DNA of 64,000 nt, from the NCBI GenBank assembly GCA_017480035.1, contig JAFVBJ010000002.1, positions 1 to 64,000 of the forward strand. The letters are read 5' to 3'. Made by a program: the position numbers and the translations under genes. Below, in pieces: positions 1-64,000 of the stretch. The first letter of the stretch is position 1. Each line of letters begins with the position of its first letter. The notes beneath the pieces were generated by a model. The model had not been told where the DNA came from, made no database searches, and worked only from the letters and a program-made list of their open reading frames with translations. Source of the stretch: Candidatus Saccharimonadota bacterium. GTDB lineage: Bacteria > Patescibacteriota > Saccharimonadia > Saccharimonadales > Saccharimonadaceae.

Positions 1-128
1 CGCCCGTCAAACCATGAGAGTCACCAACACCCGAAGTCCGCCTCGGCGGCCTAAGGTGGGGGAGATGATTGGGGTTAAGTCGTAACAAGGCATCGGTACG
101 AGAACGTGTCGATGGATTACCTCCTTTC
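1..128 (+). rRNA. rrs: 16S rRNA, 3' end only
   Basis: The window opens inside a 16S rRNA gene. The conserved AAGTCGTAACAAGG block lies near position 75, helix 45 follows, and the gene ends in the anti-Shine-Dalgarno sequence CCTCCTTT at about 121-128. The helix 45 arms (CATCG near 91, CGATG near 109) pair with each other, so the gene looks functional. Two details differ from the usual consensus: the helix 45 loop reads AGAA rather than GGAA, and the tail reads GGATTACC rather than GGATCACC. The exact mature 3' end is inferred. No 23S or 5S gene follows. Confidence 0.95.
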
Positions 129-285
129 TTGAGAAGGATTTGATGCGCCTGAAACGGAAACGTCGCAGGTAGCTAGGTCGGTCGTAATTGTGCTAAGCAA
201 GCTTGAAGCATAATATTTCCCGAAAGGGTACGACATTAAAGCTTAACAATAGAGATGAATGAAGATTGCACAACTGAGTTGTTAA
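129..285 (+). other. Spacer downstream of 16S rRNA
   Basis: Non-coding spacer between the 16S end and the first rod element. It contains a possible long-range stem (GTCGTA near 180 with TACGAC near 229) that may be part of rRNA maturation. I see no tRNA, no 23S start and no gene in it. Confidence 0.6.
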
Positions 286-392
286 AAAACTTGTTAAAAT
301 CGCCCATCTCGGCGATTTTTTCATTTCGCTCGGCAAGTAGCCGCGCTTCAATGAAATAAATCACCAATCTGAACGATTTTACCTAAGTTTTT
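286..392 (+). repeat. Rod element A (16S-associated double palindrome)
   Basis: Long imperfect inverted repeat. The core, 296-380, pairs AAAATCG with CGATTTT. The outer arms AAAACTT (about 287-292) and AAGTTTT (about 385-391) extend the stem. The left half, 297-321, is itself a hairpin followed by six T and could terminate the 16S transcript. The apical part carries TCGCTC, the stem CGGC/GCCG around loop AAGTA, and CGCTTC. The same organisation recurs after tRNA-Ile, tRNA-Ala, tRNA-Asn and tRNA-Ser. Confidence 0.8.
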
Positions 393-400
393 AGGTGTGG

Positions 401-406
401 TATAAT
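401..406 (+). promoter_or_regulatory. -10 box of a probable leaderless promoter
   Basis: A perfect TATAAT ends six bases before the ATG at 413, so the predicted transcript would start at or next to the start codon. This spacing is repeated across the window. Confidence 0.7.
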
Positions 407-412
407 ATGCTT

Positions 413-667
413 ATGGTTGATTTTTTGACCGATGTCGCTGGTCTGTCGATGATAATAGGGGTAATTTCGATGTACTATGGTCTTTCGATGTATAAATGGA
501 GCCCGGGTTGGAGAATAATTGCGGCGCCATTGGCAATTTTAGGAGTGATGGAACTGGCAGTAGCTCTGACAATTTTGGTGAATGCGACAATGGGGATTCT
601 GGTGATTTTCTTGTTTGGTGGAGTAACGAGCTACGCATTATTTAGAATCGGTCAAGAAAATATGTAA
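413..667 (+). CDS. Small hydrophobic membrane protein
   Basis: An 84-residue protein, almost entirely hydrophobic, with two or three predicted membrane segments (about residues 8-25, 33-52 and 55-74) and a short polar tail. No family is recognised. I chose the ATG at 413 rather than an upstream GTG at 395 or ATG at 407, because a TATAAT box occupies 401-406 and transcription should start near 413. It lies 13 bases before a second small membrane protein, and the two probably form an operon. Function is unknown. Confidence 0.7.
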   Translation: MVDFLTDVAGLSMIIGVISMYYGLSMYKWSPGWRIIAAPLAILGVMELAVALTILVNATMGILVIFLFGGVTSYALFRIGQENM

Positions 668-680
668 AAAGGAGAAAAAA

Positions 681-914
681 ATGGAAATTTTCACAGATTT
701 ATCAAAATATTCAACGATTTTTGCTATAGTTGGGGCGGTGCTTTTTGTGATTGGGATGCTGGTTCGGGGAGGGAACCAAGAAAAAAAGACCGGAACGAGT
801 GTGATTTCGATGTTGATTATTACAATTGGGGTGATTTTGTTGCTGTTTGCGGCATCAAATTGGATTATGCAAAGTTTGAAAGATTGGAACGTGTTCTCTG
901 AGAGGATGTTGTGA
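681..914 (+). CDS. Small two-helix membrane protein
   Basis: A 77-residue protein with two clear membrane helices (about residues 12-28 and 41-62), separated by a short charged loop rich in Lys, Asn and Gly. The start has a good Shine-Dalgarno sequence (AAGGAG, 669-674). It follows the preceding small membrane protein by 13 bases, so the two are likely co-transcribed. The stop codon abuts the promoter of the next gene. No family is recognised; a role in the envelope is only a guess from the topology. Confidence 0.7.
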   Translation: MEIFTDLSKYSTIFAIVGAVLFVIGMLVRGGNQEKKTGTSVISMLIITIGVILLLFAASNWIMQSLKDWNVFSERML

Positions 915-924
915 TATAATAGAT

Positions 925-969
925 ATGTTATCGGGTGTGGAGGTAAGGTACTTTTTGTATCAATTCTAG
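925..969 (+). CDS. Possible 14-residue leader ORF
   Basis: A TATAAT box at 915-920 is followed four bases later by an ATG that opens a 14-codon frame (MLSGVEVRYFLYQF). It ends 31 bases before the GTG of the next gene. It could be a translated leader or chance. Nothing else supports it. Confidence 0.25.
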   Translation: MLSGVEVRYFLYQF

Positions 970-1000
970 CACTGATTTTTCTTTGAAAGGGGGTGACTGA

Positions 1001-2080
1001 GTGGAGAGTCTGAGGGATGAGCTGTTTTTCTGTCTGGTGGATAAGACTAAAGTGCTTGGTCACCAGGTGTCGTTTCAAGAGATGAGCGATGATTCAAATA
1101 TGCCAGAGCCAAATGACTACGCTTATTATTACGGTTCATTTTTAGAAGCAGCGAGACAAGCATGGGAAATTGTTAAGATGGGTGATGACGAAATTACTAG
1201 ACTGAAGGAGGAAAAAGCGAAGGGGGTGATTATTGTGTCTGGGAGGCAATATAGACAGCTTAGTCCGGAACGGACAGAGGCAGTTGTATCCGAGGTGGTC
1301 GACATGTATATTGCGGCCGACGGACAGATGCCGTCCAAGCGTGATTTGAAGAAGAATCGATATATTTCAGAGAAAGAAGTCTCAGTTCTTCGGCAGAATG
1401 GAGAGATTTCTGAATTCAAAATTCGGAAATTAGCAGAAGAAAAGACTGGTCGGACGTTTTTGACGCAAGTAGAACGACAAAAAGCGGCTGCGGCTGAGTC
1501 GCGAAAGCGGCGACTAGCTATGATTGCGGCAGCAAAGGAAGCTGAAGAGAAGCTATCGAAAGTCGAAATGGAACCCGTAGTTGAGACCCAGGAAGAGGTG
1601 AATAAAATGGGAGAAGAGAAAAAAGCAAAGAGGTACACGTCGGAAGAATGCAAGGAGCTCTTAAGGAAGGCTTGCCGTGAGACACGGCATGTTCTGACGC
1701 AGGCGGAAGTGAACGAATTGTCGAAAACTGGAGAGCTTCCGGGATGGGGAACGCTTCAGCGGCAGGTTGGACCTTGGTGGCACTGGGGCGAGATGTTTAA
1801 TGTTCCGTTTGCAAACGAGAAGGTTGAGCGAATCGCGGCTGTGAAACTGCAGGAGGAAGAAAAAGATAGGCTTGCATTGGAACTCGCGAAAGAGGCAGAA
1901 AATGTTTCTGCTGAAGCTGAACCCGTCACTTCTGAGGAAATAGCGCCTCCGCCGGTTCTGGTTGAGCCGGAGGAAGAGAAAGTTGAGACTAGAGAAGGTC
2001 TTGAGTTGCGCGAGATTCCGATTCGGCTGATTATCCCGGTGGGAATCAAGGGAACAGTGCAAATTTCACTTGAATTTTAG
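1001..2080 (+). CDS. Repeat protein with homing-endonuclease-associated-type repeats
   Basis: A 359-residue cytoplasmic protein. Three stretches (about residues 8-58, 88-148 and 213-270) share a pattern of helices followed by a 'xMPs...Y...G.w..a' type motif. This resembles the HNH-associated helix-turn-helix repeats often found next to homing endonucleases, though no nuclease domain is present here. Between the repeats are Lys/Glu/Ala-rich helical linkers and a Pro/Glu-rich segment near 300-335. The GTG start is chosen because a strong Shine-Dalgarno sequence (AAAGGGGGTGA) precedes it. A stem-loop terminator follows. DNA binding is an inference; the function is unknown. Confidence 0.6.
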   Translation: MESLRDELFFCLVDKTKVLGHQVSFQEMSDDSNMPEPNDYAYYYGSFLEAARQAWEIVKMGDDEITRLKEEKAKGVIIVSGRQYRQLSPERTEAVVSEVVDMYIAADGQMPSKRDLKKNRYISEKEVSVLRQNGEISEFKIRKLAEEKTGRTFLTQVERQKAAAAESRKRRLAMIAAAKEAEEKLSKVEMEPVVETQEEVNKMGEEKKAKRYTSEECKELLRKACRETRHVLTQAEVNELSKTGELPGWGTLQRQVGPWWHWGEMFNVPFANEKVERIAAVKLQEEEKDRLALELAKEAENVSAEAEPVTSEEIAPPPVLVEPEEEKVETREGLELREIPIRLIIPVGIKGTVQISLEF

Positions 2081-2097
2081 AATTGATGAGCGTTTTA

Positions 2098-2125
2098 CCC
2101 CGGCTGTAGTTTGGCCGGGGTTTTC
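2098..2125 (+). terminator. Intrinsic terminator
   Basis: Perfect CCCCGGC/GCCGGGG stem (2098-2104 with 2114-2120) followed by TTTT, directly after the preceding gene. Confidence 0.85.
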
Positions 2126-2198
2126 GTGTAATGTTTTTGTCGAATATGTAATGTAATATGTATTGTAAAAATATAACATGTATGATATAATGTTAGAT

Positions 2199-3233
2199 AT
2201 GAATACTGAAAAGAAAATATTAAGACTATTTGAAGAATTGAATATCCCACTACCTGTAGGTGAAATTGCAATTAGAGTTGATAAGACAAGACCGTATGTG
2301 AGTTCTGTTTTGAAGAAGATGCTTGATGCGGGACTAGTTGAGAATAGGCGTGATGGAAAAAATATTTTGTATTCAAAAAAACAAAAAGATACAGTGCTTC
2401 TGGATGTAATGCTTAGTAATGACCACTTGAATGAGAGTGATGTCTATTTTCGAGTGGATAGAAATCGGGAATTTTATGACGGAGTAAGTGAATCTGCAAG
2501 AGCGGTTTTTTCGTATGCTTTTCAGGAGATATTAAATAATGCGATTGAACATTCAGAGAGCGACAGGATTTGGGTTAAGGTAAGTAAGAGTGAAGAAAAA
2601 TTAAAATATATCATCAGGGATTTTGGGATTGGGATATATCGAAATGTAAAAAATAAATATGGGCTTCAATCGGATTATGATGCGGCATTGGAAATTCTTA
2701 AAGGGAAAAATACGACGATGCCAGATGAGCATACTGGTATGGGGGTGTTCTTTTCTTCGCAAATTGCTGATCGGATTGAGATAAAAAGCTTTGGATTGGC
2801 GTTTGTTCGAGAAAATATCTTGGGCGAACCGGATGTAACACTGCTGGAAGACGGAAAAGAAGTAAATGGCACGGAAGTACAGTTTGAAATATCAACCAAT
2901 AGTAGCAAAAGTGTGACTAGGATTTTTCAAAATTTTTCGATTGATAAAGAAGAGGGTGGTTTTGACCGTACGGAAATAACAATTAAACTTTATCAGAAAA
3001 ATATTGCATTTGTTTCTCGGTCACAGGCGAGAATGCTGCTTGTTGGTCTTGATAAATTCAAGAAAGTAACTTTGGATTTCAGAGGAGTTGATAATATTGG
3101 GCAAGCTTTTGCAGATGAAATATTTAGAGTATATAAGGTCAGGCATCCAGAGGTGGAGTTTGAATGCGTGAATGCAAACAGGGCCGTGAGATTTATGATT
3201 GAGTTAGCTGAGAGCGGAGAAAGGATGCTTTAA
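2199..3233 (+). CDS. HTH / HATPase / STAS-like regulator
   Basis: A 344-residue protein in three parts. Residues 1-65 are a winged-helix DNA-binding domain of MarR type. Residues ~85-205 are a GHKL ATPase domain with the N box (EILNNAIEHS), a G1 box (DFGIGI) and a G2-like HTGMG. Residues ~235-340 resemble the STAS-like DUF4325 domain. This order is known from uncharacterised regulators that may work like anti-sigma-factor kinases fused to their STAS partner. The start is the ATG seven bases after TATAAT (2186-2191). It overlaps the next gene as TAATG, so the two are translationally coupled. The target is unknown. Confidence 0.75.
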   Translation: MNTEKKILRLFEELNIPLPVGEIAIRVDKTRPYVSSVLKKMLDAGLVENRRDGKNILYSKKQKDTVLLDVMLSNDHLNESDVYFRVDRNREFYDGVSESARAVFSYAFQEILNNAIEHSESDRIWVKVSKSEEKLKYIIRDFGIGIYRNVKNKYGLQSDYDAALEILKGKNTTMPDEHTGMGVFFSSQIADRIEIKSFGLAFVRENILGEPDVTLLEDGKEVNGTEVQFEISTNSSKSVTRIFQNFSIDKEEGGFDRTEITIKLYQKNIAFVSRSQARMLLVGLDKFKKVTLDFRGVDNIGQAFADEIFRVYKVRHPEVEFECVNANRAVRFMIELAESGERML

Positions 3234-3766
3234 TGGAAGATACAAGAAATTTAGTCGACGAATATAAAGGGCTTTCGAACGAAGAAGTTTTTGAGAAATT
3301 ATCAGAGAGACGGAATGAACTCGAGATTGCAATCGAAAATGTTTCGCATGATTTTAACGCGGGGACGATTGTTCGAAATGCGAATAATTTTAATGCTTCG
3401 AAGGTGCATATTGTCGGGCGGCGAAAATATAATCGTCGGGGAGCGATGTGTACGGATAAATACCTTGAGATTTGCTATTGGCCGAGCGTTGAAGAATTCA
3501 TTGCGGACCAGAGGTCGAGAGGAAGGGAAGTGGTCGCGATTGAAAATAATGTTCCGGGGTGTAAACCGCTAGCAGGGAAGAATTTTTCGGAGAAGACGAC
3601 ACTGCTTTTTGGGGGCGAGAGCGACGGGCTTTCTGAAGAAATTCTAAAAGAAGTCGATGATATTCGATTTATTGAGAGTTTTGGATCGACGAGAAGTGTC
3701 AATGTCGGAGTCGCAAGCGGGATAGCGATGTATGAGTGGGCGAAACAGAATGTAATTAGCGTTTGA
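3233..3766 (+). CDS. TrmH/SpoU-family RNA 2'-O-methyltransferase
   Basis: A 177-residue SPOUT-fold methylase expected to transfer a methyl group from SAM to a ribose 2'-OH in tRNA or rRNA. The family motifs are visible: an N-terminal N-R motif (GTIVRNANNF), the middle FGGESDGL, and the C-terminal SVNVGVASGIAMYEW that forms the knotted SAM site. The length fits single-domain TrmL/TrmH-like enzymes. The start codon overlaps the upstream stop codon (TAATG). Its 3' end overlaps a convergent membrane-protein gene by 11 bases. The exact RNA target cannot be told from sequence. Confidence 0.85.
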   Translation: MEDTRNLVDEYKGLSNEEVFEKLSERRNELEIAIENVSHDFNAGTIVRNANNFNASKVHIVGRRKYNRRGAMCTDKYLEICYWPSVEEFIADQRSRGREVVAIENNVPGCKPLAGKNFSEKTTLLFGGESDGLSEEILKEVDDIRFIESFGSTRSVNVGVASGIAMYEWAKQNVISV

Positions 3767-3989
3767 AAACGAGATTGACGAAAAAGGTAAGGATGAGAGT
3801 GTGGAGGTTTGCCATGACAGCAAGACCGAGACCAACGCCAATCATGCCCCAGAACTTCACGCGATCGTATGAGGAGACGCCAGAAAGCATCGTGTCAGAG
3901 ATTTTTTGATAGTTGGCGACGACGGCGCCGCTGGCTGCGAGGATGATTAAACCTGTGATCATCCAGCCAATACTAAAATTCCAGTCCAT
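3756..3989 (-). CDS. Small membrane protein with two helices
   Basis: A 77-residue protein with two membrane helices (about residues 8-26 and 48-72) joined by a polar loop. The ATG chosen is six bases from a minus-strand TATAAT (+ strand 3996-4001), which suggests a leaderless transcript; longer upstream starts would run into the tRNA-Ile gene. The 3' end overlaps the methylase gene on the other strand by 11 bases. No family is recognised. Confidence 0.65.
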   Translation of the reverse strand: MDWNFSIGWMITGLIILAASGAVVANYQKISDTMLSGVSSYDRVKFWGMIGVGLGLAVMANLHTLILTFFVNLVFKR

Positions 3990-4076
3990 AAGTATATTAT
4001 ACGGCATTTTGGGAAAATATGGAAGATTTAGGGTTGATTTTTTTCGAAAAATGGGGTAGAATAAGGAAAGACTGCT

Positions 4077-4153
4077 GGGGATATAGCTCAGCTGGTTAGA
4101 GCGCGTCACTGATAATGACGAGGTCTGTGGTTCAAGTCCACATATCCCCACCA
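4077..4153 (+). tRNA. tRNA-Ile (GAT)
   Basis: Cloverleaf with acceptor GGGGATA/TATCCCC, D-arm TAGCTCAG, anticodon stem CGTCA/TGACG with loop CTGATAA (anticodon GAT) and T-arm GGTTCAAGTCC. The CCA end is encoded. Rod element B begins at the very next base. This tRNA usually lies between 16S and 23S genes; here it is about 4 kb from the 16S end. Confidence 0.95.
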
Positions 4154-4236
4154 AAATCGTCCATCTCGGCAATTTTCGGAACTCGCTCGATAAAAAATCG
4201 CGCTTCGTTCCGAGAAAATACCAATCTGAACGATTT
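4154..4236 (+). repeat. Rod element B (tRNA-Ile-associated)
   Basis: An 83-base inverted repeat filling the gap between tRNA-Ile and tRNA-Ala. The outer stem is AAATCGT/ACGATTT. It has the symmetric ATCT/ATCT internal loop, the inner stem GGAAC/GTTCC and an apical stem CGAT/ATCG around AAAAA, flanked by TCGCT and CGCTTC. The base changes relative to element A are compensated in the apical stem. Confidence 0.85.
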
Positions 4237-4257
4237 GAAGATTAAAAGTCAAGATAT

Positions 4258-4334
4258 GGGGCAATAGCTCAGCTGATTAGAGCGCCGCCTTTGCAAGGCG
4301 GAGGTCCAGGGTTTGAATCCCTGTTGCTCCACCA
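4258..4334 (+). tRNA. tRNA-Ala (TGC)
   Basis: Acceptor GGGGCAA/TTGCTCC, anticodon stem CCGCC/GGCGG with loop TTTGCAA (anticodon TGC), and an encoded CCA. It follows tRNA-Ile with rod element B between them, and rod element C starts at the base after its CCA. Confidence 0.95.
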
Positions 4335-4442
4335 AATTTCAAGTTAGAATCGCCTATCTCGGCGATTTTTTCGTTTCGCTCGATGAGAAATCGCGCTTCA
4401 ACGAAAGAAATCACCAATCTAGGCGATTCTACTCTTGAAATT
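4335..4442 (+). repeat. Rod element C (tRNA-Ala-associated)
   Basis: A 108-base inverted repeat starting next to the tRNA-Ala CCA. The outer arms AATTTCAAG (4335-4343) and CTTGAAATT (4434-4442) are perfect. The core AGAATCGCC/GGCGATTCT (4346 and 4430 ends), the ATCT/ATCT loop, the inner stem CGTT/AACG and the apical stem CGAT/ATCG around GAGAA match the family. A shorter fragment of the right half (GCGCTTCGCAAG) follows at about 4455-4466. Confidence 0.85.
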
Positions 4443-4468
4443 GAAAAAAGGAATCGCGCTTCGCAAGA

Positions 4469-4506
4469 AAAAATATCCTCAGTCTCAACACCGAGGATAT
4501 TTTTCA
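4469..4506. terminator. Terminator, works on either strand
   Basis: AAATATCCTC and GAGGATATTT form a perfect stem with A-runs before and T-runs after, so it can end transcription in both directions. It lies 3' of the minus-strand KGG-repeat gene. Confidence 0.85.
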
Positions 4507-4519
4507 TTTCTAGGGTAGA

Positions 4520-4723
4520 TTAAGCAGCTTTCTTTGCAGGACCACGTTTTGAGAGACGGCCACCCTTTGCGCCAGCGAGGCGAGCGAGGGTTGGATTTGC
4601 AGCGAAGCCACCTGTGTGACCAAGACGACCACCTTTTGCACCGATACGAGCATAAAATTCTTTGCCGTATTTTGCTTTATTGGTTTGTGCAGCCTTGATG
4701 CCACCAGCTTTTGTTCCAGCCAT
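4520..4723 (-). CDS. KGG-repeat small basic protein
   Basis: A 67-residue, very basic, Gly-rich protein. Two copies of an 'A-K-G-G-R-L' motif resemble the stress-induced KGG repeat (GsiB-like) family, whose members are hydrophilic and linked to stress. The start MAGTKAGG is chosen over an upstream ATG because a Shine-Dalgarno sequence (AGAAGGAAG) lies just before it. A bidirectional terminator follows. Binding to nucleic acid is possible given the charge but is not shown. Confidence 0.75.
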   Translation of the reverse strand: MAGTKAGGIKAAQTNKAKYGKEFYARIGAKGGRLGHTGGFAANPTLARLAGAKGGRLSKRGPAKKAA

Positions 4724-4898
4724 GTTATTCTTCCTTCTGCCCACCAATTAATTAAATTTCAAGGTTAATGATTACATTATATCATACTGCTTTAGTTTTG
4801 TCAATAGTACTTATGGCATAAAATTACCGAACAAGTTTTTTGAAATGATTTGCGAAATATTCGCGTTGTGATATACTTAAGAGGAATACGGAGGTTTT

Positions 4899-5297
4899 AT
4901 GAAAAAAAGTAGCAAAGCCCAGAAGATGGATGATTATCAGACGGCGGCGCTGAAATATGACACTTATTCGGCTTATCGAGATGGGTTGATGAAGTATAGC
5001 AAAGACGGAATAATGGTCGCGACAGAGAATGGACTGCTTGAAAAAGCTTTAGGTTTGCCTGGAGAGGCTGGTGAAGCGGCAGATAAATTTAAGAAAATTT
5101 TGCGTGATAAAAATGGGGTGATTTCGTTGGCGGATAGAGATGAAATCGTGAAAGAACTCGGGGACGTGCTTTGGTATATAGCGATGATTGCAGAATATCT
5201 TGAGGTGCCGCTTTCAGAGGTGGCGGAAACAAATCTCGATAAATTGGAATCGAGATTGAAGCGAAAAAAAATTCACGGAGAAGGGGATAACCGCTAA
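4899..5297 (+). CDS. MazG-like nucleotide pyrophosphohydrolase
   Basis: A 132-residue all-helical protein with the MazG metal-binding pattern: GEAGEAADKFKK near residue 57 (ExxE) and KELGDVLWYIA near residue 90 (ExxD). The family hydrolyses (d)NTPs to monophosphates and pyrophosphate, mostly as house-cleaning. The length fits single-domain family members. A strong Shine-Dalgarno sequence (GGAGG) lies before the ATG. The 3' end overlaps a convergent gene by four bases. Substrate preference cannot be predicted. Confidence 0.85.
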   Translation: MKKSSKAQKMDDYQTAALKYDTYSAYRDGLMKYSKDGIMVATENGLLEKALGLPGEAGEAADKFKKILRDKNGVISLADRDEIVKELGDVLWYIAMIAEYLEVPLSEVAETNLDKLESRLKRKKIHGEGDNR

Positions 5298-5731
5298 AGT
5301 TCGCAATTTGGACAGTGGTATACACCGTCGGCGGTCTGGTATCTGGTCAGGCCGCACTTTTTGCACTTTGATTTCTGGTGGAGCCAATCGCGGTAAGAAT
5401 CGAGCTCGGTTTCGGCGAGATTTTCATTATAGAAAAGTCGGTAGCGATCCTGCCATGCGGGATGTTCTTTAATAAGTTGTTTGGCGCGCTGCCAGGCCTC
5501 AGATTCCATCTTCAGTCGTTCAACGTCTGTTTTATAGCCTTTGTGGTTTGATAGGGCGTGTCCGAGCTCGTGGAGCGTCAGAAGGGCAAAATCTTCAAAG
5601 GAATAATCCGTTTTTGCTTCATAAAAAATCGAATTTGGAGCTTTCCATTTGAAACGTGTCGATGGAATAAAATTAAATTGCCCAAATTCAGATTTTAGTT
5701 CAGCGATAAATTCATCGTCTGGACTTGCCAT
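5294..5731 (-). CDS. SprT/IrrE-like HExxH protein with zinc ribbon
   Basis: About 145 residues. A zinc-peptidase motif HELGHALSNH lies near residue 54, followed by a helix with a possible third ligand (ESEAW). The C-terminus is a treble-clef-like zinc ribbon (CKKCG...CPNC). This resembles small SprT or ImmA-type metallopeptidases. The start is set at an ATG inside the end of the upstream ROK kinase gene, giving a 20-base overlap; an ATG at 5746 is also possible. The overlap suggests co-translation with the kinase. The substrate is unknown. Confidence 0.7.
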   Translation of the reverse strand: MASPDDEFIAELKSEFGQFNFIPSTRFKWKAPNSIFYEAKTDYSFEDFALLTLHELGHALSNHKGYKTDVERLKMESEAWQRAKQLIKEHPAWQDRYRLFYNENLAETELDSYRDWLHQKSKCKKCGLTRYQTADGVYHCPNCEL

Positions 5732-6533
5732 AGAGGTAGGCTCCATAAATCACGGATTCTTGAGGGTGTTTGGCGGGGTAGATTGGCGGTAATTCAAAGG
5801 ATTTGCCGAGATTCGCGGCGAGGAGTCTTTTTAGCGTGGTTTCAAAACCAGGGAAGACAGCAATGATTGGACCAGAGAGGACGATTTGGTCTGGATGATG
5901 TTGTTTGATGAGGTCAGTGAGGCCGAGCGAAAAGCGACAAGCGACGTCGTCGAGAGCGGATTTTTTCTCGATTTTGGTGACATCGAGGTCGTTGTTGGCG
6001 GCACGGATAGCTTTGCTGCTAGAGATTTTTTCCCATTCGTTTCGGACGCCTTTATAGGTGTATTTTTTATGTCCAGGTTCAAAATCGGCAGATTCGCGGG
6101 CGAGATGACCTTCTCTGATAATGCCGCCACCGATGCCAGTACCAAAGGTCAAATAAACGGTCTTTCCAGAATAATTTTGACATTCGTAAAGTGCGCCGAG
6201 ATCAGCATCGTTTTTGTAGAAAATTTTGCAATTTACTTTCTTATTTTTGAATATATTTTTTATATGAGATTCGATTTCAGGACCATTCCACTCAGGAAGA
6301 TTGACGGCATGGCCGGGGTGACCGTTCTCAAGGACTCCAGGATAAGAGAAAACGACGGCATGAACGGAGTTGCGATGGAGAGGAAGAACGCGAGGAAGAT
6401 GGCGGTTTATTTCAGAAAGCCATTTTTCGGGGTCTTGATGAGACTTCATTTTTAAGCGTTTTAAGAGACGGCCATGTTCAGAAAACAGGGCAAGAAGCGT
6501 TTTTGTACCTCCGATATCGATTGCGATATACAT
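5712..6533 (-). CDS. ROK-family sugar kinase without the zinc motif
   Basis: A 273-residue ROK kinase, expected to phosphorylate a sugar such as glucose with ATP. The phosphate-1 motif DIGGTKT (residues 6-12), the ND dyad (KNDAD) and FGTGIGGG are present, as is the EPGH catalytic-site segment. The family's CxCGxxGC zinc site after that segment is absent: the equivalent stretch KYTYKGVRNEWE has no cysteine. A minus-strand TAAAAT six bases before the ATG suggests leaderless transcription. The last codons overlap the peptidase gene. The actual substrate is uncertain. Confidence 0.8.
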   Translation of the reverse strand: MYIAIDIGGTKTLLALFSEHGRLLKRLKMKSHQDPEKWLSEINRHLPRVLPLHRNSVHAVVFSYPGVLENGHPGHAVNLPEWNGPEIESHIKNIFKNKKVNCKIFYKNDADLGALYECQNYSGKTVYLTFGTGIGGGIIREGHLARESADFEPGHKKYTYKGVRNEWEKISSSKAIRAANNDLDVTKIEKKSALDDVACRFSLGLTDLIKQHHPDQIVLSGPIIAVFPGFETTLKRLLAANLGKSFELPPIYPAKHPQESVIYGAYLYGKSRR

Positions 6534-6577
6534 ATTGATATTTTAGCACAAATTTGATATAATAATCAACAATATTC

Positions 6578-6625
6578 GGGTTCACTCAAGAGAGGAAAAT
6601 CGTTTTTTCTTTTCTTGAGTGAGCC
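6578..6625 (+). promoter_or_regulatory. Hairpin leader of rpsA
   Basis: After TATAAT at 6558-6563, the leader folds into a stem of GGTTCACTCAAGA with TCTTGAGTGAGCC, extended by A-rich/T-rich arms. It ends just before the Shine-Dalgarno sequence GAAGGAAGG. It could be a site for S1 autoregulation, as known in enterobacteria; that role is inferred only. Confidence 0.5.
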
Positions 6626-6645
6626 TGAAGGAAGGAAAAAAATTA

Positions 6646-7701
6646 ATGTCAAAAGTAAATTTTGATGAACTCCTCGCGAAAGAGGGTGATTCAATTAAGC
6701 AAGCTGTCGCTGGTGATACGGTTGATGGCGTTGTGCTTTCGGTCAAGAAACATGAAATCTTGATTGATCTTGGAGCTAAAGGGGTCGGACTTGTGCCACG
6801 CCGTGAAGCTTCATATGCTCGCAATCTTGAAGCTGGTCAAGAAGTGACGGCTTCGGTGATTGACGCAGAGATGGAAGACGGGTATGTCCTGCTTTCGCTC
6901 AGAAAAGCTGTCAAAGACAAAGGTTGGGATGAAATCCAAGCTAAACTTGATGCAGCTGAAATCGTTGAGGTTGAACCTTGCGATGCAAACCGTGGCGGTC
7001 TTCTTGTTGAATACGAAGGTATTCGTGGATTCCTCCCAGTTTCACAACTTTCAGCAGAACATTATCCACGTGTTGGCTCGGCTGATAAAGATGAGATTTT
7101 GCAACGTCTTAACTCGCTTGTTGGCAAGACAATCAAAGTTCGCATCCTTGATGCAAACAAGAAAGATAACAAGTTGATTTTCTCTGAAAAGGAAGCGGTT
7201 AAAGATGGCCTTGCAGCACGCTTTGCAGAACTCGCAGTTGGCGACACGGTCAAGGGCCTCGTCACTGGCGTAGTCGACTTTGGTGTATTTGTCAATGTCG
7301 ACGGAATCGAAGGATTGATCCATATTTCTGAAATTTCTTGGGAACGCGTGAATAATCCGGCAGATTATGTCAAAGTTGGTGATGAAATCGAAGCAAAAAT
7401 CATCGCAATTGATAAAGAACGTCTCAGTCTTTCGATGAAACAACTTACTGAAGACCCATGGCTTTCGGAAGTTGAAAAACTTAAAAAAGGCGACAAGGTT
7501 GAAGGAACTGTGACTCGTATCACTCCGTTTGGCGCATTCGTCCAAATTTCACCGGCAGTTGAAGCGCTTGTTCACGTTTCTGAACTTGGCGAAGGCAGCG
7601 ATGTCGACCCAGAGAAGGTCTTTACGCTCAATGAACGCAAAGATTTCAAAGTTTTGGATATTGACAAAGAAGGTCGCAAGATCTCTTTGACTATTGCCTA
7701 A
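6646..7701 (+). CDS. rpsA: Ribosomal protein S1
   Basis: A 351-residue protein made of four S1 RNA-binding domains (about residues 12-80, 95-175, 190-260 and 275-350). Each has the typical 'G..v.G.v..v..fG.fV.l...eGLvh.Se' pattern, clearest in the last two. S1 helps mRNA bind the 30S subunit; E. coli S1 has six domains, while four is common elsewhere. The start is MSKVNFDELL, directly after a good Shine-Dalgarno sequence; an upstream ATG at 6619 lies in the leader hairpin. Codons are of the highly expressed type (CGT, CGC). A terminator follows. Confidence 0.9.
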   Translation: MSKVNFDELLAKEGDSIKQAVAGDTVDGVVLSVKKHEILIDLGAKGVGLVPRREASYARNLEAGQEVTASVIDAEMEDGYVLLSLRKAVKDKGWDEIQAKLDAAEIVEVEPCDANRGGLLVEYEGIRGFLPVSQLSAEHYPRVGSADKDEILQRLNSLVGKTIKVRILDANKKDNKLIFSEKEAVKDGLAARFAELAVGDTVKGLVTGVVDFGVFVNVDGIEGLIHISEISWERVNNPADYVKVGDEIEAKIIAIDKERLSLSMKQLTEDPWLSEVEKLKKGDKVEGTVTRITPFGAFVQISPAVEALVHVSELGEGSDVDPEKVFTLNERKDFKVLDIDKEGRKISLTIA

Positions 7702-7711
7702 TTTGAGCCTA

Positions 7712-7735
7712 AAAGAGCCCCTCGGGGCTCTTTTT
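7712..7735 (+). terminator. Terminator after rpsA
   Basis: AAGAGCCC/GGGGCTCTT stem with a T-run, directly 3' of rpsA. It lies just before the TATAAT of the next gene. Confidence 0.85.
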
Positions 7736-7751
7736 GTTGTATAATAAGAGT

Positions 7752-8279
7752 ATGAAAAAGAAGGTTTTATTTATCGTAATTGTTTTGTTGCTCGTTTCTG
7801 GTGCGGGATTTATGATTTATCAGGCGACAAAGGGAACAGGGGAGGAAACAAAAGAAGAAACTACTAATTCTGTGGCGACGAAAAAAAGTGATAAAGAAAC
7901 GGCCTATGTGAATAAAGATGCGAAACTTTCGGATATTACGAAAGAAGACGGCGTAGTGAACATCTATATGTTCTGGGGAAATGGTTGCCCGCACTGTAAG
8001 GCGGAGTGGGAATTTCTTGAATCTATTCGCAAGGAGCATGCCGGAGAATTTGCGGTTTATGGGTTTGAAGTTTGGTATAGTTCCGAAAATAGAGAATTAC
8101 TTAATATCTTTGCGTCGGGAGTTGGGGCTTCTGAAGTGACAAGTGTGCCGCTGACTATTATTGGGGATGAGGTAATCAGTGGATTCGGGACGGCAGAAAC
8201 GACCGGAAAAGAGATTTTGAATCTGATTGAAGCAAAGAGGAAAACGAGTTTTGACGTCTATTTCGATAAAATTAAGTAG
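7752..8279 (+). CDS. Membrane-anchored thioredoxin-like protein
   Basis: A 175-residue protein with an N-terminal membrane anchor (residues 4-24), a Lys/Glu/Thr-rich linker and a thioredoxin fold carrying WGNGCPHC (near residue 77). A cis-Pro segment, SVPLTII, follows. The layout points to an extracytoplasmic thiol-disulfide oxidoreductase. The ATG is six bases after TATAAT (7740-7745), so the mRNA is probably leaderless. The 3' end overlaps the next gene by about 29 bases. The redox partner is unknown. Confidence 0.85.
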   Translation: MKKKVLFIVIVLLLVSGAGFMIYQATKGTGEETKEETTNSVATKKSDKETAYVNKDAKLSDITKEDGVVNIYMFWGNGCPHCKAEWEFLESIRKEHAGEFAVYGFEVWYSSENRELLNIFASGVGASEVTSVPLTIIGDEVISGFGTAETTGKEILNLIEAKRKTSFDVYFDKIK

Positions 8280-8925
8280 TCTTTCTGAGCCGGAATATGG
8301 GGATTTTGTCGCAAAAGGGGCGCCGAGCGACTATCCGGTCCTAGGAGTGCGGATGCCGGCGATTCGAGAACTAGCAAAAAATCTTTCGGAGGAAGAAAAG
8401 CGCGAATTTTTAAACGCAGAGCCGAGATGCCGAGAAGAAGTGCATCTTTTTTCGTTTCTTTTAGCTGAGAAAATTAAGAAAGAGGGGTTTTCTCGGGAGG
8501 AATTTTTTAGACATATTGCTAGGTTTGACTCTTGGGAGATGGTGGATACACTTTGTGCGAATTTGAAAAACGTGAAAAAGAACAGAGAAGAATGGCTTGA
8601 GGTGATTAACGAGCTGCTTTTAGGGTCGGAATTTTTAGCAAGAACAGGGCTAGTACTTCTATTAGATTATTATGTTGATGCAGAATATGTACAAGTGGTG
8701 TTTGAGCGGATTTTAGAGGTAAAAAACAGGGAAGAATATTATGTAAAAATGGCAGTGGCGTGGTTAATTCAAAAATGTTTTGTTTATTTTCCGGATTTGA
8801 CACTTTCGTTTATGGGAAGCGCGGGGCTTCCGGATTGGACACTTAGAAAGGCGGTTTCGAAAATTCGAGATTCATATCGGGTGGACTTGGAGTGGAAAGA
8901 AAAAGCTTCTAATCTCTTAAAATAA
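8251..8925 (+). CDS. AlkD-like DNA alkylation repair protein
   Basis: About 224 residues of helical repeats matching the AlkD/AlkC DNA glycosylase family: GVRMPAIRELAK near the N-terminus, ARFDSWEMVDTLC in the middle, and EEYYVKMAVAWLIQKCF with the SKIRDSYRV C-terminal segment. The family removes bulky alkylated bases such as 7-methylguanine. A TTG at 8251 is taken as start because AGAGGAAAA lies at the right distance; it overlaps the thioredoxin gene, so the two are coupled. Activity on DNA is inferred from the family; some members lack it. Confidence 0.8.
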   Translation: MTSISIKLSSLSEPEYGDFVAKGAPSDYPVLGVRMPAIRELAKNLSEEEKREFLNAEPRCREEVHLFSFLLAEKIKKEGFSREEFFRHIARFDSWEMVDTLCANLKNVKKNREEWLEVINELLLGSEFLARTGLVLLLDYYVDAEYVQVVFERILEVKNREEYYVKMAVAWLIQKCFVYFPDLTLSFMGSAGLPDWTLRKAVSKIRDSYRVDLEWKEKASNLLK

Positions 8926-8960
8926 GCGTAAGCTTTATTGACTTTTTTGGTATTTTGTGT

Positions 8961-8966
8961 TATAAT
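8961..8966 (+). promoter_or_regulatory. -10 box before the MHIN leader
   Basis: TATAAT at 8961-8966 places transcription start near 8973, leaving a leader of about 78 bases that holds a short ORF with its own Shine-Dalgarno sequence. Confidence 0.65.
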
Positions 8967-8995
8967 GTAAATATAACCTTTTGGTGGAGGTTAGA

Positions 8996-9046
8996 ATGCA
9001 CATTAACAGAGGGCTACACGCCCCACACAAAATTCTAGGAGGGTAG
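8996..9046 (+). CDS. 16-residue leader peptide (MHIN type)
   Basis: Short frame MHINRGLHAPHKILGG with its own Shine-Dalgarno sequence (GGTGGAGG, 8983-8990). Its last codons GGA GGG are also the ribosome-binding site of the gene starting at 9051, and its stop lies four bases before that ATG. Translation of the peptide would therefore affect the downstream start. A second leader ORF beginning with the same four residues lies at 14573. Confidence 0.5.
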   Translation: MHINRGLHAPHKILGG

Positions 9047-9050
9047 AATT

Positions 9051-9830
9051 ATGAAGAATCTTTTTAACTGGTTTCAAGACGATGAAATGCTGGATGAGGC
9101 GCCGAAAATGGGCGCCGCAGAAAGGTATGAAGCGGAACAGAGGGCACAGGAGAGGAAAGAGAGAGTTCGGAAGGTTTTAGGGCTTAGTGTTGTTGTAGTG
9201 GCGGTTATCGGCTACGTGGCATTTGCTAATTTCAACAATAAGAGCAACGCCATAAAGCAGAGCGCTAAGCAGGAAATATCGACCAAGATTGAGACGGAAG
9301 TAAAGAGTAACAAAGAAGTTGCTAAGTCAACATCTAAGGAGGTATCAGTGCCGAAGCCTGATTCAGACCTTAGCGACAAACCGACCCTTAATCCCAAGAA
9401 GAACCCTGATCCCAGTCCCAGCCCCAGCCCTAAACCTGATCCTAATCTCGATCCTAAACCCAATCCCGAACCGATGCCGCCGCAGCACGATTACGATGAT
9501 TTTCGTGATGACCCGATGTATCAGGGACATGCTGATACCGGTGGTGGACGCTCGATTGAAAGCTACAAAAACGACGTGCTTTACGCGGAAGCGGAACTGC
9601 TGAATGCGCAAATTAAGTTGTTTGAAGCTGAGCATCCGGATATGACGGATGAAGAGTATGAGGAATACGGACGAATGGTCGGAGAATACGGCGAAAAAGT
9701 TGCCGAATTTTTCGGAATCAGCAATACTATGTCTGGGCCGATGTCCCCGAATCCGGAGCCAAGTGATCCGACGCCCGGGGAATATAGGTCAAAAGATCCA
9801 ATGGAAGACCCCACAAATGGAGGATTCTAA
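9051..9830 (+). CDS. Membrane-anchored protein with proline-rich linker
   Basis: A 259-residue protein: charged cytoplasmic N-terminus (1-44), one membrane helix (about 45-61), then an outside part. A stretch near residues 105-142 consists of repeated Pro-Asn/Asp/Lys-Pro units, a rigid spacer typical of wall-spanning proteins. A helical Glu/Tyr-rich segment and a Pro-rich tail follow. No enzymatic motif is seen. It is preceded by a translated-leader candidate and followed by a terminator shared with the convergent metG. The likely role is in the cell envelope. Confidence 0.65.
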   Translation: MKNLFNWFQDDEMLDEAPKMGAAERYEAEQRAQERKERVRKVLGLSVVVVAVIGYVAFANFNNKSNAIKQSAKQEISTKIETEVKSNKEVAKSTSKEVSVPKPDSDLSDKPTLNPKKNPDPSPSPSPKPDPNLDPKPNPEPMPPQHDYDDFRDDPMYQGHADTGGGRSIESYKNDVLYAEAELLNAQIKLFEAEHPDMTDEEYEEYGRMVGEYGEKVAEFFGISNTMSGPMSPNPEPSDPTPGEYRSKDPMEDPTNGGF

Positions 9831-9865
9831 AAAAGTGTGATAAAACGTTTTACATTAATCACCAA

Positions 9866-9896
9866 AAAAGCCGCGGCAAAGTCCGCGGCTTATTTT
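9866..9896. terminator. Terminator between convergent genes
   Basis: GCCGCGG/CCGCGGC stem (9870-9876 with 9883-9889) with A-rich and T-rich flanks. It can serve the gene on the left and metG on the right. Confidence 0.85.
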
Positions 9897-11352
9897 ATTT
9901 CTTAAATTCCTTCGGGAAAAGCGGCTCTTTTGGAGGAGTAATTTCTTTTGAAGTGAAGATTTTGTCGACTTTTTCGGCGGCAGGAAGGAAAGGTTTTAAC
10001 ATTTCGTTAGCGTTTAGGAGGTCGCCGACCAGGGAGGCAAGTAAAATTTTAGCTTCGTCTGGGTTTTCTTTGGCGACAGACCAAGGTTTTGTGTCCTCGA
10101 TGCGTTTATTAATGGCTTGGATTTTTTCCCAGGCATATTCGATACCTTTTGAAAATTCAAAATTGTCCATGTAGATTTTATATTCGGCGTCGTCGGAATC
10201 CCAAGTGTTTTTAAATTTGCCGTCTTCGAGAACTTTGCGTTTTTCGAGAAAAGCGCGGTCGACGGAATTTTTATTGCAGAGGTTGCTGAGACGTTGGACG
10301 AGATTGCCGTAATCGTTTGCAAGTTCGTTGTTATAAGCGCTTTCGTATTTTTCCCAAGTAAAATCGGAATCGGCGAAAGTGTCGATGTGGCGTGAGAAGT
10401 AGTAGCGGAAAGCATCGAGACCGTGTTTTTCGAGGACTTCGATTGGGTCGACAACGTTGCCGATGCTTTTGCTCATTTTTTGGCCGTTTGCGAGAATAAA
10501 GCCATGACAGAGAAGGGTTTTTGGCAGAGGAAGACCGAGGCCGAGCAGCATAGCTGGCCAGAGAATCGCATGGAAACGCAAGATGTCTTTACCGACGATT
10601 TGGACGGTGGCAGGCCAAAAATCAGAAATGTCTTTATCTGGGAAACCGAGGACGGTGATGTAATTAGATAGAGCATCCATCCAGACATACATGACTTGTT
10701 CGTCATCATCTGGGACTTCGACGCCCCATTTGAGATGAGCTTTTGGACGTGAAATTGAGACATCTGGCGTGTCGGCAAGAAGTTTTAGAATTTCGTTTTT
10801 GCGAAATTCTGGGATGATTTTTAGTTCATCTTTTTCGATTTTTTCTTTAATTTCGGACTTAAAATCGGAAACTTTGAAATAATAGTTTGATTCTTTAAGA
10901 TGCTCGTAAGGTTTTTGGTGATCTGGGCAGATGCCGTTGTTTTCCTTATATTCGGTGTCGGTGACGAAGCGTTCGCAACCTTCGCAGTAAAAGCCTTCGT
11001 AATCTGATTTATAGATGTGAGGCGCGAGTTTTTGCCAGATTTTTTGCACGAGAGCTTCGTGAGACTCGTCGGTCGTGCGAATGAAATCAGTGTATTCTAC
11101 ACCGAGTTTTTTGATGAATTCTTTGAATTTTGCGGAATTTTCATCGACGTATTTTTTGACGTCGAGGCCGAGTTCGGCAGCTTTTTTCTCGATTTTATTG
11201 CCGTGTTCGTCGGTACCAACTTGGAATTTTACTTCGTCACCATGCATACGCATATAACGGGCAGCAATATCGGCGAGCAGATAATCTTCTGCGTGACCGA
11301 GGTGCGGAGCACCATTGACGTACGGAATAGCAGTTGTGACGTAGGTTTTCAT
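9895..11352 (-). CDS. metG: Methionyl-tRNA synthetase
   Basis: A 485-residue class I synthetase that charges tRNA-Met. The HIGH motif appears as HLGH (residues 17-20) and the KMSKS motif is intact (NGQKMSKSIGN, near 295). A single zinc knuckle CEGC...CPDH is near 125-150. The C-terminal tRNA-binding (EMAP-like) extension of longer MetRS is absent, as in many small bacteria. A minus-strand TATAAT lies about 23 bases upstream of the ATG with a Shine-Dalgarno sequence (AAGGAAA), so this gene has a normal short leader. Confidence 0.95.
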   Translation of the reverse strand: MKTYVTTAIPYVNGAPHLGHAEDYLLADIAARYMRMHGDEVKFQVGTDEHGNKIEKKAAELGLDVKKYVDENSAKFKEFIKKLGVEYTDFIRTTDESHEALVQKIWQKLAPHIYKSDYEGFYCEGCERFVTDTEYKENNGICPDHQKPYEHLKESNYYFKVSDFKSEIKEKIEKDELKIIPEFRKNEILKLLADTPDVSISRPKAHLKWGVEVPDDDEQVMYVWMDALSNYITVLGFPDKDISDFWPATVQIVGKDILRFHAILWPAMLLGLGLPLPKTLLCHGFILANGQKMSKSIGNVVDPIEVLEKHGLDAFRYYFSRHIDTFADSDFTWEKYESAYNNELANDYGNLVQRLSNLCNKNSVDRAFLEKRKVLEDGKFKNTWDSDDAEYKIYMDNFEFSKGIEYAWEKIQAINKRIEDTKPWSVAKENPDEAKILLASLVGDLLNANEMLKPFLPAAEKVDKIFTSKEITPPKEPLFPKEFKK

Positions 11353-11433
11353 AAATTTCCTTTTTTAACCGTTTTATTATATCATTTTTTGTGGTATATT
11401 TAAAGCATAAGTGCTTCTAAACAAGGAGAAAAA

Positions 11434-12171
11434 ATGGAGCAAGAAAATGGTGCACATGTTGTGAAAGTGCCAATTCCGCCGACGGTAAAGAAAAAAGTCA
11501 ATATTTTTATGATTACGACGATTTTTGCGGGCGCGATGGCGGTGCTTTTCTTGATTTTGATGATTGTGCAGATTTCGGAAAATTCGAAATTGAAAGATGA
11601 AATTTCGAAATTGAATACGGATGTAGCGAAACTTGAGGAAGAAAATTCGGGAGTTGATAAAAAAGTTTTGAAGAGTGCGACGACGAATAAACAAGTTGAC
11701 TTCCAGCAAGAAGGTGTGGCAACGGCAGCGACCGGGGAAGTGACGGTGGTGGATTCGGTGAAATATCTTGAGCCGAAAGATTGGAATGTGAAATTTACTT
11801 ATCCGGCAGGTGTGACAGATATTGCGTATGCGACGAACAACGATAATTTTGATGGGTCGCTCTATATCACGGGAATTGCGAAAGGCTCGAAAGTTTATGA
11901 CGTGAATATTTGTGGCGGGAAAGAAAAATATGAGCAATATCCGTTTTATCTTGGGGAAATGAACCGTTGGGACCCGGCAGGCGAGCATGAAGAATGGGAA
12001 ACTTCGCCGTCGAGCTACGAGGGGATGAAAAGATTACTAAAAACTGGCGGAATTGAGTATTATGTTAATGCTTATTATGGAAATGGCTGCGAAGCAGGGG
12101 ATGAAACGCCAGATTATGTCGAGGCGACGAAGCTTGCGAAAGAGATTTTGGAAAGTATTCAGACGAAGTAA
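11434..12171 (+). CDS. Membrane-anchored coiled-coil protein
   Basis: A 245-residue protein: short cytoplasmic tail, one membrane helix (residues 25-47), a coiled coil (about 48-75), and an outside domain of about 150 residues. The outside domain has two cysteines in the CGG and NGC contexts that could pair. No family is recognised. The start has a Shine-Dalgarno sequence (AAGGAG). A terminator follows and then the tRNA-Asn gene. The topology suggests an envelope protein exposed outside the cell. Confidence 0.7.
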   Translation: MEQENGAHVVKVPIPPTVKKKVNIFMITTIFAGAMAVLFLILMIVQISENSKLKDEISKLNTDVAKLEEENSGVDKKVLKSATTNKQVDFQQEGVATAATGEVTVVDSVKYLEPKDWNVKFTYPAGVTDIAYATNNDNFDGSLYITGIAKGSKVYDVNICGGKEKYEQYPFYLGEMNRWDPAGEHEEWETSPSSYEGMKRLLKTGGIEYYVNAYYGNGCEAGDETPDYVEATKLAKEILESIQTK

Positions 12172-12173
12172 AG

Positions 12174-12201
12174 AAAATCCCCTTGAAAAAAGGGGATTTT
12201 T
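12174..12201 (+). terminator. Intrinsic terminator
   Basis: AAAATCCCC/GGGGATTTTT hairpin just after the preceding stop codon. Confidence 0.85.
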
Positions 12202-12223
12202 ACGATATAATGGGGGGAGTTAA

Positions 12224-12298
12224 TCCCGGGTAGCTCAATGGTGGAGCAAGAAGCTGTTAACTTCGAGGTTGCTGGTTCGAGTCCAGTCCCGGGAGCCA
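12224..12298 (+). tRNA. tRNA-Asn (GTT)
   Basis: Acceptor TCCCGGG/CCCGGGA, anticodon loop CTGTTAA (anticodon GTT), T-arm GGTTCGAGTCC and an encoded CCA. A TATAAT box lies at about 12206-12211. Rod element D follows a few bases after the CCA. Confidence 0.95.
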
Positions 12299-12303
12299 CA
12301 ATC

Positions 12304-12404
12304 CGTTGCTATAATCGCCCATCTGGGCGTTTTTTGGTGCTTGCTCGTTCATAAGACGCACTTGCGCACCAAGAAAACACCCATCTGGGCGATTCTATCT
12401 AACG
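12304..12404 (+). repeat. Rod element D (tRNA-Asn-associated)
   Basis: Inverted repeat with core AATCGCCC/GGGCGATT (12313 and 12394 ends), the symmetric ATCT/ATCT loop bounded by CCC and GGG on both sides, inner stem GGTGC/GCACC and apical stem CGTT/GACG around CATAA. CGTT (12304-12307) and AACG (12401-12404) extend the outer stem. The left half alone is a strong terminator hairpin followed by six T. Confidence 0.85.
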
Positions 12405-12460
12405 AATTTGCCTCGCTCGTTCATAAGACGCACTTCGGCAAGAGAAAATGATTTAGAATC
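12391..12460 (+). repeat. Rod element D2, shortened tandem copy
   Basis: A second, smaller rod overlapping the end of element D: outer stem GATTCTA/TAGAATC and inner TTGCC/GGCAA. It shares a 21-base identical segment with D (12343-12363 and 12415-12435). Its end overlaps the 3' end of the minus-strand surface-protein gene. Confidence 0.7.
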
Positions 12461-13916
12461 TTGGTTTGAGGATACGCTTCAATGAAAAAGTTATTAGTGC
12501 TAGACAGAAGAATAAGATTCCGACTAGACTTGTTTCAATGAGATTTTTAGAGGAATTCGAGAGACTACCGGTATTTGGAACTTCTGGGACGGGTAAATTG
12601 TTCGATTCTTCATCGTCAGAAGTTTCTTCTTTCGGTTCCGGCTCTGGTTCGACCGGTTTTTCTTTGAAGCTGACACTGATAGTGTGATTTTCGAGTGTAT
12701 CACTAATTAGAAAAGTGTAGCTTGATGGATAAGCTGCGATGTCGATTTCTTCACTGTCAATCACGACACTTTCGAGTTCGTATCCGTCGTCTGGAGCATA
12801 AAAGAATGTGACGGTTTTGCCGGATTCGATGCCAGAATAGGTAGTTGAGTCGTTATTGTCGGTTGTTACGACATTATCATCATTTGTTTCGTATGTTAGG
12901 GAGCCGTTTTCGACCGCATTAACTTCGATGCTAGTGGCAGTTTTGGACCAGTAGCCATAAAGTTGTAAATCATTTGAAACTAGAGTGATGGTGTATTCTT
13001 GCTCGTTAGTGTAGCTTTGGTTAGAATACCAGCCGGAGAAAGTATAATTTTCGGGATTTTCGTTCGGCCATTCTGGGTCTGAGATAGTGTAGGTGCCGTA
13101 TTTAGCAATTTCTTTGGTAAATTGTTCAGTGGTGCCGTCAGGGAAATTAGTAGTATAGAGGAGATTGATGGATGAAAAGCCGATATTTGAATGACGACGG
13201 GAAGATGTTTCGTAAGTGATGATAGCTGGAGTGGTTGGAGTGCTGTCGATTTCGACCCAAAGTTGTGAAGCGGCAACACTATCAGTGGTATTTTCGGTGC
13301 CAAGCCACTGTTTTCCGTCGCTTTGTTCGGAATAAGCGAGTTGAGTAGTACTCATCACCCATGCACCATGATAACCTTGAATAATTTTTGTACCTTCGTT
13401 TGGATCAAGGTCGGAAAAATGCATGATGCCGGAGAAATTGATTTCAGAAGGATTATCGGAATCGAGTGTTCCGGCGGTATAAAAATGGTATTCACGATAG
13501 ACTTCAGCAGCGCCACTGACATATATATAATATGCAGTTTCGTCGTTAGATGAACCAATCTTGCGTTGGTATGAGCTGCCGGAGCTGCCGAGCCAGAGAT
13601 ATTCGCGGACATCGTACTTGACGCCGTCGATGATAGCGCCGCCATAGATATCGATATAGACATTTTCATCTCTTGAAGTGTTGGTGCCATTGATTTGGCT
13701 GCTGGACTCGGTTAGGGAACTACCAATAGAGTAACCGTCGGCGGTCATGGCGAGATAGCCGGCAGAATAAGCTTCGTCGAAGGCGTCGACACTATAAGAT
13801 TTTTCGATGGTTGGGTTGTAGGCTCTCGAGGTAGCAGAAGCCGGAGCAGAACTCAAAAAGAGACAAGATAACGATAGAGAAAATACTAGTAAGATGAGTT
13901 TTACAGTGGATTTCAT
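12453..13916 (-). CDS. Sortase-type surface protein with InlB-like repeat
   Basis: A 487-residue secreted protein. Residues 1-28 form a signal peptide ending in ASA. A long N-terminal domain of ~230 residues has no recognised family. A segment near 255-330 with 'fsGWYsn...' and 'l..YW' resembles InlB B-repeats, and a second beta domain near 335-425 ends in ITVSF-like strands. A Pro/Glu linker follows, then VPNTGS, a hydrophobic helix and a basic tail (KRILKPRF), which is the arrangement of a sortase wall-anchoring signal. No sortase gene is in the window. It is probably exposed on the cell surface. Confidence 0.8.
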   Translation of the reverse strand: MKSTVKLILLVFSLSLSCLFLSSAPASATSRAYNPTIEKSYSVDAFDEAYSAGYLAMTADGYSIGSSLTESSSQINGTNTSRDENVYIDIYGGAIIDGVKYDVREYLWLGSSGSSYQRKIGSSNDETAYYIYVSGAAEVYREYHFYTAGTLDSDNPSEINFSGIMHFSDLDPNEGTKIIQGYHGAWVMSTTQLAYSEQSDGKQWLGTENTTDSVAASQLWVEIDSTPTTPAIITYETSSRRHSNIGFSSINLLYTTNFPDGTTEQFTKEIAKYGTYTISDPEWPNENPENYTFSGWYSNQSYTNEQEYTITLVSNDLQLYGYWSKTATSIEVNAVENGSLTYETNDDNVVTTDNNDSTTYSGIESGKTVTFFYAPDDGYELESVVIDSEEIDIAAYPSSYTFLISDTLENHTISVSFKEKPVEPEPEPKEETSDDEESNNLPVPEVPNTGSLSNSSKNLIETSLVGILFFCLALITFSLKRILKPRF

Positions 13917-13995
13917 TTTTATTTTCGCATTAATTGCTTATGTTTATTATCGCGAAAATAAAAGAGGATGTCAAGATTTTTAGCTGAATTTTTAG

Positions 13996-14469
13996 TTATT
14001 TAATGAAGCTGAAGACGCCAAGAGAAATAAACATCATGATAGATGCGGCGAGGACAAGGCCGGTGCTGACTGCGACGATAGTCTTTTGACGGTCGAGATT
14101 TAGCATACTTGCGGCGAGAGTGCCAGTCCAAGCGCCAGTACCGGGGACCGGGATACCGACAAAGAGAGCGAGGGCAAGATAGATGTTGTTTCCAGCCTTT
14201 TTTAAGAGTTTTTCTCCGCCTTTTTCGCCTTTTTTCAGGCACCACTGGCAGAATTTTTTGCCGGTTTTCCATTTCCAAGTTGCGCCCCACTCTAAAAATT
14301 TACGAGCAAAGAAGAAAATGAAGGGAACTGGCAATAAATTGCCAATAATTGCGACAAGAAGGACGGCCCATTCAGGAAGGTCCATGCCAACGCCAATCGG
14401 AACAGCGCCACGAAGTTCGATGAGCGGAACCATCGAAACTAAGAAAACCAGAATGAATTTTAAAAACAT
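13996..14469 (-). CDS. Small multidrug export-like membrane protein (COG2426 type)
   Basis: A 157-residue protein with about four membrane helices. The signature segments of the Sm_multidrug_ex family are present: PLIELRGAVPIG near residue 15 and VGIPVPGTGAWTGTLAAS near 105, plus the GNLLPVPFIFFF helix. The family is named for export, but its true role is unproven. The ATG is six bases from a minus-strand TATAAT (+ strand 14476-14481), consistent with a leaderless mRNA. It stands alone between two genes of other types. Confidence 0.8.
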   Translation of the reverse strand: MFLKFILVFLVSMVPLIELRGAVPIGVGMDLPEWAVLLVAIIGNLLPVPFIFFFARKFLEWGATWKWKTGKKFCQWCLKKGEKGGEKLLKKAGNNIYLALALFVGIPVPGTGAWTGTLAASMLNLDRQKTIVAVSTGLVLAASIMMFISLGVFSFIK

Positions 14470-14543
14470 AATGATATTATAGCAGATTTTTCGAGTGAAT
14501 GGAACGAAAGATGCTTAAGGTTGAGTTATAGGGGTAAAAATGA

Positions 14544-14549
14544 TATAAT
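14544..14549 (+). promoter_or_regulatory. -10 box before the second MHIN leader
   Basis: TATAAT at 14544-14549; the transcript would begin near 14556, just before a short GGTC/GACC hairpin and the leader ORF at 14573. Confidence 0.6.
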
Positions 14550-14572
14550 ATGAGACGGTCTATACGACCAGT

Positions 14573-14608
14573 ATGCACATTAATTTTCTAGCACAGGTAA
14601 GGGGGTAA
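14573..14608 (+). CDS. 11-residue leader peptide (MHIN type)
   Basis: Short frame MHINFLAQVRG. Its last codons (GTA AGG GGG) form the Shine-Dalgarno sequence for the gene at 14613, and the stop is four bases before that ATG. This repeats the layout at 8996-9051, including the first four residues. No clear ribosome-binding site of its own is seen. Confidence 0.45.
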   Translation: MHINFLAQVRG

Positions 14609-14612
14609 AGAT

Positions 14613-15512
14613 ATGGCTAATGTAGCAAAGATCAATTTGTTAGTCGAGCGATGTATGGACTGCCCATACTGCCGGAAGCCACAGGGATATGCGGAGTTTT
14701 ATTGTCAGCATGACCTGAGGACTCCGGGAGTTGAAGTGGGGGATGGCGAAAGAGTGCCGGATTATTGTCCATTCGTCATCGAGAGACTAAAAGGCGTGCT
14801 TGAGATGGTTGAGAATGGCGGTAGCGGGGCCTTCCCGAAGAAGCTTCTCAAACAGATTGAGCGCAAACAGATTGATGATCCGAACCCGAAATTTGGGGCG
14901 GACCATAGCTTTAGACATGCCAGACGCGTGTCGGAAATCGGAGTGGATTTTCTTGAACATTGTGTGGGATATGGATTTTCTTCGCCAAATACGGTGTTGA
15001 AAGAGAAACTGCTGTTTCAGATTGCGGCATGGCTGCATGACATTGGGTTGGCAGATTCGGTGAGAAACCACGAGATTCATTCGGCGGAACTGGCAAAAAA
15101 GTTTCTGACAGGAGCAAAAATTGACATTGATGCTGAAGATGCTGACGTAATTGTACACGCAGTGGCGAATCACTCGAAAGGGGATGAGACGCAGACGATT
15201 GTTGATGCGGCGCTGATTCTGGCGGATAAGTTGGACGTTACTTCTGATAGGATTGTACGACTGACAGACGGGATTACGCGAGAAGTTCAGAAAATTCAGG
15301 CAGCGGAGTTCAAATTCTATGGAAAACTGGGGCAGCCGAAAGGGGCGGAGCTTAGATATATGGTCGATGAGGGGTTTGACCGGAAGTTTTTCAGGATTTG
15401 GCCGAAGGCAATACAAGTTCCGTATCGATTGACGACTGAATATTTCGGACTAGAGGAATTTCGATTCCTAATCAACGGAGAACCGGTTGAACTGAAAGGA
15501 TTATGTGGCTAG
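14613..15512 (+). CDS. HD-domain phosphohydrolase with N-terminal cysteine cluster
   Basis: A 299-residue protein. Residues ~14-55 hold a cysteine cluster (CMDCPYC, YCQHD, YCPF) that may bind zinc or an Fe-S centre. Residues ~100-215 are an HD domain with H (HSFRH), HD (WLHDIG), HS, HAVANHS and LADKLD, the metal ligands of HD hydrolases. The C-terminal ~80 residues are unassigned. The family cleaves phosphomonoesters or phosphodiesters; the substrate is unknown. The start follows an overlapping leader ORF whose end supplies the ribosome-binding site. A terminator follows. Confidence 0.75.
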   Translation: MANVAKINLLVERCMDCPYCRKPQGYAEFYCQHDLRTPGVEVGDGERVPDYCPFVIERLKGVLEMVENGGSGAFPKKLLKQIERKQIDDPNPKFGADHSFRHARRVSEIGVDFLEHCVGYGFSSPNTVLKEKLLFQIAAWLHDIGLADSVRNHEIHSAELAKKFLTGAKIDIDAEDADVIVHAVANHSKGDETQTIVDAALILADKLDVTSDRIVRLTDGITREVQKIQAAEFKFYGKLGQPKGAELRYMVDEGFDRKFFRIWPKAIQVPYRLTTEYFGLEEFRFLINGEPVELKGLCG

Positions 15513-15518
15513 AATTAT

Positions 15519-15546
15519 AACCTCCAACAGATTGTTGGAGGTTTTT
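15519..15546 (+). terminator. Intrinsic terminator
   Basis: AACCTCCAAC/GTTGGAGGTT stem with a T-run after the HD gene. Confidence 0.9.
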
Positions 15547-15604
15547 CTTGGTTTTAAAAAGCTTAAGTTTTCGAGTTTTGGGCGAGAATGGTAAAATAGA
15601 GGTA

Positions 15605-16366
15605 ATGAAGTTTTTTGGAGTAAAAAATCTACGGGTTTCGACGAAAGAGGGAAAAGAGATTTTGTCTGGTGTGGATTTTGAGATTAATAAGAGTGAAACA
15701 GTGGTTTTGATTGGGCCGAACGGAGCAGGAAAATCGACAGTGGCGGGGGCTATTATGGGGGACGGGAGATTTATCACTTCGGGAAGCGTGAAATTTCTCG
15801 GGGAGGAGATTTTAAGTTTACCAGTTTCGGAGCGAGCGAAGAAGGGGATTTTTATGAGTTTTCAGAATCCTGTTGAAGTGCCAGGGATTACGACGACAGA
15901 GATGATTCGAAGCGTATTGGAGGATAAAAGGGGGGGATTTGTATTGCTAGATGAGGTAAGAGAAGGAATTTCGGAAAATGCAAAGAAACTGGGGACGAAT
16001 ATCTGGTTCTCAGAGAGAGAATTGAATGTGGGATTTTCAGGGGGAGAAAAGAAGAAAAATGAAATTTTGCAGATGCTTGCACTTTCGCCGAAGCTGGTGA
16101 TTTTGGATGAGATTGATTCGGGGTTAGATGTGGATGCAAGTACGAGAATTTCAAAGATTTTAAGAGACTATCAAAAAGAAAGTGGTTGTTCATATCTTAT
16201 AATCACGCATAATATGCGAGTTTTGAGGCATTTAGAGCCTACGAGAGCGATTTTGATGAAGGAGGGGAGTGTTTACGCGGTCGGAGACCAGAAGATGCTT
16301 AAAACGGTCGAGAAGAACGGGTTTAAAGCGTTTTTTGAGCAGATTTCGGAAAAGGGGGTAAAATGA
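15605..16366 (+). CDS. sufC: SufC, Fe-S assembly ATPase
   Basis: A 253-residue ABC-type ATPase that drives the SufB scaffold in Fe-S cluster assembly. Walker A is GPNGAGKST, the signature is FSGGEKKKNEI, Walker B is LVILDEIDSGLD, and the switch His follows in ITHN. The start is the ATG at 15605, seven bases after TAAAAT (15592-15597), which suggests a leaderless operon mRNA; a longer frame starts inside the upstream terminator region. The stop overlaps sufB by four bases (ATGA). It is the first gene of sufC-sufB-sufS-sufU. Confidence 0.95.
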   Translation: MKFFGVKNLRVSTKEGKEILSGVDFEINKSETVVLIGPNGAGKSTVAGAIMGDGRFITSGSVKFLGEEILSLPVSERAKKGIFMSFQNPVEVPGITTTEMIRSVLEDKRGGFVLLDEVREGISENAKKLGTNIWFSERELNVGFSGGEKKKNEILQMLALSPKLVILDEIDSGLDVDASTRISKILRDYQKESGCSYLIITHNMRVLRHLEPTRAILMKEGSVYAVGDQKMLKTVEKNGFKAFFEQISEKGVK

Positions 16367-17688
16367 AAGGTTTGACGAAAGAATTGGTTTTAGGGCTGTC
16401 TCAACGCAAAAAAGAGCCAGTTTGGGTGAGGAATTTGAGGCTCTCGGGGCTAAAGGCTTGGGGGAAGCTAGAGATGCCGAAGTGGGCGCCGGATATTTCA
16501 GAGTTGAAGCTCGACGAGATTGAAACGTATGTGAAGCCAGAGATGGAAATGGTGTCTTCTTGGGAGGAGGTGCCGAATGAAATTCGAAAGACATTTGATG
16601 AACTCGGGATTCCAGAGGCGGAAAAAGAGGGGTTAGCGGGGGTTGGAGCACAATATGATTCGGAGACGATTTACCATAATTTGAAGCGAGAAGTGGAGAA
16701 ACAGGGGGTGGTGTATCTGCCGATTGAGGAAGCGCTGAGAGATAAGAAATATGCAAAGATAGTTAAAGAGCATTTCATGAAGTTGGTGCTGCCGGATGAG
16801 CATAAATTTGCAGCGCTACATGCGGCAGTTTTTTCGGGTGGCTCGTTCATTTATGTGCCGCCATTTACGGAGGTGGAAGTGCCTTTGCAATCTTATTATC
16901 GGTTGAATGCGCCGGGGGCAGGGCAATTTGAACATACGCTAATTATTGTGGATGAGGGGGCGAATTTGCATTTTATTGAAGGATGTTCGGCGCCAAAATA
17001 TAACGTGGCGAATTTGCATGCGGGAGCGGTTGAGATTTTTGTGAATAAAAATGCGCACATGAAATTTTCGACAGTTGAAAGTTGGTCAAAAAATATGTAC
17101 AACTTGAACACAAAAAGAGCGATTGTTGAGGAAGGGGGCGAAATTGAGTGGGTGACGGGGAGTTTTGGGTCGAAAGTGACGATGTTATATCCGATGACGA
17201 TTCTTGCTGGAACTGGGGCGAAATGCGAATATACAGGGGTTACTTTTGCGGGGAAAGGTCAAATTATTGATAATGGGGCAAAAGTTGTTCATGCGGCGCC
17301 AAACACTTGTTCGACGATTAATACAAAATCACTTAGTCGTGACGATGGGGTTTCGATTTCGCGGACGCTCGCGAATATTTTGCCGGGAGCAGTGGGAGCG
17401 AAAGCGTTTATTGATTGTAAAAGCTTGATTTTGAATGGGGGGGCGAAAGCGGAGGCGATGCCAGAGGTGAGAGTGGGCGAAATGGATGCGGAAGCGGCAC
17501 ACGAAGCAAGCGTGGGGAAGATTTCGGAGGAGGCGCTTTACTATTTGATGTCGAGGGGACTTTCGGAAGAAAAGGCGAGAACGCTGATTGTGAGGGGATT
17601 TACTTCTGAAATTTCGAAAGAATTACCGGTGGAATATGCAATGGAGATGAATAATTTGATTCGAATGGAAATGGAAGGGACGGCATGA
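16363..17688 (+). CDS. sufB: SufB, Fe-S cluster scaffold
   Basis: A 441-residue SufB/SufD-type beta-helix protein. It keeps the SufB signature region (FIEGCSAP near 206 and CEYTGVTF near 287). It also has a Cys in the segment FIDCKSLIL (about 352), at the position of the essential Cys of E. coli SufB, with a following Glu (AMPEVRVGEMDAEAAHE). This makes it SufB rather than SufD. No sufD is present in the operon, so SufB probably forms a homodimer on SufC. Overlaps with sufC and sufS show tight coupling. Confidence 0.9.
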   Translation: MKGLTKELVLGLSQRKKEPVWVRNLRLSGLKAWGKLEMPKWAPDISELKLDEIETYVKPEMEMVSSWEEVPNEIRKTFDELGIPEAEKEGLAGVGAQYDSETIYHNLKREVEKQGVVYLPIEEALRDKKYAKIVKEHFMKLVLPDEHKFAALHAAVFSGGSFIYVPPFTEVEVPLQSYYRLNAPGAGQFEHTLIIVDEGANLHFIEGCSAPKYNVANLHAGAVEIFVNKNAHMKFSTVESWSKNMYNLNTKRAIVEEGGEIEWVTGSFGSKVTMLYPMTILAGTGAKCEYTGVTFAGKGQIIDNGAKVVHAAPNTCSTINTKSLSRDDGVSISRTLANILPGAVGAKAFIDCKSLILNGGAKAEAMPEVRVGEMDAEAAHEASVGKISEEALYYLMSRGLSEEKARTLIVRGFTSEISKELPVEYAMEMNNLIRMEMEGTA

Positions 17689-18848
17689 GAGAGATATATT
17701 TTGATAACGCAGCGACGATGATGAAATATAGGGAAGCGATTGAGGCGGAGAAGAATTTTTACAGAGAGGTAAACGCGAATCCGTTGCGAGGGTTGTATAA
17801 AAAAAGTGTTCAAGCAACGACAGGGGTAAATGAGACAAGAAAAGCGATTTTGGAGCTAGCGAAAGCGGATAAATCGTACACTGTCATATTTTCAAGGGGT
17901 ACGACAGAGGCGCTGAATATGGTGGCGAATGGGTTAGTTCTAGGGCGAGATGGATTTGGGGTAGTTTCTAAGAGTGCGAAAGTAGTGGTGGATATCGAGA
18001 GTCATCATTCGAATATTTTGCCTTGGAAACAGAGGTATAAGAACGTCGTGATGGCGAAAAAGTTGGATGCGAAGGAGTTATTTGCAGCGGAAGTAATTTG
18101 TCTGACAGGGGTATCGAACGTGACAGGGCAAGATTTTTCGAAACGCATTAAAATTGTGCGTAAGACGTGTCCTAAGGCGATTCTAGGGGTGGATGCGGCG
18201 CAGATGCTGGGACACACTAGGATTGACATAAAACGGCTTGGAGCGGATTTTATGGCGTTTTCAGGGCATAAATTTGGGGCTCCGATGGGAATTGGGGGGT
18301 TGATTATAAAGAAAAAGCTTGCGGAGAAGTTAAGACCGCTGAATTTTGGGGGTGAGATGGTGGATAGTGTATCGGTTGATGGAGAGCCGGTTTTTGCCGA
18401 AATCCCAGAGAGATTAGAGGCGGGAACGTTGTCGGTTGGGGCGATTTTTGGGCTGTTTGAGGCGGCGAAAATTTCAAAACGAAACCTTTATGAATTTAGA
18501 TGTGAAGATGTAATCTATGGTTCGGTCGGGGACTATGTATCTGAACTGATTAGAGAGACTGCGGATGGGCTGAAGAAAACTAAAGGGGTGAAAGTGTTAG
18601 CGGCGAACGGGGGAATTGTGACGTTTCAAGTTAAGGGAGTGCATCCTCATGACGTAGCACAGATTTTGGCGGATGAGGGGATTGCAGTACGAGCGGGGTG
18701 GCTTTGTGCGGAACCATTTTTGCGATATAAGGGGTGGGGACCGGTAGTGAGGGCGAGTTTGTCGGAGTTTAATACTGAGGTAGAAGTCGAGAAATTCCTT
18801 GATATTATAGAGAAAATACGGGTAAAAATGGGAGTGGAAAATGTATGA
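17685..18848 (+). CDS. sufS: SufS-like cysteine desulfurase
   Basis: A 387-residue PLP-dependent enzyme that takes sulfur from cysteine for cluster assembly. The PLP lysine is in FSGHKFGAPMG (near 197), the aspartate in LGVDAAQ and the His in ESHHSN. The catalytic loop reads RAGWLCAEP: the active Cys is present, but the His that usually precedes it in class II enzymes (RxGHHC) is replaced by Trp-Leu. N- and C-terminal ends overlap sufB and sufU. Activity is expected, with a modified active-site loop. Confidence 0.9.
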   Translation: MREIYFDNAATMMKYREAIEAEKNFYREVNANPLRGLYKKSVQATTGVNETRKAILELAKADKSYTVIFSRGTTEALNMVANGLVLGRDGFGVVSKSAKVVVDIESHHSNILPWKQRYKNVVMAKKLDAKELFAAEVICLTGVSNVTGQDFSKRIKIVRKTCPKAILGVDAAQMLGHTRIDIKRLGADFMAFSGHKFGAPMGIGGLIIKKKLAEKLRPLNFGGEMVDSVSVDGEPVFAEIPERLEAGTLSVGAIFGLFEAAKISKRNLYEFRCEDVIYGSVGDYVSELIRETADGLKKTKGVKVLAANGGIVTFQVKGVHPHDVAQILADEGIAVRAGWLCAEPFLRYKGWGPVVRASLSEFNTEVEVEKFLDIIEKIRVKMGVENV

Positions 18849-19230
18849 CGAAGAGCTTTTAGAGAGGGGATTACACCCGAGGTTTAGGGGAGAGATTCCT
18901 GGGGTGGAACCGATAAAGCTATTGAATGCGAGTTGCGGGGATGAGATTTTGGTGTATTTAAAGGTGTCGGATGGAAAAATTTTGGATGGAAAATGGAATG
19001 GGAACGGGTGCGCGATTTCGTTGGCTTCGGCAGATTTTTTCATTGAGAGCGTGGTTGGAAAAAGCTTGGATGAAGCGAAAATGTTTACGCGAGAATTTTC
19101 AAAGATGATTTTGAGTGAGAAATATGATGAGAAAAAAATAGGGGCGGCGAAAGCGATGAAATGTGTTTCAAGGATGCCGGCGAGAGCGAAATGCGCGAAA
19201 TTGGCATTAAAGAGCCTCGATATGATATGA
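18841..19230 (+). CDS. sufU: SufU sulfur acceptor / scaffold
   Basis: A 129-residue SufU/IscU-fold protein. The three conserved cysteines appear in SCGDEI (near 32), GNGCAISLAS (near 57) and AKCAKL (near 120), with Asp of CGD as the fourth zinc ligand. SufU accepts persulfide from SufS in a zinc-dependent manner. It lacks nothing obvious for its family. The ATG overlaps the end of sufS by eight bases. The -10 box of the next gene lies inside its last codons. Confidence 0.92.
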   Translation: MYDEELLERGLHPRFRGEIPGVEPIKLLNASCGDEILVYLKVSDGKILDGKWNGNGCAISLASADFFIESVVGKSLDEAKMFTREFSKMILSEKYDEKKIGAAKAMKCVSRMPARAKCAKLALKSLDMI

Positions 19231-19237
19231 TAGAAAT

Positions 19238-19969
19238 ATGAATCTTTTGGTAATGATTGTGGCAATTTTTCTGACGGCGATTTTGTCGGTGTCGGGGGGA
19301 GTTTTGCTTCTGTTTGGTAAGGGAAAAATCGTTAACTTTGTGCAGAAAATTGGGCCTTTGATTGCATTTTTGGTGTTAATTTATGCGGTTTTTGGTGATA
19401 TTGTGCCGGAAATTCTTGAGGAAGACGAACTTTCGGTGCCTAATTTGATAATTTTGACTTCGACGGGGTTTTTGTTAGCGGCGTTGATTGGATATGTGAT
19501 GGGAAAATTTCATCATCACAGCGATTTACATCATCATGAACATAAAAAAGATAAGATTGAGACGCATGGAAATGAGATAAAAAATAAGACGCAGGCATAT
19601 ACGATGTTAGTGGTGGATTCAGTGCATGCGGTGGCGGATGGGATTGTGCTGGGGACGAGTTTTGTGGCTTCGCAAGCGACGGGACTTTCGGCGTGTCTTG
19701 CGACGGTAGCACACGAAATTCCGCAAGAAATTGGGGATTTTTCGATTATGCAGAGGGCGAAAATTAAGAAAATGACGATTTTGAAGTATCAAATTGTCTC
19801 GAGTCTGGTGGCAGTGCCAGCGGCGGTGATTGCATATTTTGTTGGGAGTGAACTTTTGGAAGCGTTACCGGCAGTTTTGGCGGTGGTGGCGGGTTTTTTG
19901 CTCTATGTGGCATTTGGAGAGCTGGTTTGTGTGATTGAATCAGCGAAAAATCATCTTGAAAAAAGCTAA
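19238..19969 (+). CDS. ZIP-family metal transporter
   Basis: A 243-residue membrane protein with about seven to eight helices. The metal site motifs of ZIP transporters are clear: DSVHAVADGI in helix 4 (near 127) and AHEIPQEIGDF in helix 5 (near 153). A His-rich cytoplasmic loop (HHHSDLHHHEH, near 90) is typical for metal sensing. It probably imports zinc or iron. The ATG lies six bases after TATGAT (19226-19231) within sufU, so it can be transcribed alone or with suf. The position next to suf could favour iron, but that is a guess. Confidence 0.9.
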   Translation: MNLLVMIVAIFLTAILSVSGGVLLLFGKGKIVNFVQKIGPLIAFLVLIYAVFGDIVPEILEEDELSVPNLIILTSTGFLLAALIGYVMGKFHHHSDLHHHEHKKDKIETHGNEIKNKTQAYTMLVVDSVHAVADGIVLGTSFVASQATGLSACLATVAHEIPQEIGDFSIMQRAKIKKMTILKYQIVSSLVAVPAAVIAYFVGSELLEALPAVLAVVAGFLLYVAFGELVCVIESAKNHLEKS

Positions 19970-20005
19970 TGATTAGAATATAATTAAGATAATTTAGGAG
20001 GAAAA

Positions 20006-20422
20006 ATGATCAAGATTGACGAGAAATTCCTTGACGAAGTGGGACTTTCTTCCATGCCAGAAGATAGAAAGGCAGATTTTATTGCGCAGACTCAAGAGGA
20101 GCTTGAGAATCGCGTGGGTGAGAGAATGAGCGAAGGGATGACAGTTGATCAGCTCCGTGAATTTGATGGAATTATGAATAATGACCGAAATACAATGATT
20201 CGTGTTCTGTCTCAAATTGGAGATTATCGTCAGGATGAATTGTACCAGAAATTATTGAAGCGACACGGTGTCTCGGAGGGAAATCTGGAAATTCTCGGTG
20301 AATATCTTTCGGTGAAATGGATTCAAATTAATCGTCCGGATTATGCGACAATTACAAAAAATGTAGCTTCCGAGCTAAAACAAGAGATTATTGAAGCAAG
20401 ACCAGCTATTCTTGGAATTTAG
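20006..20422 (+). CDS. DUF5663-like protein
   Basis: A 138-residue helical protein. The N-terminal half (IDEKFLDEVGLSSMPEDRK, then an 'ELENRVGERMSEG' helix and a 'QLREFDGIM' helix) resembles DUF5663, a domain frequent in CPR bacteria with unknown function. The C-terminal half has no match I recognise. The start has a strong Shine-Dalgarno sequence AGGAGG and a TATAAT 22 bases upstream, so it has a normal short leader. Family naming is from memory and should be verified. Confidence 0.65.
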   Translation: MIKIDEKFLDEVGLSSMPEDRKADFIAQTQEELENRVGERMSEGMTVDQLREFDGIMNNDRNTMIRVLSQIGDYRQDELYQKLLKRHGVSEGNLEILGEYLSVKWIQINRPDYATITKNVASELKQEIIEARPAILGI

Positions 20423-20426
20423 ATTT

Positions 20427-21209
20427 CTATTTACCGTAACCGTTTAGGAAGGATTTTGCGTCCATGATTTTGCGGCCGGCAGGTTGGATTTCGTCGATAA
20501 TGAGGTATTTTTCGTCGGCACATTTTAGACTGAGTTTCGAATCCTTGGTGTCGCTAATATGAGCTTTTTGGACGATGCAATCAAGACCGAAAAAATCGTG
20601 TTTGCTTTTTGGGAAGCCTTTGAAAGCGCGGACTTCATTTTGTAATTCTTCGGCGGATTTTATTTCTGGTTTCAAGACAGACATGGATTTGTCGAGCTTG
20701 GCGGTGAAGGTGGCTTTTGTGTCGTCTTGAGCGGTAGGTTCTGGGAGGTTTTCGAGGTTTTCGACGAGCCAATTTGCGCCGGTTTCGGCAAGAATTTGGT
20801 AAATTTCGTCTTTTTCAGGGGATTTTTCGCCAAATTCTACGGTTTTTTGGAAGAAAATCGGGCCAGCATCCATGGCTTTTACGAGTTTCATGATAGAAAC
20901 AGAGAAATTCTTGTCGCCGTTTAAGATAGCGGTTTCAATCGGGGAGGAACCGCGATATTTTGGAAGGAGACTCGGGTGGATGTTTAAAATTCCTTCTGGC
21001 TCAAAGAGGTCGAGGACGTCTTTTTTGATTATGACACCGAAGCTGGCGAGAACGCCTTTTAAACTCGGATTTTCAGCTTTTAAGGTTTTTACGGTTTCGA
21101 GATCTTCTTTTTTGTGGGCATGAAAAATAATGTCAAAATGGTTAGCTAGGACTGCTTTTGAGCAGTCGGCGAGAGGACCGTTGCCAAAAAAGATAATTTT
21201 AGTCTTCAT
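20427..21209 (-). CDS. fmt: Methionyl-tRNA formyltransferase
   Basis: A 260-residue enzyme that formylates initiator Met-tRNA. The active-site elements are present: Asn/His in LNIHPSLLPKYRG (near 95) and Asp in AMDAGPI (near 135). The C-terminal OB-type domain is short compared with the ~310-residue E. coli enzyme. The ATG at 21209 is chosen because FFGNGPLAD is the normal start region; an upstream extension is only the def gene in another frame. It overlaps the end of def by 11 bases, giving the common def-fmt pair. Confidence 0.9.
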   Translation of the reverse strand: MKTKIIFFGNGPLADCSKAVLANHFDIIFHAHKKEDLETVKTLKAENPSLKGVLASFGVIIKKDVLDLFEPEGILNIHPSLLPKYRGSSPIETAILNGDKNFSVSIMKLVKAMDAGPIFFQKTVEFGEKSPEKDEIYQILAETGANWLVENLENLPEPTAQDDTKATFTAKLDKSMSVLKPEIKSAEELQNEVRAFKGFPKSKHDFFGLDCIVQKAHISDTKDSKLSLKCADEKYLIIDEIQPAGRKIMDAKSFLNGYGK

Positions 21210-21774
21210 CAGGGAAAAGCTCTTTGTTGTTTTTGATGCGTTTTTCGTAGTCGATTTTGACAATGTCACCTTTTTTGTCGAGCTCGAACCAAGCGTCTTT
21301 GTCGTCTTTGATGTAATCAATGAAAAGAACGCCTTCGAGATGGTCAATTTCATGAAGAAGTGTGCGTGTAAGAGGGCCTTTTGATTTGATGCGAACTTCA
21401 GTGCCGTCGATTAATTTCGCTTTGATGCGAGCTTTGTCGGGGCGGGGAACGAGGCCGTAAATCGTCGGGACAGAGAGGCAGCCTTCGTAATCTTTTTCGA
21501 TTCTACCTTCGGTTTTTATGACTTCAGGGTCGATAAGGGCGGTGTAGGAAGTGTTTTCTTTGTTGTCCATGTCATCACGGATGACGATGATACGTTTCAT
21601 GAAACCCATTTGCGGAGCAGCCATGGCAGCAGAAAGCTCGTAGGGATGCTCTTTTTCCCATTCGAGATTGGCTTTTATCATCGTATCGACGATTTCGCGG
21701 ATTTCGGGAGTGATTTTATTCACTTTTTTCGATTTTTCGCGAAGCTTCGGATCCGGAGTAACTAAAATTTTCAT
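21199..21774 (-). CDS. def: Peptide deformylase
   Basis: A 191-residue metal enzyme that removes the formyl group from nascent proteins. Motif 2 (EGCLSVP) and motif 3 (HEIDHLEG) with the metal Cys and two His are intact. Motif 1 reads SAAMAAPQ where the family has GxGLAAPQ, so both usual glycines are missing. An insertion of charged residues (about 70-80) is also seen. The minus-strand TATAAT six bases before the ATG indicates a leaderless mRNA. It works with fmt, which overlaps it. Confidence 0.92.
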   Translation of the reverse strand: MKILVTPDPKLREKSKKVNKITPEIREIVDTMIKANLEWEKEHPYELSAAMAAPQMGFMKRIIVIRDDMDNKENTSYTALIDPEVIKTEGRIEKDYEGCLSVPTIYGLVPRPDKARIKAKLIDGTEVRIKSKGPLTRTLLHEIDHLEGVLFIDYIKDDKDAWFELDKKGDIVKIDYEKRIKNNKELFPDED

Positions 21775-21928
21775 GGATAAATTATAGCATATTTTTTCAC
21801 TTTTTACCAGAGGTGGTGAATTTCGGTAGTGTTTAAAAAAAGTTTTATTAAAAATAGCTTAAAAAATAGTTATAATTGGGGGCGAAAGGCTAGATGTAGG
21901 TTAGGGATTTTTGAAAAGAAAGGAGCTT

Positions 21929-21991
21929 TTGGTAAAAAGTGTCCTTAGTTCTTCTATTCTTGTATTACTATCTTATTTTATAGAAAAATAA
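21929..21991 (+). CDS. Possible 20-residue hydrophobic peptide
   Basis: TTG frame coding MVKSVLSSSILVLLSYFIEK, with a Shine-Dalgarno sequence (AAAGGAG, about 21919-21925) and a TATAAT near 21870. It would insert in a membrane and ends at the base of a 12-bp inverted repeat. It could be a small membrane peptide or chance; no antitoxin RNA is evident. Confidence 0.25.
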   Translation: MVKSVLSSSILVLLSYFIEK

Positions 21992-22066
21992 CTCGAGACC
22001 TTATCTAGCTTTTATAGGAGAGAAGGTGGGTCCAAGGAGATACGAAGGTTCGGAAAGGTCTCGAGT
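21991..22066. repeat. 12-bp inverted repeat at the 3' end of priA
   Basis: ACTCGAGACCTT (21991-22002) and AAGGTCTCGAGT (22055-22066) are perfect inverted repeats around 52 bases. One arm lies outside priA and the other inside its last codons. No T-run follows on either strand, so it is not a standard terminator. Confidence 0.65.
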
Positions 22067-23973
22067 GAACGGATGGCATCGGTCAACGAACTGCGATTAG
22101 CGGATTTCACTACGATTTGCCAATTGTATCCTGTGCTTAGTCGCTCATGGAATGCTGGTGTGGGAGCGGATAAGTAAATGTTTTCTTTTTTCTTCAAAGC
22201 TTTGTAGACTTCTTTGATTTTTGAGAGGGCAGTTTTTTCAGTTTTGTAAACGACGGAAATTTTTGCAAGGTAGAAGAAAGGAGGGAGATGAGATTTTTTA
22301 CGTTTTTTGATGAGATATTCATAGAAAGCTTCGTAGTCGGAATCGACAGCGGTTTTGATGGCGATACTTTCGGGGTGATAAGTTTGGATGAAAGCGTCGG
22401 CTTCTTCGATATGACCGCGACCAATGCGACCGAGAACTTGGTTGATGAGGTCGAAAGTGCGCTCTTCGGAGGAATAATCAGGAAGAGATAAGCCAGAATC
22501 GGCTTGAACAATACCGACAGTGGCGAGATTTGGCAAATCAAGCCCTTTGGCAACAGTTTGAGTGCCGATAATGATGTCGATTTCACCGCGGCGGACTTCT
22601 TCGTAGAGAGCGTCGAGAGTGGCGGATTTTTCGGTGTCGCCGTCAAAACGAGCGATAGTGGCAGTTTTAAAAAGCTTTTTTAGCTCGGTTTCGAGAAGTT
22701 TCGTGCCAAAACCTTTATGGATGATTTCGGAATGTTTGCAATTTGGGCAAGAAACAGGGACTTTTTCGCTGTGACCACAAGAGTGGCAGATGAGACGGTA
22801 AGAGTCAGAATGGAGCGTTAACGGGAGAAAACAATTTGGGCAGAGAGCTTCGAAGCCACAATTTTCGCAGATGGTTAAGGGGGCAGAGCCGCGACGGTTG
22901 TGGTAGATGAGAGTTTGGCGCCCGTGCTCGAGATTTTCGTGGATTTTAGAGAGGAGAGGGGAAGAAAAATAGCGATTTTCGATGAATTTTGTTCGGTCTT
23001 TAAAGTCGATAATTTCAATTTTGGGTTTTATTGCGGTTTCTTTGGCTTTTTCTTTTAAGGTGACAAGGGAGTTTTTTGATTTGGCGAGGAAATAATCTTC
23101 GACTTTTGGGGTAGCGGTACCGAGGACACAAGAAATGTTTTTGGTTTTCGCGATGAAGCTAGCAAGACGAAGAGCGGAATATTTTGGAGTTTGGTCTTGG
23201 AAATAGGTAGATTCGTGGGCCTCGTCGATAATGACAAGACCGAGATTTTCTAGAGGTGCAAACAGAGCAGAGCGAGGGCCGATGACGATTTTTGGGGTTT
23301 TAGAATGTAAGAGTTTCTCGAAAGTGTTGCGACGGGTTTTCTCGGTCTGTTTGCTATGAATGAGAACGATATTTTCGCTAAAAGTCTGCTTGAAAATAGA
23401 GACGAGTTGAGAGGTGAGGGCGATTTCGGGGACTAGAAGAATAGTCGAGCGATTCGCCTTAAATTCGGCCATAGCAAGCGTCAGGTAGATGTTAGTTTTG
23501 CCAGAGCCAGTGATGCCGTGTAAGAGTTTTGTATTCGTCTTAACGGCTCCTAGTGCGTCTAGGGCGCGTTTTTGAGCGGGATTAAGAGGGATTTTTTCGG
23601 GTTTTTTGGTGATTTTGATGGATTTTTCGGCGGTTTCGGCGATTTGATGGCGTTTTTCGAGGGTGTTAGGGAGAAAAAGGCTGACGACTTGGGGCATGGA
23701 AACAAGGTAATATTTTGAGAGCCAAAGCATAGCGTTTAAGAGGTAAGTAGGGAGAGGCGTGTCATAGAGAGGGCGAACAATGTCTTTTAGTTTAAAATCG
23801 CCGGAAGGAGCTTCGACTTTTCTATATACGATGCCGAGAGTGGAGTTTTTGCCGAGAGGGATTTCGACAAGAGTGCCTTTTTTGAGGTTTTTAGGATAAG
23901 AATAGGTTAAAATCCCATCTTCGAGTTTTGGGGATTTTCGAAAAACTTTCGCTGGCAAAACCTCATAAAACAT
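22012..23973 (-). CDS. priA: Primosomal helicase PriA
   Basis: A 653-residue superfamily 2 helicase that restarts stalled replication forks and reloads DnaB. Walker A is HGITGSGKTN (near 170), the DEAH box is IIDEAHES (near 265), and two zinc modules follow with eight Cys in CENC, CPNC, CHSC and CPNC (near 390-430). The N-terminal DNA-binding domain begins at MFYEVLPAKVFR. That ATG is chosen because a minus-strand TATAAT lies six bases upstream; a frame 104 residues longer enters the divergent gene. It shares a divergent promoter region with the FemAB-like gene. Confidence 0.93.
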   Translation of the reverse strand: MFYEVLPAKVFRKSPKLEDGILTYSYPKNLKKGTLVEIPLGKNSTLGIVYRKVEAPSGDFKLKDIVRPLYDTPLPTYLLNAMLWLSKYYLVSMPQVVSLFLPNTLEKRHQIAETAEKSIKITKKPEKIPLNPAQKRALDALGAVKTNTKLLHGITGSGKTNIYLTLAMAEFKANRSTILLVPEIALTSQLVSIFKQTFSENIVLIHSKQTEKTRRNTFEKLLHSKTPKIVIGPRSALFAPLENLGLVIIDEAHESTYFQDQTPKYSALRLASFIAKTKNISCVLGTATPKVEDYFLAKSKNSLVTLKEKAKETAIKPKIEIIDFKDRTKFIENRYFSSPLLSKIHENLEHGRQTLIYHNRRGSAPLTICENCGFEALCPNCFLPLTLHSDSYRLICHSCGHSEKVPVSCPNCKHSEIIHKGFGTKLLETELKKLFKTATIARFDGDTEKSATLDALYEEVRRGEIDIIIGTQTVAKGLDLPNLATVGIVQADSGLSLPDYSSEERTFDLINQVLGRIGRGHIEEADAFIQTYHPESIAIKTAVDSDYEAFYEYLIKKRKKSHLPPFFYLAKISVVYKTEKTALSKIKEVYKALKKKENIYLSAPTPAFHERLSTGYNWQIVVKSANRSSLTDAIRSLETFPNLRISLDPPSLL

Positions 23974-24010
23974 AATTCTATTATACCTTATTTTATGGTA
24001 GAATAAGGGT

Positions 24011-25147
24011 ATGAAATTTTGTGAGGTGAGTGAGGGGGAGTTTAAAAATTTTGCAGAGAAGTGTCCGGCGGCGAATTTTTTGCAGTCAATAGAGATGTAT
24101 CGGAGGTATGTTAAGAGGGGCGACGAGACGTATTTGGTGGGTGTGAAAGATGATAAGGAATTGGTCGCGGCGGCGCTTTTGACTTCGAAATATAAGGTTC
24201 TCGGACAAAAAATGTTTATTTGCCCGAGAGGATTTTTGGCGGACTTTTCGAATCCGAAGTTTTCGGAAATTTTAGAGGAATTCACCTCTGGAGTGAAGAA
24301 ATTTTTGAAAAGGAAAGGGGCGGCAGTATTAGAGATTTCACCGAATATTTCGAGAGTGGCGGAAGTTGATAAAGACGGCGTGCCGACAGAGAATTACCTT
24401 AAAAGTCCAGAAAATAAAATGTTTACGGATTTGGGATATAAGGCGCTCGGGGAATACGAGTTCGTGAAATGGGAATATGCATTAAAAACAGGGGAAATGA
24501 AAGGGGTAGACCTCTTAAAGCATATGCGTTCAGGGCATCGTTACGCGACAAGATTAGCACTTGAGCGATACCAGATGAGGATGCGAGAGCTTTCGATTGA
24601 TGAAATCGGAGTTTTGAAAGGATTGTCGGATGAAGCGGCAGAAAGACACGGATTTGTGACTCCGAGTATTGAGTATTACAGAGAGATGAAAGCGGCGTTT
24701 TCGGAGAAAGTGAAGTTTTTTGTGGCGGAAGTGGATAAAAAAGTTATTCAAGCGGTTGAAACAGGGAAAACTCCAGATGAACTTCGGGAAATTTCGGGAA
24801 AATTACCGAAAAAATTAAAAGATGGAGTGCCGGTTGCGGCGGCGATGTTTGTTTATTGTCCGAATGAGACGATTTATCTCTTTTCTGGGTCGAGTTCGAA
24901 ATATAGTAAGCTTGGCGGGCCACATTTTTTGCAATATAAGATGATTGAAGAAGCGATTAAAACAGGGGTGGAGAAATATAATTTCTACGGAACAAATCCG
25001 AAGCGAGGGGATGGAGTGTATGAATTTAAGAGAGGGTATCACGGAGAGCTTCGAGAATATCTTGGAACGTTTATGCTACCGATTTCACTGATTGGGAAAG
25101 CGTATGTTGCGAAGCAAAAATATCAGGATGTGCGCGATATTCACTAG
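24011..25147 (+). CDS. FemAB-like peptidoglycan aminoacyltransferase
   Basis: A 378-residue protein with two GNAT-type halves, as in FemX/FemA/MurM, which add amino acids to the peptide stem of lipid II from aminoacyl-tRNA. Typical pieces are F-Q-S near the N-terminus (NFLQSIEMY), the HRYATRLA helix in the middle, and the end region YNFYGTNPKRGDGVYEFKRGYHGE. The ATG is six bases after TAGAAT (23999-24004), pointing to leaderless transcription from a divergent promoter shared with priA. The added residue cannot be predicted. Confidence 0.88.
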   Translation: MKFCEVSEGEFKNFAEKCPAANFLQSIEMYRRYVKRGDETYLVGVKDDKELVAAALLTSKYKVLGQKMFICPRGFLADFSNPKFSEILEEFTSGVKKFLKRKGAAVLEISPNISRVAEVDKDGVPTENYLKSPENKMFTDLGYKALGEYEFVKWEYALKTGEMKGVDLLKHMRSGHRYATRLALERYQMRMRELSIDEIGVLKGLSDEAAERHGFVTPSIEYYREMKAAFSEKVKFFVAEVDKKVIQAVETGKTPDELREISGKLPKKLKDGVPVAAAMFVYCPNETIYLFSGSSSKYSKLGGPHFLQYKMIEEAIKTGVEKYNFYGTNPKRGDGVYEFKRGYHGELREYLGTFMLPISLIGKAYVAKQKYQDVRDIH

Positions 25148-25204
25148 TAAAAGTGTTGTTTTTTTGACATTTTTAAGGTAGAATAGAGTAAATTGGAGGT
25201 ATAA

Positions 25205-25504
25205 ATGTTAGATGTTTTTATCACGTCAAGGGTGCGTAGAAAAATCCTAGTGGTTTTTGCGAAATATCCGGATTTTAAGACGCATGTTCGGGCGCTTTCG
25301 AAGCTGATTCGGGAAGATCCAGGAAATATCCAGAGAGAATTGAAAAGATTAGAGAAGGGAGACTTCTTGATCGCGACAAAAAAGGGAAATCTAATGTTTT
25401 ACCAGACAAATAAACAATTTCCGATTTTGAAAGAGTTACAATCAATGGTGATTAAGAGTCAACAACTTTCGAACAAATCAAAACCGAACAAGACGATTGG
25501 ATAG
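25205..25504 (+). CDS. Winged-helix transcription regulator
   Basis: A 99-residue protein with one winged-helix domain (about residues 5-70): 'SRVRRKILVVF', a recognition helix with 'ALSKLIREDPGNIQRELKRLEKGDFL' and a wing 'TKKGNLMFYQTN'. This is the pattern of ArsR/MarR-like or nucleotidyltransferase-associated regulators. No metal-binding Cys is present. The start has a Shine-Dalgarno sequence (GGAGG). The stop codon lies one base before the ATG of recJ, so the two are co-translated. Confidence 0.78.
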   Translation: MLDVFITSRVRRKILVVFAKYPDFKTHVRALSKLIREDPGNIQRELKRLEKGDFLIATKKGNLMFYQTNKQFPILKELQSMVIKSQQLSNKSKPNKTIG

Positions 25505-25505
25505 A

Positions 25506-27182
25506 ATGTCGCAATTTTTCGAGGAAATTGTGGCAAAGCGTGGGCTTTCGGATGAATTTTTACATCCGAAATATCTTTCTGATGAGAAAATTTTTGCGAA
25601 AATGCCAGATATAGAAAAGGCGATTTCGAGAATTTTAAAGGCGGTTTCTTCGGGGGAGAAAATTATGGTTTACGGGGACTATGACGTTGATGGAGTGACG
25701 GCGACGACAGTGATGGTGGACACATTGAAGCAGGCGGGAGCAAAAGAAGTAGTGACGATGCTGCCAGATAGATTTATTGATGGGTATGGGATGAGTGAGC
25801 GTTGTGTCGAACGAGCGAAAAAAGAGGAAGTGACGTTGGTTGTTACGGTGGACTGTGGGAGTAATAATTCGAGCGTAATTTCGGAGCTTTTTAAAGCGGG
25901 AATAGAGACGATTGTGACGGACCACCACGAAGTGAATGAGAAAATTCCGTCGGAAGCTGTGGCGGTGGTGAATCCGAAAAGAACGGATGTTTCGAAAAAG
26001 GCGCAAAAAGAAATAAATGAGGCGGGATTAAATGATTTAGCAGGGGTAGGGGTGGCGTTTATGGTGGCATTAGCGCTAGTTGAGGCGGGGAAAATTGATG
26101 CTGGGCAAGAGAAGTGGCTGCTCGATTTGGTACTGATTGGGACGCTTTGCGATTCGATGAAAATTTCGAAAATTAATCGAGAATTGACATTTTATGGGAA
26201 AAAAGTATTAGAAAAAACGAGACGACCGGGGCTAAAAGAGCTGATGAAAGTGGCGAAATGTTCGGGTGTGACAGCAGATGCGATTAGTTTTCAGATAGGA
26301 CCGAGGCTAAATGCTGGGGGGAGAATGGAATCGGCGGAAATTTCATTGAAACTTTTGATGACAGAATCGAAGGCTGAAGCGGTGAAATTGGCGCGAGAAC
26401 TCGATAAATTGAACACGGAGCGTCGAGGCGAACAGATGGCGGCGATAGACGAAATTGCGAAGAATTGTGAAGTAGAGTTGCAGAAGCCGGTGATTGTGGT
26501 GTCTGGAGAATGGCATGAGGGGGTGATTGGGATTATTGCGGGGAGGCTAGTTGAGAAATACCATAAACCAGCGTTTGTGCTTTCGAAATCGACGGCTCGC
26601 GATGTAAATGGGGATGGATTTACGGATATCTATAAGGGGTCAGGTAGGAGCTTTGGTGATTTTAATCTTGCAGAGGCGATTCGAGTCTGTAAAAAGAGTT
26701 TGGTTGGAGGTGGGGGACATGCGATGGCTTGTGGGGTAAAAATTTTACCAGAGAAAGTTCTGGAATTTAGTGAGGAAGTGAATAAATATTATGATAGTTT
26801 AAGATTAAAGAATCAAGGGAGGTTTCTCGAAACTAGTCCAGAGATAAAAGCGGATAGTTTGATGGGGTTTACGGAAGAATTATTGGAAGAAATGGCGATT
26901 TTGGAGCCATTCGGAGAGGGGAATGAAGAACCGATTTTTGAGCTTTCTCGAATGGAAGTTTTTGAAGCGAGAGGAGTGGGGAAAGATGGGGCGCATTTGC
27001 GAATGATTGTTAAAGATGAGATGAACCGGAGAATGACACTTGTGGCGTTTTCAGCACCAGAAGAATGGCTAAAAACGGAGGCGGGAGAGGAAGTTTCAGC
27101 GGTAGTGCAACTAGTGAAAAATGAGTGGAACGGAAATGTATATGTCGAGGGACGGATTTTAGGGTTGAAAAAATCGGTTTAA
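25506..27182 (+). CDS. recJ: Single-stranded-DNA exonuclease RecJ
   Basis: A 558-residue DHH/DHHA1 phosphoesterase that digests single-stranded DNA 5' to 3' in repair. Metal motifs are visible in order: GDYDVDGVTA (near 60), VTVDCGSN (near 118), TDHHE (near 140), and the DHHA1 region with SGRSFGDFN and GGGGHAMACG (near 380-410). The C-terminal OB fold completes the protein. The ATG at 25506 is used; a TTG at 25497 in the same frame overlaps the HTH gene and is less likely. Confidence 0.92.
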   Translation: MSQFFEEIVAKRGLSDEFLHPKYLSDEKIFAKMPDIEKAISRILKAVSSGEKIMVYGDYDVDGVTATTVMVDTLKQAGAKEVVTMLPDRFIDGYGMSERCVERAKKEEVTLVVTVDCGSNNSSVISELFKAGIETIVTDHHEVNEKIPSEAVAVVNPKRTDVSKKAQKEINEAGLNDLAGVGVAFMVALALVEAGKIDAGQEKWLLDLVLIGTLCDSMKISKINRELTFYGKKVLEKTRRPGLKELMKVAKCSGVTADAISFQIGPRLNAGGRMESAEISLKLLMTESKAEAVKLARELDKLNTERRGEQMAAIDEIAKNCEVELQKPVIVVSGEWHEGVIGIIAGRLVEKYHKPAFVLSKSTARDVNGDGFTDIYKGSGRSFGDFNLAEAIRVCKKSLVGGGGHAMACGVKILPEKVLEFSEEVNKYYDSLRLKNQGRFLETSPEIKADSLMGFTEELLEEMAILEPFGEGNEEPIFELSRMEVFEARGVGKDGAHLRMIVKDEMNRRMTLVAFSAPEEWLKTEAGEEVSAVVQLVKNEWNGNVYVEGRILGLKKSV

Positions 27183-27201
27183 TCTGATATAATGTCGACA
27201 T

Positions 27202-27420
27202 ATGTCAATCAAAGTAACTAGAAAAGATTCAAACGAAGCGAACGAGAACATTATTCGCCGTTTTAATCGTAAAGTTTTGCAAAGTGGTGTGATGCCACTC
27301 GCTAAGTCCCAGACGCGTTTTAGCAAACCGATTTCGAAACGCGAGCGTCGCCGTAAGGCAATTCTGCGTGAGATTCGCAAAGCTGAAAAAACTGAACGTA
27401 TCAAACTTGGACTTAAATAA
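27202..27420 (+). CDS. rpsU: Ribosomal protein S21
   Basis: A 72-residue, very basic protein of the bS21 family, part of the 30S platform near the anti-Shine-Dalgarno region. The conserved parts are VTRKDSNEANENIIRRFNRKV and the Arg/Lys-rich C-terminal helix (KRERRRKAILREIRKAEK). A TATAAT at 27188-27193 ends eight bases before the ATG, so the leader is very short or absent. A strong terminator follows. Its presence is notable because bS21 assists Shine-Dalgarno pairing. Confidence 0.9.
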   Translation: MSIKVTRKDSNEANENIIRRFNRKVLQSGVMPLAKSQTRFSKPISKRERRRKAILREIRKAEKTERIKLGLK

Positions 27421-27421
27421 G

Positions 27422-27450
27422 AAAAACCGGCTGAGAGAGCCGGTTTTTTG
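27422..27450 (+). terminator. Terminator after rpsU
   Basis: AAAAACCGGCT/AGCCGGTTTTTT hairpin with a T-run directly after the stop codon. Confidence 0.9.
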
Positions 27451-27488
27451 CGTACCATGGATAGAAGATTGTGGTATAATGTTTATGT

Positions 27489-28016
27489 ATGAGAATTATA
27501 TTTTTAGGAGGCCCTGGATCTGGAAAATCGACCGTTGGCTCGAGGTTGGCGGAAGATTTAAAATGGCCTTGGATTTCTTCGGGGGAAATTTTGCGACAGA
27601 GTAAAGAACCGTGGGTGATTGAAAGATTAAAAACCGCGCAGTTGTTTGACGATGAAATGGTGGCTGGACTGGTTTTTTCAAGATTACACGGTGTACCAAA
27701 TGCGATTTTAGATGGATTTCCGAGGACTTTTCATCAGGCGGAAATTATGATTTCTCGAGGCGAGAAAGTTGATATTATTGTTGAGATGAAAGTTCCGATG
27801 GAAGAGGTTCAGAAAAGGCTGTTTTTGCGTGGACGCGACCAAGATACGAAAGAGGTGATTGAGGAACGTTATCAGATGTATAATCATGACAAAGATGAGA
27901 TTATGGCGTATTTGGTGGGGAATGGTGCGAAAGTAGTGACGGTTGACGGAGTAGGGACTCAAGATGAAGTTTATCAGCGAGTCGCGAAGGGGATTCAAGA
28001 GGTAATTAATCTATGA
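27489..28016 (+). CDS. Adenylate kinase-like protein 1
   Basis: A 175-residue P-loop kinase of the adenylate kinase fold (ATP + AMP to 2 ADP). Walker A is GGPGSGKST (residues 7-15); the AMP-site segments SSGEILR and DGFPRTFHQAE keep both key arginines. The LID is short, as in the shorter family members, with RGRDQD following. The ATG lies eight bases after TATAAT. Its stop overlaps the ATG of a second, related gene, so the pair looks like a tandem duplication. This copy is the likely active enzyme. Confidence 0.85.
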   Translation: MRIIFLGGPGSGKSTVGSRLAEDLKWPWISSGEILRQSKEPWVIERLKTAQLFDDEMVAGLVFSRLHGVPNAILDGFPRTFHQAEIMISRGEKVDIIVEMKVPMEEVQKRLFLRGRDQDTKEVIEERYQMYNHDKDEIMAYLVGNGAKVVTVDGVGTQDEVYQRVAKGIQEVINL

Positions 28017-28534
28017 TTATGATTTACGGTCCGGCAGGGTCCGGAAAATCTACGCAAGGAGGGATTTTGGCGCAAAAAATCTCTGGAAAAGCCTTGTCGG
28101 TTGGGCAGATTTGCCGCGAGCAATTTGCGGAATATACGAAGACGGCGGCGATGGTGCCGGAAGATGAATTAGCATTGGCAGTGCTAAAAGAGGTTGAAAG
28201 GGCAGAAAAAGCTGGATTTAAGGTGATTTTGGATGGTCAACCGTGGACGCGGGAAAGTAAAGGCTCAGTGATTCTGTCAGATGCGACAGGTGGTGTAATT
28301 GTGGTTGACGTGCCGAGAGAAGAATCGATTAAGAGGCTTTCTTCGCGAGGGCGAGATGACGACCAGATTTCGAATTGGAACAAGAAACTTGATATGTATG
28401 AATCGAGAATGCCAGAATATGAAGCAATGTTAGTCGAGAAAAATGTGCCGGTTTATCATGTGGATGGAGTCGGGACAATTGATGAAGTTGCGGGGCGAAT
28501 TGAAGAATTGTATAAAAAATTTGTTCAAAAATAA
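28013..28534 (+). CDS. Adenylate kinase-like protein 2, diverged
   Basis: A 173-residue paralogue of the preceding protein, with the same length and the same ending (VDGVGT.DEV). Walker A GPAGSGKST is intact. The AMP-binding FPR motif, however, reads GQPWTR, so the key Arg that contacts AMP is replaced. It may act on another nucleotide or have a regulatory role. The ATG overlaps the upstream stop (ATGA). A terminator follows. The substrate change is inferred from this single position. Confidence 0.75.
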   Translation: MIMIYGPAGSGKSTQGGILAQKISGKALSVGQICREQFAEYTKTAAMVPEDELALAVLKEVERAEKAGFKVILDGQPWTRESKGSVILSDATGGVIVVDVPREESIKRLSSRGRDDDQISNWNKKLDMYESRMPEYEAMLVEKNVPVYHVDGVGTIDEVAGRIEELYKKFVQK

Positions 28535-28540
28535 CAGATA

Positions 28541-28567
28541 AAAATAGCCCTTTCGGGCTAATTTTAT
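28541..28567. terminator. Terminator between convergent genes
   Basis: AAAATAGCCC/GGGCTAATTTT hairpin lying between the kinase pair and map. Confidence 0.8.
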
Positions 28568-28575
28568 ACAAGTGT

Positions 28576-29334
28576 CTAATTTCTCGGACAGTTCGGGAGA
28601 GTGAGAACTTCGTGTCCGTCTTCGGTGACGAGAATGGTGTGTTCACAGTGACAGCCGACTGAACCGTCGGAGAGAACAACACTCCAACCGTCGTCTTTGT
28701 CGACGTAATTGTTTGGTTTGCCGAGAGAACTCATTGGTTCGATACAGATACAATCGCCAGGTTTTAAGACGTAGCCATGACCGCGTTTGCCATAATTTGG
28801 AACTTCTGGGGGCATGTGCATCTCTTTACCGATGCCATGACCGATGTAATTTTCGATAACGCCGAGATGACCTTTTTTTAAGATGCGCTCGACGGCGAAA
28901 CCAACGTCGCCAAGATGAACGCCGGGAGCGACAGAATCGATGCCGGCCCAGAGGGCTTCCTCGGTGGTTTTAATCATTTGTTTGACTGCGGGATTAGCCT
29001 TCCCGACGACAGTAGTGAAGGCAGCATCGGTGTGGTAGCCTTTGTATTTGATGACAAGATCAAAAGAGACTTTGTCTCCGTCCTCGAGGGCGTAGTCAGA
29101 GTTTGGAGCGCCGTGGACGAGTTCGTCATTAACGGAAATGCAGATGCAGCCAGGAAATTTTTCTTCAAGCTCATCATAGGAGCAGGATGCGCCACGAGAT
29201 TCGATTTTTTTGCGGGTCCAGGCGTCGAGCTCGCGTTTTGTCATACCAACCTTAACATATTCGCGGAGTTCGGCGAGAATTTCACCCAAAATTTTGCCGC
29301 CTTCGCGCATGGCTTTAATTTGTTCTTCATTCAT
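28576..29334 (-). CDS. map: Methionine aminopeptidase, type I
   Basis: A 252-residue metal enzyme that removes N-terminal methionine. The five metal ligands are visible: two Asp in FDLVIKYKGYHTDAAFT (near 92 and 103), His in YIGHGIGKEMH (near 166), Glu in CICIEPM and Glu in HCEHTILV. The length fits type Ia enzymes without an N-terminal zinc finger. The minus-strand TATAAT ends seven bases before the ATG. Together with def and fmt it completes the N-terminal processing set in this window. Confidence 0.95.
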   Translation of the reverse strand: MNEEQIKAMREGGKILGEILAELREYVKVGMTKRELDAWTRKKIESRGASCSYDELEEKFPGCICISVNDELVHGAPNSDYALEDGDKVSFDLVIKYKGYHTDAAFTTVVGKANPAVKQMIKTTEEALWAGIDSVAPGVHLGDVGFAVERILKKGHLGVIENYIGHGIGKEMHMPPEVPNYGKRGHGYVLKPGDCICIEPMSSLGKPNNYVDKDDGWSVVLSDGSVGCHCEHTILVTEDGHEVLTLPNCPRN

Positions 29335-29431
29335 AGGCTATATTATAGCACAAAAGCTAAAAATGCTCCCATTGTCGCTAAAGGTCGTAGAAAGTGTTTG
29401 TTAATTTTTTCGCTTATGGTATAATTTAAGT

Positions 29432-30646
29432 ATGGAAGAACAATCTAAATATGCATTTGGAATTGATGTTGGTACCGAAAATGTTCGTGCTGTGGCGTTG
29501 GAAATCAGAGGTGAAGAAGATATTAAGGTGATTGCGTATGGTGAGGCCGAGAACAAGAAAGGGATGCGTAAAGGGATTGTGACAGATTTGTCCGGACCGG
29601 CAGAAGCGACAGATAAAGCATTGAAGACAGTTGAGAGCATGAGCGGGGTGAATGTTGACGCGGCTTATGTTTCGATAAATGGTTCCCATATTTCATCGGA
29701 AACTGTGACGGGAATGATTGCGGTTTCTTCGAATGAAGGAATTACGAATGAAGAATTGAATCGTCTGGAAGATACAGCGATGAGTGGGCGAATCACGAGC
29801 AATAAACAAGTATTAGATGTGATTCCGCTGAATTATACGCTTGATGGACAGAGTGGAATTCGTCAGCCGCTTGGGATGGTGGCGAATAAAATTGAGATTG
29901 TGGCGAATGTTGTCTCGGGTCTGACGCCGAGTGTGGATGCGCTTGGACGAGCGATGGCAGCGGCAAACCTCAGAGTTTTAAGATTTATGCCGACTTCTGT
30001 AGCAGCAGCGAGAGCGGTTTTGTCGGAGAAACAGCTTGAAAATGGGGCTTGTGTGATTGACTTTGGAGCTTCGACGACTTCTGTAGCGGTTTATGATGAA
30101 GGGGACTTGCAATATATTGGAGTTGTGCCGGCAGGTGCAGTCAATATTACGAAAGATTTGGCGATTTCGCTGGAACTGAATACTGATGCAGCGGAAGAAA
30201 TTAAGTTGCGCTATGTGACGGCTGATTTTGCGCCGACTGGAAAAGAAGTGACAATGAGACATAACGGAGAAACAATTTCGTTTAAGAAAGATGAAGTGAA
30301 TGAAATTGTGAAAGCAAGGCTTGTCGATATTTTTGAGCACGTTGCGGAACATCTTGAGAGAGCAGGTTATGCGCAGAAGTTACCGGAGGGGGCGGTATTA
30401 GTTGGTGCTGGGGCGAACATGAAGGGAATTGCCGGGTTTGCGAAAGAAGTTTTGAAGATGGCGACAAGAGTTGGAGTACCAGGAAATGGGCTGAAAGGTG
30501 TCGTCGAGGATATTGAAAAGCCGGAATATGCGACGGCGATTGGTTTAGCGCTTTCAATGGCGGATGATGGGAAAACTTCAGGGGTGGAAGACGAAAAAGA
30601 AAAGAAGCCATTCTCGCTGTTTGGGTTATTTAAGAAGAAAAAATAA
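29432..30646 (+). CDS. ftsA: Cell division protein FtsA
   Basis: A 404-residue actin-like ATPase that links FtsZ to the membrane. The phosphate-1 motif FGIDVGTENVRAV, the 1C domain typical of FtsA/SHS2 (about 85-165), the phosphate-2 motif VIDFGASTTSVAVY (near 208) and the adenosine motif VLVGAGANMKGI (near 330) are present. The C-terminus is an amphipathic basic helix (PFSLFGLFKKKK), the usual membrane anchor. The ATG lies six bases after TATAAT, suggesting leaderless mRNA. ftsZ follows 87 bases later. Confidence 0.95.
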   Translation: MEEQSKYAFGIDVGTENVRAVALEIRGEEDIKVIAYGEAENKKGMRKGIVTDLSGPAEATDKALKTVESMSGVNVDAAYVSINGSHISSETVTGMIAVSSNEGITNEELNRLEDTAMSGRITSNKQVLDVIPLNYTLDGQSGIRQPLGMVANKIEIVANVVSGLTPSVDALGRAMAAANLRVLRFMPTSVAAARAVLSEKQLENGACVIDFGASTTSVAVYDEGDLQYIGVVPAGAVNITKDLAISLELNTDAAEEIKLRYVTADFAPTGKEVTMRHNGETISFKKDEVNEIVKARLVDIFEHVAEHLERAGYAQKLPEGAVLVGAGANMKGIAGFAKEVLKMATRVGVPGNGLKGVVEDIEKPEYATAIGLALSMADDGKTSGVEDEKEKKPFSLFGLFKKKK

Positions 30647-30733
30647 ACCTCATTTTATAGAGAAAACTATTGAATACATTTTTTATCTGTGCTAAACTAG
30701 AATTAGTTTATTATAAAAGTGAGGAATAATAAA

Positions 30734-31897
30734 ATGCCTGAAATTAAACCTACAGAGGTGGAGAGTACAGCAAGCATTAAAGTTGTGGGCGTTGGTGGAG
30801 CCGGTGGTTCCGCAATTAATCGTATGAAAGAAATCGGCTTGAACGGTGTCGAGTTTGTTGCGATTAATACTGATGCGCAAGCGTTGCACCATTCGGATGC
30901 AGATGTGAAGGTTCACATTGGACAAGGTCTTGGTGCTGGTGGCGACCCAACAAAAGGTCGTGAAGCTGCCGAGGAAAGCCGTGAAAACATCGGACAAGCG
31001 CTTGAAGGAGCCGATATGGTCTTTATTACGCTTGGTGCTGGTGGTGGTACTGGTTCTGGAGCGGGTCCAATCGTTGCAAAAGAAGCAAAAGACCGTGATA
31101 TTTTGACGGTTGGTGTTGTGACAAAGCCATTCACTTTTGAAGGTGCACAACGCAAAAGTAATGCTGATATCGCAATTTCGGAACTTTCGGGTGAAGTTGA
31201 TGCGCTCATTACAATCCCGAATGATCGTTTACTCCAAACAATTGACCCGAGAACGCCACTTACTGACACATTTAAGATTGCTGACGATGTTTTGCGTCAA
31301 GGCGTCCAGGGTATTTCAGAACTTATCACAGAACATGCACTCATCAACCTCGACTTTGCTGACGTGAAGGCGATTATGAAGAACGCTGGTTCAGCATTAA
31401 TGGGTATTGGTCGTGCATCTGGCGAAAATCGTGCAAAAATTGCAGCTCGCCAAGCGATTGAATCTCCACTTATCGAAGTTAAAATCGATGGTGCAAGAGG
31501 AGTACTCTTCTCGGTTGCTGGTGGATATGACATGTCAATGAGTGAAATTCAAGAAGCTGCTGAAGAAATCACGGGTGCAGTTTCTCCGGATGCGAACATT
31601 ATCTTTGGTGCTTCGGTTCGCCCAGAGCTTAATGAAGAAATTGTCATTACGGTTGTTGCAACAGGATTTGACTCAGATTATTACCGCCAAAAACGTGCTG
31701 AAGAAGCTTTGGCGGCAGAACGTGAAGCGTATGATGAACCAGCTCCGGCTTATGGAGTACCATCAGTCGACGCAGGAACGATTCAGGCACCAGAAGATGA
31801 AGAAAAATCTGCAAGTGCTTGGGATAATATGAATAAAGAAGATGAAGATTTGGATGTTCCACCTTCACTTCGCGCAAGACTTCGTGGCAAAAAATAA
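30734..31897 (+). CDS. ftsZ: Cell division protein FtsZ
   Basis: A 387-residue tubulin homologue that forms the division ring. The GTP signature is GAGGGTGSGAGP (near 100), with VGVGGAGGSA at the N-terminus and NLDFADV in the T7 loop. After a short acidic linker the C-terminal peptide reads DLDVPPSLRARLRG, the FtsA-binding tail. The ATG at 30734 is preferred over a GTG at 30719 because the Shine-Dalgarno-like GTGAGG lies just before it. Codons are of the highly expressed type. It has its own promoter region after ftsA. Confidence 0.95.
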   Translation: MPEIKPTEVESTASIKVVGVGGAGGSAINRMKEIGLNGVEFVAINTDAQALHHSDADVKVHIGQGLGAGGDPTKGREAAEESRENIGQALEGADMVFITLGAGGGTGSGAGPIVAKEAKDRDILTVGVVTKPFTFEGAQRKSNADIAISELSGEVDALITIPNDRLLQTIDPRTPLTDTFKIADDVLRQGVQGISELITEHALINLDFADVKAIMKNAGSALMGIGRASGENRAKIAARQAIESPLIEVKIDGARGVLFSVAGGYDMSMSEIQEAAEEITGAVSPDANIIFGASVRPELNEEIVITVVATGFDSDYYRQKRAEEALAAEREAYDEPAPAYGVPSVDAGTIQAPEDEEKSASAWDNMNKEDEDLDVPPSLRARLRGKK

Positions 31898-31918
31898 TAG
31901 ATAACGTTAGGAGGCAGC

Positions 31919-32374
31919 ATGGCTAATAATATTAATATCGGGGATTCAAAAGTTCTCGAGAGCCGTGAGACGCCTGACGGAACGATGATTCGACGTCGTC
32001 GTGTGACGCCTGAAGGTCGACGATTTACAACTTATGAACGTATTGAAATGCCAGCGCTTGTAGTGCATAAGCGTAGCGGCAATAGAGAACAATTCGACCG
32101 TGATAAACTCCTCACTGCGGTTCGAAGAAGTGTTGGAAAATTCTTTAATTCCGATATGGAAGTTGAAGACGTTGTGAACAGAGTTGTGACGAAAGTTTAT
32201 GACCTTGGACGAGACGAAATCGAATCAAAAGAAATTGGACAGGCGATTCTGGAAGTCTTGGCTGAGGTAAATGAAGTTGCATATGTGCGTTTTGCTTCAG
32301 TTTTTCTAGAATTCAAGACATTAGAAGATTTTGAGAATATTATTCGCTCACAAAGGGAAGAAATTAAAAAATAG
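31919..32374 (+). CDS. nrdR: NrdR-like protein lacking zinc cysteines
   Basis: A 151-residue protein with the NrdR plan: an N-terminal part ending in RRRRVTPEGRRFTTYERIE, then an ATP-cone domain (about 48-138: VHKRSGNREQFDRDKLL, the middle helices and the FLEFKTLEDF end). In normal NrdR the first 50 residues form a zinc ribbon with CPxC and CxxC. Here the equivalent positions (NINIGDSK and VTPEGR) have no cysteine; indeed the protein has none. A strong Shine-Dalgarno sequence (AGGAGG) fixes the start. It follows ftsZ by 21 bases. Repression of ribonucleotide reductase genes is the family role; whether this one binds DNA is open. Confidence 0.85.
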   Translation: MANNINIGDSKVLESRETPDGTMIRRRRVTPEGRRFTTYERIEMPALVVHKRSGNREQFDRDKLLTAVRRSVGKFFNSDMEVEDVVNRVVTKVYDLGRDEIESKEIGQAILEVLAEVNEVAYVRFASVFLEFKTLEDFENIIRSQREEIKK

Positions 32375-32384
32375 AAAGGATAGT

Positions 32385-32648
32385 ATGAGGGTGGTAATGG
32401 TTTGTCGCGATAACGCGGAATATACAAGAGAAGCTACGGATTGGATAGCGGATTTTAAGAAAGAGACTGGACTAGATGTTGATTGGGAGGACCCAGAGAC
32501 GATTTCTGGTGAGATGTTTGCGACCCATCATGATATAGTGCAGTATCCGACGCTTTGCGTGATGCGGGACGATTCAAAAATGTTGGCAAAGTGGGCGGGG
32601 AAATTGCCACAATTTGAAGAAGTGACTTATATTATGAGAGATGCTTAA
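32385..32648 (+). CDS. Thioredoxin-fold protein without CxxC
   Basis: An 87-residue protein. The pattern 'RVVMVCRDNAEYTREATDWIADF...VDWEDPE...HDIVQYPTLCVMRDD' fits a thioredoxin or glutaredoxin fold with a cis-Pro (YPT). The CxxC active site is replaced by CRDN. It is probably not a redox enzyme of the normal kind. The ATG follows AGAAAGGA, 10 bases after the nrdR-like gene, so they are co-transcribed. The role is unknown. Confidence 0.7.
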   Translation: MRVVMVCRDNAEYTREATDWIADFKKETGLDVDWEDPETISGEMFATHHDIVQYPTLCVMRDDSKMLAKWAGKLPQFEEVTYIMRDA

Positions 32649-32674
32649 AATTTCTCAAATATGATATAATATAT

Positions 32675-33376
32675 ATGATGAATTATCGGGAAAAAGCAGA
32701 TAAGCTGTTTTTGTGGGCGCTCGAACAACCTCGTGCATCGGTTGATTGGCAGAATCATTCAAAAGATGTAGCGAAAATTTGTGAGAAAGTGGCCGAAAAA
32801 GCAGGAATGGATAAAGATCTCGCGTATGCGAAGGGGCTTTTGCATGATTTTTATAAGGCGGTGGAGCGTGATAATGAAGTGTTGGTTGAGATTGACGGAG
32901 AAGATAAGATGGCGATGACGCATCCGTTTAATGGTTATCGGCTTTTGATGGAGAAGGATTTTCCAGAGGCGGCGAGAAGTGCGCTGACACATACTTTTTA
33001 TAATGTTTACGAAGTTTATGACGGGGGGTTTGATTCGAGGCTTGTCCCGGAAGATTTGGAGTTTCTTAAGAAATGGCTTTCGGAAAATGAATATGATGAT
33101 TATGATAAGTTGACACAACTTGCGGACAATATGGCGAGTTGGAAGGGGATTATGACGATTGATGACAGGTTTTGTGATATTCTTTCGCGACATCCGGTCT
33201 CGAACCCGCAGGCAGGTCTCAAGAAGCTGTATGAGCTGAAAGATTACTTTGATGAAAAGGTTGGTGGCAATATCTATGAACTATTCCGAGACGAGATAAT
33301 AGAAACGGCGATTACGGAGCCTACGCGAAAAGCATTTAGTAGTGTAGGCCAGAACCCCGGAAAAGAAAATAAGTAA
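32675..33376 (+). CDS. HD-domain phosphohydrolase
   Basis: About 233 residues with an HD domain: H near residue 28 (NHSKDVAKIC), HD in GLLHDFYKA (near 58), H in THPFNGYRLL and THTF, and D in LADNMASW (near 149). This fits YqeK-type or related HD hydrolases. The C-terminal ~50 residues are unassigned. Two ATGs follow TATAAT (32665-32670), at 32675 and 32678; the second fits the leaderless spacing better. It precedes ileS by nine bases. The substrate is unknown. Confidence 0.78.
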   Translation: MMNYREKADKLFLWALEQPRASVDWQNHSKDVAKICEKVAEKAGMDKDLAYAKGLLHDFYKAVERDNEVLVEIDGEDKMAMTHPFNGYRLLMEKDFPEAARSALTHTFYNVYEVYDGGFDSRLVPEDLEFLKKWLSENEYDDYDKLTQLADNMASWKGIMTIDDRFCDILSRHPVSNPQAGLKKLYELKDYFDEKVGGNIYELFRDEIIETAITEPTRKAFSSVGQNPGKENK

Positions 33377-33385
33377 AGAGGAATT

Positions 33386-36346
33386 ATGAAATATAAATCA
33401 GGACAGAGAAGAAGAGCTTTAGAATACGAAAAAGCCGTTTTGGAATTTTGGAAAAAAGATAGAACATTCGAGAAGTCGATTGAAAATCGTGATATTGACA
33501 AGAGCTATGTGTTTTATGACGGGCCTCCGTTTATCACGGGAAATCCACACCATGGAACGCTTCTTTCATCAATTGTAAAAGATGTAGTGCCACGTTTTTG
33601 GACGATGAATGGATACCGCGTCGAGAGACGTTGGGGCTGGGATTGTCATGGGCTTCCGGCAGAGAATTTTGTTGAGAAACAACTCGGAATTACTGACCGT
33701 CGTGAAATTGGTACGAAATGGCCGCTTGAAACTTATATCACAAAGGCACGCGAATCTATGGTGGCAAATTCGGAGACTTGGGAATCGACGATTGCGAGAA
33801 TTGGGCGTTGGGTGAATTTTAAGGGCGCTTATCGCACGATGGATAAAGATTTTATGGAATCGGTTTGGTGGGCGTTTAAAACTCTTTACGAAAAAGGTAA
33901 GATTTATGAGGGGCGCAAAGTTTTGATGTATGACACGAAGTTTGCGACGCCGGTTTCGAAAGCTGAAGTGACGATGGATAATGATGCATATCAAACTGTG
34001 ACTGATCCTTCGGCATATGTATTTTTCAAAACGAAAGATTTTTATCTTTTAGCGTGGACGACGACGCCATGGACGCTTCCGGCAAACTTAGCACTTGCAG
34101 TTTCGAAAAAACTTGAATATGGCATTTATGATGTTGAAGGAAAGAAAGTTGTTGTTGCGACGAAATTGGCGATGAAAGTTCTCGGTGAGGACGCGAAACC
34201 AGAGAAAAAACTGAAGGGTTCGGAGCTGGTTGGGCTAAAATATGAGCCGCTAATCGAGACAGTGCCAGAGAAAAAGCGCATGAATGGTACATATTGTGTA
34301 CATGGCGCGGATTTCGTGTCGGATGAAGACGGTACGGGAATCGTGCATATCGCGCCGGCGTATGGCGAGGATGACTATGCACTCGGGACGGCGGAAGAAG
34401 TGGATTTTGTTGATTGTTTGGATGAGAATGGCTATTATCTTCCGGAAATGAGTGAGAAATTACACAAGCTTGGTGTGCGCGATACAGATGAAAATGGAAT
34501 GGAAATTTGGGCAGCGAATAAATTCATCGCGAAAGTGCTTGAAGAAAAAGGAATCGTTTATAAAATTGAATACATCAAGCATGAATATCCGTTCAACCCG
34601 CGTTCAAAACAGAGGATTATGTACCGTGCGTTTCCAAGCTGGTTCTTTGATATTCAAGGCTCGAAGTCATTGATGCTTGAGGAAAACGAGAACGTAAATT
34701 GGTTCCCAGAACATTTGAAACATGGGCGTTTTGAGAAAAACATTGAAGCTGCGCCAGATTGGAATTTGTCGCGCGATAGATTCTGGGCGACAGCAATGCC
34801 GGTCTGGAAAGGCGATAAAGGAACCGTGAAAGTTGTAGGATCATATGATGAACTTTACGAACTTTCGGGTGTGCGACTTGAGGATTATCATAGACCGTGG
34901 GTGGATGAAATTGAATTTGATATTGATGGCGAACATTTCAAACGTATTGAAAAAGTGCTTGATTGTTGGTTCGAATCTGGTTCAATGCCGTTTGCGCAAC
35001 TACACTATCCGTTTGAGAACAAGGAAAAATTTGAGAAAAACTACCCAGCAGATTTTATTGTGGAATATGTCGGGCAAGTTAGAGCGTGGTTTTACTATGT
35101 ACACGTTGTAAACACGGCACTTTTTGGGCATAATGCGTATAAAAATGTGATTACAACCGGGACTCTCGCGGGAAATGATGGCAGAAAGATGAGTAAATCG
35201 CTCGGAAATTATACTGATCCGAATGAACTGATGGATAAATTCTCGGCAGATTCGCTCAGGTTCTTGCTTCTTTCAAGTCCGGTGCTGGCGGGTGAAGATT
35301 TCGCGTTGCTTGATAAGGACGTTTCGGATGTCGCAAGGAAACTTTCGATGATTTGGAATACATATGATTTCTTCACGATGTATGCAGAGGTTGACCATTT
35401 TGATTCCTCTGATGCTGCGTTGCCAGATGCGTTGCTCCCTCACCGTACCTCAAGTACGGCTCAGTCCGCTACTCCTGGCGCCTTGCCTCAGAGGCTCAAA
35501 ATGTCCAACGCAGTTAATCCGCTCGATGCATGGATTGTTTCGAGATTATATGAAGTGAGAAATCAGATTACCGAAGGAATGAAAGAATATAATATTCCGA
35601 AAGCGGTTGAAGGAATTTTGCCGTTTGTGGATGACCTTTCAAACTGGTTTGTCAGACGTTCTCGCCGTCGTTTCTGGAAAGCAACAGATACGCAAGATAA
35701 ACTCGAAGCATATTCGACACTCTACTTCGTACTAGTTTATCTCGCGCAGATTCTTGCGCCGTTTGTGCCATTTCTCGCGGAAGAACTTTATCAGAAGATG
35801 ACAGGAAGTGAAACTTCGGTACATCTCCTCGATTGGCCGGAAGCGGGCGAAATTGACGTGGAAGTGCTTGCTAAAATGAAGCATACGCGTGATATTATCA
35901 CGGAAGGTTTGGCGCTTCGTATGCAAAAATCTGAAACTGAGGAGCAAATTAAAGTGCGTCAGCCGCTCTCAGAGCTCGTCTATGACGGCGAAAAGCTCTC
36001 GGAGTATTATGAGTCGATTATTGCGGATGAAGTGAATGTGAAGCGTGTGACGAACGGTTCTGCGACAAAACTCGATAAGACTTTGACACCAGAACTAAAA
36101 GAAGAAGGATTTGCGAGAGAGTTGATTCGTTTTGTGCAGTCTGGACGCAAGAAAGCCGGACTAAATGTTGACGATAGAATTAAACTTTCAGTTTCGTGCT
36201 ACGTTTCGGAGGAATATAAGAAGATGATTGCTGATGAAGTTCTGGCGACGGAGTTTTCGACGGATGCGTCAGCAGAGAACTACGAATATGATGAGATTGT
36301 GAAGATTGATGGGGATAACATCACAATCTCGCTTGAGAAAGCATAA
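33386..36346 (+). CDS. ileS: Isoleucyl-tRNA synthetase
   Basis: A 986-residue class I synthetase. The HIGH motif is NPHHG (near 56), the CP1 editing domain spans about 180-390, and KMSKS is intact (GRKMSKSLGN, near 598). The anticodon domain follows and the C-terminal zinc domain of E. coli IleRS is missing, as in the longer 'eukaryote-like' type. About 35 residues between YAEVDHFD and NPLDAWIV are an unusual insertion encoded by GC-rich palindromic DNA (35406-35513). The start has a Shine-Dalgarno sequence (AAGAGGAA). Confidence 0.94.
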   Translation: MKYKSGQRRRALEYEKAVLEFWKKDRTFEKSIENRDIDKSYVFYDGPPFITGNPHHGTLLSSIVKDVVPRFWTMNGYRVERRWGWDCHGLPAENFVEKQLGITDRREIGTKWPLETYITKARESMVANSETWESTIARIGRWVNFKGAYRTMDKDFMESVWWAFKTLYEKGKIYEGRKVLMYDTKFATPVSKAEVTMDNDAYQTVTDPSAYVFFKTKDFYLLAWTTTPWTLPANLALAVSKKLEYGIYDVEGKKVVVATKLAMKVLGEDAKPEKKLKGSELVGLKYEPLIETVPEKKRMNGTYCVHGADFVSDEDGTGIVHIAPAYGEDDYALGTAEEVDFVDCLDENGYYLPEMSEKLHKLGVRDTDENGMEIWAANKFIAKVLEEKGIVYKIEYIKHEYPFNPRSKQRIMYRAFPSWFFDIQGSKSLMLEENENVNWFPEHLKHGRFEKNIEAAPDWNLSRDRFWATAMPVWKGDKGTVKVVGSYDELYELSGVRLEDYHRPWVDEIEFDIDGEHFKRIEKVLDCWFESGSMPFAQLHYPFENKEKFEKNYPADFIVEYVGQVRAWFYYVHVVNTALFGHNAYKNVITTGTLAGNDGRKMSKSLGNYTDPNELMDKFSADSLRFLLLSSPVLAGEDFALLDKDVSDVARKLSMIWNTYDFFTMYAEVDHFDSSDAALPDALLPHRTSSTAQSATPGALPQRLKMSNAVNPLDAWIVSRLYEVRNQITEGMKEYNIPKAVEGILPFVDDLSNWFVRRSRRRFWKATDTQDKLEAYSTLYFVLVYLAQILAPFVPFLAEELYQKMTGSETSVHLLDWPEAGEIDVEVLAKMKHTRDIITEGLALRMQKSETEEQIKVRQPLSELVYDGEKLSEYYESIIADEVNVKRVTNGSATKLDKTLTPELKEEGFARELIRFVQSGRKKAGLNVDDRIKLSVSCYVSEEYKKMIADEVLATEFSTDASAENYEYDEIVKIDGDNITISLEKA
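35406..35513 (+). repeat. GC-rich palindromic insertion inside ileS
   Basis: A ~108-base segment, in frame, with three inverted repeats: CCTCTGA (35406) with TCAGAGG (35488), CTGCGTTG (35415) with CAACGCAG (35506), and CCGTAC with GTACGG around CTCAA in the middle (35443-35459). It is visibly richer in GC than the gene around it and codes for a Ser/Ala/Pro-rich stretch. This resembles in-frame palindromic elements known from Rickettsia, by analogy only. Confidence 0.7.
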
Positions 36347-36351
36347 CACAC

Positions 36352-36529
36352 TTATAAGACATTAAAAAACTAATTTATTAGCCGGAAGACGCTTACGTCA
36401 GGATTTATTCTCTCAAACGTTCCCAGGCTGCGCCAATTTAATTGTGCTCGCTTGGGAACGTTTTCGAGAAAATCGCTGGTGCGCGTCTTTTTAGTGGCTA
36501 ATAAATTAGTTTTTTAATGGCTTTATAAT
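36352..36529. repeat. Giant hairpin after ileS (rod G)
   Basis: The outer stem is 23 bp, perfect, from 36361-36383 with 36496-36518, and it can be extended on both sides. Inside lie AAGACGC (36386-36392) with GCGTCTT (36483-36489), and then GATTT..TTCTC..AAACGTTCCCA (from 36402) with TTGGGAACGTTT..GAGAA..ATC. The tip holds CAATT/AATTG. The whole 170-base region can form one rod. T-rich DNA follows the stem, so it may end ileS transcription, but it is far longer than a terminator. Confidence 0.85.
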
Positions 36530-36581
36530 CGTTTGACCTCTGTTATGCTTTACAAAATGGGAGAATGTGGCATAAAAGGTG

Positions 36582-36610
36582 TTGACAAAAAAGCATAAGT
36601 ATGATACACT
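36582..36610 (+). promoter_or_regulatory. Strong promoter P1 of the surface region
   Basis: TTGACA (36582-36587), a 17-base spacer, and TACACT (36605-36610). The spacer contains GCATAAG, which also occurs in the spacer of the promoter at 37230. Confidence 0.75.
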
Positions 36611-36616
36611 AAAAGC

Positions 36617-37019
36617 AAGTTAGACAAGAAATCAAAATAAAAATCAAATCTAACCTAAACAAAGACAAAAAGAAACCCTGAAATCGATCCGATTAGGAAA
36701 CATAATAAAATATATAAATAAAAGCAGGGAAAACAAAAAGGGTCTAAAACAAACTAAAACGAAAGGAAATGCCTATACGATAGAACCACAATAAAAAATA
36801 AAAAGAAAGGAAAGAATATACGATAGACATTAAAATGTCAACATAAAAAGGAAAAGACCAATGTAAGATAAAATAAGTAAACAAAAGTTGTATAAAAAAG
36901 TTATACAAAGAAAAAAGAATAGAGAAAACAGAGAAAAACTATAAAATATGTGTTCAAAACGGACGCGAAATAGTTCACTCGAAATAAAAAAGTTAACCAT
37001 AAAAATAAAAACAATAAAC
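36617..37019 (+). ncRNA. Long A-rich leader or non-coding RNA
   Basis: About 400 bases downstream of promoter P1 with very high A content, few T and no long frame. A short hairpin GTTGTATA/TATACAA lies near 36888-36906 and a GTTAGA/TCTAAC pair near 36618-36650. The strand looks unstructured otherwise. It ends at the ribosome-binding site of a 40-codon ORF. It is either an extended mRNA leader or an RNA in its own right. Confidence 0.45.
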
Positions 37020-37027
37020 AGGAGAAA

Positions 37028-37150
37028 ATGAACATGTCGTTCGAATTTTATCAGAACGAAGCAGATTATATTTCAAAGCAAGAAATTTCGGCCGATGCAA
37101 AAGCAAAAATCGCTAAAAGATTAGGTCATCTTGTAACAATAATTAGCTAA
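37028..37150 (+). CDS. 40-residue small protein
   Basis: ATG frame with a good Shine-Dalgarno sequence (AGGAG, 37020-37024) coding a 40-residue protein. The first half is acidic and aromatic (MNMSFEFYQNEADYISKQ); the second half is basic and helical (KAKIAKRLGHL) and ends VTIIS. It sits between a canonical promoter with a very long leader and a terminator, so it forms a complete transcription unit. No family is recognised. The strong promoter suggests it is abundant. Confidence 0.6.
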   Translation: MNMSFEFYQNEADYISKQEISADAKAKIAKRLGHLVTIIS

Positions 37151-37177
37151 GACTAGCCAAAACAATAACCTTTTAAA

Positions 37178-37209
37178 CAAAAAACTGGACGAAAAAGCCC
37201 AGTTTTTTG
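37178..37209 (+). terminator. Terminator after the 40-residue ORF
   Basis: AAAAAACTGG/CCAGTTTTTT hairpin with a T-run. It separates the small ORF unit from the surface operon. Confidence 0.85.
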
Positions 37210-37229
37210 TCGGTTTCTAATAAAAAAGG

Positions 37230-37258
37230 TTGACAAATCATAGCATAAGCGGTAAACT
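37230..37258 (+). promoter_or_regulatory. Strong promoter P2 of the surface operon
   Basis: TTGACA (37230-37235), a 17-base spacer with GCATAAG, and TAAACT (37253-37258). The leader to the ATG at 37318 would be about 54 bases. Confidence 0.75.
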
Positions 37259-37317
37259 GGGGGCAGAAAAGTCATATTTTAATATAAAAACACTAACAAG
37301 AAAGGTTTCTCCACGCT

Positions 37318-37710
37318 ATGACACAAGATAATACCAAACTAAAGGAGCTTTTGGAACGCGTCCAAAGCTTGCCGGAAGATGCAGAGCTTCCAGAAGATTT
37401 ATTAAATGATCTCGACCAGGGTCAGATTTTGCAGCTTTACGTTGTAAAAATGATGATGGATAAAGGTGTTGAAATAACGGATGGGGAGCGCGAAAAACTT
37501 GCTTCTGAACTTGAAGATGAAATCACAAAGCAACAAATTCTCGCGATGCCAGATTATCTTGTGAAAGAGTTGAACGAGAAACTCGACGCTGGTGCAGCTG
37601 ACGAAGAAATTGAAAAAGCTATCGATGAATCAGGAATTGATGTGGAGACAATTACTGAACAAACAATGACAGCCTTTCGTGAAAAATATCTTAATGGGGA
37701 GGAGAAATAA
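37318..37710 (+). CDS. Acidic helical protein, first gene of the surface operon
   Basis: A 130-residue acidic, fully helical protein with no membrane segment or cysteine. Helices with Leu/Glu patterns (residues 5-14, 30-50, 55-80 and 85-120) suggest a small cytoplasmic binding protein. It is two bases upstream of the 1205-residue protein gene and shares its strong promoter, so it may help or regulate that protein. No family is recognised with confidence. The Shine-Dalgarno sequence is weak (AAGAAAGG placed far from the ATG). Confidence 0.7.
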   Translation: MTQDNTKLKELLERVQSLPEDAELPEDLLNDLDQGQILQLYVVKMMMDKGVEITDGEREKLASELEDEITKQQILAMPDYLVKELNEKLDAGAADEEIEKAIDESGIDVETITEQTMTAFREKYLNGEEK

Positions 37711-37712
37711 TT

Positions 37713-40700
37713 ATGGAACGCGGAAATTTTGAAGCAGGACAACCGATTAATACGGACGACGCGATGAACGATATACCAAAAGATACCACCGATAAATTTG
37801 TCGAGGGAATCCAGAAGAAAATCGAAGACGGAGTCTATACGCAAGAAGAAGGCGACGCATTGATTGCGAAAACTGAGGCTCGTAGAGCTGAGAAAAATGA
37901 GGCTGAAGCGGCAGCAGCTCAGGCGGCAGAAGATGATGCAGCTTATAATGCATGGGCAAATATGACGCCAGAAGAAGCTGATGCTCATCACGATGCGATC
38001 GTGAATGATTTTGAGGGTGAGACTGTGCGTGAAGGTGATTTTGCAATGTTCCCACGTATGGCTGGTGAGTCAAACGAAGAATATGGTGCAAGACTTCGAA
38101 AAATGCACGAAGCAACTAAACAATTCCAAGAGGAAAATCCAGTTGCTGAAGAGCCGGCAGAGAAAAATGCGCTTGACGCATATAAAGATATGGTCGAGAA
38201 ACGCGTTGAATCTGGTGATTTGAAACGTGAAGATGCTGATGCGATGATTGCAAAACGTGCAGAAGATTATGGCAATATGCAAGAGCAAAAAGCTGAAGAA
38301 TCGCGCAATGAAGAGGCGATTAAGAATTTTAATGAAGCGCAAGAGCAATATAAAATGGAAATGGCGGAAAAAATCCGCAAAGAAGTGCCAGAAGCTCTTG
38401 AAATGCTCGAAAAACATCCAGAACTTAAAGCTGAGATGGTCGCAGCAGTAAAAAGGCTTGAGGAACTTGATGAGATTGCTAAAATCGAAAAAGATGCCGA
38501 TAAAGCAATTTCGGATGAGCTCATCGAACGCAACAAAACTTTCATGAAGGCAGTTGAAGCATTTAATGCAGCGGCTCGTGCAAACGAAGCGGCTCGTGCA
38601 AGAATGGCTGAGTTTGAGAAGAAAGGCAACGGCTCGGATGATGAATACAATGAGATTCTGGGTGAGATTCATAAAACCGAAGATGACATGAAGACAGCAG
38701 AAGCCGATAAGAATACTGCGGATAATGTATATAATACAGTTGAGTCAGCGATTCGCGAAGATGCGGAAAAACGCACTGGCGAAATAAAAGAACGCATGGA
38801 AGCACGCGAAGCTGAAATCGCGGAAAATCGCGAAAAATATAACGAAGAATTTATCAAAGCTCAAGAAGAATATCAGTCGGCGGAAGAAGCTAATAATGCG
38901 GCACGCGCAAAGATGACTGAGCTTGAACAAAGTGGCAAAGCGACAGATGAAGAACTCCAGGCCGCTGAAGATGAAATTCATGCTACCGAAAAAGCTATGG
39001 CTGATGCTCGCGCAAAAATGGATAGCTTGAAACAAGATCAGACCGAAGCTGATGAAGCTGACGGTGCTGGTGAAGATGTTGGTGCTAAAGAAACTGGTGA
39101 AGATGCTGACGCTGGTGCTGAAGATGAGAAGATGCCTGGTGGCGGTTTTGAAGCTGGCGAAACAGAAGATGAAGAATTCCAAAAATTCTTTGATAACTAT
39201 TTCAATGATGAGGATTTTCGCGCAGTCTTTACGCACGGTGGTGTATTCGATGAAGAAGCTTGCCGTGGAGCTATCACGAATATGTATAATGCGAAAAAGA
39301 TTCAGGATGAAGAAGAAGCGAAACGTGCTGCAGACGTCAAGCAAATGAAAGGCGAAGAAGGCGGAGAAGCTGATGATGTTGACGCTGGTGCTGAAGATGG
39401 CGAAAAAGATCCTGATGATGGATTTGAGAATGACGAGCAAAGAGGGCTTTTTGCGAAAATAAAAGGATTCTTTAATCGCAGCAAACGTGCAAAAGCTGGT
39501 GGCGAAAAAGCAGCAGAAAAAGCTGGACTTCGCGGTTGGAAAAAAGCAGTGTTTGCTACGATGCTTGGATTGCTCATAGGAACGCAAGCAGCAAACTTCA
39601 TTAATAGTGCTGGGTTTACGGGCGATAAAGTAGCGAATAGCACCGGAAGCGAAATAGAAGCAGAAACTGCATATGCAGCTGAAGTGGAAGATGCAGAAGG
39701 CGACAAAGTCGACTTGAAAGATGTTTCGGAAAATCTTTCGCTTGAAGTTGATTTGAACGCAGAAAAAGGCGAAGAACTTTCGGATTTGGTTGACACAACG
39801 TCTTATGGTGAAGATATTGAAGTCAATGTGTCTTATGGCGATTATAGTGGCGAGACGGAATTCCTTGACTACGAAAACAAACATGGTCGTCATAACCTCA
39901 CGAGAGAACTTTATGACATGGACAATGAAAGTTTGACTGATGTTCAGAAAGCGGAACAAATTGCAGAAGGACTTGCGAATGTGCTTGACGACTCAATCGA
40001 ACAAGGACAGTTTGCATCCATGGGTGGTGCTGATGTCCAAATCGATGGCAAGGCAGACGGAATCATGAATCTTAACGATATGAATGAGGTGCTTGATTTG
40101 TCGAGACAAGATGATGAATTTCGTATTGCGCTCGCAGATTATAGCAAGGAAATGCTCCGTGACCTTGTTGAAAATCACGACCTCCAAGTCGAACATCGCG
40201 CAAAAGGTTCGCTCCATCAATCGCTCTATGCATATGAATTACAACTCGAAGATGGTACGTCGGATATTAACTACGCAGTTGATAAAGATGGCGTGCGCGC
40301 ACAAGAAGATTTCGATGTGTTGCAATTTATGGATGAGAACGGTCAGAATGTGCTTGATAACAATGATATCGGCGGATACAAGTACAACTTCCTCAAGGCA
40401 GTCGGAATTATTCCGGAAAATGCTTCGGATGAAGATGCACAGGACATCATGTCGAAGATTCGTATCATTGGCTTCTCCGGTAAATGTGGACAGCTCATTT
40501 GGGAGAATATTACGCCAGATACAGGAAGTGAAGGAACCGGAAACGAAGGTACCGGAAATGAAGGTACTGGCGAAGAAGGCACGGGCACAGAAGATACTGG
40601 CGAAGAAGGAACTGGTACTGAAAATGAAGGTACAGGCGACGAAGGAACTGGAACCGAGAATGAAGGGACTGGCGATGAAGGAACTGGTACCGAAAACGAA

Positions 40701-41330
40701 GGTACTGGAACTGAAGGAACGGGAACTGAAGGTACCGGAACCGAGAATGAGACTGGCACCGAAGACGAAGGTACCGGAACCGAGAATGAAACCGGCGTCG
40801 AAACTGGTGTTGAGACAGGTGTTGAAACCGGCGTTGAGACGGGTGTTGAAACCGGTGAAGAAACTGGTGATGAATATGACGGCAAGACCGATATATTGCC
40901 AGGCGACGAAGATGATAATTGGGATCAAATTGACCAGCCAACTCAAGAAGAAACTGGATCAACTTCTGAGGCGGACAACACGCCAGTTGATGAAGGCGGA
41001 AACGGTTATGCAAATGACGAAACTCCTGGCTCGTCGTCAGGTCTCGCAGAAGATGACTTCTTGAACGGTGGCGACCAAGGCGGCGTAACTACGGACGCTG
41101 ATGGTGGCGGTTCAACAAATCCGGAAATTGAAGCAACTTATGATGGCGGTGATACAAGCGGATGGCAAGGTGAAACACCTAGTGAAGAACCTGGAACCCA
41201 AACAGTAGAGGAGCCATCAACCCAAGAAGAAGCTAATCAGGTGAATGATTCCGAATCTAATCAAGAATCGATGGGCGAGAACCAAGATTCTGGCGAAGGC
41301 GCGGCCGAAGCGATGGATAGATTAGGATAA
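37713..41330 (+). CDS. Large coiled-coil, single-pass membrane protein with Gly-Thr-Glu repeats
   Basis: A 1205-residue protein with no N-terminal signal peptide. Residues ~15-480 are acidic, helical and coiled-coil-like, with two internal duplications: a ~25-residue motif 'eKrveSGdl..eDADAmIAKr' twice and a ~55-residue helical unit twice (near 285 and 385). A basic stretch then leads into one membrane helix (about 605-628). The ~575 residues after it are probably outside: a beta-like domain, then low-complexity EGTG and ETGV repeats (about 935-1055), then a Gly/Asp/Glu-rich tail. No catalytic motif is seen. The Shine-Dalgarno sequence GAGGAG fixes the start. It may link cytoplasm to a surface structure. 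Confidence 0.75.
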   Translation: MERGNFEAGQPINTDDAMNDIPKDTTDKFVEGIQKKIEDGVYTQEEGDALIAKTEARRAEKNEAEAAAAQAAEDDAAYNAWANMTPEEADAHHDAIVNDFEGETVREGDFAMFPRMAGESNEEYGARLRKMHEATKQFQEENPVAEEPAEKNALDAYKDMVEKRVESGDLKREDADAMIAKRAEDYGNMQEQKAEESRNEEAIKNFNEAQEQYKMEMAEKIRKEVPEALEMLEKHPELKAEMVAAVKRLEELDEIAKIEKDADKAISDELIERNKTFMKAVEAFNAAARANEAARARMAEFEKKGNGSDDEYNEILGEIHKTEDDMKTAEADKNTADNVYNTVESAIREDAEKRTGEIKERMEAREAEIAENREKYNEEFIKAQEEYQSAEEANNAARAKMTELEQSGKATDEELQAAEDEIHATEKAMADARAKMDSLKQDQTEADEADGAGEDVGAKETGEDADAGAEDEKMPGGGFEAGETEDEEFQKFFDNYFNDEDFRAVFTHGGVFDEEACRGAITNMYNAKKIQDEEEAKRAADVKQMKGEEGGEADDVDAGAEDGEKDPDDGFENDEQRGLFAKIKGFFNRSKRAKAGGEKAAEKAGLRGWKKAVFATMLGLLIGTQAANFINSAGFTGDKVANSTGSEIEAETAYAAEVEDAEGDKVDLKDVSENLSLEVDLNAEKGEELSDLVDTTSYGEDIEVNVSYGDYSGETEFLDYENKHGRHNLTRELYDMDNESLTDVQKAEQIAEGLANVLDDSIEQGQFASMGGADVQIDGKADGIMNLNDMNEVLDLSRQDDEFRIALADYSKEMLRDLVENHDLQVEHRAKGSLHQSLYAYELQLEDGTSDINYAVDKDGVRAQEDFDVLQFMDENGQNVLDNNDIGGYKYNFLKAVGIIPENASDEDAQDIMSKIRIIGFSGKCGQLIWENITPDTGSEGTGNEGTGNEGTGEEGTGTEDTGEEGTGTENEGTGDEGTGTENEGTGDEGTGTENEGTGTEGTGTEGTGTENETGTEDEGTGTENETGVETGVETGVETGVETGVETGEETGDEYDGKTDILPGDEDDNWDQIDQPTQEETGSTSEADNTPVDEGGNGYANDETPGSSSGLAEDDFLNGGDQGGVTTDADGGGSTNPEIEATYDGGDTSGWQGETPSEEPGTQTVEEPSTQEEANQVNDSESNQESMGENQDSGEGAAEAMDRLG
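40525..40875 (+). repeat. Tandem short coding repeats (EGTG and ETGV)
   Basis: DNA repeats with a unit of 12-15 bases coding E-G-T-G-(T/N/D)-E and then E-T-G-V. The codons vary between units (GGT, GGA and GGC; ACT, ACC and ACG), which shows that protein sequence rather than DNA identity is kept. Length variation between strains is likely. Confidence 0.85.
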
Positions 41331-41389
41331 AAACGCGCAGGGGGAAACACAAACACGATCATTTAAAAGGGAAGAAAGGAGCCCTAAAA

Positions 41390-42679
41390 ATGAGAACAAA
41401 CACAAAAACTAAAACATGGGAAGCGATGCGCAAAACCGCACGTCGTATTCTCCCTGTGGCGGTTCTCTCGCTCGGTGCGGCACTCGGTGTTGTGCCGAAC
41501 GATGTAAGTGCTGCCTCGACAGCTTGGGGTCCGGAACGTCCAACGTTTACGTGGGCGGAACCGGCAGAGTATGTCACATTTAACTCAATCACCGACAACC
41601 CAAAAATTGGTGATGAGAGAAACTTCGTTCGTATCCGTAAAGCCGGAACGGATGACAAATATGTAGACAAGGTCACGCTTGAAGTTGGCCAAGAATACGA
41701 AGTGGGGATTTGGTTCCATAATAACGCAAAATCCAAACTTAATACTAAAGAATATAATGGCGTTGGGATTGCTGAAAATGTCCGTCTTCGCGTTGAGCAA
41801 CCGGAGAAAATCACTGGTGGTACTTCCGGAGTGATTAAAGGAATTATCTCCTCGACTAACTCTGACCCAGCTGAAGTTTGGGATGTAGCATACGCGTATT
41901 CTGAATCGACTGTTTTGACGCGATACGTTGCAAATTCAGCAAAAATCACTAGCCTCGGCACGATTGATGGTGAAATTCTTTCGAGCGAAGCAATGTTTGG
42001 CGAAAATGGTGCGAAACTTGGATATTGGAATGATCTTTGGGGTACGTTACCTGGTTGTAATGAATATTCCGGTTATGTCACTTATCGTTTTGTCGTCGAT
42101 CAAGCAGGATTCAATATTTCGAAAACTGTTTCGAAAGAAAATGACAACAACTATGTCGAAGAAATCACTGTAAAACCAGGTGATACGCTTGATTTCAAGA
42201 TTGATTATACTAACACTGGTACAATCAACCAAAAATCAATTATCGCTTATGACCACATGCCAAACGGTCTCACTTACGTTTCTGGCACGTCGTTCTTCAA
42301 AGCAAACTTCAACACTGAAGGAAATTTCGTTTCGGATAAATTGTTTGATGGCGGAATTAACCTTGGCGATTTTACGCCTGGTGATAATATGTCACTAACT
42401 TACAAAGTTGAAGTGGAAGATGATAAAACTATCTTCCCATGTGGTGATACGAAAGTTTATAACAATGCATCGATTGCAACTGCAAACGGTACAGGTTATG
42501 ATAAGGTAGCAATTACAGTTCATCGTGATTGTGAACCAGATGAACCAGAGGAACTTCCAGAAACTGGTCCAACCGAAATCATGCTTGCATTGATTGTTGT
42601 GACTGGGCTTGGTGTTGGTGTCGCATATTATGTTGCATCACGCAAACAAGTTGCGAAACTCACTAATTCGGCTAAATAA
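41390..42679 (+). CDS. Secreted DUF11-type surface protein with LPxTG-like tail
   Basis: A 429-residue secreted protein. Residues 1-40 are a signal peptide with a twin-basic start and a hydrophobic core ending AAS. A first domain of ~190 residues has no recognised family. Residues ~240-375 form a DUF11-type beta domain with its 'KPGDTLDFKIDYTNTG' and 'YDHMPNGLTYV' pattern. The C-terminus has LPETGP, a membrane helix and a short basic tail, as in sortase substrates. It follows the 1205-residue gene by 59 bases with a strong Shine-Dalgarno sequence (GAAAGGAG). It is probably an abundant surface protein. Confidence 0.85.
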   Translation: MRTNTKTKTWEAMRKTARRILPVAVLSLGAALGVVPNDVSAASTAWGPERPTFTWAEPAEYVTFNSITDNPKIGDERNFVRIRKAGTDDKYVDKVTLEVGQEYEVGIWFHNNAKSKLNTKEYNGVGIAENVRLRVEQPEKITGGTSGVIKGIISSTNSDPAEVWDVAYAYSESTVLTRYVANSAKITSLGTIDGEILSSEAMFGENGAKLGYWNDLWGTLPGCNEYSGYVTYRFVVDQAGFNISKTVSKENDNNYVEEITVKPGDTLDFKIDYTNTGTINQKSIIAYDHMPNGLTYVSGTSFFKANFNTEGNFVSDKLFDGGINLGDFTPGDNMSLTYKVEVEDDKTIFPCGDTKVYNNASIATANGTGYDKVAITVHRDCEPDEPEELPETGPTEIMLALIVVTGLGVGVAYYVASRKQVAKLTNSAK

Positions 42680-42712
42680 TTAGTAGAAAATAAAACTCCT
42701 TTCAAGAATACG

Positions 42713-42802
42713 AAAGGCAAGTAATCTTAAGAATTTTATGAGGTGCGCTCGAGGGCGCTAGCCCAAGGTTACACCTCATAAAATTCAAGATTACTGCCTT
42801 TT
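42713..42802. repeat. Long hairpin after the LPxTG-like gene (rod F)
   Basis: A 90-base rod. AAAGGC, AGTAATCTT and GAATTTTATGAGGTG on the left pair exactly with CACCTCATAAAATTC, AAGATTACT and GCCTTT on the right, with two small bulges. The 26-base tip contains a GGGC/GCCC mini-stem. T-rich DNA follows, so it may act as the operon's terminator. Confidence 0.85.
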
Positions 42803-42845
42803 GTTTTTTAAAAAATAGTTATGTTTATGTTATAATGGGAGGGAG

Positions 42846-44123
42846 ATGGGTGGCAAAATCAACAGAGAATTGACACTAGTTGAAGGTCGCGAGCCGAATC
42901 AAAATATGGCGCGCGAACTTTTGCGGACGGCCGAAAAAATGGGCTGGAAAACTCGACATTTAAAAACGATTCCGAGTGATAAAATTGCAAAAAATGAACT
43001 GTCGGATTTGTTTTCGGATTTTGTGATTTGGCGAGGGCCGGTTGGTTTTAAAAATCAATATGAAATCGAGCGAACGGTTTATTATTTAAATACGACTGGG
43101 AAAGTGACGATTAATACGCATCCAGCGGGTGGTAGACTTTGTACATCGGATAAATATTTTCAGCATGGTTGTTTTGCGGCAGATGAAGTGGTGCGAGAGC
43201 ATATGCTGCCGATGTATTCTGCGATGTCGCGAGAAAATGTTGAGGCACTAATCAACGACGGATTTTTGAAATATCCATTCGTATTAAAACCAGATTTTGG
43301 TACGAGAGGCGAGGGAATTGTTCTCGTGCGCGAGAAAAATGATTTGGACAATTTTCAAGGTAATTTTGAACAATTTTCGGTTGAACCATATGTAAAATCA
43401 AAGTATGATTGGAGAGTTTTTGTACTTGGCGGTTCGGCGCTTGGCGCGATGAGAAAAGTGGGGGATGAAGAAAACGAAGGCGATTTTATGGCAAAATCTG
43501 GCGGAAAAAAGCGCTGGAAAGAGGAAAATCGTGAAATTTGTGAAGAAATTTATGATTTAGCTGTACGTGTGACGGCAGCATCGGGACTTGAATATGCAGG
43601 AGTAGATTTTATCCGAGATGATGATACAGGGAGATTTATTGTACTTGAGACGAATATTGCTGGCGGTTGGCAAAATGGATTTCTTGAAGCAACAGGCATT
43701 CATATCCCGACAAAATTAATGCAATGGCTGGAAGATAAGGCAGATTTGCTTGATGGAAAGCCGGTTCCTGAAGTAGTTTCAAAGTATGTTGAGACGCGAA
43801 AAGGATTTTTGTCACGTGACGGAAAAAAGAAATATAAGGAAATTCTCGCGTTTTCAAAGAAGATTTCGCGCGAGAGGGAGATTTGCAATTTTGATATTGA
43901 AGCGCGGGATATGCCGCTAATTCGAAAACTTTCGAGCGCATACGTATTAGTTCAGAATGAAGATTTGAGTGAAGTTGAAAGAATGAGAATTAGAATGCTT
44001 ATGGCTGAGGTCGAAAAGTATGAAATTTCGCGATACGGTAATTTTATTGGAAAAGATTCTGGTTCGCTTGAACAAAGTTTGGAAATGACGGCGTACTATC
44101 TTGCAATTTCTTCAAAGTTATGA
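42846..44123 (+). CDS. ATP-grasp ligase (RimK/glutathione synthetase-like)
   Basis: A 425-residue protein. The ATP-grasp fold spans about residues 95-285: lysine-containing FVLKPDFGTRGEGIVLV (near 147), the acidic strand FSVEPYVKSKYDWRVFVLGG, and the metal site YAGVDFIRDD...FIVLETNIAGGWQNG. These enzymes join an amino acid or peptide to a carboxylate using ATP. The C-terminal ~110 residues are helical and unassigned. TATAAT ends nine bases before the ATG, and GGGAGGGAG overlaps the gap. The substrate is unknown. Confidence 0.8.
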   Translation: MGGKINRELTLVEGREPNQNMARELLRTAEKMGWKTRHLKTIPSDKIAKNELSDLFSDFVIWRGPVGFKNQYEIERTVYYLNTTGKVTINTHPAGGRLCTSDKYFQHGCFAADEVVREHMLPMYSAMSRENVEALINDGFLKYPFVLKPDFGTRGEGIVLVREKNDLDNFQGNFEQFSVEPYVKSKYDWRVFVLGGSALGAMRKVGDEENEGDFMAKSGGKKRWKEENREICEEIYDLAVRVTAASGLEYAGVDFIRDDDTGRFIVLETNIAGGWQNGFLEATGIHIPTKLMQWLEDKADLLDGKPVPEVVSKYVETRKGFLSRDGKKKYKEILAFSKKISREREICNFDIEARDMPLIRKLSSAYVLVQNEDLSEVERMRIRMLMAEVEKYEISRYGNFIGKDSGSLEQSLEMTAYYLAISSKL

Positions 44124-44158
44124 TAGAATAGAACAAGTTTATTAATAAAAGGAATTAT

Positions 44159-44467
44159 ATGAAGAAAGCAGTTGTGCTCATCGGTGGCAAACAATATGTC
44201 GTCGCTGAGAAAGAGACCCTCCGTGTGGACCTCCTCCCGGCAGGAACAAAGACGCTCGAAACTGGTGCTTTACTCGTGATTGACGGAGATAAAACGACCG
44301 TCGGAAATCCTGAAGTAAAAGGCGTTAAGGTTTCAGCTAAGGTAGTTGAAGAAAAAGTCGCTGGCGACAAAGTTCGCGTTATCCGCTACCATTCAAAGAA
44401 ACGTGTCCACAAAGAAACTGGACACCGCCAAAAATATTCAGTTATCGAAATCGTTTCGATTAAATAA
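44159..44467 (+). CDS. rplU: Ribosomal protein L21
   Basis: A 102-residue bL21 protein of the 50S subunit. It has the family's N-terminal strand (AVVLIGGKQYVVAEKE), a central 'LLVIDGDKTTVGNPEV', and the C-terminal signature RYHSKKRVHKETGHRQKYSVIEI. rplU is usually followed by rpmA (L27); here a terminator and tRNA-Ser come next, so the pair is split. Expression is from a TAGAAT-type promoter with a short leader containing AAAGGAA. Confidence 0.92.
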   Translation: MKKAVVLIGGKQYVVAEKETLRVDLLPAGTKTLETGALLVIDGDKTTVGNPEVKGVKVSAKVVEEKVAGDKVRVIRYHSKKRVHKETGHRQKYSVIEIVSIK

Positions 44468-44495
44468 TAAAAATCTCCCGAGAGGGAGATTTTTG
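44468..44495 (+). terminator. Terminator after rplU
   Basis: AAAAATCTCCC/GGGAGATTTTT hairpin just after the stop codon and before the tRNA-Ser promoter. Confidence 0.9.
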
Positions 44496-44516
44496 TGGTA
44501 TAATGGTTAGATAGAC

Positions 44517-44606
44517 GGAAGTGTGTCCGAGTGGTTGAAGGAGCACGCCTGGAACGCGTGTAATGTCGAAAGGCATTCGGAGGTTCGAATCCTCTCGCTT
44601 CCGCCA
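44517..44606 (+). tRNA. tRNA-Ser (GGA)
   Basis: Class II tRNA with acceptor GGAAGTG/CGCTTCC, anticodon stem CACGC/GCGTG with loop CTGGAAC (anticodon GGA), a long variable arm and an encoded CCA. TATAAT at about 44499-44504 serves as its promoter. The CCA pairs into rod element E. Confidence 0.95.
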
Positions 44607-44711
44607 TTCAAGTTGAAAGCCGCCAGTGCGGCATTTTTTTTGTCTCACTCGGTCAATAACCGCGCTTCGACAAGAGAAAATACCACCTTGACGGCTTTCA
44701 TTCTTGAATGG
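44604..44711 (+). repeat. Rod element E (tRNA-Ser-associated)
   Basis: Inverted repeat whose outer arms CCATTCAAG (44604-44612) and CTTGAATGG (44703-44711) include the tRNA's own CCA. The core is GAAAGCCG/CGGCTTTC and the apical stem CGGT/ACCG around CAATA. The internal loop differs from the ATCT type of the other copies. The left half is a hairpin (GCCGCCAGTGCGGC) followed by eight T. A right-half fragment continues to about 44760. Confidence 0.85.
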
Positions 44712-44762
44712 AGATGCTTCGCAACAAGAAAAGACCAATCTACCGGCTTTTATCTTTGAAAT
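44712..44762 (+). repeat. Partial rod copy (right half only)
   Basis: GCTTCGCAACAAGAAAAGACC followed by AATCT and CGGCTTTTATCTTTGAAA match the right half of element E with substitutions. No left half precedes it. It looks like a decayed tandem copy, like D2 after tRNA-Asn. Confidence 0.55.
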
Positions 44763-44782
44763 TGTGCTAGATATACTCTTCT

Positions 44783-46282
44783 TTATATTTTTGGTTCGTA
44801 AAAATAGAGGCGGTCGGAATTCTGGGACTTACTGTTCGTGACGATGCGAAGAAGAGTGTAATTACTTAAGATTGGAGTGACGCCGTCTGAGACTTCTTCT
44901 TCGATATGACCGAGCGTGACGAGATTTTTGATGGGATTGTCGGAAGCAGGGAGTTCGTTTTTAACGATAATTTTTTTCGTGTTTTCAATGTTGAAAATAG
45001 GGTCGTTTTCGAGAATTGAATAAAAATCGTACTCTAGTTTATTGTTAACAATAAGAGTGGAGTCGGCTTCGACTTTATTGCGGATGATTGAGAGATCGTT
45101 GGTGAATTCATTAGCGACAGCAGGATTGTAGCGGTAGCCGAAAACAAAGTGGGAAATGTCGCTCATAATCATGATTGAGAGGAAGACAGCGATAGGAAGA
45201 ATGCCGAAAACGCGGGCATAAGGGTTTTCTGGGAAAAGCCCATACCATTTGTTGAGGATGTAGCGGAAACCATGCGCGATTAAAATGGCAAGAGGAAGGA
45301 CTAAGAGGATTGCGCAATCTGGGTTGAAGCCGGAGATTGCGACAGTGAAAATAATAAGGTAAGTCGCGATAGAGTTCCTCGAGGCAAAAAAGCCATGATA
45401 AGTGGAGATAAGACCGGTGATAGCGAGTGCGAGGGAAGCGAGGCCGATAAGAGGAGCGAGGAATGTGGATTCGACCATGCCGCTCCACTGGAAGAATGGC
45501 AAGAGAGCGGATTTGATATTTGAGAGATAATTATGCCATGAAAAATCATCCATGAAGAAGAGGTGTGGGATTGTTCCAGGGGTTCTGAGAGCGTTCATGA
45601 TGAAGAGATAACCGACACCGAGCACAATTAAAACTGAAAGTAGGAACGGGATTTTTGGAAGGTGAGTGATAGTGAAACGAAGATGAGGGTGAAAAAGGGC
45701 GTAGAGAACAATGAAAATGGCGAGATAAATCATGTATGGCGTGAAAAGACTAAAGAGGAGAGCGAAGGCGAAAATGAAACTATAGAGGGGTTTCGGCTTG
45801 TTTTCGCCTTGGATTTTGCTGCCGAGCCAAAAAAGTAGCGTTGGCCAGAAAACGACCATGATGAGCGGTGTGCCAGAACCAGCGATAAAGAGAAAGCTGG
45901 ACGAAAGGACAGCAAGGATGCTTGCCATGATAGCGACGTTGTTTTTGAACCAGCGGTTTAAGAGCAAGATAAAGAGAACGCCGAGAACGCCGCCGAGAAT
46001 GATGCTCGGGAGTTTAATACTGTAAATCGTTAAGCCGAAGAGTCGGATGCTGGCTTTTTGGAGAATGTGGTACGGGAGGTCGACGATATTGTCTTCGAGA
46101 ATGGTGTCGTAGTGGATTGATTGAGAAGTGACGACTGATTCCATTTCGGCTTCAGAGAGGCCTCTCGGGGTTAAAAGAGGTAAAATTGTGAGCATAGCCA
46201 CAAAAAGCAGACCGAGAAGCAGATATCCAATCTGGAAACGATGGCGATACAGGAACATTTTTGAAATAGTATGTTTTTTCAT
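44783..46282 (-). CDS. Polytopic membrane glycosyltransferase (PMT/ArnT-like)
   Basis: A 499-residue membrane protein with about eleven helices. The first outside loop contains RGLSEAEME, the acidic pair that GT-C enzymes of the PMT/ArnT type use after their first helix. The second helix pair and an outside C-terminal domain of ~110 residues complete the fold. The family moves sugars from lipid carriers to proteins or lipids at the outer membrane face. The ATG at 46282 follows GGGAG; a GTG three codons earlier is possible. Its target may be surface proteins, which is inferred only. Confidence 0.7.
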   Translation of the reverse strand: MKKHTISKMFLYRHRFQIGYLLLGLLFVAMLTILPLLTPRGLSEAEMESVVTSQSIHYDTILEDNIVDLPYHILQKASIRLFGLTIYSIKLPSIILGGVLGVLFILLLNRWFKNNVAIMASILAVLSSSFLFIAGSGTPLIMVVFWPTLLFWLGSKIQGENKPKPLYSFIFAFALLFSLFTPYMIYLAIFIVLYALFHPHLRFTITHLPKIPFLLSVLIVLGVGYLFIMNALRTPGTIPHLFFMDDFSWHNYLSNIKSALLPFFQWSGMVESTFLAPLIGLASLALAITGLISTYHGFFASRNSIATYLIIFTVAISGFNPDCAILLVLPLAILIAHGFRYILNKWYGLFPENPYARVFGILPIAVFLSIMIMSDISHFVFGYRYNPAVANEFTNDLSIIRNKVEADSTLIVNNKLEYDFYSILENDPIFNIENTKKIIVKNELPASDNPIKNLVTLGHIEEEVSDGVTPILSNYTLLRIVTNSKSQNSDRLYFYEPKI

Positions 46283-46323
46283 AACTCCCACTCTAACTTA
46301 TTCCATTATACCACAAAAAGTCA

Positions 46324-47691
46324 TTATTTTTCGGACTCGTGTTTTTTGTCGATAGTAAGGAAACGGTTTTTCTTGCTGTCGAAGAAAAGTTCGATGGTTT
46401 CGGTTGGCCCATGACGGTGTTTTGCCATGATAAGTTCGGTGATGTTGGTTTGGACATAATCTGGCTTGTTTTTATTATAGTAATCTACGCGGTGGAGGAA
46501 CATGACAAGGTCGGCGTCCTGCTCGATGGAGCCGGATTCGCGAAGGTCGGAAAGGATTGGGCGCGGGTCGTCGCGGCCAGTGACGTTACGGGAGAGTTGA
46601 GCAAGTGCAACAACAGGAACTTCGAGCTCACGAGCGAGAATTTTTAGGCCACGAGAAATTTCAGTCACCTCTTGGACACGGTTGCCAGCATAGCGGTCAG
46701 AACCTTGGATGAGCTGGAGATAATCGACGATAATAAGTCCAATGTCGTGGTCGTGAGCAGCGCGACGAGCTTTGTTCCTGAGTTCGAGGATAGTCATGTT
46801 TGAAGTGTCGTCGATAAGAAGTGGGATGTCACTCATTTCGCCGAGAGCATCGCCGATGCGGGAAAATTCTTCGTCGGAGATGTTGCCGGTACGGATATTC
46901 CAAGCGTCAACGTCGGCAGCAGGAGAAATCATACGGTCGATAATTTCGGCTTTTGCCATCTCCATCGAGAAGAAAAGAACGGTTTTTTGGTTGATTTCGG
47001 CGGCATTGACAGCGAGATTTTGTGCGAAAGTCGTTTTACCCATTGCTGGACGTGCGCCAACGATGATAAGGTCGCCTTTTTGGAGACCGGCAGTCCATTT
47101 ATCGAGGTCAGCAAAGCCAGTCTTTAGGCCGCGGAGTGCGCCGCGGTTTTTGTGGAGCTTTTCCATGCGGTTGAAAGCATCAACTAAAAGATCGGAAAGG
47201 GGGGTGTAGTCGCTTTTGACGTTTTTGTCGGAAACTTCGAATAAGGTTTTTTCGGCATCGCCGAGCAACTCCCCTACTTCTTTTTCGCCGTCATAGGCTC
47301 CCTCGACGATTGTAGTGCCGGCTTTGATTAAACGGCGACGGATAGAGGCTTTTTCGACTAAATCGGCGTAGGAGAGCGCGTGTGCGGTCGTAGGGACAGA
47401 ATTAGTGAGGTCAGCAAGATAAGTGGCGCCACCAATTTCTTTCAATAATTTTTTTCCGCTGAGTTCGGCGCGAATTGTAACGAGGTCGATTTGTTGGTTG
47501 TGCTCGTAAAGATTTTTCATCGCACGGAAGATTGTGACGTGCTTTTTGTCATAAAAATCTTCTGGGGCGACACGTTCGAGGACGTCAGGAAAGAGGTCGT
47601 CGTCGCGCAAAACGGCGCCAAGCAAAGAGCGTTCGGCTTCAATGTCTTGCGGTGTAACTTTGCCAGCTGGGGCAGCATCAGAATGTGGCAT
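46324..47691 (-). CDS. dnaB: Replicative DNA helicase DnaB
   Basis: A 455-residue hexameric helicase. The N-terminal domain (about 10-110) begins DIEAERSLLGAVL. The RecA-like motor has Walker A in GARPAMGKTTFA (near 205), Walker B in LIIVDYLQLI (near 310) and the DLRESGSIEQDAD motif with the arginine-finger region near the end. No intein is present. The start ATG lies inside the last codons of dnaX, and the Shine-Dalgarno sequence GAGGAGG is formed by the DEEE codons of dnaX. The two are translationally coupled. Confidence 0.95.
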   Translation of the reverse strand: MPHSDAAPAGKVTPQDIEAERSLLGAVLRDDDLFPDVLERVAPEDFYDKKHVTIFRAMKNLYEHNQQIDLVTIRAELSGKKLLKEIGGATYLADLTNSVPTTAHALSYADLVEKASIRRRLIKAGTTIVEGAYDGEKEVGELLGDAEKTLFEVSDKNVKSDYTPLSDLLVDAFNRMEKLHKNRGALRGLKTGFADLDKWTAGLQKGDLIIVGARPAMGKTTFAQNLAVNAAEINQKTVLFFSMEMAKAEIIDRMISPAADVDAWNIRTGNISDEEFSRIGDALGEMSDIPLLIDDTSNMTILELRNKARRAAHDHDIGLIIVDYLQLIQGSDRYAGNRVQEVTEISRGLKILARELEVPVVALAQLSRNVTGRDDPRPILSDLRESGSIEQDADLVMFLHRVDYYNKNKPDYVQTNITELIMAKHRHGPTETIELFFDSKKNRFLTIDKKHESEK

Positions 47692-49183
47692 CTTCCTCCT
47701 CGTCAATTACTTTTGTACCTTTTCCCATTATACCAGAAAGTGCGTCGATTTTTTCTTGCATTTTTGCGCTAACTGCGGCTTTTTTAGTGTCATCGATAAC
47801 AGAAATACTATTATCTGGAATTTTTTCTTCAGTAGTGTCAATAATGTTGATATAGAATCCAGGGGCAGCTTTTTTTAAAATTTCAAGATTTTTTCTTGAA
47901 CGGAGAACGCCAATCAGACTTTCTTTCGGATAGATTTGTACTTCTTTGTCTTTCAAGACGAAACGAGAACTTTCGAGAGTTGAGCCGAGGCCGCGATTTA
48001 GCTCTTTGATGTCTTTGACGAAAGCTTTGAGATTTAATTCGTTGCCTTGGACAATGGAATCAGTTAGGGAAGTTTCAGAAAATTCGACTTTTTCGTGAGA
48101 GAGTTTAATTTCTTCTTGGCGATTTTTTAATGCGATTTTCGAGCGTTCGACACGTTGCATGAAAGCGGCGCGACGCTGTTCGGACTCGGTGTCGGTCGGC
48201 TGTTTCGGGGCGGAGGCAAGTGTTATGACCGGTTGTGATGCTGGTGTGGCGTTTGCTTCGAGGAATGCAACGAGTAATTTTGCTTCGGCGAAAGGATATT
48301 GGACATTGAACAGTTTGTCGATTAAGCGGAGAGATTTCGGAGTTGGATTTTCGATGATGCGAGCGATAATGTCGCTTGCGAGAGTTTCGGCGGTGGTGCC
48401 GGAATTTAAGAGGTCTTTTAAGATGTCTGTGACGGTTTTGCTGTCGCCAGATTCAAAAGCGGAAAGGAGGTTTCTAATTTTTTCGTTAGCAGGAAGACCG
48501 AGAGCGGAATCGACATCGGAAGTTGTGATTGTTTCGCCTTTTTGCTTCAAGTTGGAAATTTGATCGAGTAGGGAAATGCTGTCGCGAAAACTGCCACCGC
48601 CTTGTCGAACAATAATTTTAAGCGCGTCGTCGTCAATTTTTATACTTTCTTGCTCGGAAATGTTTTTTAAATGAGAAAGCATGATTTCCGGGCTGGCGAG
48701 CTTGAAATTATAGATTTGGGCGCGAGAAGTGATAGTGATAGGAACTTTTTCGAGGTTCGTGGTTGCAAGAATGAAAATGACGTGTTCTGGCGGTTCTTCG
48801 AGGAGCTTCAAAAGGCCATTAAATGCGTTTCTTGAGAGCATATGAAATTCGTCGATGATGTAGACTTTGTATTTGCCTTCGGCTGGGGCAATCATGGCTT
48901 TTTCGCGAATTTCGCGGATGTCGTCGATGCTGGTGTTGGAGGCGCCGTCAATTTCGATGATGTCGATGTAAGAATCTTCGAGTTCGTATTTAAAACCGTT
49001 GATTTCGTGAGCAAAAATGCGAGCGACGGAAGTTTTGCCGCAACCGCGTGGACCGGTGAAAATATAAGCGTGGGAAAAATTGCCGGATTTAATAGCCTCG
49101 GAGAGAGGTTTTATCACGGAATCTTGGCCGACGACGGTCGCCAAAGAAATTGGACGATATTTTCGATATAATGCCTTTCCCAT
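47678..49183 (-). CDS. dnaX: DNA polymerase III gamma/tau subunit without zinc module
   Basis: A 501-residue clamp-loader ATPase. Walker A is FTGPRGCGKTSVA (near 45), Walker B VYIIDEFHMLS (near 108), the sensor-1 segment ATTNLEK and the SRAQIYNF arginine region follow. Between FAHEINGF and IIEIDGASN the usual four-cysteine zinc module is absent; only about ten residues remain. The C-terminal third is a divergent tau-like tail. A minus-strand TATAAT lies ten bases before the ATG. dnaB overlaps its 3' end. Confidence 0.92.
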   Translation of the reverse strand: MGKALYRKYRPISLATVVGQDSVIKPLSEAIKSGNFSHAYIFTGPRGCGKTSVARIFAHEINGFKYELEDSYIDIIEIDGASNTSIDDIREIREKAMIAPAEGKYKVYIIDEFHMLSRNAFNGLLKLLEEPPEHVIFILATTNLEKVPITITSRAQIYNFKLASPEIMLSHLKNISEQESIKIDDDALKIIVRQGGGSFRDSISLLDQISNLKQKGETITTSDVDSALGLPANEKIRNLLSAFESGDSKTVTDILKDLLNSGTTAETLASDIIARIIENPTPKSLRLIDKLFNVQYPFAEAKLLVAFLEANATPASQPVITLASAPKQPTDTESEQRRAAFMQRVERSKIALKNRQEEIKLSHEKVEFSETSLTDSIVQGNELNLKAFVKDIKELNRGLGSTLESSRFVLKDKEVQIYPKESLIGVLRSRKNLEILKKAAPGFYINIIDTTEEKIPDNSISVIDDTKKAAVSAKMQEKIDALSGIMGKGTKVIDEEEDATF

Positions 49184-49218
49184 ACTATATATTATTATAG
49201 CACAGGGAAGGCGAGGTT

Positions 49219-51417
49219 TTAGACTTTATTGATGACTGGGATGACGATTGGGGTGTGACCAGTGGCGTCAAAGAGAATACGAGTGATGTCTTCTTTAATT
49301 TCGTCTTTTAAGACTTTTAGTTCTGGGTCGGTTGAGACGGAACGATCGGTTTTGACACGGAGATAATGGCGAATTTTACCGATTAGCTCTTCGGAATTAT
49401 CGAGATAAATGAAAGCACGTGAGACGATGTCTGGGGTTTTGATGAGGCGACCAGTTTTCTTGCTTAGAGTCAGGACGATAACGAAGATGCCTTCGCGAGA
49501 AATATGGATACGGTCTTTGACAACGGCTTCGTGAACTGGCATATCGGCGTCATCATAGAGTTTGTTACCGACGTGGACGCGGCCAGATTTTTTAATTTTC
49601 TTGTCTTTTGTGAGCTCGACGATGTCGCCGTCGTCGCTGATGATGATACGATCTTTCGGAATGCCAATGACGTTTTCGGCCATTTCGGCGTTGTGTTGCA
49701 TCATATAGAATTCACCGTGGTACGGCATGTAGTTTAATGGTTTCAAACGAGTGACAAAATCGACATGGTCTTCGTAATAGGCGTGGCCAGAAAGGTGAAG
49801 AGGCCCGATATTAGATAAATGAGTTTTACCATTTTGGATGACTTGTGCGCCTTCACGAAGGAGACCGTCGACAGTGTTGACGACGTGTGGTTCGTTGCCT
49901 GGGATTGGGTTGGAGCTGAAGACGATAGTGTCGGTCGATTTGATTTTGATGAATTTATGAGCGCCGGTGACCATGCGGTTCAAAACGGCGTTCAATTCTC
50001 CTTGGGAACCTGTACAAATAATTGTTACCATATCGTCTGGGAGTTTGATGATGTCTTCCATCTTCATGATGGTATCTTTTGGGGCTTTGATTTGATGAGT
50101 GCGGAGGGCAACTTCGACGTTGTTAATCATTGAGAAGCCAGCGAAAGCGACTTTGCGACCACGTTTGGCAGCTTCTTCGAGTACCATGCCGATACGAGAA
50201 ACTTGAGATGAGAAACAGGAAACGATGATACGGCCGTTAGCATAATGGTCCATAACTTTGCCGAGGTTATCGCCGACGTCGTATTCGGAATGTGGGTGAT
50301 GACCCGGAGAATCGATGTTGGTCGATTCGTTGAGCATGAGGGTAATACCTTCTTTTTTGACGATTTCATCGATGCGCTCGTAGTCGGTTTGTTTGTAGAT
50401 TGGGTTTGTTTCGGTGCGCCAGTCGCCAGAGACATAGATGACGCCGTTTGGAGTACGGACAATGATGGCGTTGTTGCCAGGAATGGAATGGAGAGTGTGG
50501 ATGAATTCGACGCTCAAATATTGTCCGACGGCGATTTTTTCGTGCTTAAATGGATCGACAACGTTATAATTCATGTCCGGAACTTCATCGAGTTCGGACA
50601 TCTGTTTTTTAATCATGCCGATAGTAAATTCGGAGCCATAAATTGGGGTAGTAATAGGGAATTTAGGGAGAATGTGACGACAGGCACCGATGTGATCAAG
50701 GTGGGCGTGGGTGAAACAGATAGCCTTGATTTTGTCCATGTTATCTTCGATATATTTGATGTCTGGGACCATATAATTTACGCCAGGGTAATCATCTCCA
50801 GCGAAGAGAACGCCCATATCGATTACGATAGCCTCGTTTTTATATTGAATGACAGTCATGTTTTTACCAATACCGAATTCGCCGGTACCACCGATAGGAA
50901 TAATGAGAACGGAATCGTTATCAGTACGAGCTTGTTTGAGCTGACCGTTGGTGATTTGGGTGCCGTTATAGCCGTTGTAGCGAGATTTATTAACTGGAAC
51001 ACCAATGATGTGTTGGGTTGCTTGGGCATTGACGTCTTGAGAGAGCATGCGTTGGTGATGAACCATATCGCCTTTTTTGGTCGAGACGGAAAGGTCGACT
51101 TTACGAACTTCGGCAGCGGTCTTTTTTGTCGGTTTTTTATCGGTTTTTGGGGATTTTTTCGCAGATTTTGTGGTTTTTACTGATTTTCCGCCTTTTTTCT
51201 TCACGAGATGAGCATCTTTACCGCCGGGCTTGAAGTTGCTATTGAAATTGCGACGTTGGACTTCTTCAAAAATCACAGCTTCGCCAGTTACAGTCGGAGT
51301 TTCATCTTTGATTTCGGCGCGTTTCTTGTTTTCTTCGAAACGGCGTTTTATCTCTGGGAGGCGTTCGGCTTGCATTTTTAGAAGCCTTGCGCGACGTTCT
51401 TGTTCTTTTTGATTCAT
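49219..51417 (-). CDS. rnj: Ribonuclease J
   Basis: A 732-residue metallo-beta-lactamase/beta-CASP ribonuclease for rRNA and mRNA processing. The metal motif HAHLDHIGA is near 235; the GDWR, beta-CASP SGSQGE-type and HLSGHAY motifs follow. The first ~150 residues are an extra, mostly basic and disordered extension with many Lys/Thr/Ser (about 70-115), much longer than in B. subtilis RNase J. The C-terminal domain is present. The start has a Shine-Dalgarno sequence (AAGGAAAA). The extension may bind RNA. Confidence 0.92.
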   Translation of the reverse strand: MNQKEQERRARLLKMQAERLPEIKRRFEENKKRAEIKDETPTVTGEAVIFEEVQRRNFNSNFKPGGKDAHLVKKKGGKSVKTTKSAKKSPKTDKKPTKKTAAEVRKVDLSVSTKKGDMVHHQRMLSQDVNAQATQHIIGVPVNKSRYNGYNGTQITNGQLKQARTDNDSVLIIPIGGTGEFGIGKNMTVIQYKNEAIVIDMGVLFAGDDYPGVNYMVPDIKYIEDNMDKIKAICFTHAHLDHIGACRHILPKFPITTPIYGSEFTIGMIKKQMSELDEVPDMNYNVVDPFKHEKIAVGQYLSVEFIHTLHSIPGNNAIIVRTPNGVIYVSGDWRTETNPIYKQTDYERIDEIVKKEGITLMLNESTNIDSPGHHPHSEYDVGDNLGKVMDHYANGRIIVSCFSSQVSRIGMVLEEAAKRGRKVAFAGFSMINNVEVALRTHQIKAPKDTIMKMEDIIKLPDDMVTIICTGSQGELNAVLNRMVTGAHKFIKIKSTDTIVFSSNPIPGNEPHVVNTVDGLLREGAQVIQNGKTHLSNIGPLHLSGHAYYEDHVDFVTRLKPLNYMPYHGEFYMMQHNAEMAENVIGIPKDRIIISDDGDIVELTKDKKIKKSGRVHVGNKLYDDADMPVHEAVVKDRIHISREGIFVIVLTLSKKTGRLIKTPDIVSRAFIYLDNSEELIGKIRHYLRVKTDRSVSTDPELKVLKDEIKEDITRILFDATGHTPIVIPVINKV

Positions 51418-51608
51418 ATTTTTCCTTAATTAACTTTAGATGTATTTAGGCACAAAAATTAAGTCGATTCTCATGTCCATTACAAGTAATTATTTGTTGT
51501 ATCTATTATATCAAAAATGATGAAATTTTGCAAGATTTTTTATTTTGGGATAGAATAAACACAAGCTGAACTTTTGGCTTGTACTTTAAGAAAGGAGGTC
51601 TATGAAAA

Positions 51609-52379
51609 ATGGATAGTCGGCATGATTTGCAACTGATGTCACAGGAAGAGAAAATTGAATATTACACCGAGAAATCACACAAAATGTTCACTTTTCTTCG
51701 AGGAGTATGTTCAGACAGGCTTCATCCAAATACGCAAGCGGCGCTCGGATATGCGAGAGATATGCATAAGGGGCAGACCAGAAAAACTGGTGAGCCTTAT
51801 ATCATTCATCCGCTATCTCTGGCGTGCGATGCAGTGGGGATGAATCTGAACGATGATGTACTGCTTGCGATGTTGCTACTTCATGATATTCCGGAGGATA
51901 CCGGAGTGAATGTGATGGACATGAAAGTGGACGACGAAACAAAAGCGGCGGTTGAATGTATGACGTTTCGGAAGATGGATGGCGAAACAAAGCTGGATGC
52001 AAAGAAACGTTATTACGAAAAGCTGGCATCGAGTAAATATTCGATGATTGGCAAGGGATTTGACAGGCGGAATAACCTTTCGACTTCGGCGAAAGCGATG
52101 TCAAAAGCTTCAATCGTGAAAAACTGTTTTGAGACGTGGTTTTTCCTGATTCCGATGTTAAAAGAATCAAAGTTGACGTATCCGGAATATTCGAATCAGG
52201 TACATACGATTCGGACGTGTCTAACTGGGTATGTCGACACGTTGTCGGTACTGGTTGGGATTGATCTTTCGTATAAGAATCCACCGGATGATGAACTGAT
52301 GGAGAGGATTCTGGAAGCAAAAACAGATGAAGATTTGGCGAGAATTCCGGAAATTTTTAATGCCGAAAAACGATTTTAG
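51609..52379 (+). CDS. Small alarmone hydrolase-like HD protein
   Basis: A 256-residue protein with the HD hydrolase half of RelA/SpoT and no synthetase half. The motifs are ARDMHKGQTRKTGEPYIIHPL (near 48), LLLHDIPEDTG (near 90) and KGFDRRNNLS in place of KLADRLHNL. It is expected to remove the 3'-pyrophosphate of (p)ppGpp or act on a related nucleotide. The leader has a CAAGC/GGCTTG hairpin and AAAGGAGG. An ATG at 51602 opens only a four-codon frame (MKNG) overlapping the true start. A terminator follows. Confidence 0.78.
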   Translation: MDSRHDLQLMSQEEKIEYYTEKSHKMFTFLRGVCSDRLHPNTQAALGYARDMHKGQTRKTGEPYIIHPLSLACDAVGMNLNDDVLLAMLLLHDIPEDTGVNVMDMKVDDETKAAVECMTFRKMDGETKLDAKKRYYEKLASSKYSMIGKGFDRRNNLSTSAKAMSKASIVKNCFETWFFLIPMLKESKLTYPEYSNQVHTIRTCLTGYVDTLSVLVGIDLSYKNPPDDELMERILEAKTDEDLARIPEIFNAEKRF

Positions 52380-52401
52380 GAGGGTTTCATATGACACTTT
52401 T

Positions 52402-52432
52402 TAAGGCCCTCATCGTCTCTGAGGGCCTTTTT
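52402..52432 (+). terminator. Intrinsic terminator
   Basis: AAGGCCCTC/GAGGGCCTTTTT hairpin between the HD gene and the next small gene. Confidence 0.9.
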
Positions 52433-52450
52433 CATGATAAAATGATTATA

Positions 52451-52684
52451 ATGAAGATTAATGTAGTAGTTAAGCCGGGTTCGAGTCGAGAGGAAATCGA
52501 GGAAGTTTTAGTTTCGGATTCGGAACATGAACGAGAATTAACGATTTGGACGCATGCGCGGGCGCATGATGGGGAAGCGAACAAAAAAGTTATTGAGATG
52601 ATTGCGGATTATTATGATGTTCCAAAGACATCAGTGCGGCTAGTTCGTGGGGCGAATTCGAGGGTAAAAGTTTTTGAAATCTGA
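52451..52684 (+). CDS. DUF167 (YggU-like) protein
   Basis: A 77-residue alpha/beta protein of the DUF167 family: KINVVVKPGSSREEI at the start, HDGEANKKVIEMIADYYDV in the helix and the VRLVRGANSRVKVFEI ending. No molecular function is established for the family. The ATG is seven bases after TAAAAT (52438-52443), so the mRNA is probably leaderless; an upstream in-frame start would run through a terminator. It converges with tRNA-Ala(GGC). Confidence 0.85.
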   Translation: MKINVVVKPGSSREEIEEVLVSDSEHERELTIWTHARAHDGEANKKVIEMIADYYDVPKTSVRLVRGANSRVKVFEI

Positions 52685-52702
52685 GATTTTTGCCAAAAAA
52701 AA

Positions 52703-52778
52703 TGGTGGAGCACAGGAGATTCGAACTCCTCACCTCTTCCATGCCATGGAAGCGCTCTACCAAATGAGCTAGTGCCCC
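52703..52778 (-). tRNA. tRNA-Ala (GGC)
   Basis: Read on the minus strand: acceptor GGGGCAC/GTGCTCC, anticodon stem CTTCC/GGAAG with loop ATGGCAT (anticodon GGC), T-arm GAGTTCGAATCTC and an encoded CCA. Unlike the other four tRNAs here, it is followed only by a run of eight T and no rod element. Confidence 0.95.
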
Positions 52779-52822
52779 AACTTTTAAATATTATATCACA
52801 AATCTGATATAATAAAGATATT

Positions 52823-53851
52823 ATGGAAGGCAAAACAATTTTAACTGGGATTCGTGTGAATTCGGAGATGACGCTCGGGAATTTTCTCGGCGCACTTCTG
52901 CCGATGACGCGACTTGCAAACAAATATTCAGCGAACAATAAAATTAATATTTTTATTCCAGACCTTCATACGATTATTTCGGATGTGGATGGGGAACTTC
53001 AGAAGAATCTCGTAAAAGAGATTAAATATTATCTCGCGGCGGGACTGGTTTTGAATGAGAATGTTCATATCTATCGACAGAGTTATGTACCTGCACATTC
53101 AGAGCTTTGTTGGATTTTGAACTGCGTGGCGACGATGGGTGAGACAAGTCGCATGATCCAATATAAAGAGAAGTCTCATAACGGAGACCAGTCGACGAAC
53201 GTCGGAATTTTCGATTATCCGATTTTAATGGCAGCAGATATTCTTTTATATGATGCAAATTATGTACCGGTTGGCGAAGACCAATTCCAACACATTGAGC
53301 TGACACGCGATATTGCTTCCAGATTTAATAATAAGTTTGGAGAGATTTTTGTTTTGCCTGAAAATACCGAGAACCAAGTTAAGTTTATCGAGAGCGCAAA
53401 CGGAGCTGGCGGGGTTCGTATTCGTGATTTGCAAAATCCAGAGAAGAAGATGAGTAAGTCGGCTGAGGCTGAGAACTCAAAGATTATGATGAATGACGAC
53501 CCGGCAAAAGTAACGAAGAAAATTATGTCGGCGCAGACAGATTCGCTCGGGAAGATTGCGTTTGATATGTTTAATCAGCCGGGTATTTCGAATTTGCTTC
53601 AGATTGAATCGCTGGTTTCTGGTGTTCCGCTTCAAGATGTGATTTCGACTTGGGCCGGGGAATCACATTATGGTGATTTGAAGAAAAAAGTTGCAGAGAC
53701 CGTTTCAACGTATCTCTCGGATTTTCAAGCGAAAGTTGCGGAAATTTCCGACGAGGAAGTTTATAAAATTCTTGAAGAGGGCGAACGTTATGCAAATGAA
53801 GTTGCAAATAAGAAACTTTTTGAAGTTCAGAAAGCATTTAAATTGAGGTAA
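52823..53851 (+). CDS. trpS: Tryptophanyl-tRNA synthetase
   Basis: A 342-residue class I synthetase. The HIGH-equivalent reads MTLGNFLGAL (near 16), the specificity region has DYPILMAADILLYDANYVPVGEDQFQHIELTRD (about 132-165), and KMSKS is intact (EKKMSKSAE, near 203). The length fits bacterial TrpRS. TATAAT (52808-52813) ends nine bases before the ATG. The GmrSD-like gene follows after five bases, so the two share a transcript. Confidence 0.94.
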   Translation: MEGKTILTGIRVNSEMTLGNFLGALLPMTRLANKYSANNKINIFIPDLHTIISDVDGELQKNLVKEIKYYLAAGLVLNENVHIYRQSYVPAHSELCWILNCVATMGETSRMIQYKEKSHNGDQSTNVGIFDYPILMAADILLYDANYVPVGEDQFQHIELTRDIASRFNNKFGEIFVLPENTENQVKFIESANGAGGVRIRDLQNPEKKMSKSAEAENSKIMMNDDPAKVTKKIMSAQTDSLGKIAFDMFNQPGISNLLQIESLVSGVPLQDVISTWAGESHYGDLKKKVAETVSTYLSDFQAKVAEISDEEVYKILEEGERYANEVANKKLFEVQKAFKLR

Positions 53852-53856
53852 AAAAT

Positions 53857-55758
53857 ATGATTAAGACAGCTGGGCCAAAAAATATTGCAGATATTTTAAA
53901 TTTAAATGATAAAAATGTTGTTTATACAATCCCAAAATATCAGAGGGCATATACATGGAAAACTGATGATTGGGATAAAATATTTGATGATATTTTAGAT
54001 AATGAATCTGGGTATTTTTTGGGGTCAATGATTTGCGTGTCCGAAGTCGATACTAACGATAATACGATCGTAAAAGAATTGATTGATGGGCAGCAAAGAA
54101 CAACTTCTCTTTCTCTTATCCTTTTGGCAATTTACAATAAATTAAAAAATCGTCGCAGTGAAATAACAGATGATGATGACTTGGTTAAATGGAAAAATCT
54201 TGGTAACCAATTGTATTTTAAGAGAGATAATAAAAAAATTCCGCGATTAAAATTGCAAATTCAAAATTGCAACGATATTGACTACGAAAGTTTATTGTTT
54301 AATAACGGATTGATCGATACTGAAACAGTAAAACAAAAAAATGCTGGGAATAGAAGAATATACAAAGCATATAATCACTTTTTAGATAAGATTGACGAAT
54401 TTTTAGATAGATCTGACTTAGAAAAGAAAGAAGCTGGTATTGATGATGTTTTGTCAGATATTCAAGTTCTATTCGGGCTAGCGGATAAGTTCAATAATGC
54501 CGTAGTTGTGTTAATTGACGTTGAAACGCATACAGATGCGTTTATGATGTTTGAGTCGTTAAACTTTAGAGGTGAAAAATTAAGTGCAATTGATTTGATC
54601 AAGAATACGTTGATGTCTGCTTCGGAGAAAGATGGGAAAATTGACGAATGTTATAATGATTGGCAGACGATTCAAAGGTATCTTGGCGAGGAATATTCTT
54701 CCCAAGAAAGATTTTTCCGTCAATATTATAATGCGCATCGAAAAGAGCTAAATGAGCCATTTTATCATGGCGATGAGGATAAAAAATATCCATTAGCATA
54801 TAAGGCTACTAGGTCTACAGTTATGGATATTTACGAGAAGCTAATTAAAAACAACTACGCTTCGATTTTAAAGAGAATTAAAGATGCATCGAAAAAATAT
54901 GCCATTATAACAAATAATGAAGATGCTGATATTGAAGTAGATAATGATTATAAAAAAGAGCTATTAAATCTTGAAAGAATTCAAGGAACACCGTCCTATA
55001 CGCTTTTGATTTATCTAGAATTAAATAGAAGTAGATTGGAACTAGATGATGAAAATTTGGGAAAAATAGTTCACTTATTGACAGTTTTCTTTACTCGTCG
55101 TAACGTGACTGATTATCCAAATACTAGAAATTTGGATAAGATATTTATGGATTTAGTTGAGCAGATTAAGGAAAGTCCAGATAATATTGATGTTTATGAA
55201 CTGATTAGAGGCAGGCTCGTAAAAGAATCATCATCAGATGAGGACTTTGAAAAGAAGCTTAAAGGCCCGTTGTATCTAGATAATGACACGGCTACACGTT
55301 ATATTCTTTGTACGCTTGAGAGTCTGAATGAAACGAAAGAAATTTATTCCAATTTGTGGAGTCGTGATAAATCTAATAAATATATTTGGACGATTGAACA
55401 TATATTTCCAGAGGGTGAAAACATTCCGGACGAATGGGTAAGGATGATTGTCTATAATAAAGGCGATGAGGATAAAACTCCCGTAACTGAAGATGATAGA
55501 AAGAAGGCCGAGCAAGCGAGAGAGGAATATGTTCATACGCTAGGAAATTTAACTATCACGGGATATAATTCGAATTTAAGTAACATGCCTTTCACCCAAA
55601 AACGCGATCGAGTAAATAGCGATGGAAAATACATTGGCTATAAGAATGGACTTGCTTTGAATGTTGAGATAGCCAAAAAAGATAAATGGACTATAGACGA
55701 CATTAATAATAGAACTAATGAGCTTATACCTATTATAATGAAAGAATTTAGTTTCTAA
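53857..55758 (+). CDS. GmrSD-like type IV restriction enzyme (DUF262-DUF1524)
   Basis: A 633-residue fused protein. The N-terminal DUF262 part has YTIPKYQRAYTW (near 22), IDGQQRTTSLSLIL (near 72; the DGQQR nucleotide-binding motif) and FESLNFRGEKLSAIDLIKN (near 225). The C-terminal DUF1524 part has an HNH-like nuclease core, WTIEHIFP (near 512) and HTLGNLTITGYNSNLSN (near 560). Such proteins cut DNA with modified cytosines and defend against phage. The gene is clearly richer in A+T than its neighbours and favours AT-ending codons, a sign of transfer. It starts five bases after trpS with GAGGT before it. Confidence 0.88.
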   Translation: MIKTAGPKNIADILNLNDKNVVYTIPKYQRAYTWKTDDWDKIFDDILDNESGYFLGSMICVSEVDTNDNTIVKELIDGQQRTTSLSLILLAIYNKLKNRRSEITDDDDLVKWKNLGNQLYFKRDNKKIPRLKLQIQNCNDIDYESLLFNNGLIDTETVKQKNAGNRRIYKAYNHFLDKIDEFLDRSDLEKKEAGIDDVLSDIQVLFGLADKFNNAVVVLIDVETHTDAFMMFESLNFRGEKLSAIDLIKNTLMSASEKDGKIDECYNDWQTIQRYLGEEYSSQERFFRQYYNAHRKELNEPFYHGDEDKKYPLAYKATRSTVMDIYEKLIKNNYASILKRIKDASKKYAIITNNEDADIEVDNDYKKELLNLERIQGTPSYTLLIYLELNRSRLELDDENLGKIVHLLTVFFTRRNVTDYPNTRNLDKIFMDLVEQIKESPDNIDVYELIRGRLVKESSSDEDFEKKLKGPLYLDNDTATRYILCTLESLNETKEIYSNLWSRDKSNKYIWTIEHIFPEGENIPDEWVRMIVYNKGDEDKTPVTEDDRKKAEQAREEYVHTLGNLTITGYNSNLSNMPFTQKRDRVNSDGKYIGYKNGLALNVEIAKKDKWTIDDINNRTNELIPIIMKEFSF

Positions 55759-55832
55759 TATTGAGCAATAATTTTCCTCGCTATTTCGTGAAAAAAGTTT
55801 TAGAATAAGCTTTTTCATGATATAATAAGCTT

Positions 55833-56630
55833 ATGGCAAAGGTTATTTGTGTTACTAACCAAAAGGGTGGCGTTGGAAAGACCACGACAGCGGTCAATCT
55901 TGCTTATTATCTCGCAAAAGACAAGTTTAGAACGCTCCTAATCGATCTTGATCCGCAGGGAAATGCAACGAGTGGCATGGGAGTTGATAAGGCAGTGCTT
56001 GAAGCGGCATATGAGCCAAACGCAACGCAACCTGGGCAGTCGATGACCGAAGTAATGAACGGAACGACGACGCTTCTTCCGATTATTCAAGAAACAAAAT
56101 TCAAGAATTTTGATATTGCGCCGACAACTCCACAACTCGCGAATACAGAGGCGGAAATGGCTGCTGACAAGAAAAAATTTGTGCGCCTTCGTGACGCCGT
56201 GAAGATGGTCGAGGAAAATTATGATTATATTATCATTGATTCGCCGCCGAGCTTGTCGCTCCTTACGGTGAACGGGATGATTACGGCGGATTATCTTTTG
56301 CTCCCGGTCCAGACGGAGTTTTATGCGATGGAAGGGCTTTCGCAGCTTCTTGAATCGATGAAGCTCGTGAAAAAAGCGATGAATCCAGATTTGAAGCTTC
56401 TTGGCGTCCTTGCGACGATGTATGACAAGCGAACTTCGCTTTCGGTGCAGGTTCTCGCGGAGGCGAAGAAATATTTTAAGGATAAAGTTTTCAAGACAAC
56501 GATTCCGCGAAATGTGCGCGTAGCGGAGGCGCCGAGTCATGGGGTGCCGGTTGGTGCCTATGATAAGTTCTCGAAGGGCGCAAAAGCTTATAAAGACCTC
56601 GCGCGCGAAGTAATTGAAAGGACAAAATAA
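55833..56630 (+). CDS. parA: Chromosome partitioning ATPase ParA/Soj
   Basis: A 265-residue Walker-type ATPase. The deviant Walker A is NQKGGVGKTTTAVN (near 9), the A' segment LIDLDPQGNATSG (near 38), and Walker B IIIDSPPSLSLLT (near 133). It acts with ParB and centromere-like parS sites to segregate chromosome origins. The ATG lies six bases after TATAAT (55821-55826), indicating leaderless mRNA. The stop overlaps parB (TAATG). Confidence 0.95.
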   Translation: MAKVICVTNQKGGVGKTTTAVNLAYYLAKDKFRTLLIDLDPQGNATSGMGVDKAVLEAAYEPNATQPGQSMTEVMNGTTTLLPIIQETKFKNFDIAPTTPQLANTEAEMAADKKKFVRLRDAVKMVEENYDYIIIDSPPSLSLLTVNGMITADYLLLPVQTEFYAMEGLSQLLESMKLVKKAMNPDLKLLGVLATMYDKRTSLSVQVLAEAKKYFKDKVFKTTIPRNVRVAEAPSHGVPVGAYDKFSKGAKAYKDLAREVIERTK

Positions 56631-57475
56631 TGGCTGGACTTGGACGAGGATTTGATAGTTTAATTCCGACGGATTTCGATGAGGATTTTGATTCGGAATT
56701 TGATGTAACAGCAAAAGAAGACGCGAAAGAGTCTGACCTTCGCGAAATTTCGGTCTCTGAGATTGTGCGTGACGAGGAGCAGCCGAGAAAAGAATTTGAC
56801 CCGGAGGCGCTCGAGGCCCTGGCAGATTCGATTAAAAAGCACGGTGTTTTGCAACCGCTTGTGGTTGTGAATGAAGAGGGAAAATATAAGATTGTCGCGG
56901 GCGAGCGCAGATGGAGAGCTTCAAAACTCGCGGGACTTAAAAAAGTGCCAGCGATTGTTCGAACTTTGGAGTCGCAAGAGAGACTCGAGATTTCGATTAT
57001 CGAGAATGCACAACGTGAAGATTTGAACGCGATTGAGATGGCGACGGCTTATGCGAAATTGAAGTCGCAATTTAATCTTTCAGAGGAGGAAATTGCAGGC
57101 CGTGTCGGAAAGAGTAAGTCGGCGGTCGTGAATACGATGAGGCTTCTTAATTTGCCGGATGAAGCGAAGAAAGCGATGGTTGAGCATAAGTTGACCGAAG
57201 GGGTGATGAGACCGCTTGTGAATGCTGACGCGGAGATTATTGAGAAGATTTTGCCGAAGATTATTGATGACGGTTGGACAGCAAGACGCGTCGAGAGGGA
57301 AATGCAGGAGCTGAAGAAGAAATCGTCGGTTAAGGCGGTGAAAATTTCGGCATATAAAAAGCAGGAAGATGCACTTTCGAAGAAATATGCGGCGAATTTT
57401 CGTGTGCGCGGGCGTACGATTTCGATTACGTGTAAGACGGATGATGATGTGCGGGAACTGCTAGGGAAATTGTAG
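56630..57475 (+). CDS. parB: Chromosome partitioning protein ParB
   Basis: A 281-residue ParB-family protein. The CTPase/N-terminal domain has EQPRKEFD, GVLQPLVVV and the GERRWRAS motif (near 88), then ENAQREDLNAIE and the HTH domain (GRVGKSKSAVVNTMRLLNLP, near 155). A C-terminal segment for dimerisation follows. It works with ParA. No classical parS palindrome (TGTTTCACGTGAAACA type) is seen in the window. A terminator follows the gene. Confidence 0.95.
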   Translation: MAGLGRGFDSLIPTDFDEDFDSEFDVTAKEDAKESDLREISVSEIVRDEEQPRKEFDPEALEALADSIKKHGVLQPLVVVNEEGKYKIVAGERRWRASKLAGLKKVPAIVRTLESQERLEISIIENAQREDLNAIEMATAYAKLKSQFNLSEEEIAGRVGKSKSAVVNTMRLLNLPDEAKKAMVEHKLTEGVMRPLVNADAEIIEKILPKIIDDGWTARRVEREMQELKKKSSVKAVKISAYKKQEDALSKKYAANFRVRGRTISITCKTDDDVRELLGKL

Positions 57476-57481
57476 AAATAT

Positions 57482-57507
57482 GAGCGACCTTTCGGGGTCG
57501 CTTTTTG
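57482..57507 (+). terminator. Terminator after parB
   Basis: AGCGACC/GGTCGCT hairpin with a T-run. Confidence 0.85.
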
Positions 57508-57716
57508 TCGTTTTGGACTGAATTTACAGGGGTAGAAAGGTACAAAACGACATTTTAGAAATCTTATGTTTAGATTTTTAGTATAAGGTTTTTCAAGTTT
57601 TTCTCTTATGAAAGTGGTTAAGGTTGCATTTTTTGAGATTTTTGATAATATGCGGCGCTGCGGTAGGAACTAAAATACGACAATCGAGCGGTTCGTGAAA
57701 ACATTAAGAATTAAAA

Positions 57717-58170
57717 ATGGAAAAAGATTTTGACGGATGGAATAATTATAAAAAACTCCTTGGGAAAAAGGATTATATTTTTAAGTTTCATGAGGGTGAG
57801 ATTTGGAATTGTTACATTGGTGAAAATATTGGATGCGAGGAATGTGGAAAGAATGATTTTTTGAGGCCAATTTTTGTATTGCGTAAAATTAGTAAAAAAG
57901 GGGTTTATTGGAATCCCCATGTCGACAAAAATGCAAAAAATTGACGATTGGTTTATCGAAGTGACCACTTTAGATGAAGGTAATCATAAAAAAGAATATG
58001 TACTTTTAACCCAAATTCGTTTTTATGATGCAAAAAGATTAGCGTACAAAAAGATAAAATTAAGCAAGGAACAAATTAAACGAATAAGAAGTAGGGTTGG
58101 TATTTTGCTTGGAATTTTAAGAAAAATTAACTCCCCAAACGAGAAAGTTAGGGGAGATTGGAGTGATTAG
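57717..58170 (+). pseudogene. Frameshifted MazF/PemK-like toxin gene
   Basis: Two adjacent frames together code a ~150-residue PemK/MazF-type toxin. The first (57717-57944) has HEGEIWNCYIGENIGCEECGKNDFLRPIFVLRK, the usual beginning of the fold. The second (from about 57902) continues with FIGIPMSTK, VLLTQIRFYDAKRL and the C-terminal helix to 58170. The shift is +1 at the run AAAAAAGGGG (57894-57903). It is a single-base mutation, or possibly programmed shifting. No antitoxin gene is upstream. An intact MazF would cut RNA; this copy is probably inactive. Confidence 0.75.
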
Positions 58171-58266
58171 CACGATTTTGTTCGTGTCGCTCGTACTGAT
58201 TTTATTATATCAAAACGGCTCTACATAGTCAATAAAAACACGAAACTTGTATGCTATAATTTTTAT

Positions 58267-58440
58267 ATGGATGAGGATTTAGATTATAATGATGGATATC
58301 TTGATGCGTCGATGGGCGGAGTTCCTCGCTCGATGATGGGTGATTATTACATGGGATATATGGCGTATCAAGATGAGCTTAACGACAAAAAGAATGAACT
58401 CAAAGACGAAATCGATGATATTGATTCGGAGATGTGGTAA
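58267..58440 (+). CDS. 57-residue acidic protein coupled to rsh
   Basis: A small protein, rich in Asp, Met and Tyr (MDEDLDYNDGYLDASMGG at the start), with a charged C-terminal helix (DELNDKKNELKDEIDD). The ATG is six bases after TATAAT (58255-58260), so it opens a leaderless transcript. Its stop TAA overlaps the ATG of the rsh gene, so its translation sets rsh translation. No family is recognised. The tight arrangement suggests a real gene, perhaps a regulator or partner of Rsh. Confidence 0.65.
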   Translation: MDEDLDYNDGYLDASMGGVPRSMMGDYYMGYMAYQDELNDKKNELKDEIDDIDSEMW

Positions 58441-59900
58441 TGGGAAAACGTCGAGTTCAGAAGGCGATTAAAATCGCGACCAAAGCACATGAAGGGCAGA
58501 TGCGAAAGTCTGGCGACCCTTACATTGTACATCCGCTTGCAGTGATGAAAATTCTCGAAGATTGGCACATGGACGAAGACACAGTGATTGCTGGCGTACT
58601 GCATGATACGGTCGAGGACACAGATTTGACGCTCGAAGATATTAAAAAAGAATTTGGCGAGACGGTGGCATATCTTGTCGATGGTGTGACGAAGCTCGGA
58701 AAAGTGCGTTCGGGAATGAATGATATCGACACTTATCTTCCGCAAACGAAAGACAATCTTCTCCGACTTCTGATTGCGACTGGTTCGGATATCCGCGTTC
58801 TCATCATCAAACTTGCGGACCGCTTACATAATCTTCGCACGCTTTCTGCGCTTCCGCCGGACAAGCAGAAAAAGATTGCGAAAGAATCACTCGAAGTTTT
58901 TGCGCCACTTGCGGACCGACTTAACATGGGGCGTCTTCGTGTCGAGATGAGCGATATCGCATTTTCTTATGTAAACCCAAAAAGATATAACGAACTCAAG
59001 GAATTAATTGATGAGCGAAATCGTTCGGCTGAGAAAACGCTTCTGAAAATTAAAGGTGAGATTTCGGAATTACTCGAGTCCGAAGGAATTAAATTTGAAC
59101 TTTCGGGCCGCATTAAATCGGTTTATTCGCTTCATAAAAAACTTGCGAAATACGACCAAAATATTGACGCGATTTATGACCTCACGGCGATGCGAATTAT
59201 CGTCGACGATATTACAACTTGTTATCTCGTTCTTGGTCTTGTTCACTCGCTTTATACGCCAGTCGCGGGAAGAATTAAAGATTATATCGCGATGCCGAAA
59301 CAAAATGGTTATCAGTCGATTCATACGACCGTCATCACGAAAGATAAGAAGATTATCGAGTTTCAGATTCGCACGAAAGAAATGCACGACTACGCGGAAC
59401 ACGGTCTTGCGGCGTCGTTCTATTACAACGAGCAGAAACTCACGGAAAGCTATAAACAAGGAAAAATTCAGCATCTTCCGACGAATCTTTTATGGATTAT
59501 GGAGCTTCAACAAGCGGCTGCGCAACTTCGCGCCGGCAAGAAGGTTGATTTGAATAAATTAAAACTCAATCTTTTTTCGGATAAAATTTTTATCTACACA
59601 CCGAAAGGAGATATTGTGGATTTGCCGAACGGGTCGCTTCCGCTTGATTTCGCGTATCGTCTACACTCAGAAATCGGCGGACACGTTACGGGTGTAAAAA
59701 TTAACGGTAAAATGTCGAACTTGAATACAAAACTTAAACATGGTGATATCGTTGAGATTTTGACATCAAAAACACAGACTGCGAAACCGACATGGTTTGA
59801 TAAAATTTTTACGCCACACGCGAGGAATAAATTGAAACAACAGCTGGGGCGAGCGGGTGAAATTATTCCGAAAATGACGCCACCAAAACCGAAAAAATAG
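58440..59900 (+). CDS. Bifunctional (p)ppGpp synthetase/hydrolase (RelA/SpoT), short form
   Basis: A 486-residue Rsh protein. The HD hydrolase domain has AHEGQMRKSGDPYIVHPLAV (near 15), VLHDTVEDTD (near 55) and LADRLHNLRTL (near 125). The synthetase domain has RIKSVYSLHKKL (near 225), YDLTAMRIIVDD and NGYQSIHTTV (near 285). A TGS domain follows (IFIYTPKGDIVDLPNGSLPLDFAY, near 385). The helical and ACT domains of full-length (~700+ residue) Rsh are missing. The ATG at 58440 overlaps the stop of the 57-residue gene. It controls the stringent response. Confidence 0.92.
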   Translation: MGKRRVQKAIKIATKAHEGQMRKSGDPYIVHPLAVMKILEDWHMDEDTVIAGVLHDTVEDTDLTLEDIKKEFGETVAYLVDGVTKLGKVRSGMNDIDTYLPQTKDNLLRLLIATGSDIRVLIIKLADRLHNLRTLSALPPDKQKKIAKESLEVFAPLADRLNMGRLRVEMSDIAFSYVNPKRYNELKELIDERNRSAEKTLLKIKGEISELLESEGIKFELSGRIKSVYSLHKKLAKYDQNIDAIYDLTAMRIIVDDITTCYLVLGLVHSLYTPVAGRIKDYIAMPKQNGYQSIHTTVITKDKKIIEFQIRTKEMHDYAEHGLAASFYYNEQKLTESYKQGKIQHLPTNLLWIMELQQAAAQLRAGKKVDLNKLKLNLFSDKIFIYTPKGDIVDLPNGSLPLDFAYRLHSEIGGHVTGVKINGKMSNLNTKLKHGDIVEILTSKTQTAKPTWFDKIFTPHARNKLKQQLGRAGEIIPKMTPPKPKK

Positions 59901-59924
59901 ACATAACCGTGATATAATTGATGT

Positions 59925-61670
59925 ATGAAGGAGTTTTTGAAGCTTCGTTCAAATATTTTACGAGTAATTTTGGTCGCGGCAATGACTTTAATTGTTGCGA
60001 AGCTTTTTTCGATTCAAGTTATTCATCATGATGAATACGTCGCGCAGGCTGAAACGCAACATACGATGCAAAATACTATTGTGGCAAAACGCGGCGAAAT
60101 TTATGTGATGGACGGCGAAGAGCCGGTGCCGATTGTGATGAATTCGAAAGTTTGGAGTGTGATTATTGACCCGCAAATTACGCGAGGCGAAAAAGATGAA
60201 GTTGAGAAAATTTTGCGTGAAAAAGCTGGCGAATATATCACGGGAGACCTCGAAGAAGCGTATAAATCGAACTTTTTGAGATATTTTGTTGTGGCGCGAA
60301 ATGTGCCATATAAGCAAGCGCAAGCGATAAAAGAAGCAGGGCTTTCGGGAGTATATTTTCAAGGTTCGACTAAGCGAGTTTATCCGGAAGGAACGATGGC
60401 GAGCGGGCTGCTCGGATTTGTGAATGCGGACGGCGTCGGGCAATATGGCGTTGAGGGAGCACTAAATTCGGAACTTGCGGGTGTGAATGGCGTCCTTAAA
60501 ACTGTGAAAGATGTGAATAATATTCCGCTTACGATTGGGGATGATAATGTGAAAGTGCCGGCACAAGATGGAAAAAATATTGTGCTGTCAATAGATAGAA
60601 ATATCCAAAATAAAGCGGAGCAAATTCTTGCAGAAAAAACGAAAGAATATAAAGTGAATCATGGAACGGTGATTGTGATGGACCCGAAAAACGGGGAAAT
60701 TTGGGCGATTGCATCGACGCCGAATTATGACGCGGAAAACTACGGAAAAGTTGAGGATGCGGAAGTTTTTCAAACGAACGCGACGATGGACGCATATGAG
60801 CCGGCATCAGTTTGTAAAACTTTTGCGATGGCAGCGGCGATTGATATGGGAAAAATGACACCGGAAACGAAATACAATAACACCGATCAAACGATTGTGG
60901 ATGGTTGGCCGATTAACAACCTTTCGAAAGGCCATACAGGAAATATCACGATGCAGATGGCTTTGAACTGGTCGCTCAACACGGGCTCGACGCAAGCACT
61001 GCGACTTTTGGGCGATTCGGAAACGGAAATTACGACAGTAGGGAAAGAAAGATTGTTTGATTATTATTACAATAAATTCTGGCTTGGGCAATATACTGGG
61101 ATTGAGATTGCGGAAAGCTCCGGGTTAATTATTCCACCGGAAAATGAAAATGCAACAGATGCGCGATATGCGAATATGACATTTGGGCAAGGTATGAATA
61201 TTACGGCGCTCCATCTTGCGGCAGCATATGGTGCAGTGGTAAATGGCGGGGAATATTATAAACCGACGGTAGTGCGAGGCGAGATGGTGGACGGAGAATT
61301 TAAGGCAAATGAATATGCGGAAGCAGACCACAGGGCGATTTCGGAAGAAACGTCAAAAACGATGCGCGGAATGCTCGTTACGGCACGAAATTTGTTTAAA
61401 AATTCAAAAAAATATGATTCGGGGCTTTATGTTGGCGGGAAAACCGGAACAGCGCAAGCGATTCGTAACGGAGAATATGTGATGGATGAGACGATTGCGA
61501 CATATGCGGGATTTGGGGCAGTTTCGGAAGATACCATGCCGGAATATGTGATTGTGACGAAAGTTTGGGAAGAAGGGAAAGGAATGGATGGCGGAACGCA
61601 CGCGAAACCGATTTTTGACGAACTTTCACAATATCTAATTTCGTATTTAAAGATGACAAAAAGTGATTAG
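59925..61670 (+). CDS. Penicillin-binding protein, FtsI/PBP2 type
   Basis: A 581-residue class B transpeptidase with one N-terminal membrane helix (about 10-30) and a dimerisation domain. The catalytic serine is in EPASVCKTF (near 292; the common EPGST form is altered), SxN is SLN in LNWSLNTGSTQA (near 350) and the third motif is GGKTGTAQ (near 507). It cross-links peptidoglycan. TATAAT (59913-59918) ends six bases before the ATG. mraY and ftsW follow, so it is the likely division transpeptidase (FtsI), but elongation-type PBP2 cannot be excluded. Confidence 0.9.
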   Translation: MKEFLKLRSNILRVILVAAMTLIVAKLFSIQVIHHDEYVAQAETQHTMQNTIVAKRGEIYVMDGEEPVPIVMNSKVWSVIIDPQITRGEKDEVEKILREKAGEYITGDLEEAYKSNFLRYFVVARNVPYKQAQAIKEAGLSGVYFQGSTKRVYPEGTMASGLLGFVNADGVGQYGVEGALNSELAGVNGVLKTVKDVNNIPLTIGDDNVKVPAQDGKNIVLSIDRNIQNKAEQILAEKTKEYKVNHGTVIVMDPKNGEIWAIASTPNYDAENYGKVEDAEVFQTNATMDAYEPASVCKTFAMAAAIDMGKMTPETKYNNTDQTIVDGWPINNLSKGHTGNITMQMALNWSLNTGSTQALRLLGDSETEITTVGKERLFDYYYNKFWLGQYTGIEIAESSGLIIPPENENATDARYANMTFGQGMNITALHLAAAYGAVVNGGEYYKPTVVRGEMVDGEFKANEYAEADHRAISEETSKTMRGMLVTARNLFKNSKKYDSGLYVGGKTGTAQAIRNGEYVMDETIATYAGFGAVSEDTMPEYVIVTKVWEEGKGMDGGTHAKPIFDELSQYLISYLKMTKSD

Positions 61671-61689
61671 AGAGGTATAATAGGGGCAT

Positions 61690-62730
61690 ATGTTTAATAA
61701 CGCATCGATATCACAAGAAACATTCTTTGGTCTGATTTTGGCACTTGGAACGTTTCTTTTTTCGATGTTTTTGACGCCGATTTACACTCATTTTGCGTAT
61801 AAATATCACTGGTGGAAGAAGCAGAAAAAGACAACTGCGACAGGCGATTCACTTCCGGTGATGACGAAACTTCACGCGCATAAATTCAAACATGTTTTCC
61901 CGACGATGGCGGGAGTGGTTGGTGTGATTGCGATTTTCTTCGTGACATTTGTTTGCAACTGGAATAGGGCGGAAACATGGCTGCCGCTCGCGGGGTTGCT
62001 TGGCGGAGCGCTGGTGGGATTTATTGATGATTTGATTAACGTTTTCGGGACAGGGAAAGGTGCAGCAGGGCTGCGTGCGCCAGTAAAATTCTTTATGATT
62101 ACGATGGTGGGGCTAGGGCTTGGTTGGTATTTTGTCTATAAGCTTGGTTGGACATCGATTCACGTGCCGTTTTATGGTGATTTTAACTGGGGTGGGGCAG
62201 TGATGATGTTGATTTTTGCATTTGCAGTCGTGGCGACTTCGAACGCAGTAAATATTTCGGACGGACTTGATGGTCTGGCCGGGGGTTTGATGATGATTGC
62301 GTACGGTGCGTTCGGGGTGATTGCGCTTTTCCGCGGGCAAGTGCAATTGTTTGCATTTTGTATGACAGTTGTGGGGTGGCTACTATCTTACGTTTGGTTC
62401 AATGTGCCGCCGGCGAGGTTTATGATGGGGGATGTTGGGTCGTTCGCGCTTGGCGCGGGACTCGGGGTAGTTTCGATGATGACAAATTCGTTCTTCTTGC
62501 TTCCGATTATCGGGTTTTTGCTCGTGATTGAAGCAGGTTCGAGTTTGATTCAGATGATTTCGAAAAAGTTTTTCCATCGAAAGTTGTTCATTTCAGCACC
62601 GATTCATCATCATCTTGAAGCGAAAGGTTGGGGCGAAGCGAAGATTGTGATGAGATTTTGGATTATTGCTGGCGTTTTTGCGATTGTGGGAATTTTCATC
62701 GCAATGGTTGGCGGAAACGTTCCGAAATAA
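61690..62730 (+). CDS. mraY: Phospho-N-acetylmuramoyl-pentapeptide transferase (MraY)
   Basis: A 346-residue membrane enzyme with about ten helices that makes lipid I from UDP-MurNAc-pentapeptide and undecaprenyl phosphate. Key motifs are the paired Asp in GFIDDLINV (near 115), the NISDGLDGLAGG segment (near 200), MGDVGSFALG (near 240) and the APIHHHLEAKGW motif (near 300). The ATG is eight bases after TATAAT (61676-61681). It is followed by ftsW after 20 bases with a strong ribosome-binding site. Confidence 0.95.
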   Translation: MFNNASISQETFFGLILALGTFLFSMFLTPIYTHFAYKYHWWKKQKKTTATGDSLPVMTKLHAHKFKHVFPTMAGVVGVIAIFFVTFVCNWNRAETWLPLAGLLGGALVGFIDDLINVFGTGKGAAGLRAPVKFFMITMVGLGLGWYFVYKLGWTSIHVPFYGDFNWGGAVMMLIFAFAVVATSNAVNISDGLDGLAGGLMMIAYGAFGVIALFRGQVQLFAFCMTVVGWLLSYVWFNVPPARFMMGDVGSFALGAGLGVVSMMTNSFFLLPIIGFLLVIEAGSSLIQMISKKFFHRKLFISAPIHHHLEAKGWGEAKIVMRFWIIAGVFAIVGIFIAMVGGNVPK

Positions 62731-62750
62731 GTAAATTTTAAGGAGGTAAA

Positions 62751-64000
62751 TTGAGAAAGCACAAGGGAGACGCATTGATTATTGTCCTTATGCTTATTTT
62801 GATGGGACTGGGTCTTCTTGTGATGTATACGATTGGACCGGTCAGGGCAAATTTTTTGAATGCGGCGTCAGGAAAAGAAGAATATTCCGAAAGTTTCTTC
62901 TTTCTACACCAGCTGATTTCGGTGGGGTTATCGGTTGGCGCGTTTGTCGTGTTTGCGAAATTTTTGAATTATGAAAAAGTGCAAAAACTCTCGAGAGTTT
63001 TGATGATAGTGGCGCTTAGCGCATGTGCGGTTTTGGCGCTCGCACAAGTGACGAACATGCCGCTTGCGAAATGTGAACTCGGAGCTTGTCGTTGGATTCA
63101 AGTCGGAAGAATCTCAATCCAGCCAGCAGAATTTGTGAAGTTTGCAGTTGTGTTGTATCTTGCGTCGATTTTTACAAAATATCGCGGAAAAGGGAAAAAT
63201 ATTTTACTAAACAAAGATTTTTTGTGGCGATTTTTAGTGTCGGTCGGAGCATCGCTATTTTTCATTGTGATTATGCAAAAAGACTTGGGGTCTGGTGTGC
63301 CGATTGCAGTGATTGCACTTTTTATGTTGTTTGAATCGGGGATTCCGCTGAAATCATTTTTGATTGTGTGTACGGCCGTGGTGGTGCTTGGGGTGGGGGC
63401 GATTATGAGTTCGCCGCATCGTCGCGAGAGACTTTGGACTTATCTCGGTGGTGGAGCGCCGGAGCAATCTGAAGAAGACGACGCGGATGCGTATCATATC
63501 GAGAATGCTTTGATTGCGATTGGCACAGGTGGACTGTTCGGGGTTGGTATCGGAAATTCGGTGCAAGCGACAGGATATCTTCCGGAATCGATTAACGATT
63601 CGGTGTTTGCAATTATGGGTGAAACGCTGGGATTTTTGAAACTAGTTCTAGTTTTATTAGCGTTCGCGTGGCTGTTGTTTCGAATTTTGCGAGTTTCGGA
63701 CTATTCGAGTGACTATCAAAATTCATTGATAGCTATCGGTGTTTTTGCGTGGATTATGACGCATTTGGTAGTGAATGTGATGGCGATGACGAATATTATC
63801 CCGCTGACCGGGATTACGCTGCCGCTGCTTTCTTATGGTGGCACGAGTATGATGGCAGTGGGAGCAGCACTAGGATATGTTTACCAGCTTTCGATGTATA
63901 CTTCGAGGGAGGTGACGACTGATGAAAAACGCAAACGTGAATTTATGGAAGATACCGGATTTAATCGAAATATTAGTTATGAACAAGTAAATTATAGGAG
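62751..64000 (+). CDS. ftsW: Peptidoglycan polymerase FtsW, 3' end beyond the window
   Basis: An open frame of 416 codons running to the window end. It is a SEDS-family glycosyltransferase with about ten helices. The family signs are IQPAEFVKFAVVLYLA (near 121), MQKDLGSG (near 176) with the catalytic-region Asp, and PLTGITLPLLSYGGTSM (near 350). The start is a TTG with AAGGAGG (62740-62746) at good distance. The C-terminal tail is charged. Adjacent PBP and mraY make FtsW more likely than RodA. Confidence 0.93.
   Translation, partial: MRKHKGDALIIVLMLILMGLGLLVMYTIGPVRANFLNAASGKEEYSESFFFLHQLISVGLSVGAFVVFAKFLNYEKVQKLSRVLMIVALSACAVLALAQVTNMPLAKCELGACRWIQVGRISIQPAEFVKFAVVLYLASIFTKYRGKGKNILLNKDFLWRFLVSVGASLFFIVIMQKDLGSGVPIAVIALFMLFESGIPLKSFLIVCTAVVVLGVGAIMSSPHRRERLWTYLGGGAPEQSEEDDADAYHIENALIAIGTGGLFGVGIGNSVQATGYLPESINDSVFAIMGETLGFLKLVLVLLAFAWLLFRILRVSDYSSDYQNSLIAIGVFAWIMTHLVVNVMAMTNIIPLTGITLPLLSYGGTSMMAVGAALGYVYQLSMYTSREVTTDEKRKREFMEDTGFNRNISYEQVNYR

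Follow-up and report, generated by a model that had tools for sequence, protein, structure and literature searches.

Saccharibacteria are very small bacteria living on the cells of other bacteria. We asked what is built by a three-gene unit lying between ileS and rplU in a 64,000-nucleotide stretch of a Candidatus Saccharimonadota contig (JAFVBJ010000002.1, positions 1 to 64,000; hereafter, the window), and whether it takes part in contact with other cells.

A conserved cassette between ileS and rplU

The three open reading frames, referred to here as P1, P2 and P3, are real and lie where a prior sequence-only reading of this DNA had placed them. The unit and its flanking signals are as follows:

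37177..37210, + strand: terminator-like hairpin, 12-bp perfect stem and T-run (folding z -4.6)
37230..37258, + strand: sigma-70-type promoter-like site, TTGACA-17-TAAACT (10/12 consensus match)
37318..37710, + strand: P1, 130-aa acidic cytoplasmic protein of a DUF5663-like family (open reading frame, family alignment)
37713..41330, + strand: P2, 1205-aa single-pass envelope protein, presumably N-in/C-out (open reading frame, hydropathy)
41390..42679, + strand: P3, 429-aa wall protein with predicted export and anchoring (open reading frame, Pfam, alignment)
42731..42786, + strand: terminator-like hairpin closing the unit, 15-bp perfect stem and then a T-rich run (z -4.8)

The unit has a terminator-like hairpin on each side, the upstream one setting it apart from a 38-aa open reading frame. 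Its promoter-like site is common to four genomes, with an invariant -35 box and a similar -10 box; the sequence-only reading had called this promoter strong, which overstates the case, as the window's own -10 box matches at only 4/6 positions (three of the four genomes have a better one, TAAAAT or TAGAAT). Conservation in Saccharibacteria, a check proposed at the outset, was borne out: the order ileS-[P1-P2-P3]-rplU is repeated throughout the genus, and the cassette is also present, more patchily, across Saccharibacteria beyond the genus. The stop of P1 and the start of P2 are 2 nt apart in the window, and across P1-P2 loci this distance mostly lies between -13 and +9 nt. Upstream sequence was sufficient at 60 P3 loci. 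An open reading frame of 400 aa or more adjoins P3 at 43 of them; the outer-domain profile described below is found in 32 of these 43, and P1 lies just upstream in 26. That profile did not pick up type-B P1-P2 pairs, whose neighbour is an AMP-ligase gene, and these were set aside.

P1 is acidic and P2 displays a predicted folded outer domain

The first gene does encode a small acidic protein, with 27% Asp/Glu and 11% Lys/Arg. DUF5663 (PF18908) was matched by 14 of 24 aligned P1 family members at E<=0.1 (best E 1.8e-7), and a distant relationship between P1 and DUF5663 is likely, judging from sequence; the likeness lies in the homologues, whereas the window P1 itself had no match above the curated cut-off in a Pfam scan. 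Our literature search found no paper naming DUF5663. Weak matches of P1 to RNase HII and GRASP_w_spasm were all below cut-off.

P2, whose relatives range from 525 to 1,722 aa, can be divided as follows:

37713..39545, + strand: residues 1-611, acidic Ala/Glu-rich cytoplasmic part (composition, alignment)
38001..38126, + strand: residues 97-138, motif GET..DF.MFPRMAGES.EEYGARL (motif recurrence)
39546..39602, + strand: residues 612-630, marginal transmembrane or internal signal-anchor segment (hydropathy)
39708..40517, + strand: residues 666-935, conserved extracytoplasmic domain, folded from about 686 (profile, structure prediction)
40518..40892, + strand: residues 936-1060, Gly/Thr/Glu tandem repeats with periods of 12, 15, 30 and 36 bp
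40893..41327, + strand: residues 1061-1205, acidic, probably disordered C-terminal tail (composition)

By inspection, P2 has no N-terminal signal peptide, as had been claimed. The single membrane helix also claimed for it corresponds to one segment, residues 612-630, but a marginal one (mean hydropathy 1.58); because the stretch on its N-side is rich in Lys/Arg, the segment is consistent with an N-in/C-out orientation. Of the proposed coiled-coil cytoplasmic half, what persists is a heptad periodicity at about residues 300-445, weakly significant (2-4% of shuffles reach it), while the rest of that half has none. Residues 1-611 are hardly alignable except among the nearest relatives. Against Pfam and NCBIfam, P2 matched no family above its cut-off (matches to DUF2680 and PRK00711 fell below cut-off); the same scans found no known adhesin domain in it. 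The statement that the large protein matches no family is thus correct for these databases, but P2 is no orphan: many related proteins are encoded at the same place in the gene order.

The outer half had been described as low-complexity. This applies to the Gly/Thr/Glu repeat at about 936-1060 only; structure prediction, the other check that had been proposed, gave a confident fold for about 250 residues before it (~686-935; AlphaFold on the outer-domain alignment, pLDDT 86, pTM 0.84), so that the half is not merely low-complexity. Conserved positions in this domain are G699, K723 and C925-G926-Q927, and an iterated profile seeded on distant members hit the window P2 at E=1.9e-4 before that protein was included. 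In fold searches, PDB chains did not reach E<=0.001 or Z>=2, and the viral structures of BFVD gave no match. On the predicted model, the domain would be a new type of outer domain, although missing fold matches fall short of proving a new fold. A search for it in three Lachnospiraceae genomes and three actinobacterial plasmids, run without a positive control, gave no match.

P3 is a predicted wall protein with a conserved N-domain

P3 begins with a basic stretch followed by a hydrophobic one (inspection and alignment), and continues with three features:

41519..42124, + strand: residues 44-245, N-domain, WGPER...FNSI...GDERNFVRI, predicted beta-sandwich
42155..42481, + strand: residues 256-364, DUF11 domain (Pfam PF01345)
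42554..42568, + strand: residues 389-393, LPETG sorting motif, then a hydrophobic segment and basic tail

It had been described as a DUF11 LPxTG-like protein. DUF11 scores 35 bits against a curated cut-off of 24.6, and C-terminal hydropathy peaks (2.23, at residue 397) just after the LPETG motif. The sorting-signal model TIGR01167 scores 12.0, below its cut-off of 15.9; an xPxTG motif is present near the C-terminus in 92 of 106 P3s, and this genome has three sortase genes (PF04203 matches over cut-off). Across the family, the N-domain usually occurs with DUF11, which is missing from several relatives, plus an LPxTG-like tail. P3 resembles DUF11/LPxTG surface proteins (PF01345) in its DUF11 and LPETG-like C-terminus, and differs from them in its conserved N-domain, the part kept in other bacteria. 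The N-domain of stand-alone relatives had no Pfam match, and Foldseek gave nothing usable; structural matches were low (Z <=5.9) and mostly to Gram-positive adhesins and pilins, integrins and adaptins. At Z under 6, such matches are no evidence that P3 is a pilin, and with no pilin family match in P1-P3 (Pfam/NCBIfam), the earlier suggestion of a pilus-like structure finds no support. That this is a surface or envelope operon in a Saccharibacterium is upheld by the LPETG signal, the sortase genes, the folded domain beyond the membrane segment of P2, and the names of the window genome's close relatives (Candidatus Saccharibacteria).

A P3 paralogue adjoins a VirB6/TrbL-like gene

In six genomes (this one, G000, and G045, G047, G307, G383 and G026), a second P3 adjoins a VirB6/TrbL-like gene. 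A profile-positive P2 domain is present at this locus in two of the six; this genome's P2-like neighbour there has no significant match to the outer-domain profile. PF04610 is matched by two of the six VirB6-like members (best 1.6e-11) and the other four have no TrbL match; the VirB6-like alignment had no match among PDB sequences, and no virB4 homologue was found within the ~34 kb examined near this genome's VirB6-like gene. At the window locus itself, no secretion gene was found nearby. We read the locus, with a probability of roughly one half, as one copy of a variable Saccharibacterial surface-contact module related to the VirB6-linked one; as far as sequence can indicate, the cassette is probably part of how epibiont cells contact their hosts.

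Published work describes a Saccharibacterial T4SS and adhesin-like proteins without which growth on the host fails (PMC10633639). In Gram-positive bacteria, T4SSs commonly depend on adhesins anchored in the wall (PMC12857230); in Patescibacteria, no PrgB-like adhesin has been found (PMC12102498). P3 is like the PrgB-type contact adhesins of pCF10 in being exported and LPxTG-anchored (both predicted), in having a paralogue beside a VirB6/TrbL-like gene, and in its plausible role in cell-cell contact; unlike them, the window copy lies outside any secretion gene cluster, and sequence searches of Pfam/NCBIfam found no PrgB/antigen I-II (GbpC) domain in P2 or P3 at E<=1. We know of no counterpart in the PrgB systems of P1 and P2 paired with the adhesin.

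The VirB6 linkage of the P3 paralogue, with a P2 domain alongside in two genomes, could also mean that P2 and P3 assemble, gate or brace a VirB6/TrbL-type apparatus across the membrane and wall, without host binding. The motif at P2 residues 97-138, which recurs near the N-terminus of type-B P2 proteins, is found again in the C-terminal tail of one VirB6/TrbL-like protein, from genome G026, and points the same way. We nevertheless find a purely secretory role doubtful, given the absence of a secretion gene beside the window copy and a rate of P2 divergence that is unusual for a core machine component.

P2 diverges faster than its neighbours

When the window is compared with its three nearest relatives, identity is 35-76% for the P2 outer domain, 81-84% for IleS, 90-100% for RplU and 77-83% for P3; P2 is diverging much faster than the flanking genes or P3. 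Relaxed constraint, phages or competitors could also account for this. The divergence, the acidic low-complexity repeats and the sorting signal on P3 would all suit a defensive or decorative coat, that is, a variable surface layer driven to diverge by phages, competitors or other surfaces and not by a bacterial host. We consider such a coat unlikely; Lachnospiraceae N-domains nested with the window lineage (see below) hint, indirectly, at interaction with other bacteria.

The single-pass layout, folded outer domain, large cytoplasmic part and conserved adjacency of P1 might likewise suggest a contact sensor, in which the outer domain would detect the host and the cytoplasmic half, with P1, relay a signal inward. 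This seems quite improbable for a cytoplasmic half in which Pfam/NCBIfam scans found no signalling domain and which is the least conserved part of P2. Finally, lipobox-like motifs (LAGC, LVSC, LAAC, LSGC) follow the hydrophobic segment in ~10 of 61 P2 proteins, but that P2 is an internally processed lipoprotein, with this segment a signal cleaved by signal peptidase II, is scarcely credible, since the window P2 has no lipobox and LspA (PF01252) is absent from all 72 related genomes (10 of 14 control genomes were positive), which refutes canonical processing and would require an unknown lipoprotein peptidase.

How the surface-contact module might work

What was computed here is gene order, conservation, domain structure, relative divergence, paralogy and VirB6-like linkage. 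In the surface-contact reading, P1 and P2 would be co-produced, their adjacent genes probably being translationally coupled, with P1 binding or chaperoning the cytoplasmic half of P2. P2 would cross the membrane once, N inside and C outside, displaying its folded outer domain, beyond which a long acidic disordered stretch may reach through or beyond the wall. P3, once exported, would be fixed by sortase near P2 and present its conserved beta-sandwich N-domain and DUF11, and the P2-P3 pair would meet the host or another neighbouring cell, P2 supplying lineage-specific variation and P3 the conserved part. Because a P2-P3 pair adjoins a VirB6/TrbL-like protein elsewhere, the module may descend from, or work with, a secretion-type contact apparatus. 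The attachment role proposed by the sequence-only reading is thus plausible, in view of the fast P2 divergence, the VirB6/TrbL-linked P3 paralogue and the P3 N-domains found elsewhere, but it is a role that we infer. By description only, P2 can be likened to the giant membrane proteins of Vampirococcus (PMC8080830), which are large envelope proteins with a proposed part in host attachment, some with DUF11; those have known interaction domains, whereas P2 has none.

N-domain relatives in other bacteria, and what the cassette offers

Relatives of P3 consisting of the N-domain only occur in Lachnospiraceae and on actinobacterial plasmids, and Eubacterium cellulosolvens has a tandem pair, whose identities to the two P3s of this genome are 66% and 69%. 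The Lachnospiraceae relatives nest with the window lineage. One speculative and rather unlikely explanation is that these membrane- or lipoprotein-anchored copies are decoys or exclusion factors shielding would-be hosts, the P3 N-domain being the epibiont's contact factor, and that E. cellulosolvens acquired its copies of the two P3 paralogues' N-domains from an organism related to the window lineage. A PADLOC search of P1-P3 and of three N-domain-only proteins returned no defence match, and our literature search found no paper combining Saccharibacteria, Lachnospiraceae, rumen and episymbiont. If the explanation were true, Lachnospiraceae would be hosts or neighbours of these gut Saccharibacteria.

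Beyond type IV pili, the surface proteins by which Saccharibacteria recognize and hold their hosts are largely unknown. A conserved ileS-rplU slot, a fast-diverging P2 with a confident but unmatched predicted fold, and a VirB6-linked paralogue together provide concrete targets, usable in Saccharibacteria strains now open to genetic manipulation, and the N-domain-only relatives open a route, through sequence, to identifying hosts and perhaps to understanding how hosts resist.

Organization of the cassette

The window carries, between ileS and rplU, a real, conserved, and fast-diverging surface cassette that encodes a small acidic DUF5663-like protein (P1), a 1205-residue predicted single-pass envelope protein (P2), and a 429-residue predicted exported wall protein (P3). 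The features at this locus are as follows:

37034-37150 (+), 38-residue ORF (MSFEFYQNEADYISKQEISADAKAKIAKRLGHLVTIIS), directly upstream of the leading hairpin
37177-37210, hairpin before the cassette
37230-37258, promoter-like site
37318-37710, P1
37713-41330, P2
41390-42679, P3
42731-42786, hairpin after the cassette
42846-44123 (+), RimK-type ATP-grasp ligase, after the cassette and before rplU

The promoter-like site is conserved in an alignment of four genomes, with a −35 box (TTGACA) identical in all four and a −10 box that reads TAAACT in the window versus TAAAAT or TAGAAT in the relatives. Only 2 nt separate the P1 stop from the P2 start, and the hairpin on each side, both with strong folding z-scores, argues that the cassette is probably one transcript. 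The 38-residue ORF is 82–84% identical at the loci of the three nearest relatives, and 75% (over 32 residues) and 63% identical in two others.

The genome comprises 772,806 bases in three contigs, and the nearest named records for the locus are Candidatus Saccharibacteria MAGs, with goat duodenum and roe deer rumen among their sources. Comparison with the three nearest relatives shows that the genes of the locus diverge unequally: identity is 81–84% for IleS, 90–100% for RplU, and 77–83% for P3, versus 48–65% for P1 and 35–76% for the P2 outer domain, and the cytoplasmic half of P2 is only partly alignable. The RimK-type ligase, found at only some related loci, is 51–73% identical in the nearest relatives and thus also diverges faster than ileS and rplU.

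Anatomy of the cassette proteins

P2 begins with an acidic, Ala/Glu-rich region (residues 1–611), which the sequence-only reading had described as coiled coil; here heptad periodicity reaches weak significance at residues ~300–445 only. A marginal hydrophobic segment follows (612–630), preceded by a Lys/Arg-rich stretch, and the upstream flank of the membrane segment is the more positive one in 39 of 49 relatives, with the qualification that another segment was selected in roughly ten of the long proteins. The outer half, previously taken to be low in complexity, proves to be so only in part: residues ~936–1060 are tandem repeats, but residues 666–935 form a conserved domain (AlphaFold pLDDT 86.3, pTM 0.84), in which G699, K723, C925, G926, and Q927 are the most conserved positions. 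Beyond ~1060 lies an acidic C-terminal tail. When iterated profile searches were started from five distant members, the window P2 scored E = 1.9e-4 before being included itself, and matches to the resulting outer-domain profile are almost always ORFs adjoining P1 or P3; searches of the PDB and a viral library with this domain gave no match.

The P1 family is probably a distant relative of DUF5663, with homologues in most genomes of the same genus and some from other families. A 138-residue ORF elsewhere in the window (20006-20422, +), 3′ of SUF-type genes, matches the P1 profile weakly (2.3e-4), and similar weak single matches are seen in other families of the same order. P3 combines an N-domain predicted to be mostly beta (pLDDT 96.0) with DUF11 and LPETG; three sortases are encoded in the genome.

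Recurrence and variants

Genomes of the genus have a large ORF after P1 and ileS upstream; one of the two cassette types continues with P3 and rplU. Among 60 GTDB P3 loci, taken from the top 80 hits of the window P3 and therefore not randomly sampled, a large ORF adjoins P3 in 43, the outer-domain profile is found in 32 of those 43, P1 lies upstream in 26, and rplU lies within 2.5 kb in 34 of the 60. In the other type (type B; L097, L101, L104, L105, and others), a P1-P2 pair precedes a ~573-residue AMP-ligase-like protein, and the outer-domain profile was not detected in these P2 proteins (about 820–1400 residues).

One related genome, G003, has a tandem double cassette, P1-P2-P3-P1-P2 (L061:446-8230). 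Its second P2 resembles that of another relative, G001, in the C-terminal tail alone, which suggests an exchange of P2 tails. In a genome of another family (G073, L085:654-4658), P1 is followed by a P2-like protein whose C-terminal part appears glycosyltransferase-like by inspection.

A second P3 linked to VirB6-like proteins

A second P3 lies on contig 3 of the window's own genome (~295.3–296.7 kb), between a 549-residue protein that has a membrane segment at its N terminus and a tail rich in Pro and Thr (upstream) and a 333-residue membrane protein followed by a 1139-residue polytopic protein (downstream). Similar arrangements occur in G045, G047, G307, and G383, and also in G026, with polytopic proteins 34–45% identical to this one. 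Two of the six polytopic proteins match TrbL/VirB6 (best 1.6e-11), the 1139-residue protein itself not being one of them; likewise, the upstream protein matches the outer-domain profile in G045 and G383, and the 549-residue protein does not. Since no virB4-like gene was seen near this second P3, we call it VirB6-linked rather than part of a T4SS operon. A motif near the N terminus of the window P2 is found again in one VirB6-like tail and in type-B P2 proteins.

P3 N-domains in other bacteria

P3 N-domain matches occur in 5 of 299 Lachnospiraceae genomes. The isolate [Eubacterium] cellulosolvens LD2006 encodes a tandem pair consisting of the N-domain only, with export-type N-termini (L137:5652-7320), one 66% identical to the VirB6-linked P3 and the other 69% identical to the window P3. 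In two Lachnospiraceae MAGs (L110:3840-5753, L113:7119-9008), a metallo-beta-lactamase-like domain precedes a fused N-domain and DUF11, at about 60% identity to the window P3, and an export signal is not apparent. Short, membrane-anchored N-domain proteins are also encoded on three actinobacterial plasmids (~30% identity), in one case among conjugation genes. In a quick tree (SH-aLRT support only, some inner forks not resolved, one further sequence very long-branched), the three Lachnospiraceae sequences that resemble the window P3 form one clade with it and its nearest relatives (support 96). Transfer of the N-domain between lineages is a reasonable inference from these sequences. That the N-domain-only relatives act as decoys, protecting would-be hosts, is an attractive lead but an unlikely one.

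Possible role

When growing on its host, S. epibionticum requires both type IV pili and a T4SS, and adhesin-like proteins are also listed in that study (PMC10633639); in N. lyticus, two type IV pili are in use and extra close-range adhesins have been proposed (PMC12206443). LPxTG adhesins are often used by Gram-positive conjugation systems (PMC12857230); in Patescibacteria, no adhesins of the PrgB type were found (PMC12102498). In the part of the literature covered, we found no description of the cassette. Of the attachment or pilus-like structure proposed from sequence, the pilus has gained no support, but a role in contact is the best reading of the cassette, with a probability of roughly one half.
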